From: Cliona cf. orientalis
Lineage: Eukaryota > Porifera > Demospongiae > Clionaida > Clionaidae
Assembly (NCBI GenBank): GCA_963930775.1
Contig: OZ005692.1
Location: 4,078,135 to 4,142,134, forward strand
Reading direction: 5' to 3'
DNA: 64,000 bases
Part shown: piece after piece, positions 1 through 64,000 of the stretch
Layout: each line of letters opens with the position of its first letter
Numbering within the stretch: the stretch's first letter is position 1
Position numbers and translations under genes: made by a program
Notes under the pieces: generated by a model
Databases searched by the model: none
Told to the model about the DNA's origin: nothing
What the model saw: the letters and a program-made list of their open reading frames with translations, nothing else

Positions 1-223
1 CACAAACATCCAAAATGGTGGACAAAAGTAAATGGACAGCATGTTATTGAATTTCTCCCCTATCCTCCAGTCTGCCACGGTGTAGCTCGTATTGGTTGTG
101 TACATGTATAAGCTTCTTGTGTCTTATTGTGCACGTAAAGCCAGGTGCAGACACATGTATAATTTTATCGCAAATGATAACGTTTTCTTCTCTGTTCATA
201 TTATACTCACGTATACACTGTAG

Positions 224-1958
224 GTTGAGCAGTTTTGCATCAGCAGCCCTCATGATGACATCTCCTGGAAGCTGATGGATGAGATAATTAACAATGCAGA
301 GGAGTTTTACCAATCTCTGGGAGTGGCCTACCGTATCGTCAGTATTGTCTCTGGTAGTAAAGTGTACTGTGTGTGCATGCATGTACATGTACATGTACGT
401 TTGTGTGTATATACGAGTATACATACACATTGTACAATAGTATGGTCAAATGTTCTGCGTTTCAGGGGAGGTTGATCAAATCGTCTACATTGTATAAATT
501 CCTTTAGATAAATTTGCTGTCCACTCTACAATGCCATGCATAACTTTCAAGTAATTATTCAATATTGAGCCCAGGCCCCTGTAGGTATGTCTTTACAGGT
601 ATGTGTGAGTGAGTGTGTGTGTGTATCTATCTATATATCTCTGTCTGTTCAGGTGAGCTGAATAACGCTGCTGCTAAGAAGCTGGACCTTGAGGCTTGCC
701 TTCCGTGAGCTTGTCTCCTGCTCCAACTGCACTGACTACCAATCCAGGAGGCTGCAGATACGCTATGGGCAGACCAAGAAGATGAACACACAGGTATCAT
801 GAGTCAGCCTAGTCTAGGAGGAACTCTGGTCTCTAGCTGCTTAGAAAGTGCCAGCCTAACCAAGATATATCATTTCAGAGGTCATGAGACCATGTATTTC
901 AATTGAGCTAAGGACATGAGTTGCATGTTCATAATAATTATAACATTGTAGTGGTAATTAGTTACAAATATGCTTGTAAGAATGTAGATTGCACTTATGT
1001 ACAAATGTACGTATGACATTATGTATTATTTGGCTGTATTTTACAGATTGAATATGTTCACATGCTTAATGCAACGATGTGTGCTACCACGAGGGCTATC
1101 TGTGTTGTGCTGGAGAACAATCAGACTGACGAGGGAATCGTTGTCCCTGAAGTGCTCAGAAAGTACATTCCTCCAGGTATAGTCAGGGGCGGAGAAATGG
1201 GGGGGGGGGGGGGGCAGGGGGAGCTTCAGCCCCCCCCCCCCCCCCCCCCCCCCACTTTGGAAACAAGGGGGGCTGAGCCCCCCATTTTATCACATGCCCA
1301 TACTACAAAATTACAGCAACATAGTTCTGTCATAATTCTAGTTGTTTGCAAAGAGTGCTGAAGTAAAAATTGCTACTAAAATCAGTCCAAAAACTGGTGC
1401 CAGATTGCATCAGAAACGCTCTCAGAGAGTCGAAATTTCCAAAATTTTCTGGGGGAGCATGCCCCCAGATCCCCCCTAGGTGGACTGTGGGCATATGCCT
1501 ACAGCCTAACAGTTGTCCCAGTACACAGTCAAACTTCTGAGCCCCCCCCCCCCCCCCCCCCACTTTTGCTACCTGTTCTCCACCCTTGATAGTTCTCTCT
1601 CTCTCTTCAGTGTTCTCCCTAGCATACCTAAGGCATATAAAACCAATAAACCTCAGTATAGAGTTCCTTTGATGTGGGAATAGGGATAATCCATGTACTT
1701 TGTTGTGGTCACAGGCTCCACCCAAACTATGCCCACCTGTCTTTCCTAGAAATTTGTTTGCGGAGAACACCTCTCTCTCCGAATGTAATTATGCCTATTT
1801 CTTCTCTATTCGTCTCTGTCTTACACACTTATATTACTCAAGGTATGGATGAGTTCATTAAGTTTGTGAAGCCAGCTCCTATTGATGAAGTGCCGACTAA
1901 GAAGCAGAAGAAACAGATGGCTGGGCAGAAGAAACCTGCTGAAGCAAAACAAGAGTAA
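224..1958 (+). CDS. SARS1: cytosolic seryl-tRNA synthetase, 3' exons (5' part outside window)
   Basis: Charges tRNA-Ser with serine in the cytosol (class II synthetase). Four exons fit: 224-353, 653-793, 1047-1176 and 1843-1958 (TAA). Visible stretches match the animal enzyme closely: [65 protein letters not shown] (motif 3 region) and the lysine-rich tail [18 protein letters not shown]. Splice phases agree (1, 0, 1) only if exon 2 is 17 nt longer than it is here. Around position 699 the expected residues between LDLEA and FRELVSC (a W-F-P-G-x-G-x segment) are missing and the frame breaks into a stop. This is an assembly error, an allele or a pseudogenising deletion; everything else looks like a conserved working gene. 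Intron 3 holds a small transposon. The N-terminal coiled coil and motifs 1-2 would lie upstream of the window. Confidence 0.93.
1179..1593. mobile_element. non-autonomous TIR element with 5-bp TSD in SARS1 intron 3
   Basis: A 405-bp element (1184-1588) begins CAGGGGCGGAGAA and ends TTCTCCACCCTTG, imperfect inverted repeats, flanked on both sides by ATAGT. It contains long G and C homopolymer tracts and no coding capacity. It starts 7 bp downstream of the exon 3 donor. The superfamily is uncertain: the CAGGGGCGGA-type end is hAT-like, but only 5 bp of duplication is visible. Confidence 0.6.
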
Positions 1959-3480
1959 TGTATAAACTCTACATGTACATGTATGTTTATTTGCTACGAC
2001 ACTATTGTCAGATAGATATCAACTATCACGATCGTGTGGGCGGAGCTGACAGAAGCCTGGGAAGGCGATATATGCCGTGAAAAACTGTTTAGGGAGCGAA
2101 CCTTAAAACCTAGCTAGTATGTTTATTGTTGGTAGCAGCTTCTCTGGGCCTGGGAATGAAGGTAATCACTGAGCTAACTGTTTATATTATTGTGTCGAGA
2201 TCTAGAGCTCAACTGTGTTGAGTGTGACTGCAGTATGGTAATGATGATCTAGTGAGGGATGTGGCTATGACTCGTGTGTACAATTTTGGCTCATCGTCCT
2301 GGATATGTGTACCATATTTAATCTAATACAACGTACGGAAAAAAAAATTTGAAAACACTCGTTTTTCTGGTAAAGATCGTCGATCGCTCGTATACAAACG
2401 TTATGAGAAGTAAAAAATGCTAATTTCTTGCATTAAATTGGATCATGCATTGTATTCGATTAACTACAGTAATTGTTATTATGCCACTGCCAGTGGCGTT
2501 CCCAGAATTTGAGGGAGGGGGGTGTTAAGACATTTGCGCGCAAAGCGCGCGCGAAAAATCTTAGCCACGCCCCCAAAATGTTGACCACACCCCTAATTAA
2601 ACGCGTTCTTGAAGGTAGCTAGCTGACAAAGAAGGCTGTTTTAGGCCGAATAACGATGAGAAACTGCTATTTTGGGAGCGAATTTTAGAGGCCAGTAAGT
2701 TTATTGTTGGTAGTCATTGAAATTTTAATATCCATTGCACGTAATTGACCCTTTAAATGCGGCAAATGGGCACTTGCCCGGGATACTATGGTACGTATAG
2801 CCGTATGCATACTCGAGCTCAGTAGTAAACTTTTATAATATTACAAGGAGTGAGCAAGTACATGTAGAGAAGGCAATTCTGTTTTAAGCAACTATTCTGG
2901 GGAGCCTTAGCAAATGAAACTGCAAGACTATTAACAAGTTTCTCTAGCTATATGATTGATGGAGTCACATGATATGTACGTGCATCCTTAGTCTATCAAC
3001 CTTTTCGCTGGATGACCTTCACCCACACACAGGCGCATAGAGTAGGTATAATGGTTGTCGGGTGAAAAGGGTAGAGGTTTCAAGTGTTTCTGTTTGGTAG
3101 ATACTATCAAAAGATTATTTTTGTGGCTTCCTATCCTGGATACATAGTATATAATATCTATATTTGAATTAGCTCTTGCACTCTTTCCCAGAGGCAGAAG
3201 ATTTGGACTCTAGAAATAAGGCACTATAATATTATAATAGCTTGGAATATACAAGTGGGACAATGGATGCTACAATTTCGCTTTGATTGGGCAATTTTGG
3301 GGGGCATTAATTTTCTTCAAAGTTGATCATGCCCTTAGAACTGATTTATTATAAACATTATTCCCCTGATAATGGGATTAGATAAAGTGATCTTATATGT
3401 TTTCGAATATGGTCCATTAGGGTTAATGCGTACCAGGTAATAATGAACACATGTGCAAAACAAACGTTATAGGACTACTT
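1959..3480. other. intergenic, no gene seen
   Basis: AT-rich sequence 3' of SARS1. A solo terminus starting CAGTGGCGTTCCCAG is at about 2491. This hAT-like end is seen again at about 3954 (same orientation) and, inverted, at the right end of the 30-36 kb hAT element. No convincing exon on either strand. Confidence 0.5.
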
Positions 3481-3875
3481 ACAAGTACAAAACAAGACTG
3501 TTACAATGAAATTGAAGGATGAAGTAGGGATGCGAGGGCCAAAAAGTACACAAACAAGATTTGTAGGGATAATCATGTCCACTATACATCCCTTTTCTCC
3601 ATTATCATCACCAGTTGACAGGGATTCATTGGTGCTATCCTTAACTTGAATCTTGTATGCATGTAAGAGAAATTTATGTTGTCGTCTATATTACTATGGC
3701 TCTTAGGGGTAGGGGATTGAGTGTCGCATATTACTGCCTGGTTAGATAATTCCTGCACCTACTCAAAAGCCAGCATAGGGATGTGTAATGGTGTGATTAT
3801 CCCTACTACTTTGTGTACATTTTGGCCCTCCCATCCCTACCTTCATCCTTCAATTTCATTGATTTTTATACTAGT
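3481..3875. mobile_element. palindromic MITE
   Basis: Inverted arms: 3504 CAATGAAATTGAAGGATGAA pairs with the sequence ending CAATTTCATTG at 3861, and the arms extend inward through a GGGATAATC/GATTATCCC block. A related copy lies at 36,678-37,090 and fragments at 39.1-39.3 kb. No ORF of interest. The outer border is approximate and no TSD was found. Confidence 0.6.
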
Positions 3876-4839
3876 TTCTGATATTCCTCTTCAGCGTAAT
3901 TCATCTATCATGATGTTCTCATTAACTCTTAACTTGAATTTTAATGGTGCAGTCAGTGGCGTACCCAGGGGGGTGCTCAGGGTGCTGGAGCACCCCATCA
4001 GCTCTGGCACAACAGCCAGTTCAGTAGCTCAGTGATAAATATTGTTACTGATAATCGATGACTGGAAGCTAAAGCAGCAAATGTAATTAGTGGCTGTTAC
4101 TGAATCATATTCCACAATCAGGTATAAGTAAGGGCTTAGTGTATACTGTCTATGTATGCATACAATAAATTAAATATGTGACCAGTTGCAAGAAAGAGAC
4201 CATTAGTTGGACTTCTAACTAAGAATTAAATATTGAATTTTCTCCAAGTTTTAAATTTCATCTCAACATGAAGGCATTTTAAAGCGTTTATCTCTTGCAT
4301 CAAAATTAATGAGTATAATTAGTACGTGTTTCTTTTGCAGTAATTTTTGAATTTCCCTCAAGCCCAAAGCACTGACTGTAAGAGCTATGACCGTGAATAC
4401 AGCAAGCGCCGTCAAGAGTATGATGATTATCATCCATATTATTCTAGTTTTTTTAAGATCTTTACCATTTTTTCTTAATCACTTCAGTCGGAGTTACTGT
4501 AGTGTTGCCAACCTGAAGTGTTTCATATTCACTGCTTTTGACTTGAGCTGCATTCATCACCATATACACGTGACCACTATTCTGCAATCTCTCTCGGATG
4601 GTTCCTTCAGTGTCTCCTGTTGTTCCTGATCATGATCGTGAATAACGTCGATATTTTGATCCTCCATTACTTAATTTTGCACTAAATTAATTACTATTAC
4701 TTACGTAGTACAATCGGATACACACCATGCAGCCAGTATGGTTGTAATGCATTGTGGTGGCTAAATTTACTTTAAATGCTCTTCAATTAAAATATACTCC
4801 TGCAGCTGTATAATGTTGACATGTACTGTTTTGTTTCAA
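3876..4839. other. intergenic, no gene seen
   Basis: Non-coding AT-rich stretch with a solo hAT-like end (CAGTGGCGTACCCAGG, about 3954). Parts of 4500-4630 resemble 6190-6310, a diverged dispersed repeat. No exon supported. Confidence 0.4.
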
Positions 4840-5220
4840 TACCGTAGAAACTGGTTGTTAAGCGCATGCGCTTATAACACGCGGCAGCAAGAAAATATGC
4901 GCTTAACAGGAAGCATGCGCTTATTTATTAATTAAAAGTGCTAAAACACGGTAGGTGGGGCGTGCGTAAAGAACGTGTCGAGGGTAGAAAGGCCTACAGC
5001 GATGGCCAAGAAGCGACCAGAGAGCGTAATTCTCGACGTTTTCTTCTCCAGCCTACTTCTAGCCTTCTTTCTGGGCTTGTGTAACCGATCACTCGTCGTT
5101 CAGGTGGCTTGCTGGGCATGTGCGCCCAACAAAAAGCGGTAAAACTCGCACAAAACTATGCGCTTTATAAAAAGTATGCGCTTAACAGCGAACAGCACTT
5201 AACAACCAGTTTCTACGGTA
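4840..5220. mobile_element. TA-flanked MITE (TACCGTA family), copy 1
   Basis: Ends TACCGTAGAAACTGGTTGTT and AACAACCAGTTTCTACGGTA are perfect inverted repeats with TA outermost on both sides, as expected of a Tc1/mariner-type insertion. The interior repeats GCGCATGCGCTTA motifs near both ends. Non-coding. Related copies are at 9631, 21193, 22449 and 23678. Confidence 0.8.
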
Positions 5221-5554
5221 TCTTTGGAAATAGTACACTACCTGTCACCTATACTACTTCTGTGTGAATTAGATTTCCTCTTTGGTTAATACTTTCATTA
5301 ATTTTCATAGAGAGCAACAAACATTAATAACAACTAGGCCGGTCATCCTCCACAAGTGCATGGGAAACATAATGAAGCTGCCAAAATTTAATTAATTTCA
5401 ACTCAATACAAGCATTGATAGATTAAAGAGGCACTTCTGATCAAGAATGGCCAAAGCATATACTTGAAATTTTCTAAGTTCTCGTAGGATGTCTGTACAT
5501 AACGAGATCCAATGTTATAAGTAGGCTAGCATACTTAGAAAATTTCAACAACTA

Positions 5555-5650
5555 AAAAAATATCGAAGCATAAAGCGAGATTCGAACCCACTAGCTACAT
5601 TCTGTTCCACACACAAGAGCCCCAACCACTAGCTACACCACCGCTGTTGT
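5555..5650 (-). repeat. tRNA-derived SINE-like sequence
   Basis: Read on the minus strand it has an A-box-like GTAGCTAGTGGTTGGGGC followed about 45 bp later by a B-box-like GTGGGTTCGAATCTCGC, the internal Pol III promoter layout of a tRNA. I could not fold a full cloverleaf with a good acceptor stem, so I call it a tRNA-derived SINE or tRNA pseudogene rather than a tRNA gene. A similar arrangement occurs at 21,000-21,095. Confidence 0.4.
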
Positions 5651-6866
5651 CACTGCTGCCAATCATTATTTTCCCCCTTTCATAGACAAACCCTAGAGAC
5701 TAACCCTGCTAACCATTGGCAACCCATCCCCTCCCATCCATACCGCGTATATTATTATCGAAATCATTATGTACACATTATGCGCATGTGACTACGTCAT
5801 AACCACGTGCCGATTATCTAATTAGGATGTCTGTACATAACAATTTTGTATAACATTATTACCGGTATTAAGGATAAGCAGCAAAATTTGCAATAATCAC
5901 ATTTTAAGTATAAAATATAATTTTATGTTGTATATGATATTATTATGATGCATAATATTATATACATAAGTTACTCAAATTACTATTAATTTATATGCTA
6001 ACTATTATTCAGCCATGATAAAATTTAATGTACACACAAAAATAATAAATGTTGGCTGTATGCAACATGTGAGCATGAATATTAAATAATATTTTATCAA
6101 TGTAATCGTATTGGAGTGCTGAAATAATTAGCTAATATGTTTGCAATTACCATTCTCTTCTATAGTAGCTAGTGCAGGCAGTTTGAAAATTTTCATATTC
6201 ACCATTTTTGACTTGAGCTGCATTCAGCACCATGTATACTTGACGACCAGTATTATCTCTCTCTCGGTTGGTTCATTCATGCAGTGTTGATCTATTGTCC
6301 TGATACTGATCATCAATAACGTAGCTACTGTCTTCATCCTCCACGATAATAATTATATAATTACTTTCTTGGTGTTTAATTAACTATATATCCCACCTAA
6401 GTATACTTAAGTATTATATCAGCCGGGGTATAACTAGGATATTTTCCCTCCCTGAGGGGTACAAGGGAAAATATGATCCATATTTCCCTCCCTCTGGCTA
6501 TTACTTTGACCATGCAATCAGAGCCATTGTTTTAGTTCACACAAGCAGTCACATCATCATACCTACTATATTCGCGTGTGCATCAGCACAGTGCCACTAC
6601 TGATTGCACCATGGTTGCACACACACTCCACTATACATAGGCAGTAGACATTGTTTACACAGACACGGAAACACACGCACACTAATTGACACTAATCAGG
6701 AACCAATTAGCTATCACTCGATCTGTCAGTTCTACCACGTGGCAAGTTCAACTGCAAGTGAACTGTATTAGCTGCTGGACCAAGTCTCAATAGCCATTGC
6801 CCGAGTTTGTTGAACAGTGAAACTATTCTATTTGTTTTCGAAGCTACCTGACTGTCTTCTGTTCAC
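5651..6866. other. intergenic, no gene seen
   Basis: AT-rich. A short imperfect palindrome with TATTTTCCCTCCCT on both sides of its centre lies at about 6440-6500, probably a degraded MITE. No exon supported. Confidence 0.4.
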
Positions 6867-7332
6867 GGAAAGCTGTAGCCTCGTCCCCAGGCCCTTCGAG
6901 GGGAGGAGGAGAAAGGGCCTGGTACACACCGTTTGCGCATGCGTCAACTTTTCCGTAAAAACGTCCGTAAAAGTTTACGTACACTAACCCCTACCACGTG
7001 CTGATAAGTGAAACGATCCATATGTCTACAGAATACGGAATGACCTCATGACCTTTGCACTAGCGCTCGTGCTAAACGCGCGCCTACTCGGATTGGAGTC
7101 GAGGCAGTCCTTCGTTGATCGATATGGCGAAGTCCCTTGAGCTTCCTCGAAGTCTCGCTCGAAACTCGAACCGTTTTAAGCTTGCCAAAGAAGTTAAGGT
7201 CAAAGGGCAAGTATACTAGGAAATATCCGATCCCCTAAGATTCTTAGGGTAACTGAGCATGCGCAAACAGTGTGTACCAGGCCCTTTCTCCTCCTCCCCT
7301 CAAAGGGCCTGGGGACGAGGCTAGGAAAGCTG
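6867..7332. mobile_element. MITE with 9-bp TSD, same family as the RecQ transposon
   Basis: The element proper is 6876-7323 (448 bp). It starts TAGCCTCGTCCCCAGGCCC and ends with the inverse complement of that type (GGGCCTGGGGACGAGGCTA). It is flanked by a perfect 9-bp duplication, GGAAAGCTG, at 6867-6875 and 7324-7332. Arms run about 70 bp and contain a purine-rich GAGGGGAGGAGGAG tract inside a small hairpin, then a CGCATGCG core. Same architecture as the elements at 19,462 and 44,267, but a distinct subfamily. Non-coding. Confidence 0.9.
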
Positions 7333-7724
7333 AAGCACTGGTTGATTTAACTAGCCATGGTTCCGTGACTCAAGCCATGCTTTGCTGGCTGAGTTTGTTC
7401 AGTTTTACTGTGCAACTCTCGGTCTGTTCAGAACTATTGTTGCTAGGTTAGAACGGTTGTTGCTATGCATGTAGACTATGGTGCGCGTGACTTTTAGCCA
7501 ATCACGTGGGATATATAATAGTTATAGCACGGTTGCCAGGGATTTATGGCAGTAAACCGACCCGAGTCCGAGTCCGTGCTATAACTATAACATAGCTTAT
7601 AAAATGTCATGTACACAGTACCATGATATGAAACTAATTTTAGTAACATTATGCGGCTAGACTGTTTTAATTATACTATGATGGTTAATTAAAACTTGCT
7701 TGCTTTTCAGTATACTACTATTAT

Positions 7725-8263
7725 TACCCCGCGCACATGCGCAAGGGGGTAAAGTAATCGGTTGTATCGTTGTCGTTGTTGTTGTCGTTAGCACAAAAAT
7801 CGTCATATCTCGAGATATAGGCGTCTAAGCGACTCGTAATCACAACGAATCAATCGAAGTCGGCGAAAAACTGGCTTCAGTGTGCATCAAATCGAGGGAT
7901 ACGGTCCACGAGCGTCACAAATAGTGCCTTTTTGTTGGCCATCGTAGCCACGCCTATCGACAGTGCCCATCAATGCATATACATACCCAATATTGTGCTT
8001 TCTGCTCATGCGCACAACTAAGTGGCCAAGCATATGACTGGTAAAGATTGTCGATGTTCTAATATAATATTATACCTTCCTAGTCTGGGCTAGGTCTGGG
8101 TGCAGAGAGCGCTTTTTCAAGTGTCACCGGAACCCCCAGTAGGCTAAGCAGCATTAAATTTTCTATTTCTCTGAATTTTACAAAATTATAGCCATGCGTC
8201 GAAAGTAAATCTATAGATTGCACAATGTGCGCGCGGGGTATGTGCTCTACAGAGCTCTAGTTT
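7725..8263 (+). repeat. dispersed repeat with TACCCCGCGC hairpin end, copy 1
   Basis: Starts with a palindromic TACCCCGCGCACATGCGC hairpin, followed by GGGGGTAAAG and a GTTGTCGTTG-rich stretch. Ends GGGGTATGTGCTCTACAGAG then CTCTAGTTT. The same two ends recur at 17,465-17,870; a left-end piece lies inverted at 38,880-39,028 and a relative at 63,508. No ORF, no recognised superfamily. Confidence 0.6.
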
Positions 8264-9630
8264 CCCTATGTGTCGGATTCCGTATGTCTGTCAACACGTA
8301 AGGCCACCCAGAATTAAATGTTCGTTTGAATTAACCCGACTGACTGTAAAATTTAATGCATCCAATAGTGCAGGCATATAATATACCGACTCAGACTTTT
8401 AATAGGACTGTCTTAAAAATGTATTTTTAAGCTACCACATAGCACAAACCTCAAGACAGCTGGAATACTACAAGTTTACATAGAAACACTGACACTTGTA
8501 ATTAAATTCTTTGGTTAAATTATCATCCGCCCGACTGACCGACCCTACTATTTCGTGGTCATGTTAGTTCAAACAAACACTTTTGTTCTGTGTGGCCTAA
8601 TGTTTCAAGCTTTCAATAACTTGAGAAATACCACACTACCTGTTGCTTACAACTGATGCATGAATTTCCTCATTCAGTACTAACCTTTAATTGTTGTCTA
8701 GGGTTAATGATTGCTCTACACAACGTGCATGTACAAGGGATAAAAGCGATTGATTCTATCGTAATTTTCACCTACGTACATAGCTATAGTCTTAGAATAT
8801 CTTTTCAATTCAAGCCCATAACACTGTCAATATTATTTAATACCAGGTAATATTTTATATACTTGACAATAACAAAATTAGCATCTTTTCATGCAAAGCT
8901 GTGTGGGCAGCACTTTTCTTTAGATAATTAAAACTCTTTATAAACTATAATTACCAGTACAGTTTCTATTAGTTAATTCGAAGCTATTTCTCATTCTGGG
9001 TACTGGCTGCCACGACACATAGTCTTAGTAGAAATAAACACGAGACTCTGCTAACGGCTGCTAGTTAGCTCCTACCTTATATATATCTATTATAGTAGCT
9101 CAGCAATTATTGCCCCCGTATTTCACTCATTAGTAAGTGATTATTTCTATATATCCCAAATATAATATATTATAGGAAATGGAGGAAACAGAGTATGCAT
9201 CAGTTGGTATTGAAAATCAAGGAATGCGTGGATCAAGAAGATCAGTAGTGTATAGCTACTGAGCTTGACCATGTAGCTACTATCACTTTCATACTGCCTC
9301 CCTTGCATCTGTTGATTGAAATTGTCACAGTGTATTATGCATAGATAATAATTTAGACTGCGTACGTAGTCTAAATTATCTATGGTATATATGTTACAGA
9401 AGCCATGATTTTGTATACAAGTGCATTAAATAATATAGCACAGATATCCTATGATTATAGCCGTCAATGAATTATGGCTACATTACCGGTATACTCATAA
9501 TATTATGGGATACTCAGTACTATCAATTGAGTTACTATAAGTATACCACTCTAAAATTAACAGCTAATTAGCATGCATGGTCACATGACGCATAGAGCGC
9601 AAAAAAAAAAAAATAGTACTCCAGTGTATA
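8264..9630. other. intergenic, no gene seen
   Basis: AT-rich. Includes a short palindrome centred near 9364 (ATAATTTAGACT inverted around GCGTACGTA). No exon supported on either strand. Confidence 0.4.
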
Positions 9631-10221
9631 TACCGTATCCTCCCGAAAATAAGCCCCTGCTTTTTTAGCGGTAGACATGACCTAGACTGGGGAGGGGGCT
9701 TATTTTCGAATATGCACTTTCCCTCGAATATAAGCCCGCCCCCCCCCCCCCCTGTGAAAGCGACAATGATCACGATCCATTTGCAGTCGTCGTGTGGAAG
9801 GACGACACCATCGTTGGTCACGTACCGCGGGAAATATCCAGAATTTTTTCTTCAAAAGAGCGGCAGCGAGATGATCTGTCAAGTAGACAGCAACAGACGA
9901 CGATCGGTGGTGGGGAAAGGACTTGTTGTTCCGTGTGTGCACGTCGTCAGAGGAAAGCAAAAGCATCATGACCGGCTCACAAGTGTCATCGCCAAGCTAT
10001 AAGTGCCATCATAACAGAATGACTTCAAAACAGGCTTTTCTAAAAGTCACATGTGCCATACAAAAGATTCCTCTTTGTACTCGTAGTCAATTGAAGGGCG
10101 GGGTTATGTATGTACGTACATACGCGCTCACGCGTACGTGTGCAGTCTACTTGGTGGGAGGGGGGCTTATAATCGAGGCAAACATACCTGAGGGGAGGGG
10201 GCTTATTTTCAGGATACGGTA
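9631..10221. mobile_element. TA-flanked MITE (TACCGTA family), copy 2
   Basis: Left end TACCGTATCCTCCCGAAAAT and right end TTATTTTCAGGATACGGTA are inverted repeats with terminal TA. The block AATAAGCCCCC is repeated inward on both arms. Contains a C homopolymer at about 9739. Short ORFs inside are not convincing. Confidence 0.75.
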
Positions 10222-10722
10222 CATTCATTAGAGAGGCGCCATAATTAGAATGGGTGCGGTATGGATTAGCTAACACAAAGGTATAATAGTTATATAGCTA
10301 GCTATAGCTACATTAAGGGTCACAAAAATATATATAATATTATTATGGCCAAGTCACACACTATAGTGTTATAATAATATTTGTTAACGCAAAACATATG
10401 AAATCTACAAAACACAGCTGACTAGATGTCCATATAAATAGAAATCGAAATTATACATAGCTGAACAGATTTTTTTTTTAATTATATAGACGTGTATAAT
10501 TGTCTGCTATAGTGTATATATATACATCTTGCTACAATTATTAAAACATTATTATACAGACAACTTATAATATTATAATAATATTATTATGTTATATATA
10601 ATATTTGTTGCTACAATAGAAGCAAAGGATGCATAATTAGCTAGCACAAACATGGGTTACAATTATAGTAATAATTATTCAATACACATAATTAGTTTAT
10701 GACCATAGAATAAACATTGTCA
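10222..10722. other. AT-rich 3' flank of kinase 1
   Basis: Low-complexity TA/ATT-rich sequence with many short ATTATAATATT motifs. Nothing coding. Confidence 0.4.
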
Positions 10723-11720
10723 TTAATTGATACTGGAATGGCGAGAAGACAAATCACAAGTGTTCTGATCAGAGGTTGGTGTGATCTGTGCAAGGTTGGG
10801 ATCATGCCTAGCAGCCAAAAGGGGGTGATTCTTGAAAAACTTGGTTAGATCTTCAGCAGGTGGTCGCTTGTCAGGTCCGTTTTGTAAACAATCAACTAAA
10901 AGCTCGCAGATATTGTATTCATTCACTTGAACACCTTGACTGTGATCTTGTGCATACCTTCTCAACGTGTCAAAGTACATTTGCCTCCGCTGTACCTCAC
11001 TACGTGCTAGTAATTGTCCATCCCCCCGATCCTCCACTGCAAGCAATAGCTCTGATGGATATTCATTTATGAACACAAATAAGGCAAGGTGCCCGAAAGA
11101 AAATATATCTATCTTCTCATTATACTTCGTGTGGTGCAGCATTGATTCTGGGGCAGAATACAATCTTGTACCAGGAGTATAGGTCATACTGTTTTGAGTT
11201 GACATCTGATCAATTCGAATAATTGTTGAATTACCGAAATCAGATATCTTTGCTAATCCCTGCGAATCCAATAAAACATTATTTGCTGTGAGATCACGGT
11301 GGATGACAGCTGGATGTTGACCATGAAGATAACAAAGACCTTCTGCCACATCTAAAAGAATGCGCAGTTTTGTAGGAAATGCTGGTGGAGGTTGAATGCT
11401 ACTGCAAAGCCTGTCATGGAGGCTACAGATCAACTTTTCCATGATCAATATAGGTAATACTTCATCACCATCCAAAGGCACTCCAATATAGCTGACGATA
11501 TTTTTATGCCTGAGTAACACAAGTATAGTGTACTCCCTCATGAATTTTTTATTAAACTTGTGCAGTGCTTCATGAAAACATTTTGCTGCATATTCCACAT
11601 TACGTATTTTCACCACTTTTACACAACCATATGAACCCCTTCCAAGTTCCTTTTCTGTAAATGTAACTGGAGTTTTTATTAGTAGCTCCCTATATACTGG
11701 TGCTTCAGATGAAAGAAGTC
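10723..11720 (-). CDS. protein kinase (TKL-like), C-terminal exon holding the whole kinase domain
   Basis: Predicted Ser/Thr or dual-specificity kinase. The last exon runs from an acceptor at about 11721 (TTTTTTATAG) to the stop at 10723-10725. In order: glycine loop GRGSYGCVKV, catalytic lysine in EYAAKCFHEA, HRDLTANNVLL with catalytic Asp, DFGNS, substrate-loop YSAPES, then DIFSFGHLALFV and a C-lobe ending near KRPPAEDL. All residues needed for catalysis are present. The exon opens in phase 1, so at least one upstream exon on the minus strand (beyond 11,720) exists, but I could not find it; 12-14 kb is repeat-filled. Same unusual signature as kinase 2 (24.6-29.9 kb), suggesting a lineage-expanded family. 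The ligand or N-terminal domain is unknown. Confidence 0.88.
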
Positions 11721-13900
11721 CTATAAAAAATAAAACTCTATGTGATCTACAACCGAAATATCATACTCAGGTGACCGGCTCCAGGAAAAGGGTGCTTGAC
11801 TATTCATGATTGGGGCGAGCCTGAGCGAGCCCCACATAAACAGTATAGCTGTGCATGAATTATAGTATACTATTATAATATTTTATGGTACATCGGTCAC
11901 GCAAAATTATATCCCCAGCATGGCTCTATGAACATAAATGAGAAATATTCTATTGCGCATTCTCATGCCTGGGCCAAGAGCAGCTGCTCAAATTTACCAT
12001 AAAGAAGCGTGTCATGGTGATGTTGCAGAGCGAGAATGTGGAATCTACCACCAGACTATGATAAAGAACAGACCTTGCCTTTCACGTCGCTTAAGGCTCA
12101 TTGGCATTTCATACCGTTCACTCGAGAATGCATCTCTATGGCCATCCTTGTTTGTGCACACGGCACTATAATTCCGACCAACTGTGAGCCTTCTACAGGA
12201 TTTTATACAGGATTTTTTTCCCAGGGGGGGGGGGGGGGGGAATACAATCGATGGTAATACTATCACGGTGTGTGTAGCACGCCCAGACTAGGGGAATCTG
12301 GGGGCATGCCCCCCCCCCCCCCCCAGGAAAATTTTTAATCTTTAATTATAACCTCTGAGATTGCTTCTGGTGGCGTCTGAGACCACATCTCAGTTTGGTT
12401 TGTTACTGCACATTTTCACATTTTTCATGGCATATCTTGTGGGCATAGCCATGCACCCATTGATCAAAATTTGCACTTGGTTTGTGGGATGTATCTGTGG
12501 CATAATCAGCACATGCTCTGTCATCAACATACCCATGCAAGCTTGCAAAAGTCCAGTTTATCAGTAAGGCAATAGTTGATTTTAGTCAGTTGGTAGAGAA
12601 TTTTCAATGTGTTGTGCATTAAGCTATCAATGGCTATTATTAACAAATATTATTACTATAATATAATATGGCAGTTTTCAGGGGGGGGGGGGGAAGCAAG
12701 TCGGGGGGGGGGGGAGATCCCATGGTTCCCTCCCTCTAAATAAAACACTGCTATAAATTTCTATAATTTATAGCGGAGTGCATCTTTTATGCCCTCCAAG
12801 TTAGGACATAGACTATATGTGATCCTCCACGACAAAACCAAACATATTGCGCTGGATATCAATCTGAGATACAAGCCTGTTTAGTTGCCCGAGGTGATAA
12901 TTATCATTTTTCATTTTTTGGCATTGAGTGATAAAGGAATTATTCCTCTACACAAAAATCTGCTTCATAGCTTCTAAAATGCTATACTTACTGAGTTATG
13001 ACTCGAAGAAGTCGGCCAATTAGCTAACATTGATCATCCATGATACGGAGCCGTTGCCATAGTTGCAGGTAGGCAAGCACGACAGCTGCACAGAAAAACT
13101 CTCCAGTCGCTTTCTTTCCTCAAGTTTGTGTACTAACGGTCTACAGACACGCTTATTTTTTCGCATCGAAACACCGCCTACTGCTTTCTTTCCAACATTT
13201 TGGCAGCCATCTAGCTCTTTCACTTCTGGCGGGGCCACGTATTTGCATTAACGGCGAGTATATGGACTTCCGCATGCAATGTACGTAGCAATGTTTCATT
13301 GTGCTTGCTGCATATTTTTATTACGGGCGATCCGGGTATATTTTGGCTCATATCTCTATGACTACACGGGCTAGAGACTTCAAATTTGCAGGAGCAATAG
13401 TTCAAAGGTTGTACTTGGCAATGGTGGCCTTAACTAAAATTGGTTGTCGGCGCAATATGGTTGGTTTTGTCATGGAAGGTCACATATAAGAAAAAGGATT
13501 GCCTGAAATATATTTTTCATTCTATACAAGAGATTTATTGTCATGCAATGATACACTCCCCTGCCCTCAACATCAAGCTGAAACTCATTTTCTAGCTAAC
13601 ACGGTGACTCCTACCCACCCGGCCCCCTTGTCTCACAATCCACACCCTCCAATCTCCGAAAGAAAGAGGATCTGTTAACTTCGCATATATAGATCTAGAG
13701 TTGTGCTGCTGGAATGCAATAATGGTCCGTTTTACGTGACGTCACATCAAGTTTAGATTGCGCGGCGTGCGCTTGCCTAGCATTGCATTCATATACATAG
13801 GTGCGCGATGTGAAATAACAATACACGCTAGGGTAACGCTGAATTGTCACTCCAGGATCTTGGAGCGTGTACAACTCAATGTACACAAAGTTACAAGACC
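11721..13900. other. repeat-filled intergenic or intronic region
   Basis: Holds G/C homopolymer tracts (12,226; 12,311; 12,681) typical of local hAT-like MITE remnants. A candidate small element is at about 12,672-12,752, with CAGTTTT at one end and AAAACACTG at the other. The missing 5' exon of kinase 1 may lie here or further on. I see no supported exon. Confidence 0.35.
12040..12205 (+). repeat. dispersed repeat shared with 14.4 kb
   Basis: The block TATGATAAAGAACAGACCTT and, about 90 bp on, TTTGTGCACACGGC followed by ATTCCGACCAA also occur in order at 14,399-14,600. The 14.4-kb copy is longer inside. Function and superfamily not recognised. Confidence 0.5.
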
Positions 13901-14394
13901 CTCTTTCTCACGTGCGGAGATTGATGGGTGTGGCTTGCGAGACTACCGGCCCCCCACCCACCCCCCACTGATCCCACTTAGGCTCGAAACAAACATGCTG
14001 ACATACTAAACACTTATTCACACGTACCTTGCTTATTTTCCTCTTCACTGGTTATTCTGAATGCACTAAAAGAACCTAAAGAATTTTATCGATGAAACAG
14101 AGTACCACGAAGACATATCATATTAAATACAACAAGTATGTTTAATGTCACAATCATGGGATTATGTGGCTAGCATGTATGATCATCTATTAACAGGATA
14201 TGCTCACAAAACTTAGAGACATAGCTAGTTCATGCACAAACAGTATCCTGCCTGGGTAGGATTGCCCTTTAGTACCGTGCGCATGTGCAGATGGAAGCGG
14301 TTGCAGAGGCCACACCCCTCATAGCAAGCAGTTCCAACTAAGTGTGCAATGGCGACGTTCTCGCTCTGCTCGAACGTTGCTACCGGACTACTGA

Positions 14395-14645
14395 CAGGTA
14401 TGATAAAGAACAGACCTTGCCTCTTGCTTCGCTCGAGGCTCGGTGGCTAGCGCCAGCGCCTGCTTAGCAGGTTTTTCGAAACGCGCAGCGCTTTCGTGCC
14501 GATCGTTCAACAATGCATCTCTAGCTGTAGCTATGGCCCGAGGCATTAAGGCCACTCTTCTTTGTGCACACGGCCTTACAGTTCGGACCAATCCTGAGCC
14601 TTGTAGTGTGGACTTTCTCTCCGCCCGCGCTGCGCGTTCATAGCA
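14395..14645 (+). repeat. dispersed repeat shared with 12.0 kb
   Basis: Second copy of the repeat described at 12,040, with additional GC-rich sequence between the shared blocks. ORFs on both strands are by-products of GC content. Confidence 0.5.
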
Positions 14646-15256
14646 ACCGGGCGCATCCAAGACTAGTATCCATGCCCTCATATAATGACACAGACTACAT
14701 AAGAAAAATGACCGTCTAAAAAATCTTTTTCGTTGTATATAGTATAATTATAATGAATAAATCTAAGGCAATTCAGAATTAAACGTTAGTTTAAACTAAT
14801 CCAACTGACTGTAAAATTTAATATTTGAATTTATTATTACTTTTTGAGGGGTGCAAAAATAACAAGTAATGATGCGATTGAATCAAAACTGATAACCATC
14901 GTGACACTAGTGCACGAATGTCTCCCACATATACCGCACTCAATAAACACGTCAACCATGATTAATAGATGCACAATAGTCGAGAAAAGCAAGCGTAGCG
15001 ATTTGTGTATTTTTTTATCCTACGTACTTCATTCTTCAGTTTTATTCAATTGTTTGTATACTGTACAGCCGTATCTATTTTTGTGGGTTTAGTTTTTGCG
15101 GTTTGTCGATTAGCTGTCTGTAAAAGCCGCGAAAATTGGACCCTCGAAATGTGGTATTTATATTTATACGTATTATTACTAAAAGTAGAATCCCGCAATT
15201 ACGCCCTCACCCGTCGTTCATACATGTAAGCCCCCCCCCCCTTGCACTTTTGGCTA
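14646..15256. other. intergenic, no gene seen
   Basis: AT-rich; a run of T-rich hydrophobic codons around 15,000 gives a short ORF with no recognisable domain. Ends at a C tract (15,231) beside the Harbinger-like MITE. Confidence 0.4.
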
Positions 15257-15993
15257 TTAGGCCACACAAACTAAATTCGCTGTTTATCGTCACCATTTTT
15301 TCCATTTTCCATGCGGGTGAGCGGTCATTATTCATTATTCATTGTCCATTTTCTTTATCATTGTGAGCCACGCCCCTCACTCAAGGGGCGTGGTTTACCA
15401 TTAACGGGCAATGCTAAGATTAAAGGTCATGCGTGCTCATTGCATTCCGTTGAGGACAGCGAGTCTAAGGTAAGTTTTCTACTTGTTAGTGTCTCGTTAA
15501 TAGGGAAACAAACGCTTTGGACGTGCTGTGCATATGTCGAACATTTGAAGGTTTTGTGCAGTGTTCATGTGATCAAGAGTATATAATAGAGAAGGAGGGA
15601 GAGTATCCTACTTCACTATGGGCCTGTGTTACAACCCTTTATGGGGGTCATGACCTTTGTAATGATATTCACATACAAAGTGGTTTCACAGATTGTCCTA
15701 CAACATCACATAGCAGCTGCATCAACCTGCATTAGTGCTCTACAGTACATGAGGTTTAGCTACATGCCCACAAACGGCTAGGACTGAGGCCTCAAGCCTG
15801 TGAATATCATTATAAAGGTCATGACCCCCGTAAAGTGTTGTAACACAGGCCCATAGTGAAGTAGGATACTCTCCCTCCTTCTCTATTATATACTCTTGAT
15901 GTGATCAATAATGAATAATGAAAATTTTGCTGGATCTTCAAAATAGCATGCGGGCGGTGACGCTTAACAGTGAATTTAGTTCGTGTGGCCTTA
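15257..15993. mobile_element. Harbinger-like MITE with TTA TSD, containing a nested MITE
   Basis: TTA at 15,257 then GGCCACACAAACTAAATTCG; the right arm ends CGTGTGGCC followed by TTA at 15,991. A 3-bp TTA duplication with GGCC ends is typical of PIF/Harbinger. The arms continue inward (a GCGGGTGAGCGGTCA-like block near both ends). The interior was later split by the 325-bp element at 15,574-15,898. A relative lies at 60,299-60,515. Confidence 0.7.
15567..15905. mobile_element. nested palindromic MITE
   Basis: Element 15,574-15,898 has arms of about 100 bp starting CAAGAGTATATAATAGAGAA, near-perfectly inverted at the other end, with ATGTGAT repeated directly outside both ends (the repeat reads ATGTGATCA if it overlaps the terminal CA). 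The inner arms carry GTATCCTACTTCACTATGGG. A short relative of one end is at about 26,783. Superfamily unresolved (7-9 bp duplication). Confidence 0.75.
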
Positions 15994-15995
15994 AT

Positions 15996-16698
15996 GTGGT
16001 GCATCCAGAGACTTGTCACAGGCTCAAGACAGGCTGCTCATTTGAAGTGTATATTAAATAACCTGGGTTGACATACACTGAAAGTTTGCCTATCTGGAGT
16101 ATGGCAGGACCTTCCTGGTCTTTGCATTTAGCTAGGTAGCTATCACTATCTGACAGGGAATCGAATGTCTATAATATTGTCAGATTTTATAGTCATTGAT
16201 AAGCCAGAGGTGGGTAGCTAGTAACATGCTGGTATTACGCATGAGAGTCATGGCCAGCCTAGCTTCAAGCTGAAGAAGGCCTGGGGATGAGGCTGGACTA
16301 GATGCATCACTGACAACCTGTAGTCTCGAACCCAGACCTCTCCTTTTCCGCAGCGCTGGACTTATTGCATCACTACGGAAAAGGAGGGGTCTGGGTTCGA
16401 GATTATGACAACCTGGTATGCCTACAATCACCCAGAGTTTGTAGGTACTTTCAACTAAATACATGCAGCTAGCTAGCTTTAAATTTATCATAGTCAGTAG
16501 AGGACTACCAGATGAGGTCAAATATTCTTATCTCATGTTGAGTATCAGGTCACAGTTCTGTAATAAGTAGCTAATCATGAATGATGTCAGTAGCTACTGT
16601 ATAATATTATAGAGTCTAACTAGTACTATTTAGCCAATATTATATAGCTCGGATAAGCAGCCTGTCTTGAGCCTGTGACAAATCTCTGGATGCACCGC
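15996..16698. mobile_element. TIR element of about 700 bp
   Basis: Left end GTGGTGCATCCAGAGACTTG and right end AATCTCTGGATGCACCGC are inverted repeats extending about 45 bp (through TGTCACAGGCTCAAGACAGG). No clear TSD. Inside, 16,323-16,403 is a second palindrome (TCTCGAACCCAGACC against GGTCTGGGTTCGAGA). Non-coding. Confidence 0.65.
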
Positions 16699-17464
16699 AA
16701 TATCTCACATGATAAAGTAACCTTACAAGGTCGTCGACTTATACCACATTTGTCACCTTATTGACGATCATTTCCATTTTCGTTTTCATTTCCGTTTTCG
16801 TCCAAATCCACTTGCCCATTATTATGCCTTATACTTTGTCGAATAAATCGGCAGAAAAAGTACAGAGATCGTGCGCGCGCCCACGTGGCATTTGACGATC
16901 GGTAATGGTCGTCATAAGGAAATGTAACAATCTCTTATATGATCAATGAAAGGAAGAAAATTGACAAAGTTCCCTTTTTAAAACAGTGATTCAGGTATAC
17001 CTGAATATTTCCATGGATATCTGGGGACTTGGTGAAAGATATTCTGGCATAGATCATGAATATGAAAGTTATTTTTTTTTTATTTAATGTATGGTGCTCT
17101 AATGTTTAGTAATGTATTACTGTGACATAATATATGGCATATCCATCCTAACTGTGAAATGTCCAAGTTTGCTGACTACAAGTTGGAACAGCTAAGTTTG
17201 CTTTCTTTGCGAGCTACGCCCAAAGTACTGACTATGACGAATACCGTGCACGTGGTACTGCCGGGATTCATTAAATGAGCATCACGTGATCCTGTCGCAC
17301 CTTTTCTGGAATGGACCATATTCATTATTGTTCTATATAATGCACACCACCACCAGGGGTACTGCTGTTCAAGGAGCGGTTGTGTGATTTATTTACATGA
17401 TATGCACAGTTTTTGACAAGCGAAGGCATCCACAAAGCGGGAAAGAGCTATACTTCAGTTTATT
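16699..17464. other. intergenic, no gene seen
   Basis: AT-rich, no exon and no clear element borders. Confidence 0.35.
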
Positions 17465-17870
17465 ACCCCGCGCGCATGCACAAGGGGTAAAGCAATCGGT
17501 TTGTCTGTCTGTCGTCATTATCGTCGTTGTCGGCACGAAAATCGCCAGATCTCGCGTTCTAGGCATCTATGCGTGCTGTAAGCACAACCAATCAGTAGAT
17601 ATCGGTGGTTTGTACGCGCTTCGAATTACTCAAAAAGGCTTACTAGTGCTACAAATCGTGCATTTTCTGTTCAGCATGCCTGTGGTTTATCGACCACACC
17701 CACTCTTTTAGCATAATAGTATGCTGATGTGACTGCGCATGCTCAAGCTCAGTGTTGGAAAGGGTCGTCAGGTCTATAATATTATTATGTCGCAGAGTGT
17801 TGCAATACTACGCTAGGCGCTACAGTGACTACAGAGCGCGCGGGGTATGTGCTCTACAGAGCTCTAGTTT
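17465..17870 (+). repeat. dispersed repeat with TACCCCGCGC hairpin end, copy 2
   Basis: Same two ends as 7725-8263: TACCCCGCGCGCATGC with AAGGGGTAAAGCAATCGG at the left, and GCGCGGGGTATGTGCTCTAC then GAGCTCTAGTTT at the right. Shorter inside than copy 1. Non-coding. Confidence 0.6.
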
Positions 17871-18208
17871 ACAACTGTCTTGGCACTTTCCACACTTCAT
17901 GGGCAGCCTTTTAGCAAGGGTACTATGGGAAACCATGTATTTTGAGTAGCTCGAATGTTCTGGAGCCTGGTTGGTCCCCGCGCTAGCGAAGCTTCGAGCC
18001 ACTGAGGTCAGAAACGCTTCTCCTGGCACCTCCTGCTTGCTTGCAGCTATTTACTTGCATTGAACCACAGAGTCAATTATTGGGTTTGCCCTTATCATGC
18101 CTGTGGTTTCCACCCTTCCTATGAAGCCAAACTAGCCCCACCTATGCAACAGGTATTCTCCCATGATCATGTGGGTATATATGGCATACCTTTTTGTATT
18201 CTAATTAG

Positions 18209-19165
18209 GAAGTGCTTGTCGCAACAAAGTACTAAATTATCTTCGTAAGAAACTCAAGTCCCCAGTTTCAGCTAAAGAACATTATTTCCCCCATAAGCAA
18301 ATGGCAGAATATCAGTCTACGAGTGAGATACAGATTATACCCGAATTACAGCATTCACCTGATACATGTACTACACCTAGTCAAGAATTACACATTATCT
18401 CGGATCTATTCAAGTCATACGTTGCATCAAATTTGAGTATGAATCTTCCGGGTGACTTTTTGGAACTTGCAGTAGCCAAAGTAATTGGTACCATGAGAGA
18501 GGATAGAAGTGATTTACTTCTCCCAGCCAAACACATGCCTATGGGGTTAATTGAACACTGTATCAATTTCTTCACATCAACTCATGTAGCTACAGGTATT
18601 TTTTATGCATACATGTATGTGTATGTATGACATTGTATGTACATGTGTGTCAGCAGTCTCATTCACCTTGTCCTCGGTATTTGTGTTTCTATACTACCTG
18701 CATACAAACCTTGGGAGTTGATTAACAACTATTTTCTAGCCCAATGTTTCTATGGATACGTTTTTAGCCCTTGCTTGCTATATGCAGTATAAAAGCACTC
18801 ATCCCTATGTTGATGTATAATAATCTATACCTGTACCACTGTGTAGATTCAATGCCCCAATGACTACAGTCAATGGCTAGTGTCAATGTTTTCTTTTTTG
18901 GCACGAAATTCGTGAAGCTTTACTGTGGACCAATGTGGCGGATAGAGACAACTTCCCAAGAGACTCAAGTCAGCTCATAATCCGAAAACTTACCCATCAA
19001 GGTATTATTTGAGTATATCCAATAGTGCTATAGGGACTAAAATTTCTATAGGCAAGCATTAATATTCCTGGTTTGTCTGAACGAACACTACAGAGACATT
19101 GCAACTAGTGGAATTACAATTGGAGCAGAAATCCAGGTTTGAATGTGATTGCGTGTGTTGTACGT
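18209..19165 (+). pseudogene. decayed multi-exon ORF of unknown type
   Basis: An exon of about 129 codons (18,209-18,595) follows an acceptor CTAATTAG and ends at a GTATTT donor. Its start at 18,301 is only an internal Met, because the frame is open upstream. Further coding-like pieces on the same strand at 18,906-19,004 (IREALLWTNVADRDN, IIRKLTHQ then a donor) and 19,052-19,155 (SINIPGLSERTLQRHC) need a frameshift each to be joined. I do not recognise the family. LSERTLQRHC followed by a charged segment suggests a transposon-borne protein, but this is a guess. Confidence 0.35.
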
Positions 19166-19186
19166 AGTGCATGTACATGTATTTGT

Positions 19187-19370
19187 TAGTTGCCTAGCAA
19201 TCAAAGTTTTTGTAGGAAATTTGCCGGCTATAGGAAGGGTTGGGTCATCATAAAGTAGGCCAATGATGAACAGAGGTCAACTACCAACAAAAGAGTTATC
19301 TGACAGTAATTGGGGTGCATTCGACCATGCATCTCATGCACCCCAATTACTGTCAGATAACTATAATTAT
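19187..19370 (+). repeat. hairpin-ended repeat, copy 1
   Basis: About 180 bp shared with 47,308-47,497, finishing in a long hairpin: arm AGTTATCTGACAGTAATTGG continuing to GGTGCAT, a loop of about 15 nt, then the perfect inverse ending CAGATAACT. The corresponding base pair differs between the copies (A-T here, C-G in the other) while pairing is kept. Confidence 0.7.
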
Positions 19371-19452
19371 GTATGGAGTATGTATGCTATTTGTTGTGTC
19401 AATCGCTACATACATTAGACCCTGCTATTGCACGCTGCTGTCAAGGCTAACC

Positions 19453-19975
19453 CAGAAGCTTTAGCCTCGTACCCAGGCTCTAGGGGGAGGGGAAAGGAGA
19501 GCCTGGTATCAGTTGCGTGCGCATGCGCTTAATTTCCCCAGATTCTGGGGAAAATCGGATATTTTCCGTATACTATCCGTGTACTTGACCTTTAACCCAG
19601 GCAAGCGTTCAGCAGAACTACGAGAAGGACCGAACAACGAAGGTTTTTCAGGCAACGAGTGGGCTGTGTTTGTGCTACAATGGCTTACTAAGCGTTCTTG
19701 GCCTCATTCGGTGTTTTTCACTGCTCGAAGGAGTAGGAGGTAAGCATTGATCTTGATAGACAGATGCCCAATGAGGCTTGCTTGAATTCGTAAACTACTC
19801 TGGACAACGCCATTGAATAAAATAGCTTCGCTGTCGAGATACAGCGGTCTTCAATTGTTGATTACGTAACTTTTGTTGTAGTCACGTGGCTTTAATTAAG
19901 CGCATGCGCACGCAACTGATACCAGGCTCTCCTTTCCCCTCCCCCTAGAGCCTGGGTACGAGGCTACAGAAGCTT
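19453..19975. mobile_element. MITE with 9-bp TSD, closest relative of the RecQ transposon
   Basis: Element 19,462-19,966 (505 bp). Ends TAGCCTCGTACCCAGGCTC and its inverse complement; perfect 9-bp duplication CAGAAGCTT at 19,453-19,461 and 19,967-19,975. The outer ~100 bp of each arm are nearly the same as those of the 5.75-kb element at 44,267: the G-rich tract, GAGCCTGGTATCA, TGCGTGCGCATGCGC and TTTCCCCAG. Non-coding internal deletion or capture derivative. Confidence 0.93.
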
Positions 19976-20362
19976 ACTGGTGGATCAAGGGTGATGGGTG
20001 TGACCACGTGCAAGGGTTATGTGAATCCGTATCTGGTGTGTGGTCAGGTGACGTTGATATGAACGATGGAAGTCAATCTCCAACGTTCCTTTGATCAATA
20101 CAAGGCAAAGCTTTCCCTAATATCTCAGATTGGCCTTGGAAGTAGACGGGGAAAAGCCACCATCAGGATGACTTGAGTATTGTCCATAAGCAAATCTTGA
20201 GTGACAATGATACTGCGAATGCGCATGCATTCTTGATGTAGCTAGCTATTTTGGAGTTAGGCGCATCTCGCTGTTAGCTTTTAAGCGCAGGTTTTCTTCC
20301 TGTGGAGATATAAGCGCATGCGCTTAATAGCAGGAAAATACGGTATAATAATAATATACTAT

Positions 20363-20762
20363 CAGGGTTTCATTTAGGATTTTCGTCGAGAGGGGGGGGG
20401 GGCAAACGGGATAATCATAGAGTTAAGGGGGCAGGAATTGTACTAGCGTTTTTTATCAGCCAAGAATAACATAGTGCTCATTAACAAGGGTGGTCTGGGG
20501 GCATGCTCCTGCTGAGGCTGTTTCTGGTGGCTTCTGAGACCTATCTTGTCAGTGATATCTACTGGAAACTGTTTTAATACAGTATGTTTCCTCCGGCGTG
20601 GAGCGCGAACCTGAAAATAATTTGTGTTAAAAAGGAGCAAAAAAGTGCCTATTTCGACACTTTCGCCATTCAAACTTCTTATATTGCGTATAATTGTGGT
20701 TTGTGGCAATTCTCAAGGGGGGGGGGGGGGGCGAGTGCCCCCCCCCCCTAAATGAAACCCTG
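20363..20762. mobile_element. hAT-like MITE
   Basis: Ends CAGGGTTTCATTTAGGATTT and CCTAAATGAAACCCTG form inverted repeats next to G and C homopolymers (20,391; 20,716; 20,740). No exact 8-bp duplication could be read (TATACTAT on one side, ATTATTAT on the other). Confidence 0.55.
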
Positions 20763-20769
20763 ATTATTA

Positions 20770-21192
20770 TGCTGTGTCTACTCTACCGTACCCGCACCGG
20801 TACCCAAGATTTAATGCTTGGAGTACTGGCAATTCTATAGCCATATATATACTAATCGCCACTAATACTGAGCGCTAGGCTAGTAGCGGGGGTTTGGGTT
20901 TCGGTAATCGGTTAGTGATGAGGGGTTTAGGTTTAGGCTATGGTTGTTGACGTATTACAGTGATAGGGTGTATAAAGGTGGCAAAAAAAGGGCATCCAGC
21001 AGCGGCGAGGTTGGCTGAGCAGACTAGGGGTTGGGGCTGGTGGAGCGGTGGTCATGGGTTTGAATTCCGCTTGATCTTTGGATTTTTTTTTCTTCCACTT
21101 TCGAAACATTTTCTAAGTTTTTTGGCGGGCTAGTTTGCCGGTACTCGAAGCGCTAAATTTTCAGTACCAGTGCTGGTATGGTAGACACAGCC
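20770..21192. mobile_element. MITE related to the P-like element at 26.7 kb
   Basis: Left end TGCTGTGTCTACTCTACCGT with CACCGGTACC and GCTTGGAGTA; the right end is the inverse type (CGGTACTCGAAGCGC through GTAGACACAGC). The 26,714-29,791 element has the same terminal pattern (GCTGTGGCTAACGTAC, GGTACCGGTACT, GCTTGGAGTA). The right flank is occupied by another MITE, so no TSD can be read. Confidence 0.55.
21000..21095 (+). repeat. tRNA-derived SINE-like sequence
   Basis: A-box-like GGCTGAGCAGACTAGGGG, then about 45 bp on a B-box-like GGGTTTGAATTCCGC and a T9 run near 21,083. Resembles the minus-strand sequence at 5555-5650. It lies inside the MITE at 20,770. Not a functional tRNA by eye. Confidence 0.35.
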
Positions 21193-21413
21193 TACCGTAT
21201 AGCCGGAAATATTGGCGGGCATTAAATTTGGCGGTTGAGCACAAAATCGCTATTGCAAGAATATTGGCGGATTTAAATTTGGCGGTTCGGTACGGGATCG
21301 CCATACGTATATATGCGAGTAGGAAATTTTGGCGGATTTTAATTTGGCGGTTGTAATATAGACCGCCAAACCGCCAAATTTAATTCCCCGCCAAATTTTC
21401 CGGCTATACGGTA
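21193..21413. mobile_element. TA-flanked MITE (TACCGTA family), copy 3
   Basis: TACCGTATAGCCGGAAAT at the left and ATTTTCCGGCTATACGGTA at the right, TA outermost. The interior repeats TTGGCGGG/CCGCCAAA motifs. Inserted directly against the right end of the 20,770 element. Confidence 0.8.
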
Positions 21414-22448
21414 ATAATTATTATGCTTTTGTAAAGGCCGCGGATGGTAGCTACGATATCTGCATACTGTGGCAATTAAATAGAACTAAACTGATTTGAT
21501 TTATAGCTCTACTGTGGGTAAAAGGTGAATGATCAGGGTGGATTTGGGTGATAATAGTATAGTCCCTAGGTGACATTAATTTAAAAATGACCCTTAAGAC
21601 TGTTTTATAACTTCTAATAATTATTGCCAATATTATAAAGCCTCGTGAACTAGAATCAACATGAAGCTGGCTTATCATAAGCTCATTTGGCCTCTTCCAT
21701 GATTGTTAATCCTTTTGATACATTTTGAGTTTTAAATTACAAAAAGTTACTAATTAACTTAGTCATCATGGTTTAGGCCAGGCAAAAGAAAATATTATTT
21801 TCTTAGGCCCATCCGCATCAGTTTTTGGCTGCTGGGCCTTTTTTTTAAATTAAGTGAGTGTGGTAATTAAAATTAAAGGCTAAAACGTCAAGCTTACCGC
21901 TCAATCTTGTTGGCTGGCTGTGTTTGAGCATCTGAGCCTTGCCACTCTCTAGCAGACATCTGACTTCTCAAAACTTTTTCTTTTGATGGCTAAGCTATAA
22001 GACACTATAGATTAACTAAGACCAGTCACTTTTCAAACTTTTTTGCACGAGGTCGGCAATAAATGGGCGTGGTTAGTGATGGATCACGCCCCAAAAAAAG
22101 TAATAAAAAGCCACACGTCCGCATCGTTTCTTATATAGCTAGCTGGAAAAGCCTGAGGAACTAAAATATTTTTTTCCTGGCCTTAGCCTGCCTGTGTGTA
22201 CCAGTGTATAATATTATCTGTTTGGTAAATCTAATCATGCTTGAGTAGGAAATGATATCATACAACTGAGGTTAAGTATGTAGTAGTCCCAGGTCCTCTT
22301 TACAACTGCCATGGCTACTTTATACGCAGCTGTAATCACTGATTCTAATGTGCATTCATGCATGCCAACAATCATAGGTAGTAACACAATGCCCTATGCA
22401 CCGCCATTGCGTGAGCGAGTACTCGTTGGTGATCTTACTGAACCATGA
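21414..22448. other. intergenic, no gene seen
   Basis: AT-rich; no exon or clear repeat borders. Confidence 0.4.
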
Positions 22449-22834
22449 TACCGTAAACTCTGGTTATTAAGCGCACATTATTTATTAAGCACATGCTCTC
22501 TTCTCGTCACATGCAAGCTATTGCTTATTAAGCACATGCGCTTAATAGGCGTGGCGTTCTATGAATCTGACCTTGACAGTATGTGGAGTCCAGATATCTT
22601 TGGAGAAATGATGGCCACGAATAACGCTGGCGTGCAAGAAGATCGAGTTTCAGAAAATCTTTAGTCGAGCCAACTACAGCAAACTAGCACTAGCGGGCCT
22701 CGCATCCATCACGTGCCAAAATGTTTGTAGGCGTGGTTATGTGCCATACAAGCGCATATCCTTCATTAAGCACATACTGTCTTTCCATTTATCAATATAT
22801 AAGCGCATGTGCTTATTAACCAGAGTATACGGTA
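22449..22834. mobile_element. TA-flanked MITE (TACCGTA family), copy 4
   Basis: TACCGTAAACTCTGGTTATT and AATAACCAGAGTATACGGTA-type ends. GCGCATGTGCTTATT-like motifs repeat inside both arms, similar in design to copy 1 at 4840. Confidence 0.75.
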
Positions 22835-22835
22835 G

Positions 22836-22950
22836 GTAACCAAGCAACAGGATGCAGTGCATGTACTATAGCAGACCACAAACACGCAGCACCATGCGCC
22901 CCATAGTCTAAGTTGGTTATTGCCCACGCTTTGGCTCTACATATGAAGAA
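22836..22950 (+). repeat. fragment of the repeat seen at 61.4 kb
   Basis: GTAACCAAGCAACAGGATGC, CTATAGCAGACCACAAACAC, CGCCCCATAGTCTA and GGTTATTGCCCACGC follow the order of 61,426-61,530. The other half of that repeat resembles 24,300-24,440, so an older element may have been split by later insertions. Confidence 0.5.
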
Positions 22951-23677
22951 CTAGTGATCATTTTGCATAGAGGTATGAATACTGTCACAGATTAACTCGT
23001 ACTCACACATTTTTAGGTGCAATTTTGCTCTAAAAGTTAGTGGTTTTTGGCTTACTTTTGCTTCTCATTCATAGTAGAACTGAATTTTCGACTATCACAA
23101 CCCAAAGCCATAAAATTCAACCTTTTTGGATCAGTTTGATACTAAAATTGTGTGTTTTCATTAAAGTTATCTTCTGTCATTTTTGGGTCGAAATAATCAA
23201 CTATATATTTATATATATATATATATATATACTTTTTTTGCATTATCAAGTATAGGGAATAATTTTGGGGTCATCAAACTTTGTCAGTATCAAAAAATGT
23301 AACCAAAATTTCGGAAATCCCAACTCAGTACCATAATAATTGATCCTTTCTGATCAATTTGATACTTTAATCGCATAATTTAACCACTGTTCAGTTCTGT
23401 CATTTCTGGGTTGAAGTTGCCAGATATATAGTTACAAGTGCAGATCAGCCAAATTAAAGTGACAAAAGAATGGGAAACAGAGTATTATATGATTAGGTTA
23501 TCAGCAACTACCTATATACAATGATTCTAGAGCTAGAAAACCATCCAGTATGATTTATTTCATGTATTATGTTACAAGCTATACTGCCCTTTACTAGTAT
23601 ATCACAGCAGTGGTCACACCCCCATAGAGCTTATTAACACGCATTGACACTACAAATGTGTGATGATCACTTTATAG
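22951..23677. other. AT-rich, no gene seen
   Basis: Contains a (TA)n tract near 23,208. Short hydrophobic ORF at 23,040 has no supporting features. Confidence 0.4.
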
Positions 23678-24295
23678 TACCGTATATGTTCTAATATAGG
23701 CGCCACCCTAATTTAGGTGCCCTTTGAGACCTGTGCAATTTTTTCGGTTCTAATTTAAGGCGCCTTTCCGGACATCAATTATTTTTAGGCGACGCCTATT
23801 TAATTGGAACTTACTGCCACGTGCAATATGGCAATACCATGTACCACGTACCGCGCGCAGTACCGTACCTTACCGTCGATCGATCTATCAAGCTAGCAGT
23901 TTAGATGTCAAACTAAGCTGTCTCTTACATTTATATGGGCACTTACCGACTGCTTTGATGTCTTTCTGGAGTTAGAGACAATCGTTCTGATGGCTACGGT
24001 ATCGACAGCTTAAGAATGATTCAGCGATCAGAATGAAATTTCCAAAAAGAACTGAAACTAGAACCATATTTTTGTTGTTCTCGCCACTGTCATATTCACT
24101 GCCACTAAATAGGACCGATTAGTGATAGCGCTTGTGCTCTGGCAAAACTTCCAGAACCATTCTAATTGTAGCTCTTAGGTGCCTCCCTAATTTAGGCGCC
24201 CTTTGACCTGCTCGTAAATTTTTCAGTTCTAATTGGAGGCGCCTGCACGATCTGTAATTATTTTTGGGGGCGCCTATATTAGAAAGTATACGGTA
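23678..24295. mobile_element. TA-flanked MITE (TACCGTA family), copy 5
   Basis: TACCGTATATGTTCTAATAT and ATATTAGAAAGTATACGGTA are inverted ends with TA outermost. The arms repeat GGCGCC and AATTTAGG blocks. Non-coding. Confidence 0.8.
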
Positions 24296-24614
24296 CACAC
24301 TTCTTGATATGGCTACAGTTACTAGAAACCACTCAAGATGTTGCATAATCGCCTCGAGTTCCATCCTCGGCAAATATGCAATATCCTCAGATTTCTACAA
24401 TGCCGTAAGGCCTTGGCTTAGGGCAATAACGCATACGAAAACATTCATACATGGAGGTCTATAAAAACACAAATTGATCATTTAAACTAGTTAGCTAATT
24501 CTAATTTTGTATTCCCTTTCAAGATATTTGACTTGAAGTAATACATCTATAATTAAAAGATGATGATTACAAGACCCTTCAAAAGTAACACACAGGCATT
24601 TATATAGCATAACT

Positions 24615-27600
24615 TTAATAATTATACATACTTAAAACATCATCCAATCCGTTAGGTGGCAGCAATACTTCAGTAGTGAACATCTGCTGTTGTTGATTGT
24701 GGGTGGAAACAGACTCAGTCAGGGATGCCACGGTGGTCAACAGCTGCAGATTGGAGCTGGGTGGGTGGCTACCTGCTGTTATCTCAGACACCTAATGAGG
24801 GAAATGAAAGGGAATGAGTCAGAGCGGGTGGCAAAAAAAATTAATGTATACTCATCGCTACATCTATCATTTTTTGTTAGCTTTTCGTACCAGTAAACTC
24901 CAGCATTTATTAGCAACAATGACAATACGTTTTGGTCCAAGGACATTTATCAACTGCTCTGATAGCACACACACACACACAATTATAGTTATTCAGCTTA
25001 AATAGTTGGTAGATAAGTATGATATCCATGCAGTCAGCTCCTGTCTTGCTGCCAAGCATTTCAACCTCAACTCTGGCAAGTGTTGCTATTTACTCCTCTC
25101 GCGGAAAAGAACCCTCTCCATAGCTACCTAGAAAAAGGTCACCTTCAGGTATAAACCACAGTCATACATACTATGGTCTTGTTGAACAAGGAAGAGGGAT
25201 GGATTGGGAGTGGGATGCACACTTGCATATGAACAGGGTTCAATACCTGAGTTTGTTCCAACTGAGCACTCTTTTGCTGGATTTCATCATTCTTTTGTCG
25301 TACCTCTTGTTTACGTAGCTCATCAGCTGCCTGTGTTCGCAGAAAAATACTTCATTATACCAGGCAAATAATATTATTAAATTTTTAACAACTACCATTA
25401 TTATTATTATTATTATTATTATATCAGTCCTTACAGCTAGTTGTAGTTGTAGTTGTTGTATCTGCTCGTCCTTTGCTGTCAGCTCATTGACCTTGTCCTC
25501 ACTCCTGCTCTTCAAAGCCTTCATTGTCCTCACCTGCCTCACAGCATCCACTGTAGCCAGCTCTCCGTAACCTCCTTCAATGGCTCCCTTCATTCCCTCC
25601 AAGGCTCTCACCAGCTGCTCAGCTGTGGGCCTCTGATATGGAGCATTTCGAAGACAATCTTTTATCATCTGGATGAGAAGACGTCTAACTTCATCCGAAG
25701 CTGCTAATTGAGGTTCTAGTTGGTCAAAGTATACTTGACGTCTGCCAACCTCAGATCGACCAACCAGTCTGTCAGGATCATCAGGATCAGCATAAGTAGA
25801 CTGAAGAAGATTGCCAGGAAATACCTTCACAGTAATAGAAAACTTTGATGAGAGGGGCAGATGAAAATTTAATTTCCACTTAAAAGTAGTTATAAAGAAC
25901 ATAACATTGATATACACTTACTTTTAACCGTTCCAAAATTACTTAAAAACATTGTATCAAGATCTGTCTCCCTATCATTTCTATGGCTATCCCTCCACCA
26001 CCACCCACCCCCCCCCCCCCCCCCCCCCCCCCACACACACACACCAGCAAAAAAAATGATTAGCTACTGGCAATAATAGCCACGAATTTACCAACATACC
26101 TGCAGTCCAACAAATAGGGCCAGATGACCAAACGAGAAGATGTCAAGGCTGGGGCCATAGCGAGGTGATGATGAAAGAGCCTCGGGAGGCATGTAGACCA
26201 GTGTCCCTGGTAATCGAGACAGCGTCCTAGCTAGCTGGCCGGGCTGTAGGTTCACGATACGAGAGTTCCCCAGATCGGTTATCTTAGCCATGAAGTAAGA
26301 ATTGAGCAGCACATTCTTTGCCGTCAGGTCCCTGTGGATGATTTGAGGAGTGTGTTTGTGCAGGTAGAGAAGGCCCCTGGACACATCCTCCAGAATGGAT
26401 CGCTTCAACGCTAGAGGGATGTTGGGGACTGTTTCAGTCAGATCGTCGAGATTTCCATCCAGTTTCTCCATCAGCAGCACAGGGAGTTGGTAGTCGGGGA
26501 GGAAACACATACCCAGGAACTGAGTGATGTTGGGGTGACGAAGGTCAGACATCAGCTTGCATTCCAAAACGTATTTGCCAGCAACATTTTCCACTCCAAC
26601 ATTAGCAGCATCAATGAGAATATCGTGAATCTTCTTCCCAGCACATACCAGACCGTTCACTTCAATCTAAAGATCAAAAAAAAATTGCTTCGATGCTCAA
26701 TACTTTTAATTATTGCTGTGGCTAACGTACCGGTACCGGTACTCAAGATTTAGTGCTTGGAGTATCGGCAACGCTATAATAGCAAGAGTATATAAGAAGG
26801 AGGGAGAGAGAGTGTAGTACTCTGTATTGCTGTGTGCAAACACCCTTTGCCAAGTACAGAGGTCAAGTTACACAATCTTACACACAAACTCACCACAAAC
26901 GTCTGGCATGTAAACCGCGCACTTGTACGTGCAGGTGGTGGTTGCCAGTGTAAATATTGCGCGCAATGATAAGCGCTAAAATATTTTGGTTGACCACGTG
27001 GAGTGTTATGGCAGTAGCCACACCAATCCAGCGATCTCCAAGGCTTTTGGCCCGTTTGTTGAGCCAACCAGCAACCTTACAACCACCCGGAATCACTACA
27101 ACACCAACCCGCACTCAAAGAGATCACTACAGCATGATTGTGCAACCTCTCAAGAGCAGGAACCTGCATCCAAGAAACTCAGATTCACTGACTCTTCCAT
27201 GGTAGCAACTGTTGTAAACAGTTTTGACCATAGCCTTGATTTGAATTAGGATCAGTATATTTATGAAGGAAATGAAATCCTTATTGTAACTAAAAAAAAG
27301 GTGCATCATCATCCTCCAGCAGGATACATTTCAAGATTACGAATTGATCTAGATAACAGTGGAGATTACCAGTTACAAGTATGTAAAATAATTATTAATA
27401 ATACACAATAATTACCGTGGTCATAATAATTGTTATTATACTATTAGGTTTTGCTTGATACCACAGAAACAGGTACGGTTGATCAACCAGAGCAATTCAA
27501 AGAATTAAATTTGTACCAGATTGGTTAGTAAAGATATGAAGTTTTGTCCCGGGTTAGATAAGGAGGACTACCAACATTACCGAGACATAATTCGATATGA

Positions 27601-29949
27601 TCTAAAGAATGTCAGAATTGCTACCAGTCCTATTGAGAGGATCGATTCTTGTAAATGTCGTAAATGGTTTCGAGTACCAAAAAATGCACCTTTAGCAGAT
27701 AAATCTTGTGAAAGTGTAATGTGTTCGGCATGTAAGGAGCTACGTAAACGTTTATGTCAAGCATCCGAGCGCATTTCTCAGGCACCAACCAGCTCAAAAA
27801 TGAAGCACATCCAACCATCTTCACATTTCCCCCTCAAATACTTATCTTCTAATAGTCTAAAGGAACGGAGGACGAATACTCAAGCAGAATGCTCTCACAA
27901 TAAACGAGCATTAAGAAAGTACGAGCCACAAGATGTTGTACTTGACGATTCACAGCATGACGAGATGTGCCAGGTTGTATCAGCTTTGGAAAGCCATGGA
28001 CGTAGCGAGTTAGAGGGTGTTTTTGCAGAGGCCGACGCTCATGGAGTTGGCACAGATATTTGAAAGACATGGGAGAATGACAAGCACGATCTTAAAAAGC
28101 AGTTTCAGTCTGATCAACTCACCTTAGGTAATGATTGACTATGTCATACACATGTATATTAAATCATTAGTTTAATTAAGAGTATTATAATACAGAAACC
28201 GGGAACCGAGGTAACCAATGGAGCCCTATCACAATACGTATAGGTAGGCTAGCTATAAATTTTGACAATTTTATATACACATTCCTGTAATCATTCAATT
28301 AGCTCTAGCAGTGTACATACGTAGTCCTGCTGCCTACCAAGCATTAAAGAATTTGGAATCCTTAACCTTCCTTCCAAAGCCACCCTACAGAGATACACAG
28401 GTAATATTGGTTGATATAATTATTATGGACAATACATGTACATACAGTAAAATCTGTCTCTAGTTATCACCATGGGGCAAAAATCGGTGGTTATTAGCTA
28501 TAGATGTGACAAGGTATATAATGTTTGGGGTGCCACTGAATGGCTGTAGTGAGGAGGTGGCTGCCTTACACGGTGACCACTATACACAGGTTTGACCGCA
28601 CAACGACACAGTACACAAAATGAATTGTGAAATTTCCAGAACCCTTCATTCTCTCTCTCTCTCGAATGTGCATAGTTATTCAATGGGGATGTGTAAATAT
28701 TAATAATTATGTGCATGTAACAGGTGCGTTCTTATCTGGGCCTGGGGCAATGGAAGAGGCTATTTATAAGCAATCAAAGCTATATGGTGCATTCAAGGAA
28801 GAGCAACAACAGAAAGGATTGAAGCGAAAGTTGTATCAAGGCTAATGTGGAATTCCCGGAATCAGCAGATAATTGGTCTAGCAATGAGTCCAGAGGATAT
28901 GAGCTCTCTACACGATATCTACATGACGTATGATGAGGACACCAAGACCGAGCAGACTACCTATGTTCTGCAATTTTTGTGGAGAGATCTCACATCCAAA
29001 TTTGATATCGTTGGGCCATACTTCACTTCAAGTGGAAGTGTTAAGAGCAAATTTACCATTGCTTGTGTTTCTGAAACAATTAAATTGTTTCAGCTGTATG
29101 GGTTTGAAACCTCCGGTATAGTGTGCGATGGAGCGTCTACAAGCCTCACTACTATCTTCAGGCAGTCACTTCAGGCAGTCATCCTGATGCCTACGGTAGC
29201 GGCTCCATCCAGAGTGGTTATTCAGTGCCAGCACCATGCTTTGAAAATCCATTCAATCCTCCAAACCTCATCTACTGGATTGTATGCCCTAGTCATCAAG
29301 TAAACAAAATTAATTAGCAGCCTATAGTTCTTTACAATAATAATACATTTGCATATGTATTATTATAGCTGAAAAATATGATAAATGCCCTTTTTTCTTC
29401 TCGGAGTGGTGGCACTAAGAATTTTGAGTTTAACGGAACAGTATTTGGATGGAGAGCAATACAGGCAAGTCTATTCATTAGCATACTTACAGCAGCTGAA
29501 CTATATGTACCAACAGGACATGTATAAGAGAGAATGTGAAAAGATGGCAAAAGGATTGGCAAGAAGTGTACCAAAACTTAGAGAGATCCATGTCATTCGT
29601 GATTCTTGGACGAAGCTAAATGTAGCACCAGCCAAAATAATGCAGGTACAATTATTAGGCCATTAATTACTACTAATATGAATTATATTATCTATAATAG
29701 CAAGAGAATGTACTGACCGAGTTACAGTCTTACACGGTAGCTACTCGAAGCGCAAAATTTCCAGTACCGGTACCGTACGTTAGCCACAGCGTTTAATTAT
29801 AGAATGACACTGAATTATACCTCTTCCACTGATCCATAGCAACCAGTACCCAATTGTTTTCCAGTAGCTCTGCCTTGTACTGTAAATCTTGCGATGTCGC
29901 GGTTATTACACAGAGCTCGTAGACGCTGTCTCTGCTGTCGTTCAGCCAT
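24615..29949 (-). CDS. protein kinase (TKL-like) with C-terminal coiled coil; complete model
   Basis: Five minus-strand exons join in phase 0: 29,949-29,821 (start ATG), 26,666-26,100, 25,824-25,435, 25,330-25,247 and 24,791-24,615 (stop), giving 448 aa. Exon 1 holds a basic N-terminus and the glycine loop QLGTGCYGSVEE. Exon 2 holds the lysine (CAGKKIHD), MEKLDGNL hinge region, HRDLTAKNVLL, DLGNS (DFG replaced by DLG), YMPPEA and DIFSFGHLALFVGLQ. Exon 3 carries the end of the C-lobe (QRPTAEQLV) and starts a coiled coil (KDEQIQQLQLQLA) that continues in exon 4; exon 5 is a low-complexity tail. Key catalytic residues are present, so likely active, cytosolic (no TM or signal seen). Intron 1 is 3.15 kb because a P-like transposon is inserted 48 bp from exon 2. 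The exon 4-5 junction is the least certain. Confidence 0.85.
26986..29740 (+). pseudogene. P/THAP9-like transposase, multi-exon and broken
   Basis: Recognisable pieces in order: a Ser/Asn-rich N-part (26,986-27,246), a segment after an in-frame TAG (27,247-27,380), 27,449-27,517, a Cys-containing basic block (27,520-28,128) with another in-frame stop near 28,062, LPSKATLQRYT (28,330-28,401, frameshifted), and the RNase-H-fold-like core with VLQFLWRDLTS, FDIVGPYF and VCDGAS (28,723-29,150). Then come FENPFNP..WIVCPSHQ and KNMINALFSS (29,220-29,463), RDSWTKLNVAPAKIMQ (to 29,645) and QENVLTEL (29,701). At least two nonsense codons and three frameshifts are needed, so it cannot be functional. Assignment to the P/THAP9-type family rests on the order of CDGAS, the P-H-like CPSHQLKN box and LPSK; moderate confidence. 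Confidence 0.6.
28443..28598. mobile_element. small Tigger-like MITE nested in the P-like element
   Basis: TA then CAGTAAAATCTGTCTCTAG at the left; the right arm reads as the inverse of a GTCAAACCTGTGTATAGTGG-type end. Imperfect arms of about 45 bp. Borders tentative. Confidence 0.4.
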
Positions 29950-30311
29950 CATAAACTTGTTTTGTGAACGGGATTCACTATGTTCACGCCGATCCGTGTT
30001 GATGACGTCACTATTCGTGACGTTATGCGGTAAAGATCGCCGGCCCTATGTCGCGCGCGCTCGAGCGCGCTCAGCTGGTGCACCGGTGAACTGTAGCTGT
30101 CGAAATGCTGGCTACTATCAACAATAAATTTATAACTTACTGGCCTATAAAATTCGCTCTCTAATAAGAAGTTTTACATTGCTACTTGGCGTGAAACAGT
30201 CCTCTTTATCAGCCAGCTGTCTTCAGGACCGTGGCGTATCTAGATGTTTGTGCCCGCCAGGGCACCTGGTGGGCCCTTGGGCCCACCACCACTAGGGGGG
30301 TCAGGGGGCAT

Positions 30312-30343
<32 letters not shown>

Positions 30344-30486
30344 AGAAAAACTTTGGGAATACAGATGCTCTGAGATGTGTTCTGGTGCATTCTGGAGGGT
30401 CCTGAAGCCTTGCAAGAAGTAGCTTTATTAGTAATAAAATTGACCTTTTTTCAATATCAAAAATGTACAAAGAGACAATAATATCA

Positions 30487-33400
30487 TTAAGATAACACAA
30501 TCCTTCGGTTCTTGTCATGTGCAGAAAATTTGTTGATAACATCTAGATTCAGTGTTTGTGAAATTTCTCGCTCAACAGATAACACAGCTAAGTTGACTAG
30601 CCGCTCCTCATGCATAGTGGACCTTAGATATGTTTTAATTCATTTTAAAGCAGAGAATGATCTCTCACAGGATGCAGAACTAACACAGATTGTAAGGGCA
30701 ATTTGCAGGAGTCTAAGCAAAGTTGGAAAAGCTTCCTTGAGAGGCAAAAGCTCTTTGAATACATCAGCTGTGCTGTCCATTGTCTTTTTGGCTAATGTGC
30801 GTTTCGCTAGGATCGATTCCATCTTTAGAGACTGAAAATCTAAATTATAGCCATCTATAAGTGGTTGTAGCTCTGCTGGCTCCAGAAATCGAGTACACTG
30901 CGGACTGCAAGCACGAATTGCTCTCATAAGCTCAACATTTTTTCTCACTAAATCTTTGATTCAGTTCCATCAAGAAAGCATCTAGAATAGGATAACACAG
31001 GCCGACTTTGAATTGCTGACTTGTTGACAGTGCTTCCTTTGAGCCAGTGGCCTCCAAGATAATAGTATCACACAGACGACTCGGTAGTTTCTTTTTCCTG
31101 CTTGGACGAGGCCCAGTGATATCAATACTGTGAAGTCTAGCAACACTTTCTGCATAAGCAAAAAGATGTTCCCAGTAACTGTCAGTCCGAAAGTCTTCCA
31201 AAGTTTCTATAGTTCCTGAAACCAAGTTAGCTGCTTTAGCTAGATCCGAGCATGTACTTTGCAATACATCTGACAGGCCTTTGGTGACTGAAAGTATTTT
31301 GTCAAAAATGATAAGGCAAAGGAGAAATTTAAACGATTTAACCTGTAACAGTAGGCCAGTAGCTTGTGTAGCTTTCGTTCCATCACTGTCTTCTGCTATA
31401 TCTTCCAGTGTTGCTAGTATAGCATCAAGTGTGTGGCAGATGGAATTTACAGTGGAGTATCTGCAAGCCCAACGAGTATCAGATAGTCGCTGCAGCTCTC
31501 GGGTTTGCTTGTCAGGATGCAGTTCCTTTTGCTTTTGTAGGAAGATTACATGTGCCTTTGTAGTTGATAAAAAAACATAGAGACTTTCTAGGAGGGCAAA
31601 AAACTGTGTATCATCTGGTACAGCCTTCACACTATCAACTAGAACCAAGTTTAAAATGTGGGCATGGCAATGAATATAGACTGCATGTGGTGCAAACTCC
31701 TTTAATCGTGTTTGAACACCTGAGCAATGCCCACTCATAACGGAGGCACCATCATAGCCTTGTGATACAATGCACGTTAAATCCAGTTGGTGCTTTGTAA
31801 GCGTATTCACAATGTACTGCGTTAGACTTTTAGCATCAAGTGTACTAGCTTCGACAAAAGTTAAGAAATATTCGTGAATGGCAGCTTCTTTAGGATCAAC
31901 GCATCTCAAACAAAGCGTTAACCGTTCCATCTTCGAACTATCTTTGCTCTCATCAATTAAAGTTGAAAACAAGCCAGCTTCTTGGATTTTATGGCAGATG
32001 ATACTCTGAACCATTACCCCCATAATATCTAATAATTCATTCTGGATGATAGGGGATGTATACATAGCATTCCCCGGTCCACATGTAAGTCTAGCTTTGA
32101 TAATTTCATCATGGCTGGCAATTAATTTCAAAATTTCAATAAAATTACCCCTATTTAGTGATTTCTCCGATTCATCATGTCCTCTTAATGCAATTTCCTG
32201 TTGGCTGCAAAGTAAAAGCACCTCAAGTATCGTTCTTAGGTAGTGCCGATTTTTGGCAATCAACTGGGATCTGGCTGCATCTAACCTGTCGGCAATTGAA
32301 GTCCCACTTGCCTTATTATTCACAAATTCTTGCCAAGAAACCATGGCTTGCATGTGGGTCTTGCAGCGGTCATGACATGGAATAATCCCATCCTTTCCCA
32401 TTGCATGTTTCCAGTCACAGAACCCGCTTTTTGTGAAGGTTTCTGAATATCTCCCAGATTCTGTAGTGAATAGACGGCATGGATAACAGTATGCCGCATC
32501 TCTCCCTCTTGAATACTCAAGCCAACGGTAGTGTTTGTACCAATCAGAGTTAAAACTACGATGTTTCCTCCCTTTCAGTGTGGTTGGAAATTTTATCTTT
32601 GGTTGAACTGGGTTTTGACTCGGTCCAGCAGCAATATCTGTTGGAACTTGATCAACAGCAGCACTGGCACCAGTGGTCATGGGCTCGGGATTAGTGGCAT
32701 CACCAGCATCTTCATCTTGCAAAGGTTCAGCAGAGTCCTCTCTTAAATCACCATCATGATCACCCAGTGAAAAAATTGGATTACAATGGTCATTGCGTAT
32801 TCACAATGTACTGCGTTAGACTTTTAGCATCAAGTGTACTAGCTTCGACAAAAGTTAAGAAATATTCGTGAATGGCAGCTTCTTTAGGATCAACGCATCT
32901 CAAACAAAGCGTTAACCGTTCCATCTTCGAACTATCTTTGCTCTCATCAATTAAAGTTGAAAACAAGCCAGCTTCTTGGATTTTATGGCAGATGATACTC
33001 TGAACCATTACCCCCATAATATCTAATAATTCATTCTGGATGATAGGGGATGTATACATAGCATTCCCCGGTCCACATGTAAGTCTAGCTTTGATAATTT
33101 CATCATGGCTGGCAATTAATTTCAAAATTTCAATAAAATTACCCCTATTTAGTGATTTCTCCGATTCATCATGTCCTCTTAATGCAATTTCCTGTTGGCT
33201 GCAAAGTAAAAGCACCTCAAGTATCGTTCTTAGGTAGTGCCGATTTTTGGCAATCAACTGGGATCTGGCTGCATCTAACCTGTCGGCAATTGAAGTCCCA
33301 CTTGCCTTATTATTCACAAATTCTTACCAAGAAACCATGGCTTGCATGTGGGTCTTGCAGCGGTCATGACATGGAATAATCCCATCCTTTCCCATTGCAT

Positions 33401-33953
33401 GTTTCCAGTCACAGAACCCGCTTTTTGTGAAGGTTTCTGAATATCTCCCAGATTCTGTAGTGAATAGACGGCATGGATAACAGTATGCCGCATCTCTCCC
33501 TCTTGAATACTCAAGCCAACGGTAGTGTTTGTACCAATCAGAGTTAAAACTACGATGTTTCCTCCCTTTCAGTGTGGTTGGAAATTTTATCTTTGGTTGA
33601 ACTGGGTTTTGACTCGGTCCAGCAGCAATATCTGTTGGAACTTGATCAACAGCAGCACTGGCACCAGTGGTCATGGGCTCGGGATTAGTGGCATCACCAG
33701 CATCTTCATCTTGCAAAGGTTCAGCAGAGTCCTCTCTTAAATCACCATCATGATCACCCAGTGAAAAAATTGGATTACAATGGTCATTGATAATGATTGT
33801 AGTTGGGCCAGTTGGATTATCTGCAAAAACGGTATTTTCCTGTAATGTCAGTGTATCACTCCTTTCATTTTCCTCATGTGAGGGAGTATCAATCTTTCTT
33901 CTCTTTGCGCTGCTGGATGAGTGACAATCGAATAGTGTCAGCTGCTTTGCCAT
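30487..33953 (-). pseudogene. hAT transposase (TTF-type zinc finger / DUF4371 / hAT C-terminal), broken
   Basis: Begins MAKQLTLFDCHSSSSAKRRK at 33,953. Domains in order: TTF-type zinc finger (DWYKHYRWLEYS, AAYCYPCRLF, CHDRCKTHM), DUF4371-like RNase-H core (STLIDESKDSSK, SQGYDGASVMSG, IHCHAHILNLVLVDS, LSDTRWACR) and C-terminal dimerisation box (ICVSSASCERSFSALK). Lesions: a CAA-to-TAA nonsense at 33,327 in the distal repeat copy; a 994-bp tandem duplication (not a multiple of 3); a one-base excess in an A homopolymer near 30,945; and a TGA right after SFSALK at about 30,639, followed by a conserved-looking tail to 30,487. Without these it would be about 820 aa. Not expected to be active as drawn. 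Confidence 0.85.
31801..33788. repeat. 994-bp direct tandem duplication inside the hAT transposase
   Basis: 31,801-32,794 and 32,795-33,788 are the same sequence end to end; the only difference I found is G at 32,332 versus A at 33,326, which makes a stop codon. Such near-identity means a very recent duplication or an assembly artefact. Confidence 0.9.
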
Positions 33954-33985
33954 GTCAGACTCGAGACACGTGGGGTGGGGATTAA

Positions 33986-35505
33986 ATTACACTATTCAAA
34001 GATTTACTCCAGCGTTAACTGGCAGGAAAGAGTGTAGGGGTACACTCTTTCCTGCCAGGGTTACTCGGGAAATTGGGGGTTAAAATAGTGTGGGGGTACA
34101 CAAAGGTCAATGCCCGCGTATTACTGGGAGGAAACAGTGTAGGGGTACACTCTTTCCTGCCAGTATAACGGGAAAGAAAGAGTGTAGGGGTACACTCTTT
34201 CTGGCCAGTTAATATCGGAAAGAGGAGAGTGCAGGGGTAGCTACACTCTTTCCTGCCAGTATAACGGGAAAGAAAGAGTGTAGTGGTACACTCTTTCTGG
34301 CCAGTTAATATCGGGAAGAGGAGAGTGTAGGGGTACACTCTTTCTTGCCAGTTAATAGTGGGCAGAGAAGAGTGCAGGGGTACACTCTTTCTTTCCAATA
34401 TTAGTAATAGTCGGGAGAGCAATAGTGTGGGGGTACACTCTTTCTTGCCAGTTGGTAAGCAGGCACAGAAGAGTGCAGGGGTACACTCTTTCTTTCCAGT
34501 ATTAGTAAAACTCGGGAGAGCAATAGTGTGGGGGTACACTCTTTCTTGCCAGTTAATAAGCAGGCAGAGAAGAGTGCAGGGGCCGGTACACTCTTTCTTT
34601 CCAGTATTAGTTAGACTCGGGAGAGCAATAGTGTGGGGGTACACTCTTTCTTGCCAGTTAATAAGCAGGTAGAGAAGAGTGCAGGGGTACACTCTTTCTT
34701 TGCCATTATGCGCATATGCACTGAAGGAGTATAGCTAGCCAGCTACCCAAGATAAAACAGTGCATCCACACTGCGATAAGGAAAGAGTGTACCCCTGCAC
34801 TCTTCCCTCCCTGCTTATTAACTGGCAATGTAAGAAAGAGTGTACCCCCATACTATTGCTCTCCCGACTTTTACTAATACTGGAAAGAAAGAGTGTACCC
34901 CTGCATTCTTCTCTGCTTGCTTACTAACTGGCAAAAAAGAGTGTACCCCCACACTATTGCTCTCCCGACTTTTACTAATACTGGAAAGAAAGATTGTACC
35001 CCTGCACTCTTCTCTGCCTGCTTACTAACTGGCAAAAAAGAGTGTACCCCCACACTATTGCTCTCCCGAGTCTAACTAGCTAATACTGGAAAGAAAGAGT
35101 GTACCCCTGCACTCTTCTCTGCCTGCTTACTAACTGGCAAGAAAGAGTGTACCCCCACACTATTGCTCTCCCGAGTCTAACTAATACTGGAAAGAAAGAG
35201 TGTACCCCTGCACTCTTCTCTGCCCACTATTAACTGGCAAGAAAGAGTGTACCTCTGCACTCTCCTCTTCCCGATATTAACTGGCCAGAAAGAGTGTACC
35301 CCTACGCTCTTTCTTTCCCGTTATACTGGCAGGAAAGAGTGTACCCCTACACTGTTTCCTCCCAGTAATACGCGGGCATTGACCTTTGTGTACCCCCACA
35401 CTATTTTAACCCCCAATTTCCCGAGTAACACTGGCAGGAAAGAGTGTAGGGGGGTACACTCTTTCCTGCCAGTTAACGCTGGAGTAAATCTTTGAATAGT
35501 GTAAT
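33986..35505. repeat. 1.5-kb palindrome built from short palindromic units
   Basis: Starts ATTACACTATTCAAAGATTT and ends with the inverse complement. The two halves (about 750 bp each, centre near 34,745) are nearly perfect inverted copies. Each half is made of repeated blocks such as CTGGCAGGAAAGAGTGTA-GGGG-TACACTCTTTCC, themselves palindromic, alternating with spacer variants (TAATATCGGGAAGAGGAGAG, AATAGTCGGGAGAGCAATAG). Long ORFs here are repetitive artefacts. No TSD seen. It lies 33 bp upstream of the hAT transposase start. Confidence 0.9.
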
Positions 35506-35845
35506 AATATCAGATCCGACACGTGCTAATCATTGAACTTTGACCTTGTAGAACTTTGACCTGGCAATGTGTGAGCGGTGCAGCCTAGAACGGTTAGGCA
35601 TGCACTCGGGCCCAGATTTAGACTAGGTTTAACAGTCTCAGCCAACAATTTCTACACTAATAATATTTTAGTGTTATCAATCAGGTAAGTGATATTTTTT
35701 TTTTTATCTTTCAAAAACTTTCTGGCATGATATAGCTAGCTATATAGCTATCCTACATTAGCCAATGATTCACCAGGGCACAAGTAAAATTAACCAGGGC
35801 ATAGGCCCATGTAGGCCCTGGTGTAGCTACGCCACTGCTTCAGGA

Positions 35846-36677
35846 ACAAATTAAGTTCATTGAAGAGCTGAAAGGGCATGCCAGGGGGCTATCACGTCGT
35901 CTGATGTCTTCTAGCAAAAGTATTATAAAGAGGAGGAGGGCTTCTAGTACAGCAATGCGCACACTGGTTACCTGCAGCTATGTCTCGAGAGTCCCACTGA
36001 TGCATGTATATTCAATTGTATGTGATGCACAGGTCGAGACTAGATCCCATTCCTCACTCTATACAAACTTTCTCACTGATGCCTTCTTGAAATTCTATCA
36101 TAAAGCCCATTCGGACGTGTGTTCATTGTTATTGACCTCTGTGAAATAAATTACATAACCTTAATTATAATTATTATGATTATGGAAGTTGAATGCACAA
36201 AATTTAATATTATATAGCCTTCATGGTACCAGATTGTCTCAGGTCAGCACCATCGGTGTTACCACGCACTCTGGGGTCTTCTGACAGTCCCATAACCTGA
36301 AATCAAAATGTATGCCGGTAGCTAGCTAGCTACTAGGCCAACGTTTTGATGCTGATCGGATGTAGCTATGCAGGAACTGACTTGAGCTTTAAAAGTTGCC
36401 CGGTTCTTCTGAACACACTAGCTATAGCTAATAATTATTATTATGACACACAGCATACACATGCACTCACATACATAAAGTAACACATCATAGACAGATA
36501 CAAGATGCATGGCCGGTGACAATGACAATACTGTAATACCGAGACTGAATCTGATCATGGTAGTTTTAACCATTGACAATGAAGTTGATAGTCTAATGGG
36601 CAAACCATGCGAGGTGGTGTAATACCAAAACATTATTATAAATCATTAGTTGCCCGGAATGCAATAAAAAGGAACAG
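35846..36677. other. intergenic, no gene seen
   Basis: A 70-codon ORF at 35,904 has no recognisable domain. AT-rich otherwise. Confidence 0.35.
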
Positions 36678-37090
36678 TAACAAGTATACAAACAACTATT
36701 TAAAAATTAAAGGATGAAGTAGGGATGGTAGGACCAAAAAATACACAAACAAGATTTGTAGGGATAATCACATCAACTATACATCTCTATAGTACACTTG
36801 CTTTTTGAGTATAGCTTAAATTAATTATATAGATATTGAACTAACCAGTAAATTGAATCTGGTCGACAATCATCAGTAAAATAATAGGATTTTCTTTCAC
36901 ATACAATTAATGTCAAAATAATTTGAATCAATTAAGAATAAGATCCAAGAATATTATTAACATCAACGATAAATTAGGTGCGTGCACGCATGATATTCGA
37001 GACTCGAAAGCAAGCGTAGGGATGTATAGTTGATGTGATTATCCCTACAAATCTTTAATTTTCAATTCTTTTTTATACTTGTTATTATTA
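36678..37090. mobile_element. palindromic MITE, relative of 3481-3875
   Basis: TAACAAGTATACAAACAA near the left end and TTTTTTATACTTGTTA at the right are inverted. Inside, GGATGAAGTAGGGATGG and GTAGGGATAATCACATCAAC pair with GTTGATGTGATTATCCCTAC. No coding capacity. Confidence 0.6.
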
Positions 37091-37336
37091 TAAGTCATGA
37101 CCTTATGGGTGTGCCGCGCAAGGAGTGGGGTTTATATGCACGCGCATGTACAGCTAGTGTTCAGTGCAGCCATGCACTGTGAATGACGTCACAGGGGTAA
37201 TAATACACACTAGCTGTCAACAATACTGTAAACCAAGGGGGGGGGGGGATGTAACTATCATAGACGTACCTGCTGCAGGTTGTGGTGTGGTAGCAGTGCA
37301 TGGGCTGCCCAGTAGCTATTGCAGCATGGTTGTGGT

Positions 37337-40300
37337 GAAAATTACGTAAAATCCCATGAGTGACTCATGGGAAGGATTTACGTCACCAAACCCATGAGTG
37401 ACTCATGGGATTGATTTACGTCACTTTTCCCATGAGTCACTCATGGGAAGGGTTTACGTCTCTCTTGAATGGCGTAAATTCCCCGAAAGATAATCTTTTA
37501 AAGTTTATATACATGGGAATGATTTACGTACTTTTCATTGAAGAGTAAAACCCCATCTGACTGGTATTTAACGAGAAATGCGTAAATCCTCCCCATGTAT
37601 AGACACACATCTAACAAATTATTAAGGAAGGATTTACGCCATGAGATGCCCCTGTAATTAGGTGAATTTGACGTAATTCATTCCCATGTGTATAACAAAG
37701 GACCAAGGATTTCCAAGCGTATGCATAGAAACTTTCACAACAAGAAGTGCGTAAATCCTCCCCATGTATAGACACACCAAGCAGTTTTATTAAGGAAGGA
37801 TTTACGCAATGAGGAGCCCCTGTAATTAGGTGAAGTTGACATAATTCATTCCCATGTATCATCACAAAGGAGCAAGGAATTACAACATTAGCAGCTATGC
37901 ACAGAAAGCACATTAAACTAATACAATCATTATGGAGATCGCCAATTAATTATAGATTGAATTAGATAAGCATAATTATTAATACATTATGACAGGTTTG
38001 CTTAATAACATTGTATGGCTTAGTCTGTTGAGCAGGAGAAAAGAGAGAATGGTCGCGCGAGTTAATCATGCATGTATGCCCGTATATACTGGAGAATTTT
38101 TGGGGGGTCCAATTTTCGTGGATTTCATGGGTATTATGTAATTACTCATGAAGATTAGGCCAATGAAAAATTTGTACAGTATAAAATGGGTATGATTGCA
38201 TGCGCCTGTGAACATTATACTGTAAATTTGATCCCATTAAAATTTTTCACTGTAATGTACATACAACTATTAATTTTGTCCAATGGCAATACTAGAGCTC
38301 ATAGAGCACATACCCCGCGTGCCATGGCAATATCACCCATGGCCATGCCTCTTGTTAGAGACCTCGAGTTAGTATTCTTTGAAGTTTAATCTCTTGCTAC
38401 TCATGAACTTTTTCGTTCCCTTCTGAGATCCATGATCACAAATGACATTAATTTTGCGCTAGAAGTATGCTGTAGAGCAGATCGAGCATGCACAGTAGAC
38501 TCCCTAGATTAGCTCGAGTATATATGCGCAATAGACTTCATGTGGTACTACTACCCTAGTAGGTGGGCGTGTCCGATATACTCGCACGATTTGTACGTAG
38601 CTTCTCTGGATCTCTTGCTACTCATGAACTTTGTCGTTCCCTTTTGAGGTCCACGATCACAAATTTTGAGCTGGAAGTATGCTGTAGAGCCGTTCGAGCA
38701 TGCGTAGTAGACTCCCTGGAAATAGAGAGCAGCTCGAGCATGCGCAATAGACTTTAGGAGGTACTAGGTGGGCGTGTCCGAAGTAGGCGTGTCCAACATA
38801 CTCGCACGATTTGTAGCTTCCCTGGGTATTGCCTAGTGTTAAGAATGAGACAGAAGGTGTTTTTTCGCTATCTTACATCATTTTATCCCATTTATTGATC
38901 CTACTTTTGCCTAAATGTTGAGATTTGCCGATTTTTGTGCTGACAGACAACAGACAACAGACAACAGACGACAGACAAACCGATTGCTTTACCCCCTGCT
39001 GCGCATGCGCGCACACGGGGTAGTAAGCGTAAAAATCTAAATAAACAGGATTTTTTTGACTAGCTATATCGTGCACCTAGCTATATTATCACTGATCTGT
39101 GTACTCAAAAAGCAAGCATAGGGATGTATAGTGGATGTATATAGCTACAACCATTTGTCCAATGGCCGGCTTGTATGCAATATAAGCGTAAGAATCTGAG
39201 AATAAAATAAACAGGATTTTTCTTGACTATATTGTGCACCTAGCTATTATCACTGATTCATACGCAAAAAACAAGCATAGGAATGTATAGTGGATGTGAT
39301 TATCCCTACAAATCTTGTTTGTGTACTTTTTGACACTTTTATCTGGTACCACAGTAGTGATGTGGTCTGTCACGATAAATTTAGTCCCTCACTTTTTTGT
39401 TCCCCCCCCCCCCCCCCCACCTGTCCGTATCATTATTTTGAAATATTTGGATCCCCGGCCCTAATAATATTATGGACCCCCCATGTATATTATCAACTAT
39501 AGCAGAGATTCAGAAGGGTCAGGGGCTGGGTTCTGGGTATGAATGGTTAGCAGGATTAGTTCCCAGGGTCTGTATGGCAGGGTTAGTCTTCAGGGTCTGC
39601 AAAGGGGGACCGAATATTTCGGGGGTCCAAATATCATGTGATAGGTCACCATCTGTAACTTTTTCAAACAGTTCATGAAAGATCAGGACAAACACTTCTT
39701 GAGACAGAGAAATAAATGCAAAACCGACTTTATTCTCTGATTTTTACACCTATATTGCATACAAACCCTGGGATATATAGTTGGATAATAATAAATTGTG
39801 CATCATAGCAAAAATTTTAGTGGAATCAAAGTTTCACGGAAAGCCTGTCGTCGATTTTCACAGTGTAATGTTCATGCGTGCAGGCAATCATGCCCATTTT
39901 ACACTATACAAAATTTTCATGGGCTGAATTTTCATGGATAATACCTATGAAAACCACGAAAGTGGACCCCCAAGAATTTTCCTCTATATGGACATACATG
40001 CATGCATAGGAACATTAACTTGACCATTCTCTCTTTTCTCCTGCTCAACACACTAAGCCATACAATGTTATTAAGCAAACCTGTCATAATGTAATAATTA
40101 TACTTATCTAATTCAATCTATAATTAATTGGCGATCTCCATAATGATTGTATTAGTTTAATGTGCTTTCTGTGCATACTAATGTTGTATCCTGTAAATCC
40201 TTGCTCCTTTGTGATGATACATGGGAATGAATTATGTCAACTTCACCTAGTAATTACAGGGGCTCCTCATTGCGTAAATCCTTCCTTAATAAAACTGCTT

Positions 40301-40766
40301 GGTGTGTGTCTATATATACATGGGGAGGATTTGAGCACTTCTTGTTGTGAAAATTTCTATGCATATGCTTGGAAATCCTTGGTCCTTTGTTATACACATG
40401 GGAATGAATTACGCCAAATTCACCTAATTACAGGGGCACCTCATGGCGTAAATCCTTCCTTAATAATTTGTTAGATGTGTGTCTATACATGGGGAGGATT
40501 TACGCATTTCTCATTAAATACCAGTCAAATGGGGTTTTACTCTTCAATGAAAAGTACGTAAATCATTCCCATGTAGCTATATAAACTTTAAAAGATTATC
40601 TTTCGGGGAATTTACGCCATTCAAGAGAGACGTAAATCCTTCCCATGAGTGACTCCTGGGAAAAGTGACGTAAATCAATCCCATGAGTCACTCATGGGTT
40701 TTGTGACGTAAATCCTTCCCATGAGTCACTCATGGGATTTTCTTCCATTTTAGCTACGTAATTTTC
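37337..40766. mobile_element. fold-back-type element with ~900-bp inverted arms
   Basis: Left arm 37,337 to about 38,260, right arm about 39,800 to 40,766, near-identical in inverse orientation; spacer about 1.5 kb. Both outer ends carry tandem copies of an 18-bp palindrome CCCATGAGTCACTCATGG (type), each separated by GGATTTACGTCAC-like boxes. Further in, the AAGGATTTACGCAATGAGG and TGGGGAGGATTTACGC boxes recur. The spacer contains a ~160-bp duplicated segment (38,385 and 38,605) and a fragment of the TACCCCGCGC repeat. No transposase gene. No target duplication could be read. The mirrored ~100-codon ORFs in the two arms are a by-product. Confidence 0.8.
38880..39028 (-). repeat. TACCCCGCGC repeat, left-end fragment
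   Basis: On the minus strand: CTACCCCGTGTGCGCGCATG, GGGGGTAAAGCAATCGGTTT, then GTCTGTTGTCTGTTGTCTG and AGCACAAAAATCG, matching the left part of 7725 and 17,465. The right end is absent. Confidence 0.6.
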
Positions 40767-41169
40767 TATCTGACCCCCTATGGCCATTCCAGCACGTTGC
40801 AATTGCACGGAGCCGTTGTGTCATGGAGCCATTGTGGCACGCTACAGCTGTAATTGCCTGTTGAGGTGTCGCCTGGTGAGTAAACGAAGTCTGAGACTCC
40901 TCTTGTCCTGCCGCGGGCCACAGCCTACTGAGCTTGCCTGTCGGCCCTCATTTACTGTTGAACAAGGTCAAGCAGGTCATTCAAAGACTGGCTGGCGAGA
41001 GAGACAGACTGAGATTGCTGGAGTTGCGCTCGAGCAGTGCTGCTTGCATTGGCGTCCGAGGCGGCATGAGGTCCACAGCCACGCGGTACGCATGCGCAAC
41101 AGAAGACCTCCGTAACCCATCCTACCACGGGGGAGTGGCCACTGAAGGATTGACGGAAAATATCATTGC
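40767..41169. other. GC-richer unassigned segment
   Basis: Clearly richer in GC than its surroundings, with open frames of 100-110 codons on both strands (for example 40,780-41,115 plus, 40,952-41,278 minus). No motif I recognise and no good splice sites. It may be a degraded exon or repeat. Confidence 0.25.
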
Positions 41170-41409
41170 GGCATGCATGACTGAACTTAGTGTAATAGGT
41201 AGCTATATATATCAATTGCTTCCTAAATGCACTAATGGATCGATGGAAGCAGAAAGCATTATTATAAAACATGCACAAATTTAACTGAGTATAGCTTTTG
41301 AATAGGTATACATTACTTCCTAAAATACATTTTAATTAGTCTAATAGGTGGATGGATGCAGAAAACACAATGTCATAAACATATTATATGCCTGAGCTAG
41401 GATATAAAC
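41170..41409 (+). promoter_or_regulatory. conserved upstream modules and TATA box, collagen-like gene A
   Basis: Two modules resembling ACTTAGTG-AATAGGTATACA / CTTCCTAAATGCACTAATGG / GATGGAAGCAGAAAGC (41,181-41,262 and 41,300-41,372), then GCTAGGATATAAACGGCTAA with the TATA-like element at 41,401-41,409, 114 bp before the ATG. The same arrangement is found before genes B and C. It could be a shared enhancer/promoter or just ancestry of the tandem duplication. Confidence 0.6.
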
Positions 41410-41514
41410 GGCTAAATAAGCTAACTAGCTGTAGACCTTGTCTAGTGTTATCCATGCATCAATTAATGATAGACTAGCTAGCTAGTTGCTCATGCAGAAT
41501 CAAATTATTAAACT

Positions 41515-42856
41515 ATGAGCTGCTTAAACTCATTTTTGCTAATGCTTTCTATTATAACGATCGTGATTTCTCAAGAATCCTGCAATGTGTGCAATTGTCA
41601 GTTCAGCAATATCCAAGTTCTTGATCAGTTAATAGAGGCCAAACTTAACACAGCTCTCACTGGTAAGAATTAATTAGCTACTACTGACTAGAATAATAAT
41701 AATTGCTGCATTCAAAATTATTATGTGTAAGGTAAATGAACCAGTTATAAAACAGTTCCAGTTATGAAACAGTGAGTTATAGACTGACTTTTAGGTGAAA
41801 CTAGATCTAATTAGCTCTTTGTTTCATAACTGGCACATGTTTCATAACTGGTTCATTTCCCTTAACTATAAAATAATAATTAATATTTATACCAATCAGA
41901 CATATGCTTCCACCAAAGAGCTAACTTAAACCTTCAGATACTATTAGCTACCTAGCTACCAAAATCTTCTCAGTAAGAAACAGGAAAATACTATATTATT
42001 ATTATCAATAAGCATAAACATATAGAATGCTGTACGAACTATAGCTGTATTTTACAGAGCAAATCAGCTGATAAAGTATTATGAGTAGATCCTGAAATGT
42101 ATTATTATGTAGGAAGGCTTTCGACAAGTGCACCATTGATATTGTTTATAATAATTATCGCATCTAAATGCGACACTGATACCTCGAATATCGGACCACC
42201 CCCCAGTCTAGACCCAAAATGTTGAATATAAGGTGTACTGCCCATGGGCCCTTTTATGCAATGGTAGCTATATTATACGATAATAATATTATAGGTGTAT
42301 CTGGAACTGGAGCTACAGACTAACTTATACAAGGTGGGGGAAAACTTCATGTCCCAATGTGACTGGAACTGAATTGATTTATGCCGGAAGAGCTGGGGGA
42401 ACAAATTTTAACACACAAGGTGGAGCAGCTAATAGACTTTGTCTTCCTGAAGATCCTGATTATCTTACTGAAATGGCAGGATTTTCAGGACAAAGTATAA
42501 TACATGGTGCTGAATATCAATTTGGTGGAAATTTACATTCAAGTCTCGAAGATTACAATGTACCATGTGCTGTCTGCTACGTGTCTACCAGGACATCAGT
42601 TCTCATGATTCCTGCTAAAACACAGTGCCCTTCGTCATGGACCAGGGAGTACTATGGCTACTTAACAGCTGAATATGATCATAGTCACTATCGCTCATCT
42701 TATGAATGCCTTGATAGTAGTCCTGAATTTATTCCTGACATTAGCAGTAATCTTGATGGTGCACTCTTCTATTATGTTGGAGGTAATTGCAATGGACTGG
42801 CCTGTCCTCCGTATGAAAGCAACGGGATACTATCTTGCACAGTGTGCACAAAATAA
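41515..42856 (+). pseudogene. short-chain collagen C4-like gene, copy A (frame disrupted)
   Basis: Exon 1 (41,515-41,662) encodes a signal peptide (MSCLNSFLLMLSIITIVIS) and a short Cys-containing segment (CNVCNCQ) with QVLDQLIEAKLNTALTG. Exon 2 (42,295-42,856) encodes the spongin-type NC1 domain: GTELIYAGRAGG, LCLPEDPDYL, YNVPCAVCYVSTR, PAKTQCPSSWTREYYGYL, ALFYYVGGNCNGLACPPY, CTVCTK. Compared with copy B, about 8 extra nt near 42,313 give a TAA and shift the frame just after GVSGTG, before the domain. No alternative acceptor I tried restores the frame. Otherwise all domain cysteines are kept, so the loss is recent, or the exon border differs from my model. No Gly-X-Y repeat apart from the GVSGTG remnant. 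Confidence 0.75.
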
Positions 42857-44060
42857 TACACTTCAGCAAATTCAAAGTTACTGCAATATTATTATGTTAC
42901 AGTACAATCTAACTATGCACATGTAACTAGCTACATGATATTAATCATTAAATTTTTGGAATGGTGAATTTCACATGAACTGCATAATTATTATTGTTAC
43001 AAAGTCGATAAGGCTTTGAAAATTATTGTAGTGGCTAGATGTGTTCTCTATAGACTGCAATTAAGATTTGCTAGCATGATTTAATTTCTATATGTACTGA
43101 GCCGTTTGTTATGTTGGATGAGTGATTTTACCGTAATCTGGATATCCATCTGAGACAAATGCAGGATATAGCTAAATGGGGTTCTAGAAAAATTAGTATT
43201 ATGTCATAAGTATGTTACAGTAGTGATAATATAGTAATTATAAATCTATGCATGATTAAGATTTTATTATTACAGGAAACGCCCCCTCAGGGTGTTTGTC
43301 TACTTATTTGGCCCCCTATAAGCTAACAAAATCACATTGGAATCCGTGTGCATGCATGCATATGCAGTGTATCTAGCTATATAGCCTCGTTCCTATGGCA
43401 GGCCGATCCCCTACTTTCAATGACATTGTTCACGCAGAAAAGCTATTATAGGTTAACATTGAAAATGTGGGAATGGCCTGCTATATATAGATTTTGGTCA
43501 CAAATAATGATATACATACATGCATATAATATAGGATTTTACTTTGCTGTTAGGTCTGAAAATTGGGTGTTAAGAAACTCTAGCTTAAAGGTACTTACCG
43601 AACTCTTCTTTGCCTATATAGCTGTGATAAGTATGAAGTAATAATTAGTAATAAATTTGATCTCAGATACCATAACGTATATATAGCTACCCTAAGGGCA
43701 TACTAGAACATCTTTTAAATGGAGAATGGACTGTAAGTGTGAAGGGTAGGCCCTACCATAATCAGGCACTTGATGAAGCTCATGAAAGCATCACATTTTT
43801 ATTTCTGTCTGGTTCAGGCTTTTTTTGACGTATCTCCTGTTGGTGGCACCATTGCATAATTATTATTATCTAATAATAGTTAAACATTCTATCCTTTCCA
43901 GCTTCAATGATCCTCAATAAATCCTTGATATTTTCAGGGGGTATATTATGCTGTATGAATATCCATAAAAACATTTCTTAAAGACTCAATTGTGAAAATA
44001 TGCATGCAAGTTCAATTGTACTAAATTAATTAATTTTAGCTCTGGTGCATGCCAACTGAC
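42857..44060. other. intergenic, no gene seen
   Basis: AT-rich. The block 43,700-43,800 (GGAGAATGGACTGTAAGTGT, GGGTAGGCCCTACCATAATC) recurs at 63,410-63,480, behind exon 1 of copy C. Confidence 0.5.
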
Positions 44061-44510
44061 TACAGTCGAGCCTCCGAACAAAGGACACTTTGGGAACGGG
44101 CCTCTTGTCCTTTGTTCGGAGGTTGTCCCTATCTCGGAGGTTCATGATTTCTCAACCCATTTTGATTGTATTATCCTTAACAAGTTAGTAAATGCATGAA
44201 AAGAGCAGTAGAGATGATAATCAAGTGATTGGTATGTTCAGTTTTCAGTATCAACATATATAGCACTAGCCTCGTACCCAGGCTCAGAGGGGGGAGGGGG
44301 AAGGGAGAGCCTGGTATCAATTGCGTGCGCATGCGCATAATTTCCCCAGTTTCTGGGGAAACTTGTATTCTCATTGTTTTATGTCCGTATACTTTGACGT
44401 CACCATACGGTTACATAACGCGTATGACTCATGAACAGTGACGGGGGAAATGCTGACAACGCAAACACACAGAGCTCGAGGAGCCAGGGTGCGAGGCCGC
44501 GGTACTCTCG

Positions 44511-45929
44511 ATGGAGCTGGAGGACAACATATCTGACATAGTTTTTTCCCAAGCGATCGAATATGCTTTGAAGAAAGTGGGCTCTCCAGATTTGAAACTT
44601 AAACCTGAACAGCAATCAGCTATTCGAATCATATTAGGAGGAGGCGACGTTTTCATTTGGCTACCAACTGGATTCGGGAAATCTGTGTGTTTTGAATTGT
44701 TGCCGTTTGTGTATGATCATAAGCTGGAAAGAGTAGGGACCCAAACACGTAGCTTGGTATTGGTGCTGTCGCCTTTAATATCTCTGATGGTCAATCAAGT
44801 GACCAATTTGAAATTACGTGGAGTTAGCACGGCCATCATATCTGGCAGTGACAAAATCAGCAAGAATCTACAGGCTACCCAAAAGGATTTAAAAACCTGT
44901 AGTCTGTTATTTAGTGTTCCCGAGGCTGTACTCGGGCACAAATGGAGGGATTCCATTGAGAATCCAGATGTTGCTGACAGAATTGTGGCCATAGTTATAG
45001 ATGAGGCTCATTGTGTATCAAAATGGTAAGATTGTGCACTACCGTAATTTGACACAATTTAATATGCACCTACTTGTCATACATGCACATGCAGGAGTAA
45101 GGATTTTCGTTGTACCTATGGGAAAATTCATGAAATCCGAGCTCTTGTACCTCAAGGTGTACCTTTTATGGCCTGTACCGCAACTGTGACTAAGAGTGTT
45201 CGCGATGAAGTGATAACTTTACTAGATATGAAGGGGTGTGAGGTCGTGAGTACTTCGCCCGACAGGCCCAATATCTACTATGGAGTGAAACCTCGTACTG
45301 AAATAACATTGGATATGCTACCATTGCTCAACTCTCTGAAAGAGCATAAAAACAGTGCTCCACGTGTCATTGTGTATTGCCCTTCATTAAACATTTGTGC
45401 AGACCTTTACGCTACTTTCCATTTTGAGCTAGGACAAGATTCTTATCATCCACCGGGTGCTGAACAGATCAGCGACAACCGCCTATTTGGGATGTATCAT
45501 TCCAACACTCCACAATACAATAAAGAGGTTATATTAAAGAGTATGGATCAACCTGATGGAGTGGTACGAATTGTGTTTGCTACAATCGCTTTGGGCATGG
45601 GAGTAAACTTACGAGGAGTGAACACCATCATTCACTATGGTGCTCCCAGAAGCATAGATGATTACTTTCAGGAAAGCGGAAGGGGAGGAAGAACAGGAAA
45701 TTATGCAGAGTCTATTGTGTATTGGACACCATCGGATTGTCCACAAAGGAAAGATCCCAAATCCGTACGTGATTATGAAGTAAATGCAGTCAGGCGATAC
45801 CTTGAGAATGTAACTATGTGCCGTCGTCAGTGGTTACTGGACTATTTTGATCCTATCTGTGCAAAACCTGGGTTAGTGCCTTCAAAATGCTGTGATATTT
45901 GTGCCACCAAAACAACAGAGATGTTATAA
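44511..45929 (+). CDS. RecQ-family DEAH-box DNA helicase encoded by the transposon
   Basis: ATP-driven 3'-5' DNA helicase by family. Two exons, 44,511-45,025 and 45,095-45,929 (intron GTAAGA...GCAG), 449 aa. Motifs in order: LKPEQQSAI (motif 0), LPTGFGKS (Walker A), VLSPLISLM (Ia), VIDEAHCVSKW (II, DEAH), FMACTATVT (III), DRPNIYYGV, VIVYCPS (IV), FATIALGMGVN (V), YFQESGRGGRTG (VI). A RecQ zinc-binding domain follows (MCRRQW...PSKCCDIC). No HRDC or winged-helix tail, so shorter than BLM/WRN and close to the RECQ core. The start is the first in-frame ATG (MELEDNISDI), about 170 bp inside the left TIR. Could unwind hairpins or G-rich ends during transposition (inference). Intact. Confidence 0.92.
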
Positions 45930-45987
45930 AATAATTAATTTTATTTTTTTATCATTATGATAGGCATAGAGAAAAACACAAAAATAT

Positions 45988-47083
45988 TTAATTGTCTTCC
46001 ATTTCATCAAAATTTACCTCTGGCTCCATTACAGTTCCTTTATACTTGTAATAATCTTGCTTTTTAGATTCAATCCACTTCTCAGTCTTACTAAGATCCC
46101 AGTTCCACAGTGGGTTGGTCCTTAGGGTGGGATAGGAAGAGTGTTTTCTGCCTGGTTTGACCGATAAAATTTCTTGTTTTAGTACAGTTGATACAACCTT
46201 CGCCACATCCTGTTCAAGAGACTTGGTAGAATGGGAGTTGGAGATAGGTGGCACATTTGATTGTTGATCAAACTTAGCAATGACTGCCTGCAGAGTAGTA
46301 ACTGATCTGGCTGCTCTTTGAATGGCAGCTTCAGTGAAATTGGGACCTTGATTAGTGATAATGGATTTCACTAGCTTGTTTAAATGCTCGTTATGGAGAT
46401 CACATGGAATGTTATGTCCAAGTCCTCCGTGAGTATTGATGAACCGATTCCATGTGAGCTGATGGGCTAGATGTGGTGATAGTGTTGCTTGAATTTGAAA
46501 CTGCATTCTGAGAGCTTCAAGGGCATATTTCCTTCTATCAGCTACTTTAAAGTGTGGTAGGAGAAGACGCCAGCAACGAATCATTCTTTTCCCAGCAGCT
46601 TCACCCCAAGTATCCCTGACTTCCATTATCAAAGAACCATAATGGCATAAAATCCTAGCATAGTTGAACACTCCATCTTTTGTTTCCATTACACTGTCAC
46701 CAGTTAGAGCTCCCTCTATTAGAGTGCATTGATCAACTACCTGAGCTGCAATTGTTCGTAAGTAAGCGTACTGTTGAGCAATACTACTTTTGTCCAGACC
46801 AGGTGGGAGATTGATCTTCGAATCGAGCTTTGTCACTCCTAGAATTTGGCATGCTGCTGCAAGCATGTGCCCTTTCACAACTGTTAAAAGAAAGTCTACA
46901 GCGGCATTTACATCTTTCTTTGGATCTTTGGAGATGGATGTTCTGTTGAGCAAACTCTTAAAGTGCCCAAGGGTGCCATGATCACGAGATGATTGACTGT
47001 AGAGTGTTTTCCAAATCACCTAAAAATTGTAATTTCAAAATTTTAATGTTAATATCACACACACACAACATATATTATGCACG

Positions 47084-47128
<45 letters not shown>

Positions 47129-49793
47129 ATACACATACAAATACACATACACATACACACACATACATACACTTACACATACACATGCATACACATAACA
47201 CACACATACACATACACATAATTTATAGTTATCTGACAGTATAATTGCGTATACTACATACACACATGTACACATACACATGCATACACATACACATACA
47301 CATGCATTTGTTGGTAGTTGCTTAGCAACCAAAGTTTTTATAGGCATTTTGCCGGCTATGGGAAGGGGGTGGGTCATCATAAAGTAGACCATTGATGAAC
47401 AGAGGTCAACTACCACCAAAATAGTTATCTGCCAGTAATTGGGGTGCATTGGACCATGCATCTCATGCACCCCAATTACTGGCAGATAACTATTATATGC
47501 ATGTACATACACATACACATAATCTATAGTTATCTGACAGTATGATTACGTATACATGTACATACACACATGTACACACATACACATGCATACACATACA
47601 CAACAAACATATAACACTCATGTACACACACACACTATTAGTCTAAGACTAGGTATCCATGGAAACGAGAACAGGATGTAGGGTGGTCCCCTCCCTCTCC
47701 CAACAGCATGCTAAATTACCATAGCAACCAGAGTTACAAAGTAAACTTACACACAGTATGCACAGTTGAAAGTGCCAGTCTGCAGACTGTGGTTCCAGCA
47801 GTTGAAGTCTTTCCCGTGGTGTGTTGCCATCCATTAAGTGTCGCTGAGAGCCAATTTGTCGTTCACAAGTCACTAAGTCACCAACAGATAGCACTCGTCC
47901 ATCCTCTGGGAAATCCTTACCCAAGCAATCTTGCATAAAGTTCATAATATCAATCATGTCTGAGTGTCTATTCTCATCTTTCAGGAGCACTTCAATTACA
48001 GCATCTTCTGACTTCATTGCCATTTCTTTGGAGTACTCATGGGGTATGTGTGCAGGTACACATTTAGAAAATGGAGTGAGGTCACGAAAGAACCTAGTCA
48101 GAAGCCGACAAACAAGGATGACTAGATTTTGCTTCACGTGCAATATATCGTCGTGACTTGGAAGGAAGGATTTCCACGGAATGTGACGTAGATCAGCAAC
48201 CACACCAGTTTTGGGTAGGTCTGAAGACACACGACTCTTGGCAACAAGAATACTATACATGTTGACCATTTCTGACTGATTGTCGGAACGCTCATCTCGT
48301 ACCTTTTTTTTCTTGTTTACATTATCACCAACGAATTGAAATATTATTCCATCTTCGATCCATTTTCTGATTGGAATTTGGTGCAACCTGCTGATTTGAT
48401 CCACTAATCGAAGTGTAGCTGGATAGCTCATACAAATATTCACATGATTTAGCCTGGTGTAGATCTGCAGGATACAATACACAATGTCCAATGACTCACA
48501 TTCACATGCATGTGCAGTATTATTATCGATTTACTTGTTTGTCAACACGAGCTGCAAACAGTAACAAAGATATGATACTCTGAATCCCTGTCATATGCAT
48601 GTTTCTCTCCTTCAGCAATAATGCAACTGCCATGCCAATCCCAGGATTATGAGATGGGCCTGTCTTGAATTTGTTACGCTGGTCATTTTGGGAACAGATT
48701 GAAGACACAATACCAAACAACAGTGGTGCCTTCTCCTTCAGCTCATCAATGAACCATGACCAGTTAAACTGTGGCAGTGCTGACAAGGTGATACACTTGA
48801 AAGCTGATGGGGTTTCCCTTGATTGGCACAAATTACTGCACTCAGCATTGATTTTGCTTAAGAAACCTGAAAAGACCACCTCCTGGAGAGTACCATTTTC
48901 CATGATCGCATTTGCAATGGAGGGAGTATGTCCCATTGCAAGTGCATAGGCTACATTATATTCCTCATCACAAGCACTAACTACCCTCTGTAGCCGAGCA
49001 GGTTGAGAGGGTTCTGATACTGAGATCTGAAAGATCAAAATCCTGGTGAGTATAAGATCTACAATGATGAATAAACAACTTACAGTAACCGATCTGTGTG
49101 TACTGCTTGAGGTAGGTGGATGGTGGATAGTACTGTCGATGGCTAAAGCATGGTATGCACAGTATTATGTAAAGATTCATCCATATGCCGTCTATAATTC
49201 AGACTATTACCTTGTAGTGGTAAGGGATCTGATACAGTCAGCAAAGTTGGAGGTAGTTCACAGTTTAGGAGTGTGCTCAAATCAGACAGGGGTTGACGCA
49301 CAATTGGAGTAGTGTGGGCTGATTGCACAGGCATACTAGCCTTAGTTATGGGTTCTAACAGTGCAGTGGATTATTTAAACAGGATCATGTTAATTTTTAT
49401 TTAAACAACCATACCATTCCCAAACTCCAGTCGTCGGATAGATAATCTCTTTGTCCGAGGTCGTGCTCGAGCCGTGTCAGGAGACACTCCTACAGATCCA
49501 CTCGTTTCTTTCGTACGTTTAGGCGGCCTTTTTGATAGAGAGGTAGCGGCATCTCGGGCTTGCCTTTGAAAATCAACTAGGTCTATGGCTGCTCGCTCCA
49601 AGACCTCCAAACGCTTCTTACATACAGAGCAGATATGCTGGGGTAGACCATCATCAGTTGATACACTCACTTCCAAGAGATCTTGGATTCTCGAAGGCCA
49701 CTTGTTACGGATACTTGATGCGGTAAATAGAGACACATACTGGTGACTAGAAATCACCGAGCAGCACAGGCGACATGTGCGTCCAGAAGACAT
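45988..49793 (-). CDS. ZAD-like zinc finger + DUF6589-like protein, candidate transposase
   Basis: Five minus-strand exons with consistent phases: 49,793-49,415; 49,354-49,211; 49,019-48,535; 48,464-47,751; 47,019-45,988; 917 aa. Exon 1 starts MSSGRTCRLCC and has a ZAD-like C-x2-C ... C-x2-C pattern (CRLC, CSVC), a probable DNA-binding or dimerisation module, then a basic linker. Exons 3-5 form the DUF6589-like region: FNWSWFIDELKEKAP, QFVGDNVNKKKK, SVGDLVTCERQIG, TPRERLQLLEPQSADWH, RDHGTLGHF, and late GGLGHNIPCDLHNEHLNK. I infer an RNase-H-like transposase, with Asp in GDNV, Asp in VGDL and Glu in NEHLNK as possible catalytic residues; unproven. Intron 4 holds CA-repeats and a hairpin repeat. 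Exon 1-2 borders are the least certain. Confidence 0.8.
47060..47300. repeat. (CA)n / CATACA microsatellite
   Basis: Long CA and ACATAC runs in intron 4 of the DUF6589-like gene, resuming at 47,560-47,635. Apparent ORFs across it are low-complexity artefacts. Confidence 0.9.
47308..47497 (+). repeat. hairpin-ended repeat, copy 2
   Basis: Second copy of the 19,187 repeat, ending in the hairpin arm AGTTATCTGCCAGTAATTGG and its inverse. It is bracketed by two short sequences ATAGTTATCTGACAGTAT (47,224 and 47,525), which also contain the arm start. Confidence 0.7.
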
Positions 49794-50393
49794 AGCGCCA
49801 AGTACGCGGGTACGCACACGCCATCGAGTGCATGCTAGCGAGAGCGCGGCGCTAACAATAATGACGTTGCATGCCGCATGTAGGTACACAAATGACGCAA
49901 GTATGACCGCGCCCACGAAAGACACGTGGTATGGGAGGACATAATTAAGCGCATGCGCACGCAATTGATACCAGGCTCTCCCTTCCCCCTCCCCCCTCTG
50001 AGCCTGGGTACGAGGCTAATATAGCACAGACTGAATTTTTTTGTTTCTGAAGTACTGGCTACTCCAAATCGTTGTCTGGATTCAAGGCTAATATTATTAT
50101 CGCGCATGCGGCATAATATCGCGACCGCCTAGATTGCGGCAAAGGTGGGCGTGGCATCGTTAATTTAAGGGCGTGGTTTCCGGATGTCCGCTATTTAGAG
50201 GCTGTTTTGCACAATTTGAAAAGTCACGTTGGGAGCTTGGATCTTGTTCGCTGTCCGGAATCGAGAAGCGTCCGTATCTCGGAGGTTGCTAATATACTAT
50301 AACTATGCTAAATTCAATCGGTAACACGGCACTTGTCCGCTGTAGAGAGGTTGTCCGCTTCTCGGAGGGTCCGTTATCGGAGGCTCGACTGTA

Positions 50394-51380
50394 TATCAAT
50401 CAGCCTCCTTTTGCTTGTGGTTTTTAGGTATGCACGAGTCTATATACACATTATCCAAGATAGTCCAAAGGGCCTGCATGGGTACGAGGCTATATCCAAG
50501 TATGCCATAAAATCAGATAAACTAGCTAACCATTCTAAAGTATGAAGGCCTGCATGGTTGTTATTTATTTTAAAATGGGTCATCTAGTACTAGATGTTTA
50601 CGTAAAAGTAGCCAGAAAAATTGCTATGATTCTATCATGCATGGGAAGATTTTACGTGACTTGTCCCTCGGGTAAATCATGGGAAGATTAATTTTACGTG
50701 ACTTCTGCCATGGTCTAATCATGGGAGGATTTTACGTCACATAATATTATAAAGTATTCCCGGTATCACATTTGTTACATTATTTTACGTAAGGTCAAAG
50801 TTCTTATGTAAAATCTCCGCATGTAATACTGATTTACCAACACTGTGACAATATAATCAGGGGGCGATTTATGTATGACAGCTCTGTAGTGGAGTGTTGC
50901 GGCTGCCGTGGCAGTGTCCATCCCAGCCACCATGATACAATTTAGCTGCAGAGCACTAGGGGTATGTGCTCTAGATCTCTAGCTTCTGTTCCATGGTACT
51001 AGCTAGCTAATGTGATGAAGCTAATAATAATATTATTATTATACTATCAATATTAATGCATTCTTGTGGCTGTACTGACTACAATTCTACTAACATGCAC
51101 TGTAATAGTGTTGCTGGCGTAACAATGTCATGCATTCAATAGCTAACACAAAATAATACATATAGTTTTGTATTAATTTTGTAATTCAGGTAGCTAGCTA
51201 TGTAGCTATGCTCCAAGGAAGACTTAGGGCATAACCATGCAACACAATTAATATAGCTAGCCATACGGATTTAAGAGCTGACATAATAATTATTATTACC
51301 CAAAACACATTATATTAAATTTTCGCGAAACATTTCAATATAGCTACACATGCATGATAGTCTTGTAATTATTACATGTG
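50394..51380. other. intergenic with fold-back-related piece
   Basis: 50,590-50,830 repeats GATTTTACGTGAC/TTTTACGTCAC boxes with CATGGGA, resembling the arm units of the 37-41 kb fold-back element, but without a paired arm. A further GGGTACGAGGCTA end of the RecQ-element type lies at 50,483-50,495 alone. 51,206-51,310 resembles 63,880-63,990. Confidence 0.5.
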
Positions 51381-51384
51381 ATAT

Positions 51385-51785
51385 AGGATAGATTGCTTCC
51401 TAATTGAAGTACATTGAAGATTGATGGAAGCAGAAAGCACTTAAACATGCATGACTGAAAAACACATTGATTAACTTAGTGCAATCGGTATACATTGCTT
51501 CCTAAATGCACTAATGGATCTATAATTTAGTACAATAAGTATACCTAGCTATAGATTTCTAAATGATTGATGCATGGAAGCAGAAAGCATAATTAGCTAT
51601 AATAATGTGCACAAGTTTGGGTAGCTATAGCTATGATAATATAAACAGACAGTAGCTATATAGACTAGCTTTTCTCAACGTGTTTTTTGACTTAGTACAA
51701 TAGGTATACATTGCTTCCTAAAATGCACTGATAGATTGATGGATGCGGAAAGCGCATATTAACTTTCCTGAACTTGGATATAAAC
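51385..51785 (+). promoter_or_regulatory. conserved upstream modules and TATA box, collagen-like gene B
   Basis: Three to four modules of the CTTCCTAAATGCACT / GATGGAAGCAGAAAGC type (51,388-51,440; 51,475-51,590; 51,692-51,755), then CTTGGATATAAACAGCTAAA with TATA-like 51,777-51,785, 88 bp before the ATG. More copies of the module than genes A and C. Confidence 0.6.
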
Positions 51786-51864
51786 AGCTAAACTATAGCT
51801 AGCTTGCATTGTTAATTTTAGTCAGTGAACCATCAACAACAGACTAGTTGCTCAAGGTTAAAAC

Positions 51865-53008
51865 ATGAGCCCCCTAAACTCATTTATGCTCATTGTAACT
51901 CTAATGTGTTGTGCTTTAACTACCGTGATTTCTCAAGAATCATGCAAGGTGTGCAATTGTCAACTGAATAATATCCAAGTTCTTGATCAGTTAATAGAGA
52001 CCAGGCTTAATACAGCTCTCACTGGTAAGAATTATCACAACACTCTTACTAGTGAGAATTATTAATAATTATTGTTGATGCATATGCGTTCCTAGCATAT
52101 AATTATAGCTATACCGATACCATGAATCTTTATCTGCAATAATTATTGCAACAGTTATTAAATTTTATAGCAACCAGTTATGTTTCCATCAATAATAAGC
52201 TTCAGATTATAGTTACCAATAGCTAATGAATTATTCTGCCATACATGACTGCATGACTATATCATAAATTTTTATTATAATACATACCTACCGTCCATGA
52301 GTCTAGAAAAACATTCCAGTGCTATGAAGATGATCTTATAAACTTTAAAGAGATAAAATCATGACAAGCTTTCTGCATGTTGTCACAATAGCTTTTACAG
52401 TAGTAATTAATATTATTATTATTAATATTCTTCCCTCCACAATAATTAAATTTTAAGGTGTATCTGGAACTGGAGGTATCTATACACGGTGGGGGAAAAC
52501 TTCATGCCCCAATGTCACTGGAACTGAATTGGTTTATGCTGGAAGAGCGGGGGGAACACGTTATAACAGACAAGGTGGAGCAGCTAATAAACTTTGTCTT
52601 CCTGAAGACCCTGATTATCTTACAGAAACAGCAGGATTTTCAGGACATAGTGAAATGTGGGGTGCTGAATATGAATTTAGTGGAAATTTACATTCAGGTT
52701 TCCATAATTATAATGTACCATGTGCCGTCTGCTATGTGTCTACCAGGACATCAGTTCTCATGATTCCTGCTAAAACACAGTGCCCTTCGTCATGGACCAG
52801 GGAGTACTATGGCTACTTAACAGCTGAAAATGATGGCCACTATCGCTCATCATTTGAATGTGTTGACAGTAGTCCTGAAGTTATCTCTGACAGCAGCAGT
52901 AGTGTCGAAGGTGCACTCTTCTATTATGTTGGAGGTAATTGCAATGGACTGGCCTGTCCTCCGTATGAAAGCAACAGGATACTGTCTTGCACAGTGTGTA
53001 CAAAATAA
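51865..53008 (+). CDS. short-chain collagen C4-like secreted protein, copy B (intact)
   Basis: Two exons: 51,865-52,024 and 52,458-53,008, joined in phase 1; about 236 aa. N-terminal signal peptide (MSPLNSFMLIVTLMCCALTT, cleavage probably before QESC), a short Cys-rich stalk CKVCNCQ with a helical QVLDQLIETRLNTAL, then GVSGTGG and the spongin-type C-terminal domain: TRWGKTSCPN, YAGRAGGTRYN, LCLPEDPDYL, YNVPCAVCYVSTR, PAKTQCPSSWTREYYGYL, FECVDSSPE, GNCNGLACPPY, CTVCTK. This domain is the non-collagenous end of sponge short-chain (spongin) collagens. Here the Gly-X-Y tract is reduced to one or two triplets, so it is a secreted NC-domain protein rather than a collagen. Likely extracellular matrix or an adhesive/lectin-like role (inference). 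It is the only intact member of the three copies. Confidence 0.88.
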
Positions 53009-53206
53009 AACAGTCAGCAACACAAAAACAATTAATTAATACATACATGTCATTGCATGGCTATAATATGCACACACCTATCTATAATTATGTTTATCAT
53101 AATAATATTATCATTATCATGCTTGTTTTCACTTTTAAGTACTATTATACACAAACATGCATGTATTAATAATTATTGTATTAATATGGATGTAATGATA
53201 TTACTA

Positions 53207-56200
53207 GTCGCCGGACCTTCGCCGAGCCGCTTGCTGAATAGCAGTAAGGTAACTTGTAGAAAAGGTTGATAGATTATAGGATGATAACACAATAGATGAA
53301 CTTAACTGATTCCAACACACAAATGCTCTGCTTATATAGAAAACCAACACATAGTACCACACACAACAAGCATAGTAACGGCACATCCAGAAATATAGTT
53401 GCCACATTAACACACACACAAGTGATAGTACAACCTAGCAACAGCACATTAACAGGGTACTAGACACAGATATCAACACATGCACATAAATCAACACAGA
53501 GCAGTCTCTAACGAATATGCTAATTAAACCAGTAAGTACTAATTAGTCCAGTAACTTCCAATGAACCCGGTAAGTTCATCACATCATCCCCTCCTTCATA
53601 AGAATTCGTCCCGAATTCATCTTCAATGAGTCACCACTGGCAACAGACGTTCAGGTTGTTGCCTATTTCTCGTAGATCGTCGGACTGGTGGCGTACCGTG
53701 GGCAGCATCTTCTTCGAGTGGAACAAGATAATGTTCATCATAGTCAGCTTCAACGATCTCCATCTCAAAGACATTAGTAGAAGTGTGTTCGTTACTGGCT
53801 TCATTATGTGAATCCTTACGGTCTATCCGAGGAATAAATCGGGTACCTGGATGGCATCGTTTCAACCGGTCAAAATGAACCACCAATGGTGCTTTCTTCC
53901 CATATACTTCCTTGATACGGTAGTTAGCTTCTCCTATTCTCTCCAGGACCTTGAATGGGCCCGTCCAGGGATGATGTAGCTTTTTAGATTGTCCTGGCGG
54001 GACTGCCGGGTTGTACAACCACACCAGATCTTCTTCCTTGTAAGGTTTTCCATGTACTTTCTTGTCATATACCTCCTTTTGTCGCTTATGTGACGTCTCC
54101 AACTGGTGCTGGACATCGCTGTAAGCCTCCGTTAATGATTTTCTTAGCCGTGTGGCGTAGGCTCCTACTGATTCAGACTCCAGTGTCTTGGTGCCATACG
54201 CTATGTCTATGGGCAGTCTTGCCTCCCTTCCGTACATCAAATAGAATGGGGTGTAGCCCGTGGAGGAGTGGACACTGGTATTGTAGGCCATGCAAACTTT
54301 CCTGAGTCGCTCCTCCCAGTCGAAAGGATAGTCATGCAGAGTTGTTGCAAGCATCTGTTTCAGCGTACAGTTGAACCGCTCCACGAGGCCATCTCCTTGA
54401 GGATGATAAGGTGTTGCCCTTGACTTTGATATCCTGAGGATCTTGCATACTTCCTTCATCAGCTCCGACTCAAATTGTCTGCCCTGGTCTGAATGCAGTT
54501 GTTCTGGGGGAGAGAACCTGCAATAAACTTCGTCCACCAGCTTTGTTGCTACCGTTGAGGCCTCCTGGTCAGGAATGGCAAATGCTTCCACCCATTTACT
54601 GAAATAGTCCCCAACCACCATTACATAGGAATTCCCCTCCTCACTCTCTGGGAAAGGTCCTGCGATATCGACAGCGATCACTTGCATGGGGTAGCCAGCT
54701 TGGAGGGTCTGCATTGGGGCTCTAGCCTTAGGGGCTGGCGACTTCCGGGTTGCACAGGTAGCACAGGTCTGGCACCAGTTCTTCACATCTTCAGACATCC
54801 CAGGCCAATAAAATCTCTCTCTCAGCTGGTGTAACATCTTCTGCTCCCCTAGATGACCACTAATTACTCCGGCATGGAGTTCTTGTAGTACTTCATCGCG
54901 TAGAATCAGGGGAAGGATAAGTTGTAGCCATTTTCTCTTTCCTGCATTATCATCATAGACTCTCCAAAGGACACCATCATGAACTTCTAATCGATCCCAC
55001 GCGAAGTCTACGGTCTTCTCTGTCAGCCGGTGAAGAGGCTTGGCAATCCTTGCAAAATCTTCCATGAATCGGCGATAATAGTTGGCCAGCCCCAGAAACT
55101 GCTGTACTTCTCGCTTGGATGTAGGGACAGGCCAATTGGCGACTTTCTCAATTTTCTTCGGATCAGTGCTTACTCCTTCAGCTGATACTACGTGCCCTAG
55201 GAATTCGACTTGCGGGGAGCATAGGTGGCATTTCTTCGGTTGCAGTTTCAGCCCTGCAGTGCTCAAGCGGCTAAATACACTTCGCAGATTCTGAAGGTGT
55301 TCTCTGAATGTGCGTCCAACCACAATCACATCATCAAGGTACACTAGACAGTTTGTCCACTGTAGCCCACCCAGTACCATATCCATGAGTCGCTGAAACG
55401 TGGCAGGCGCATTGCATAGCCCAAAAGGCATAACCTTGAACTCGAACAACCCATCAGGTGTGCAGAACGCTGTCTTCTCCCGATCTTCCTCTGCGACTTC
55501 AACCTGCCAGTACCCGCTAATGAGATCCAGCGTGCTGAACCATTTGGACCCAGACAGCGTGTCCAGGGTGTCATCAACTCTGGGTAGGGGGTAGGCATCT
55601 TTCCGGGTTAGGTCGTTAACCTTTCGGTAGTCGACACAGAAACGCACAGATCCATCTTTCTTAGGTACCAATACGATCGGTGAAGCCCACGGGCTGCTGG
55701 ATGGTCGGATAACATCTTTGTTTAGCATATCAGATAGGAGCTTACGGGCTGCTTCTCGACGTATTGGTGGGATTCTACGAACTTGTTGTCGCACAGGAGG
55801 GGCATTTCCTGTGTTTATCGCATGTCTGATTTTGTCTGTCCGCCCGAAATCATCTGGTTGCTCTGCGAACAGCTCTGCATGTTCCAGTAGCATAGCATAG
55901 AGTTGCTCCTGTTCCTCGACGGAGAGTTTATCTCCAATGTCCAGCACGATCTGCCACAACTGCTTTCGCTTCTCTTCGGAAACTTCTAGGCCCGTGGTCT
56001 GTTCAACAGAGGACACTGATGTCGACGCTAAATCCACCTCTTCCGTCTGGAGTGGCTCCATAACTGCAATTTGGACTCCTCTTTGGACAGTGACACTTTC
56101 CGATCTGGGATTTAGAACTCGAACTGGAATCTTTCCTCCTCCCGGGTTCACCATTCCCCTAGCCACAAAAACTGCATTCCGATCACTAATATTGGGTTCA

Positions 56201-56330
56201 ACGAGCCACGTTGAGGTGGTAAATGTGGTAACGGGGGGTACCTTTACCATTATCTCCCTCTCACTGTGGGGTGGGATCTCGATGAGTTCATCTGCAGAGA
56301 TGCCTATCGAAGCTATGATATTCCACCAGC
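53207..56330 (-). mobile_element. Ty3/gypsy LTR retrotransposon, 5'-truncated
   Basis: Reads on the minus strand. One LTR at about 53,207-53,586, beginning TGATGTGATGAACTT directly after a polypurine tract (AAGGAGGGGA), so it is the 3' LTR; its other end is near CCGGCGACTAG. Pol lies at 53,623-56,250, open up to about 56,330. No 5' LTR, gag or complete protease: the copy is cut at 56.33 kb. The A-rich LTR contains many CAACACA words on the plus strand. Confidence 0.8.
53623..56250 (-). CDS. gypsy pol: reverse transcriptase + integrase, RNase H missing
   Basis: Uninterrupted 875 codons. After a protease-RT linker (NAVFVARGMV): RT with SPWASPIVLVPKKDGSVRFC, FSTLDLISGYWQ, MPFGLCNAPATFQRLMD, YLDDVIVVG (YxDD) and FLGLANYYRRF. 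Then, at about 54,995, FAWD runs straight into RLEVHDGVLW, the sequence that normally follows RNase H: the whole RNase H region (roughly 200 residues) is gone in frame. Integrase: H..H zinc region with CQTCATC, catalytic Asp in VDIAGPF, Asp in SDQGRQF, Glu in GLVERFN. The C-terminus ends RLLPVVTH. Lack of RNase H, gag and 5' LTR make it non-autonomous, yet the frame is fully open, so the loss is recent or the protein is tolerated. Start codon is arbitrary. Confidence 0.9.
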   Translation of the reverse strand: MVKVPPVTTFTTSTWLVEPNISDRNAVFVARGMVNPGGGKIPVRVLNPRSESVTVQRGVQIAVMEPLQTEEVDLASTSVSSVEQTTGLEVSEEKRKQLWQIVLDIGDKLSVEEQEQLYAMLLEHAELFAEQPDDFGRTDKIRHAINTGNAPPVRQQVRRIPPIRREAARKLLSDMLNKDVIRPSSSPWASPIVLVPKKDGSVRFCVDYRKVNDLTRKDAYPLPRVDDTLDTLSGSKWFSTLDLISGYWQVEVAEEDREKTAFCTPDGLFEFKVMPFGLCNAPATFQRLMDMVLGGLQWTNCLVYLDDVIVVGRTFREHLQNLRSVFSRLSTAGLKLQPKKCHLCSPQVEFLGHVVSAEGVSTDPKKIEKVANWPVPTSKREVQQFLGLANYYRRFMEDFARIAKPLHRLTEKTVDFAWDRLEVHDGVLWRVYDDNAGKRKWLQLILPLILRDEVLQELHAGVISGHLGEQKMLHQLRERFYWPGMSEDVKNWCQTCATCATRKSPAPKARAPMQTLQAGYPMQVIAVDIAGPFPESEEGNSYVMVVGDYFSKWVEAFAIPDQEASTVATKLVDEVYCRFSPPEQLHSDQGRQFESELMKEVCKILRISKSRATPYHPQGDGLVERFNCTLKQMLATTLHDYPFDWEERLRKVCMAYNTSVHSSTGYTPFYLMYGREARLPIDIAYGTKTLESESVGAYATRLRKSLTEAYSDVQHQLETSHKRQKEVYDKKVHGKPYKEEDLVWLYNPAVPPGQSKKLHHPWTGPFKVLERIGEANYRIKEVYGKKAPLVVHFDRLKRCHPGTRFIPRIDRKDSHNEASNEHTSTNVFEMEIVEADYDEHYLVPLEEDAAHGTPPVRRSTRNRQQPERLLPVVTH

Positions 56331-58342
56331 CGTATAGTCAACAAGTCCCCGTGCCACTATATATAGCTAGTCTATATGAGTCTCCTCTGCCATTAATTGT
56401 GTCCTATAAATTTGCTTGCCAAATGACCCCGAATGCAGATAGGAAACTCCATAGCTACCTTGATACTCAAGATTATTAGCTAATATACACTTAGTCTATA
56501 ATAGCTCTCAGGAAGAATCACTAGCCTAGCTAGGAGACCTACCATTGGCTATTCAGATAATATGTATAATCTGGAGGAGCTCCAGCAATAACATTATTAT
56601 GGTTTACTGTAGCCGTAGCCACTATATAGCTACCTTTTAAATTAGCATGATGAATGTGCATGTGTACCCGTGTTGTAGCTATAATATCTTGAGTGTGATT
56701 TCAGCAGTAGCTATGCTAATTAAAATAAGGCTATCTAGAATTTATTCAGTCTATGCGTGTATACGTGTATCGTCACTTCTATAGTATGGCACAGATACAT
56801 GAAAGGAATAAAAAAAAACCCACAGTTACTAACTGTTTTCAATAACTAGCTAAGATAGCTATACACTCAAATGCCACTGACCAGCTTGACAATAGCTAGC
56901 ATGCATGCAGTTACTGATTTTTACCTGCCTGACATGAATGCCAATCTGATTTTAATTAGAGCAAGCAATGCCAAGCATAAAATGTGCATGTGTCTTCCCG
57001 ATCAGAGAAAAGCATGATAGCATTCTAGGACTGCCAATCAGTGCAAAATCACAGGTTTTAGTTAATATTTTGGGGTCAATTCAAAGGTGAGTCCAGTAGT
57101 CCAGTCCAGTCCAGTGAATAGATACACTGAGTCTCATGAAGTTGTCCCAGCTTTGAATTTCCGAACTTAATATTTGTCAAGGTTGTTACTAATCATGAGC
57201 ATGCCGGCTTTGCTATATATAGATCAGGCTACTGTGGTTCTGGGATAGCCACTGAATGTTGGATGATCGAGTTAATAATTTATCTGATTTGGTATCCAAA
57301 TTCCAAGTCATAGATTGCAGCAGGTACAATAATATTATTAGCATGCAGCTGCTATGTATACACATATTAACTATTAAATTAAATTTATAGATTCCACACG
57401 AGACATCAACGCATGAATATTATTGCACACTTTTGGGTCCTAGTAATTCTGCTATCCTCAAAGAACATTATGACTATGTTTTGCAGGTATATATTTATAA
57501 GAGTTGCAGCTGAAGAAATCTTATGGCTACACATCAAGATCTGATTGCCAACTATAATAATAATAATTATTATTAAACTATTCAATGACATGCATGCATT
57601 CTCAGAACCTAATATATTATTATAATAGTATTTTTATGTGGACTGGTTTAACTTATTATAATAGCTATGGGCATACATGCCTGCATCAACATGTAGTTAC
57701 TGTAACAGTGCTATATTATTAATAGTGATGTTAATTATTTATCATAACAGTGCTATAATATTATTATAGTGATGTTAATTATTTGTCATCGTGGAGCTTG
57801 ATGTATCATGTAGCTATAGCTTAGATGTGTTATTATTAATATTCAAGAATGATAATATTAAGTTCTCACAAGGTATTGTATAATACTAATTAGAAGCTAG
57901 CAGCCAGTATGACAGTAGCTACTGTAACACTAGGGCCGGGGCCTGCCAGACCTACATTCGGCGTGGGTTAAATTGTCTCATCTTACATTGTCAAATCGCC
58001 TGATTGTCATCTGACCATTATAGCTGCCCTAGCCTCAAAGCAGATCATCTTCGCTTATATACTATATACATACAGGGTGGGTACAAGCAACGGCATATGC
58101 AAACCAATCTTAAGTATAAAAGGTGAACTGCCTTCAAGTTGATGATTCTCAGAATCGATAAGATAAGTCTGATTTGTGACCACAATAATACTGACCCAAT
58201 AACAGATTCTGAATAATTAATATTTATCAGCCATGCACCTGAGTGAATGCATTTGATCACCTAGCATATCTTGCATGTATATATAATAACATAATATTAG
58301 CCTATATAGACTTCTAGATCTGGTGGTGCATCTATAGATAGA
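56331..58342. other. AT-rich intergenic, no gene seen
   Basis: No exon supported on either strand. Two imperfect direct copies of an AACAGTGCTATA-TATTA-GTGATGTTAATTATTT block near 57,706-57,785. Confidence 0.4.
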
Positions 58343-58711
58343 CATGTTTCTCCAACGCATTTACAAAAGAGGCACACCAAGGAGAAACCAAGAGGGGCAA
58401 CTGGATTCCCCTCATCGTTCACGCATTAATAGAATTTTTCTTGGAGTCAGTGGACACTTAAATAACCACTTATTCCAAACGTCCTCATCGTTCACGCATT
58501 ACTAGAATTATTCGTTGAGTCAGTGGGCACTTGAATAACCACTTATTCCAAACGTCTCGCGATCGCGTCAATCAACGCGTTTGCAAGAGATGCATCAAGG
58601 AGCAACCAAGAGGGGAAAATGGACTCCCCTCATCGTTCACGCATTAATAGAATTATTCGTTGAGTCAGTGGGCACTTGAATAACCACTTATTCCAAACGT
58701 CTCGCGATCGC

Positions 58712-59607
58712 GTCAATTTTTCTCTATAATAATTTATGCATCAAAGAATGCATACATGAATAGCTATACAGCTAATACGGGCATGTACCCAGTCTATCAC
58801 TGTTTCAATCTAGCTCTTGTTCTTGCTGCTATTGGTGTCCAAGATCGAGTTTTGTTGGTCCATATGGATAATCCAGGAGTACCGTCAACTTCATTGTACT
58901 GTTACAGTACATTAGCAGGTTTTGATGGAATAATATTATTTAGGTCAACCTCAGATCCAGAATCACTATCAGAGTCAGAAGTAGCGTCCCCTTGATGGAT
59001 GGGGTGATCGGGCGCAAACCTTTGACGAACAAAGCTGGAAACAGGTACTTGCTTCTTCTTTCTTTTGGCCACTACAGGAGTCCAGTTCGGTTGGTCTCCA
59101 GTTTCATCATGGTAGGTTACACCATGCACTCCTTCCCTGACTTCATAGTTGACATCATTGCATGCTGTGAGGTCTACACCTGGATTTTCAGTGGGTTTTT
59201 GTGGTCTCATGCAGCTTTCATGTCACAGTGGTAGAATGGATTTTGACTGATCGCAGACAGGTAGGTTAGTAGCAGGCACATCAGAAGGATTGGTATTACT
59301 TATAGTTACTTGACTTCTAGCCTTAGTTCTCCTCCTCCTTCTCTTCCTTCTTTTCTTTAGCTGAACATCATTTTTTTCAGGGGCAGGGGCAGGCCAGAAG
59401 AGGTTAACAGAAAAACCACCAGGGGTAGACCTAGCAGTCCACATGGCCTCATCTATTCTCAGACAGCTTAGTTGTAGCTGGATACAGAGAGGTAAGGGAA
59501 ATCCCAAAGTAGACAGCATTGCCAAGTCTCCCTCAAGTAGCTACAGACACTTTGATGGTCTTGTCATCCATTTTTTATCTATTGTTGTTGTTTTTTTTTT
59601 TTTCAAT
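58712..59607 (-). mobile_element. insertion within the satellite, possible 5-bp TSD
   Basis: The left satellite breaks after GCGTCAAT and the right part resumes at TCAATCAACG, so TCAAT may be a duplicated target. A run of T (59,589-59,602) adjoins the right border. The insert carries one long minus-strand frame. No terminal inverted repeats seen. Confidence 0.45.
58902..59525 (-). pseudogene. basic and acidic ORF with one nonsense codon, unknown family
   Basis: One frame from 59,525 to 58,902 broken by a single TGA at 59,223-59,225 (after KSILPL); both halves share the frame. The first half has an Arg/Lys block (KKRRKRRRRRTKAR), likely nuclear or nucleic-acid binding; the second has PNWTPVVAKRKKKQV and an acidic SDSDSDSGSEVD tract. 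I do not recognise the family; it travels with the satellite insertion and may be retroelement-derived. Confidence 0.4.
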
Positions 59608-60298
59608 CAACGCGTTTGCAAGAGACGCACCAAGGAGCAACCAAGAGGGGCAACTGGACTCCCCTCGTCGTTCACGCATTAATAGAATTATTCGTTGAGT
59701 CAGTGGGCACTTGAATAACCACTTATTCCAAACGTCTCGCGATCGCGTCAATCAACGCGTTTGCAAGAGACGCACCAAGGAGCAACCAAGAGGGGCAACT
59801 GGACTCCCCTCGTCGTTCACGCATTAATAGAATTATTCGTTGAGTCAGTGGGCACTTGAATAACCACTTATTCCAAACGTCTCGCGATCGCGTCAATCAA
59901 CGCGTTTGCAAGAGACGCACCAAGGAGCAACCAAGAGGGGCAAATGGACTCCCCTCGTCGTTCACGCATTAACAGAATTATTCGTTGAGTCAGTGGGCAC
60001 TTGAATAACCACTTATTCCAAACGTCTCGCGATCGCGTCAATCAACGCGTTTGCAAGAGACGCATCAAGGAGCAACCAAGAGGGGCAAATGGACTCCCCT
60101 CGTCGTTCACGCATTAACAGAATTATTCGTTGAGTCAGTGGGCACTTGAATAACCACTTATTCCAAACGTCTCGCAATTGCGTCAATCAACGCGTTTGCA
60201 AGAAACGCACCAAGGATAATATATGCCGATAATATGATCTCTTTCAGGAAGATAATTTAGTTACATGCACAGATTGAACATGGTATACCTGCAATAGC

Positions 60299-60515
60299 TT
60301 AGGCCACTCCAATATGATTCACTGTTTCCTCATTCATTATTCATTATTCATTATCACTATACGTATTAGAGTGTCAGCAACATTGACAACCCATGCCAAA
60401 GCAAACTGTTAGTCAATGAGATAAGAGGGGATATACTGATACACTATAATGAATAAAATCTGAAAAAGATGCGGGTGGGAAATGGAAAACAACTAATCAC
60501 ATTGGAGTGGCCTTA
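60299..60515. mobile_element. Harbinger-like MITE with TTA TSD, 211 bp
   Basis: TTA then GGCCACTCCAATATGATT at the left; AATCACATTGGAGTGGCC then TTA at the right. Shares a TTCATTATTCATTATTC run and a GCGGGTGG block with the element at 15,257. Non-coding. Confidence 0.75.
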
Positions 60516-61425
60516 TTAATAAATAATATTAATTGATTATATTATTGGAACTGCAACCTACAGTCATGCAAGCTAAAACTTTCAAACACGTAAATTCGCA
60601 ATTAATTATGATAGCTAAATCTTTACATGTGCATGCATAGCAGAAATTTCCTCTACACGTGCTTAGACTATGGTATGCATAATATGCTTTGATCTTTTGA
60701 ATTTAATGAGGTATTTAAAATAGTGTAGATACTCAGAATGGAGTAGTTAAATTTCGTTAGAAGACCTGTCATGAATTTGAATTGTATTAAACAAAATGCA
60801 TCAAAAACGAAGAAATAGGCAGAAATTGAGTTTTAATTATTGTCTGCATGATTAATTTTCGGATTGATGGTAAAATTTGTAGCTCTATCAAGGTTTAAAT
60901 TAGCAAAAACCTTGCTTTCTGGCAAAATTCTAATGGGGACTGAGCTGAGCCCACTGACACGCGGCACGAGTGCTAGTAGCTATTGGTGGCTCTTTTGAGC
61001 GCCATGTAGTCTCTCCTACCACTAAAAACTGTTGTGAGACGAGTCTCGCACGTGTAGAAGGGGGTATCACATGAGACCCGGCTGAGACAGTTGCTCCTCA
61101 GCTGCTTGAAGCATAGAATCACCTTCATTCCCAGCGCAGTCCAGATCTCACGGTCAAAAAGGTCCTAGAAAAATTTCCTCTGGCTTTATAGCCAAGCTTT
61201 GGGTGTCTCAAACAGCTTTAGTAGCAAATAGGAGACCATACGTACGCGTGGCGGTCAATAGATACTGAATAACGCACGTGGCTGCCTTGTTAGCTTATAT
61301 ACGTGAAGGAAGTGTGACATCATTGCTGCATACTTCCTGCTCTGCAACATGAATCTGATTGGTCACTTTTCAATGCAGCACGGTTACTAAGCAACTACCC
61401 ACAAAACCACGCTCACACAGCTGAT
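60516..61425. other. intergenic, no gene seen
   Basis: AT-rich then GC-richer from 60,940; no exon with support. Confidence 0.35.
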
Positions 61426-61635
61426 TGGTAACCTAGCAACAGGATGCACTATAGCAGACCACAAATGCACAGCGCCGCGCGCCCCATAGTCTAGTAAGCC
61501 GGTTATCGCCCACGCCTCGGCTCTACGGCTACTCGGGATGTTGCATAATCGCCTCGGGCTCCGCCCTCGGCGATTATGCAACATCCCTCCGGTTTCTAAA
61601 ACGCCGTAGAGCCTCGGCTTAGGGCAATAACCTAT
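61426..61635. repeat. palindromic repeat
   Basis: Inner palindrome GGGATGTTGCATAATCGCC against GGCGATTATGCAACATCCC, and outer CGCCTCGGCTCTACGGC against GCCGTAGAGCCTCGGC, ending AGGGCAATAACC. Two halves of a diverged copy occur at 22,836 and 24,300. A MITE of unknown class. Confidence 0.6.
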
Positions 61636-61930
61636 ACTTAATTAATGATGCTGCATGCTATAATATAATTGAAGTGTACTCATGCATGTAAGAAATGGCA
61701 AAATTCAGATCTATAGGCTAAAGATAGTACAAGTCCTCAATAATATGCATACATGTACAGCAGCTGTTGCTATAATCAGTTATAAATCAGTGCATAAGAG
61801 TATATCAGTTACATGCCATCTTTCTCATTGGGCCAGGGCTTGATGGAAGTGTATTAATTAGCTCATAAAATGTAATCTTTTCTCTTTCTCTCTCCTCAAA
61901 GCAGACTAAGTTATTCAATTTAGATTATAA

Positions 61931-62165
61931 ACATGCATGCATGACTGAACTTAGTATAATAGGTATTATACATCATTGACAATTGCTTCCTAAATGCACT
62001 TCTAATGGATCAATGGAAGCAGAAAGCATAATAATTATAATAATTATTATAATTATTTGGAACGTGCACAAGTTCAACTGAGTATTATAGATAGCTTTTG
62101 AATAGGTATACATTATATTTCCTAAAATACACTAATAGATGGATGCATGGATGCATAAACACAAT
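61931..62165 (+). promoter_or_regulatory. conserved upstream modules, collagen-like gene C
   Basis: Two modules (61,945-62,030 and 62,080-62,150) matching those of gene A closely, including TGACTGAACTTAGTATAATA, GCTTCCTAAATGCACT and GGATCAATGGAAGCAGAAAG. They are now separated from the TATA region (62,859-62,867) by the insertion at 62.2-62.8 kb. Confidence 0.55.
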
Positions 62166-62219
62166 GTCAAAAACATGCATATATCACTGCAGAAAATGAA
62201 TAATTATTAATTTTTTAAT

Positions 62220-62775
62220 CGTAACAGGTGGTTATCTCACTTTCATGCCTTGTTTCTAGATCATTAATCATTAGCATATTATTATTATTAGCTAATGCCA
62301 TGCAACGCGCCGAGGATTTTGTGCTTGAGAGAGCTCTAGTTTTAATTGTATAACTGGTGGTTTTCTCAGTTTCATACCTTGTTTCTAGACCATTAATCAT
62401 GCATTAGCATAAGCATTCAATAGGTCATTAGAAATAATTCACTCTCCTTTGTATTCGCCATGGTTACTGGAACAGATCATAAATTAGAGTTTAAGACAGC
62501 ATGCATGCAGTAACCATGGCGAATACAGAGGAGGGTGAATTATTCCTAATGACCCGTTGAATTATTTGATGTACAAAATCATTAATTTGAGGTACATGCA
62601 TTATTACAATTGTACTTTTGATTCCTCTGCATTAACTAATATTCCAGATTTTTTAAGAGCTCATTAAGTTGTTTACAAATTGGAATCTGAAATATTCAGA
62701 CAATGAAGTCTCCTTATGCTAATGATTAATGATCTAGAAACAAGACATGAAACTGAGATGATTACCTATTATGGT
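62220..62775. mobile_element. nested palindromic MITEs in the gene C promoter
   Basis: Outer pair: GTTATCTCACTTTCATGCCT with TTGTTTCTAGATCATTAATC (62,230) against the inverse at 62,715-62,765; a second direct copy of that arm is at 62,352. Inner palindrome 62,414-62,569: GTATTCGCCATGGTTACTG against CAGTAACCATGGCGAATAC. No clear TSD. Confidence 0.55.
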
Positions 62776-62858
62776 TAAAATAATGTCATTGATTCATTTT
62801 TTGCAGTGCATGCGCAAGCACGCACATGCCTGCATGCATGTATGCATGCCTAAGCTAG

Positions 62859-62867
62859 GATATAAAC
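62859..62867 (+). promoter_or_regulatory. TATA-like box of gene C
   Basis: GATATAAAC within GCTAGGATATAAACAGCTAA, 116 bp before the ATG, the same spacing as gene A (114). Confidence 0.6.
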
Positions 62868-62974
62868 AGCTAAACAAGCTAACTAGCTATAGACCTTGTC
62901 TTAGACAAGTTAGTGATATCCATCAATTATTGATAGGCTACTGAGCTAGTTGCTCATGCAGAGTTAAACTAACT

Positions 62975-63134
62975 ATGAGCTGCTTAAACTCATTTTTCCT
63001 GATTGTAGTTTTAATGCTTTTTATTGTAACGATCGTGATTTCTCAAGAATCCTGCAACGTGTGCAATTGTCAGTTCAGTAATATCCAAGTTCTTGATCAG
63101 TTAATTGTGGCCAAACTTAACACAGCTCTCACTG
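62975..63134 (+). pseudogene. short-chain collagen-like gene, copy C, exon 1 only
   Basis: ATG at 62,975; signal peptide MSCLNSFFLIVVLMLFIVTI then QESCNVCNCQFSNIQVLDQL and a GTAAGAATT donor at 63,135, as in copies A and B. Exon 2 is not found in the remaining 866 bp. The intron sequence matches copy A until GCTGTACGAA (about 63,360), then continues with sequence that in copy A lies 0.85 kb beyond exon 2 (43.7 kb). Exon 2 therefore appears to have been deleted. Confidence 0.7.
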
Positions 63135-64000
63135 GTAAGAATTAATTACTACTGGCTAGAATAATAATAATAATATTATAATTATTAATTGCTGCATTCA
63201 AAATTATAATGTGTAACTATTATTAAATAATTTATTTATACCATGCTTCTACCAAAGAACTAACTTAAAGCTTCAGACAGCTACCTATAGCTACAAACAT
63301 CTTCTCAATAAGAAACAAGTTCAAGATGCTATTATAAGCATAAGCATAAAATGCTGTACGAATTAGTGAAGGATAAGGGATACATGTATCAGAAAATCTT
63401 TTAAAATTAATGGAGAATGGACCATAAGTGTGAAGGGTAGGCCCTACCATAATCAGGCGCTTGATGAAGCTCATGAAAGCATCATATTATTTTTATTAAT
63501 TAATCCTCGTTAACCCTCGCCGCAAAGCGTAGGCGGAGGGTTACTGCAATCGTCCATCCGTCCGTCCATTTGTCCGTCCGTTCGTCTGGTAAGGTCGTCT
63601 GAGAGAAAGTACGCATCTGAGGATTACCAGGCACCAAGTCTTATATATTATAAGTCTTATATATTATAATACAGCAATCTGAGAGCTACTGTATGAATAC
63701 ATAATAATTTTTATGTACTACGGAATTAACAAAGCTAGCTAAGCAATATTCTTGTGGCGTATAGCTGAAACTAAAGTGATCTCATGCATGCATTCAGCAA
63801 ACAGGATAATAGCTAAATCTAGCCAACATACAATAGCCAATATTGTACATTTAGCTATATTTGTAGCTAGCTATAGCTAGCTAACTATGCTCCCAGGAAC
63901 GGGGAAGGTCTTAGGGCATAAGTTAGTAGCAATGCGGACTTATTAAGAGCTGAGACGACCCAATACACATTAGCTAATTATTTTATCAATAGTCTAAAAT
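63135..64000. other. remnant intron/3' flank and start of another tandem unit
   Basis: 63,365-63,490 matches the 3' flank of copy A. 63,508-63,620 is a TACCCCGCGC-type repeat relative (TAACCCTCGCCGC hairpin, GTCCGTCCG run). 63,880-63,990 resembles 51,206-51,310, upstream of gene B, so a fourth gene may begin just outside the window. Confidence 0.5.

Follow-up and report, generated by a model that had tools for sequence, protein, structure and literature searches.

A probable AcademH-lineage transposon with convergent RecQ helicase and ZAD-DUF6589 genes in the sponge Cliona cf. orientalis

Results

The window, the whole 64,000-nucleotide stretch of contig OZ005692.1 of Cliona cf. orientalis that we analysed, contains a 5,752-bp element that spans positions 44267–50018. 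It is bounded by terminal inverted repeats (TIRs) of 76 nt per arm that are complementary at 99%, the left one (44267–44342, forward strand) starting with TAGCCTCGTACCCAGGC and the right one (49943–50018) lying on the reverse strand. Immediately outside lie identical copies of a 9-bp target-site duplication (TSD), ATATAGCAC, at 44258–44266 and 50019–50027; the left copy is also supported by the empty site described below. The interior holds two spliced, convergent genes, a RecQ helicase gene on the forward strand and a ZAD-DUF6589 gene on the reverse strand.

The RecQ gene comprises two exons. Exon 1 (44511–45025, forward) encodes the DEAD domain and ends at a GT donor at 45026, placed by eye, while a domain search assigned the Helicase_C and RecQ zinc-binding domains to exon 2 (45095–45929, forward), which follows an AG acceptor at 45093–45094, likewise placed by eye, and closes with a stop codon at 45927–45929. 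The Pfam matches are all above cut-offs (PF00270, E 1.4e-18; PF00271, E 2.4e-14; PF16124, E 2.6e-6). The NCBIfam model recQ_fam matches exon 1 with E 2.3e-24 and exon 2 with E 9.4e-46, both under the curated whole-protein score because the exons were scanned separately. For exon 2, the closest solved structure is that of WRN (E 4.5e-32).

The ZAD-DUF6589 gene reads on the reverse strand. Its first exon (49415–49793, ATG at 49793, 3' junction predicted) encodes a ZAD (zf-AD, PF07776, E 9.5e-9) and is followed by a predicted linker exon (49211–49354), each junction of which has more than one in-frame solution, and by an exon 5' to the Pfam domain (48535–49026) with an ambiguous 5' splice junction. 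The DUF6589 domain itself (PF20231, E 2.1e-34 and 4.4e-10, one per exon) is divided between two exons. That at 47751–48464 carries the GDNV, VGDL and ADWH blocks and covers model positions 9–153; the last exon, at 45988–47019, contains CDLHNEHLNK and covers positions 155–410. The intron between them (47020–47750) contains CA-rich repeats and includes a 30-bp perfect palindrome (47420–47449 / 47465–47494).

In a Pfam scan of seven frames from the element, DEAD, ResIII, Helicase_C, RecQ_Zn_bind, DUF6589 and zf-AD alone pass the cut-offs; these frames yielded neither another transposase domain (hAT, P, MULE or other) nor a nuclease domain. Sequence searches of solved structures found nothing related to the last DUF6589 exon, and a Pfam search with this exon gave nothing above chance except DUF6589 itself. 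NCBIfam returned no match to the DUF6589 exons, and the viral and genome contig collections that we searched yielded no DUF6589 relatives. A P-type transposase in the neighbourhood was considered as the true enzyme and rejected, as 0 of 118 PF21787 matches fall inside the element.

The DN, GD and D..EH blocks, with the D, D and E proposed for the active site, are conserved in the DUF6589 alignment. Further acidic residues match them in conservation: two in one exon (D191, D251) and three in the last (D115, D207, D271) show no exception, and E186 shows one. The E column contains 34 E and 2 K; the C1 sister copy, whose reading frame is also broken, has K at the proposed catalytic E. The last DUF6589 exon is under purifying selection, with pS of 0.76–0.92 and pN of 0.18–0.42 (36 pairs, 9 loci).

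The element is genuinely mobile, a DNA transposon with these TIRs as its boundaries. When up to 2 mismatches are allowed, its 19-bp terminus gives 1,863 + 1,855 matches across the genome, which cannot be attributed to chance because the same pattern read backwards gives 0 + 0. The insertion lies in an unrelated host repeat of which at least 40 uninserted copies exist; 8 of these were aligned. These empty-site paralogues lack four bases present at the filled site, which means that the element must have inserted into a variant copy of the repeat. Two sister copies of the element are flanked by their own 9-bp duplications. The original prediction, that inverted termini, a 9-bp duplication and two convergent genes make up a TIR-bounded DNA transposon, is borne out: repeat comparison and domain searches find these features at this locus, and the empty site, the sister-copy TSDs and the terminus matches establish the transposon.

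Elements with these ends carry TSDs of varied sequence and 9–10 bp. In a set of 23, made up of 22 out of 24 elements recovered in a search and a 448-bp element of the window, the duplication is exact at 9 bp in 18 and at 10 bp in 2; the two 9-bp copies of L039 differ by one mismatch, no duplication flanks L038, and L035 was not resolved. Four remoter families have related TIRs of their own and TSDs of 9, 10, 9 and 8 bp. The diverged copy C16 shows an 8-bp duplication.

Non-autonomous relatives also occur in the window. The 505-bp relative at 19462–19966 has the same 19-bp termini, ends 91–92% like those of the full element, and a 9-bp TSD, CAGAAGCTT. The 448-bp relative at 6876–7323 is flanked by the 9-bp TSD GGAAAGCTG, and its termini, TAGCCTCGTCCCCAGGCC, differ from the 19-bp end of the full element at 2 positions. 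It probably belongs to another family, since blastn gave no match between it and the full element.

The two genes of the element are partners throughout the genome. RecQ adjoins DUF6589 at 93 of 117 RecQ and 93 of 105 DUF6589 merged loci, and all 93 pairs are arranged tail to tail; the remaining 12 of the 105 DUF6589 loci have no RecQ within 4 kb. Divergence of RecQ and of DUF6589 is correlated over 30 loci (r = 0.94, p ≤ 0.0002). A genome search with the XPG_I profile gave 4 matches, none of them at the 93 pairs. All ZAD matches in the genome (27/27) fall in elements of the RecQ-DUF6589 type. By eye, at least two PF21787 matches were seen less than 5 kb from other RecQ-DUF6589 pairs (C1:21670238, C1:29970699); a further match is close to a DUF6589 locus that has no RecQ partner (C1:32268981).

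Discussion

On domain content and conservation, the DUF6589 protein is the best candidate for the transposase of the element, as had been proposed: the DN, GD and D..EH blocks are conserved and no rival domain appears in the seven frames. The proposal that RecQ is its partner within the element likewise holds, the association being regular at 93 loci and convergent at every one.

In the mechanism that we infer, which extends to the catalytic fold and chemistry of DUF6589 and to the roles of ZAD and RecQ, the ZAD-DUF6589 protein would be the transposase. Its N-terminal ZAD and the region after it would bind the element ends (TAGCCTCG..CCCAGGC / TAGCCT..CCCAGGC), and a D/D/E site formed from the GDN, GD and D..EH blocks would cut them. 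The ends would then be joined to the target strands at a spacing of 9 or, in some cases, 10 bases, with gap filling giving rise to the duplication. The RecQ core helicase would act alongside the transposase, probably unwinding the ends or the gapped target in excision, strand transfer or repair. Helicase and transposase candidate have been kept together through deep divergence, which makes a role of the helicase in transposition testable.

The element very likely belongs to the AcademH lineage of the Academ superfamily, as a cut-and-paste transposon of autonomous type with DUF6589 as its putative transposase; most likely it represents a new AcademH family. A RecQ helicase has been reported in Academ transposons (PMC3627910), and AcademH is described in a passage of PMC10045372 as encoding a helicase and making TSDs of 9 or 10 bp. 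Both features are found here: an SF2/RecQ helicase by Pfam, recQ_fam and the WRN match, and exact duplications of 9 bp (18/23) or 10 bp (2/23). Since these published descriptions already cover the combination, the suggestion of an undescribed superfamily is unsupported. A separate, non-Academ superfamily, in which DUF6589 would be an undescribed transposase and RecQ would have been gained independently of AcademH and KolobokH, could draw on the fact that the name DUF6589 was not found in the literature searched and that the last exon finds no solved-structure relative and only DUF6589 in Pfam. It would, however, make two lineages with RecQ and 9/10-bp TSDs a coincidence, and we regard it as improbable.

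Kolobok elements duplicate TTAA, whereas the TSDs here are 9–10 bp long and varied in sequence, which contradicts a KolobokH-like element, that is, a Kolobok with a RecQ helicase. Such an identity is therefore highly unlikely, even though passages of PMC9587614 report that KolobokH encodes a RecQ helicase, and gene layout alone would be compatible with Kolobok because one red-alga Kolobok has its RecQ on the complementary strand (PMC9587614). A pair of host genes lying between chance inverted repeats, with no transposon at all, is refuted by the empty sites, the sister-copy TSDs, the thousands of termini and the 93 convergent pairs, and has virtually no probability.

The ZAD is the N-terminal domain of the ZAD zinc-finger transcription factors of insects and vertebrates. 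Its presence in these elements raises a transposon origin for the domain, and because all 27 matches in this genome fall in them, the domain may have belonged to transposases for a long time. More tentatively, and with the odds against it, ZAD could have originated in RecQ-carrying DUF6589 transposases, where it would have served in DNA binding or dimerisation, and have been captured from them by host genes later.

When compared with known systems, the element shares with KolobokH the carriage of a RecQ; KolobokH differs in its TTAA duplication and in having RecQ downstream of the transposase domain. AcademX belongs to the same superfamily as AcademH and, as described in a passage of PMC10045372, makes TSDs of 3 or 4 bp and encodes a nuclease where AcademH has the helicase. 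The present element differs in its 9–10 bp TSDs and in the absence of a nuclease domain from the seven scanned frames, and on these grounds AcademX is rejected. Pfam PF20231, the family of the transposase candidate, is annotated solely as a family of unknown function. It is now tied to a RecQ-carrying transposon lineage and can therefore be annotated as a probable transposase; it may be the Academ transposase. AcademH, presented in the title of its description as animal and fungal elements (Kojima, Mob DNA 2020;11:15, via citing papers), is like our element, as far as the published descriptions in those passages allow comparison, in both its RecQ helicase and its 9- or 10-bp TSDs.

Architecture of the window element

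The window element is bounded at 44267–50018 by 76-nt terminal inverted repeats (TIRs) whose arms are 99% complementary, and it is flanked by an exact 9-bp duplication, ATATAGCAC. The inverted termini and perfect 9-bp target-site duplication (TSD) of the original prediction are thus borne out. On the plus strand, a RecQ core helicase with DEAD, Helicase_C and RecQ zinc-binding domains is encoded in two exons, joined from ..SKW to SKDFR across a 69-bp GT-AG intron (sequence read by eye). The DUF6589 gene occupies the minus strand with about five exons, of which the first encodes a ZAD zinc domain (49415–49793, zf-AD match) and the last DUF6589. Among the splice sites tried, two of its four introns have one in-frame GT-AG solution, and the two upstream introns have several. 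The seven frames scanned of the element contained no transposase domain other than the candidate, DUF6589. Within its last intron, the DUF6589 gene carries a perfect 30-bp palindrome with a 15-bp spacer (47420–47494); CA-rich repeats lie alongside, as does a pair of 51-bp repeats. Outside the element, the P-type transposase domain PF21787 gave a weak match (E 9.5e-4) at about 28839–29153 (C4:4106973-4107287 on the window's contig).

Empty sites and related copies

The window element has moved. It sits in a host repeat about 564 bp long, whose inverted ends read TACAGTCGAGCCTCCGA and whose two flanking parts are 44061–44266 and 50028–50393. Searching the genome with the joined flanks and scoring the best 40 of 550 candidates yielded 42 matches; at least 40 of these are uninserted copies of nearly full length, at 92–97% identity. 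The host repeat is a young, abundant non-autonomous element of no assigned kind. In eight aligned uninserted copies the site is single and without interruption. These copies show CAACATAGCAC (CAGCATAGCAC in the copy L082) versus CAACATATATAGCAC at the filled site, so the target copy was four bases longer here; on the right, the junction agrees with the uninserted copies.

A sister copy on contig C1 shares 99.2% identity across 5,757 aligned bases and has a separate 9-bp duplication, GTTTATATC, and a copy on contig C9 (95.7–95.8% identity) has a large internal deletion and the duplication GACACATAC. Genome-wide, the terminus with up to two mismatches gave 1,863 + 1,855 matches versus 0 + 0 for the reversed-pattern control. 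Nineteen of the elements read were short (411–507 bp), and two of these sit within the window. Two DUF6589 exons of the C1 sister copy contain frame changes (L021:1880-2757 and 4151).

TSDs were compared in 23 elements, namely 22 of 24 elements that we grouped from 41 end matches, plus the window's 448-bp element. The duplication was an exact 9 bp in 18/23, an exact 10 bp in 2/23 and 9 bp with one mismatch in 1/23; L035 gave no clear call and the short element L038 lacked a TSD (1/23 each). Exact TSDs began with a purine in 15 of 20 cases and ended with a pyrimidine in 18 of 20, a weak symmetric purine/pyrimidine preference. L038 (C1:14309881-14310386) lies immediately next to a RecQ-DUF6589 locus, at its ZAD exon (C1:14310552), and is perhaps a nested or rearranged insertion.

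RecQ and DUF6589 form one unit

Merging 137 RecQ and 130 DUF6589 genome matches gave 117 and 105 loci, respectively. The two genes lie within 4 kb of each other at 93 loci, with gaps of 38–1,644 bp, and the convergent arrangement originally predicted for the window element holds there and in all 93 pairs. Their identities correlate with r = 0.94 across 30 loci, a value reached in 0 of 5,000 permutations; six duplicate loci had been removed beforehand and a few near-identical loci kept. The RecQ and DUF6589 genes are one unit. Among the 24 RecQ loci with no DUF6589 partner, some look like host RecQ genes, judging by their long frames and ~30% identity, and 12 of the 105 DUF6589 loci have no RecQ within 4 kb. 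A strongly diverged DUF6589 locus on contig C16 (~24% identity), detected by the Pfam profile only, has a convergent RecQ.

Compared among nine loci, the final exon of the DUF6589 gene shows purifying selection, with pS of 0.76–0.92 (saturated) versus pN of 0.18–0.42.

Distant families

The general plan is kept in distant families. The scan required TIR and TSD together, so that the four elements described here were chosen for agreement. L071, whose last DUF6589 exon is 57% identical, combines an inverted repeat of 73 nt and the end TAGCCTGGAACCCAGGC with a 9-bp TSD, and L072 (44–46% in the same exon) has a 67-nt inverted repeat, TAGCCTCGTCCCCAGGC, and a 10-bp TSD; both TIRs were also recovered when no TSD was required. 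The C7 element (~30–32% identity) has TAGTCTCG ends with poorer pairing and a 9-bp TSD, and the C16 element has TAGCCTCGTCCCCAGGCC ends and an 8-bp TSD. The ends of these last two come from wider stretches, the narrower first stretches having given none. Ends of the form TAGCCT-N-G-NN-CCCAGGC are present in the families read except C7, and because they contain an inverted GCCT..AGGC, each terminus could fold into a small hairpin by itself.

Conserved residues of the transposase candidate

Residues are numbered as in the window's exon, and each count covers the rows that carry a residue at the position concerned; the fragments numbered 57 and 60 in all, and 36 and 32 when non-redundant. D69-N70 of the GDN block and D251 (DWH) were each found in 18/18 non-redundant and 35/35 total rows, and D218 of the GD block and D207 each in 19/19 and 36/36. 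E211, in the EH of CDLxxEH, was found in 19/19 and 34/36; the two exceptions are K and stem from two readings of one sequence, the C1 sister copy, in which K replaces this conserved E. No exception was seen at D191, D115 or D271 either, and E186 had one; the choice of D, D and E as the proposed catalytic residues therefore rests on analogy. By sequence, the last DUF6589 exon had no relative among solved structures.

All ZAD matches in this genome lie in the transposons

An intron-blind, six-frame search of the genome with the zf-AD profile (E ≤ 0.001, all 40 candidates scored) gave 27 matches, 25 of them above the family cut-off. Twenty-three lie 1.4–3.1 kb upstream of a RecQ-paired DUF6589 match on the same strand, and one is within the C9 copy. 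The remaining three have a TIR end 214–254 bp ahead of the ZAD-exon match and pieces of the DUF6589 gene behind it. All 27 thus belong to RecQ-DUF6589 elements in this one genome, with one profile; at the more diverged pairs the same search returned no ZAD hit. This distribution suggests that ZAD and transposons may share an old link, a lead rather than proof, drawn from one genome and a single profile used intron-blind in six frames. The ZAD literature searched, including the portions seen of PMC10547256 and PMC7655104, contained no statement of a transposon origin.

Comparison with published transposons

The original prediction also raised the possibility of an undescribed superfamily, on the grounds of the RecQ pairing. 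This proposal is not supported, as RecQ in Academ is already in print: the available excerpt of PMC3627910, citing Kapitonov et al., lists 'RecQ Helicase in Academ'. The name DUF6589 was not mentioned in the literature searched, a set outside which the original AcademH paper lay. RecQ is common to the window element and the published Academ, as far as the excerpt of PMC3627910 extends. Likewise, the parts seen of PMC10799480 cite AcademH helicases in fungi, and those of PMC9587614 describe KolobokH with RecQ. Given these reports, the window element is most likely a transposon of an already known kind, and RecQ has precedent in Academ transposons.
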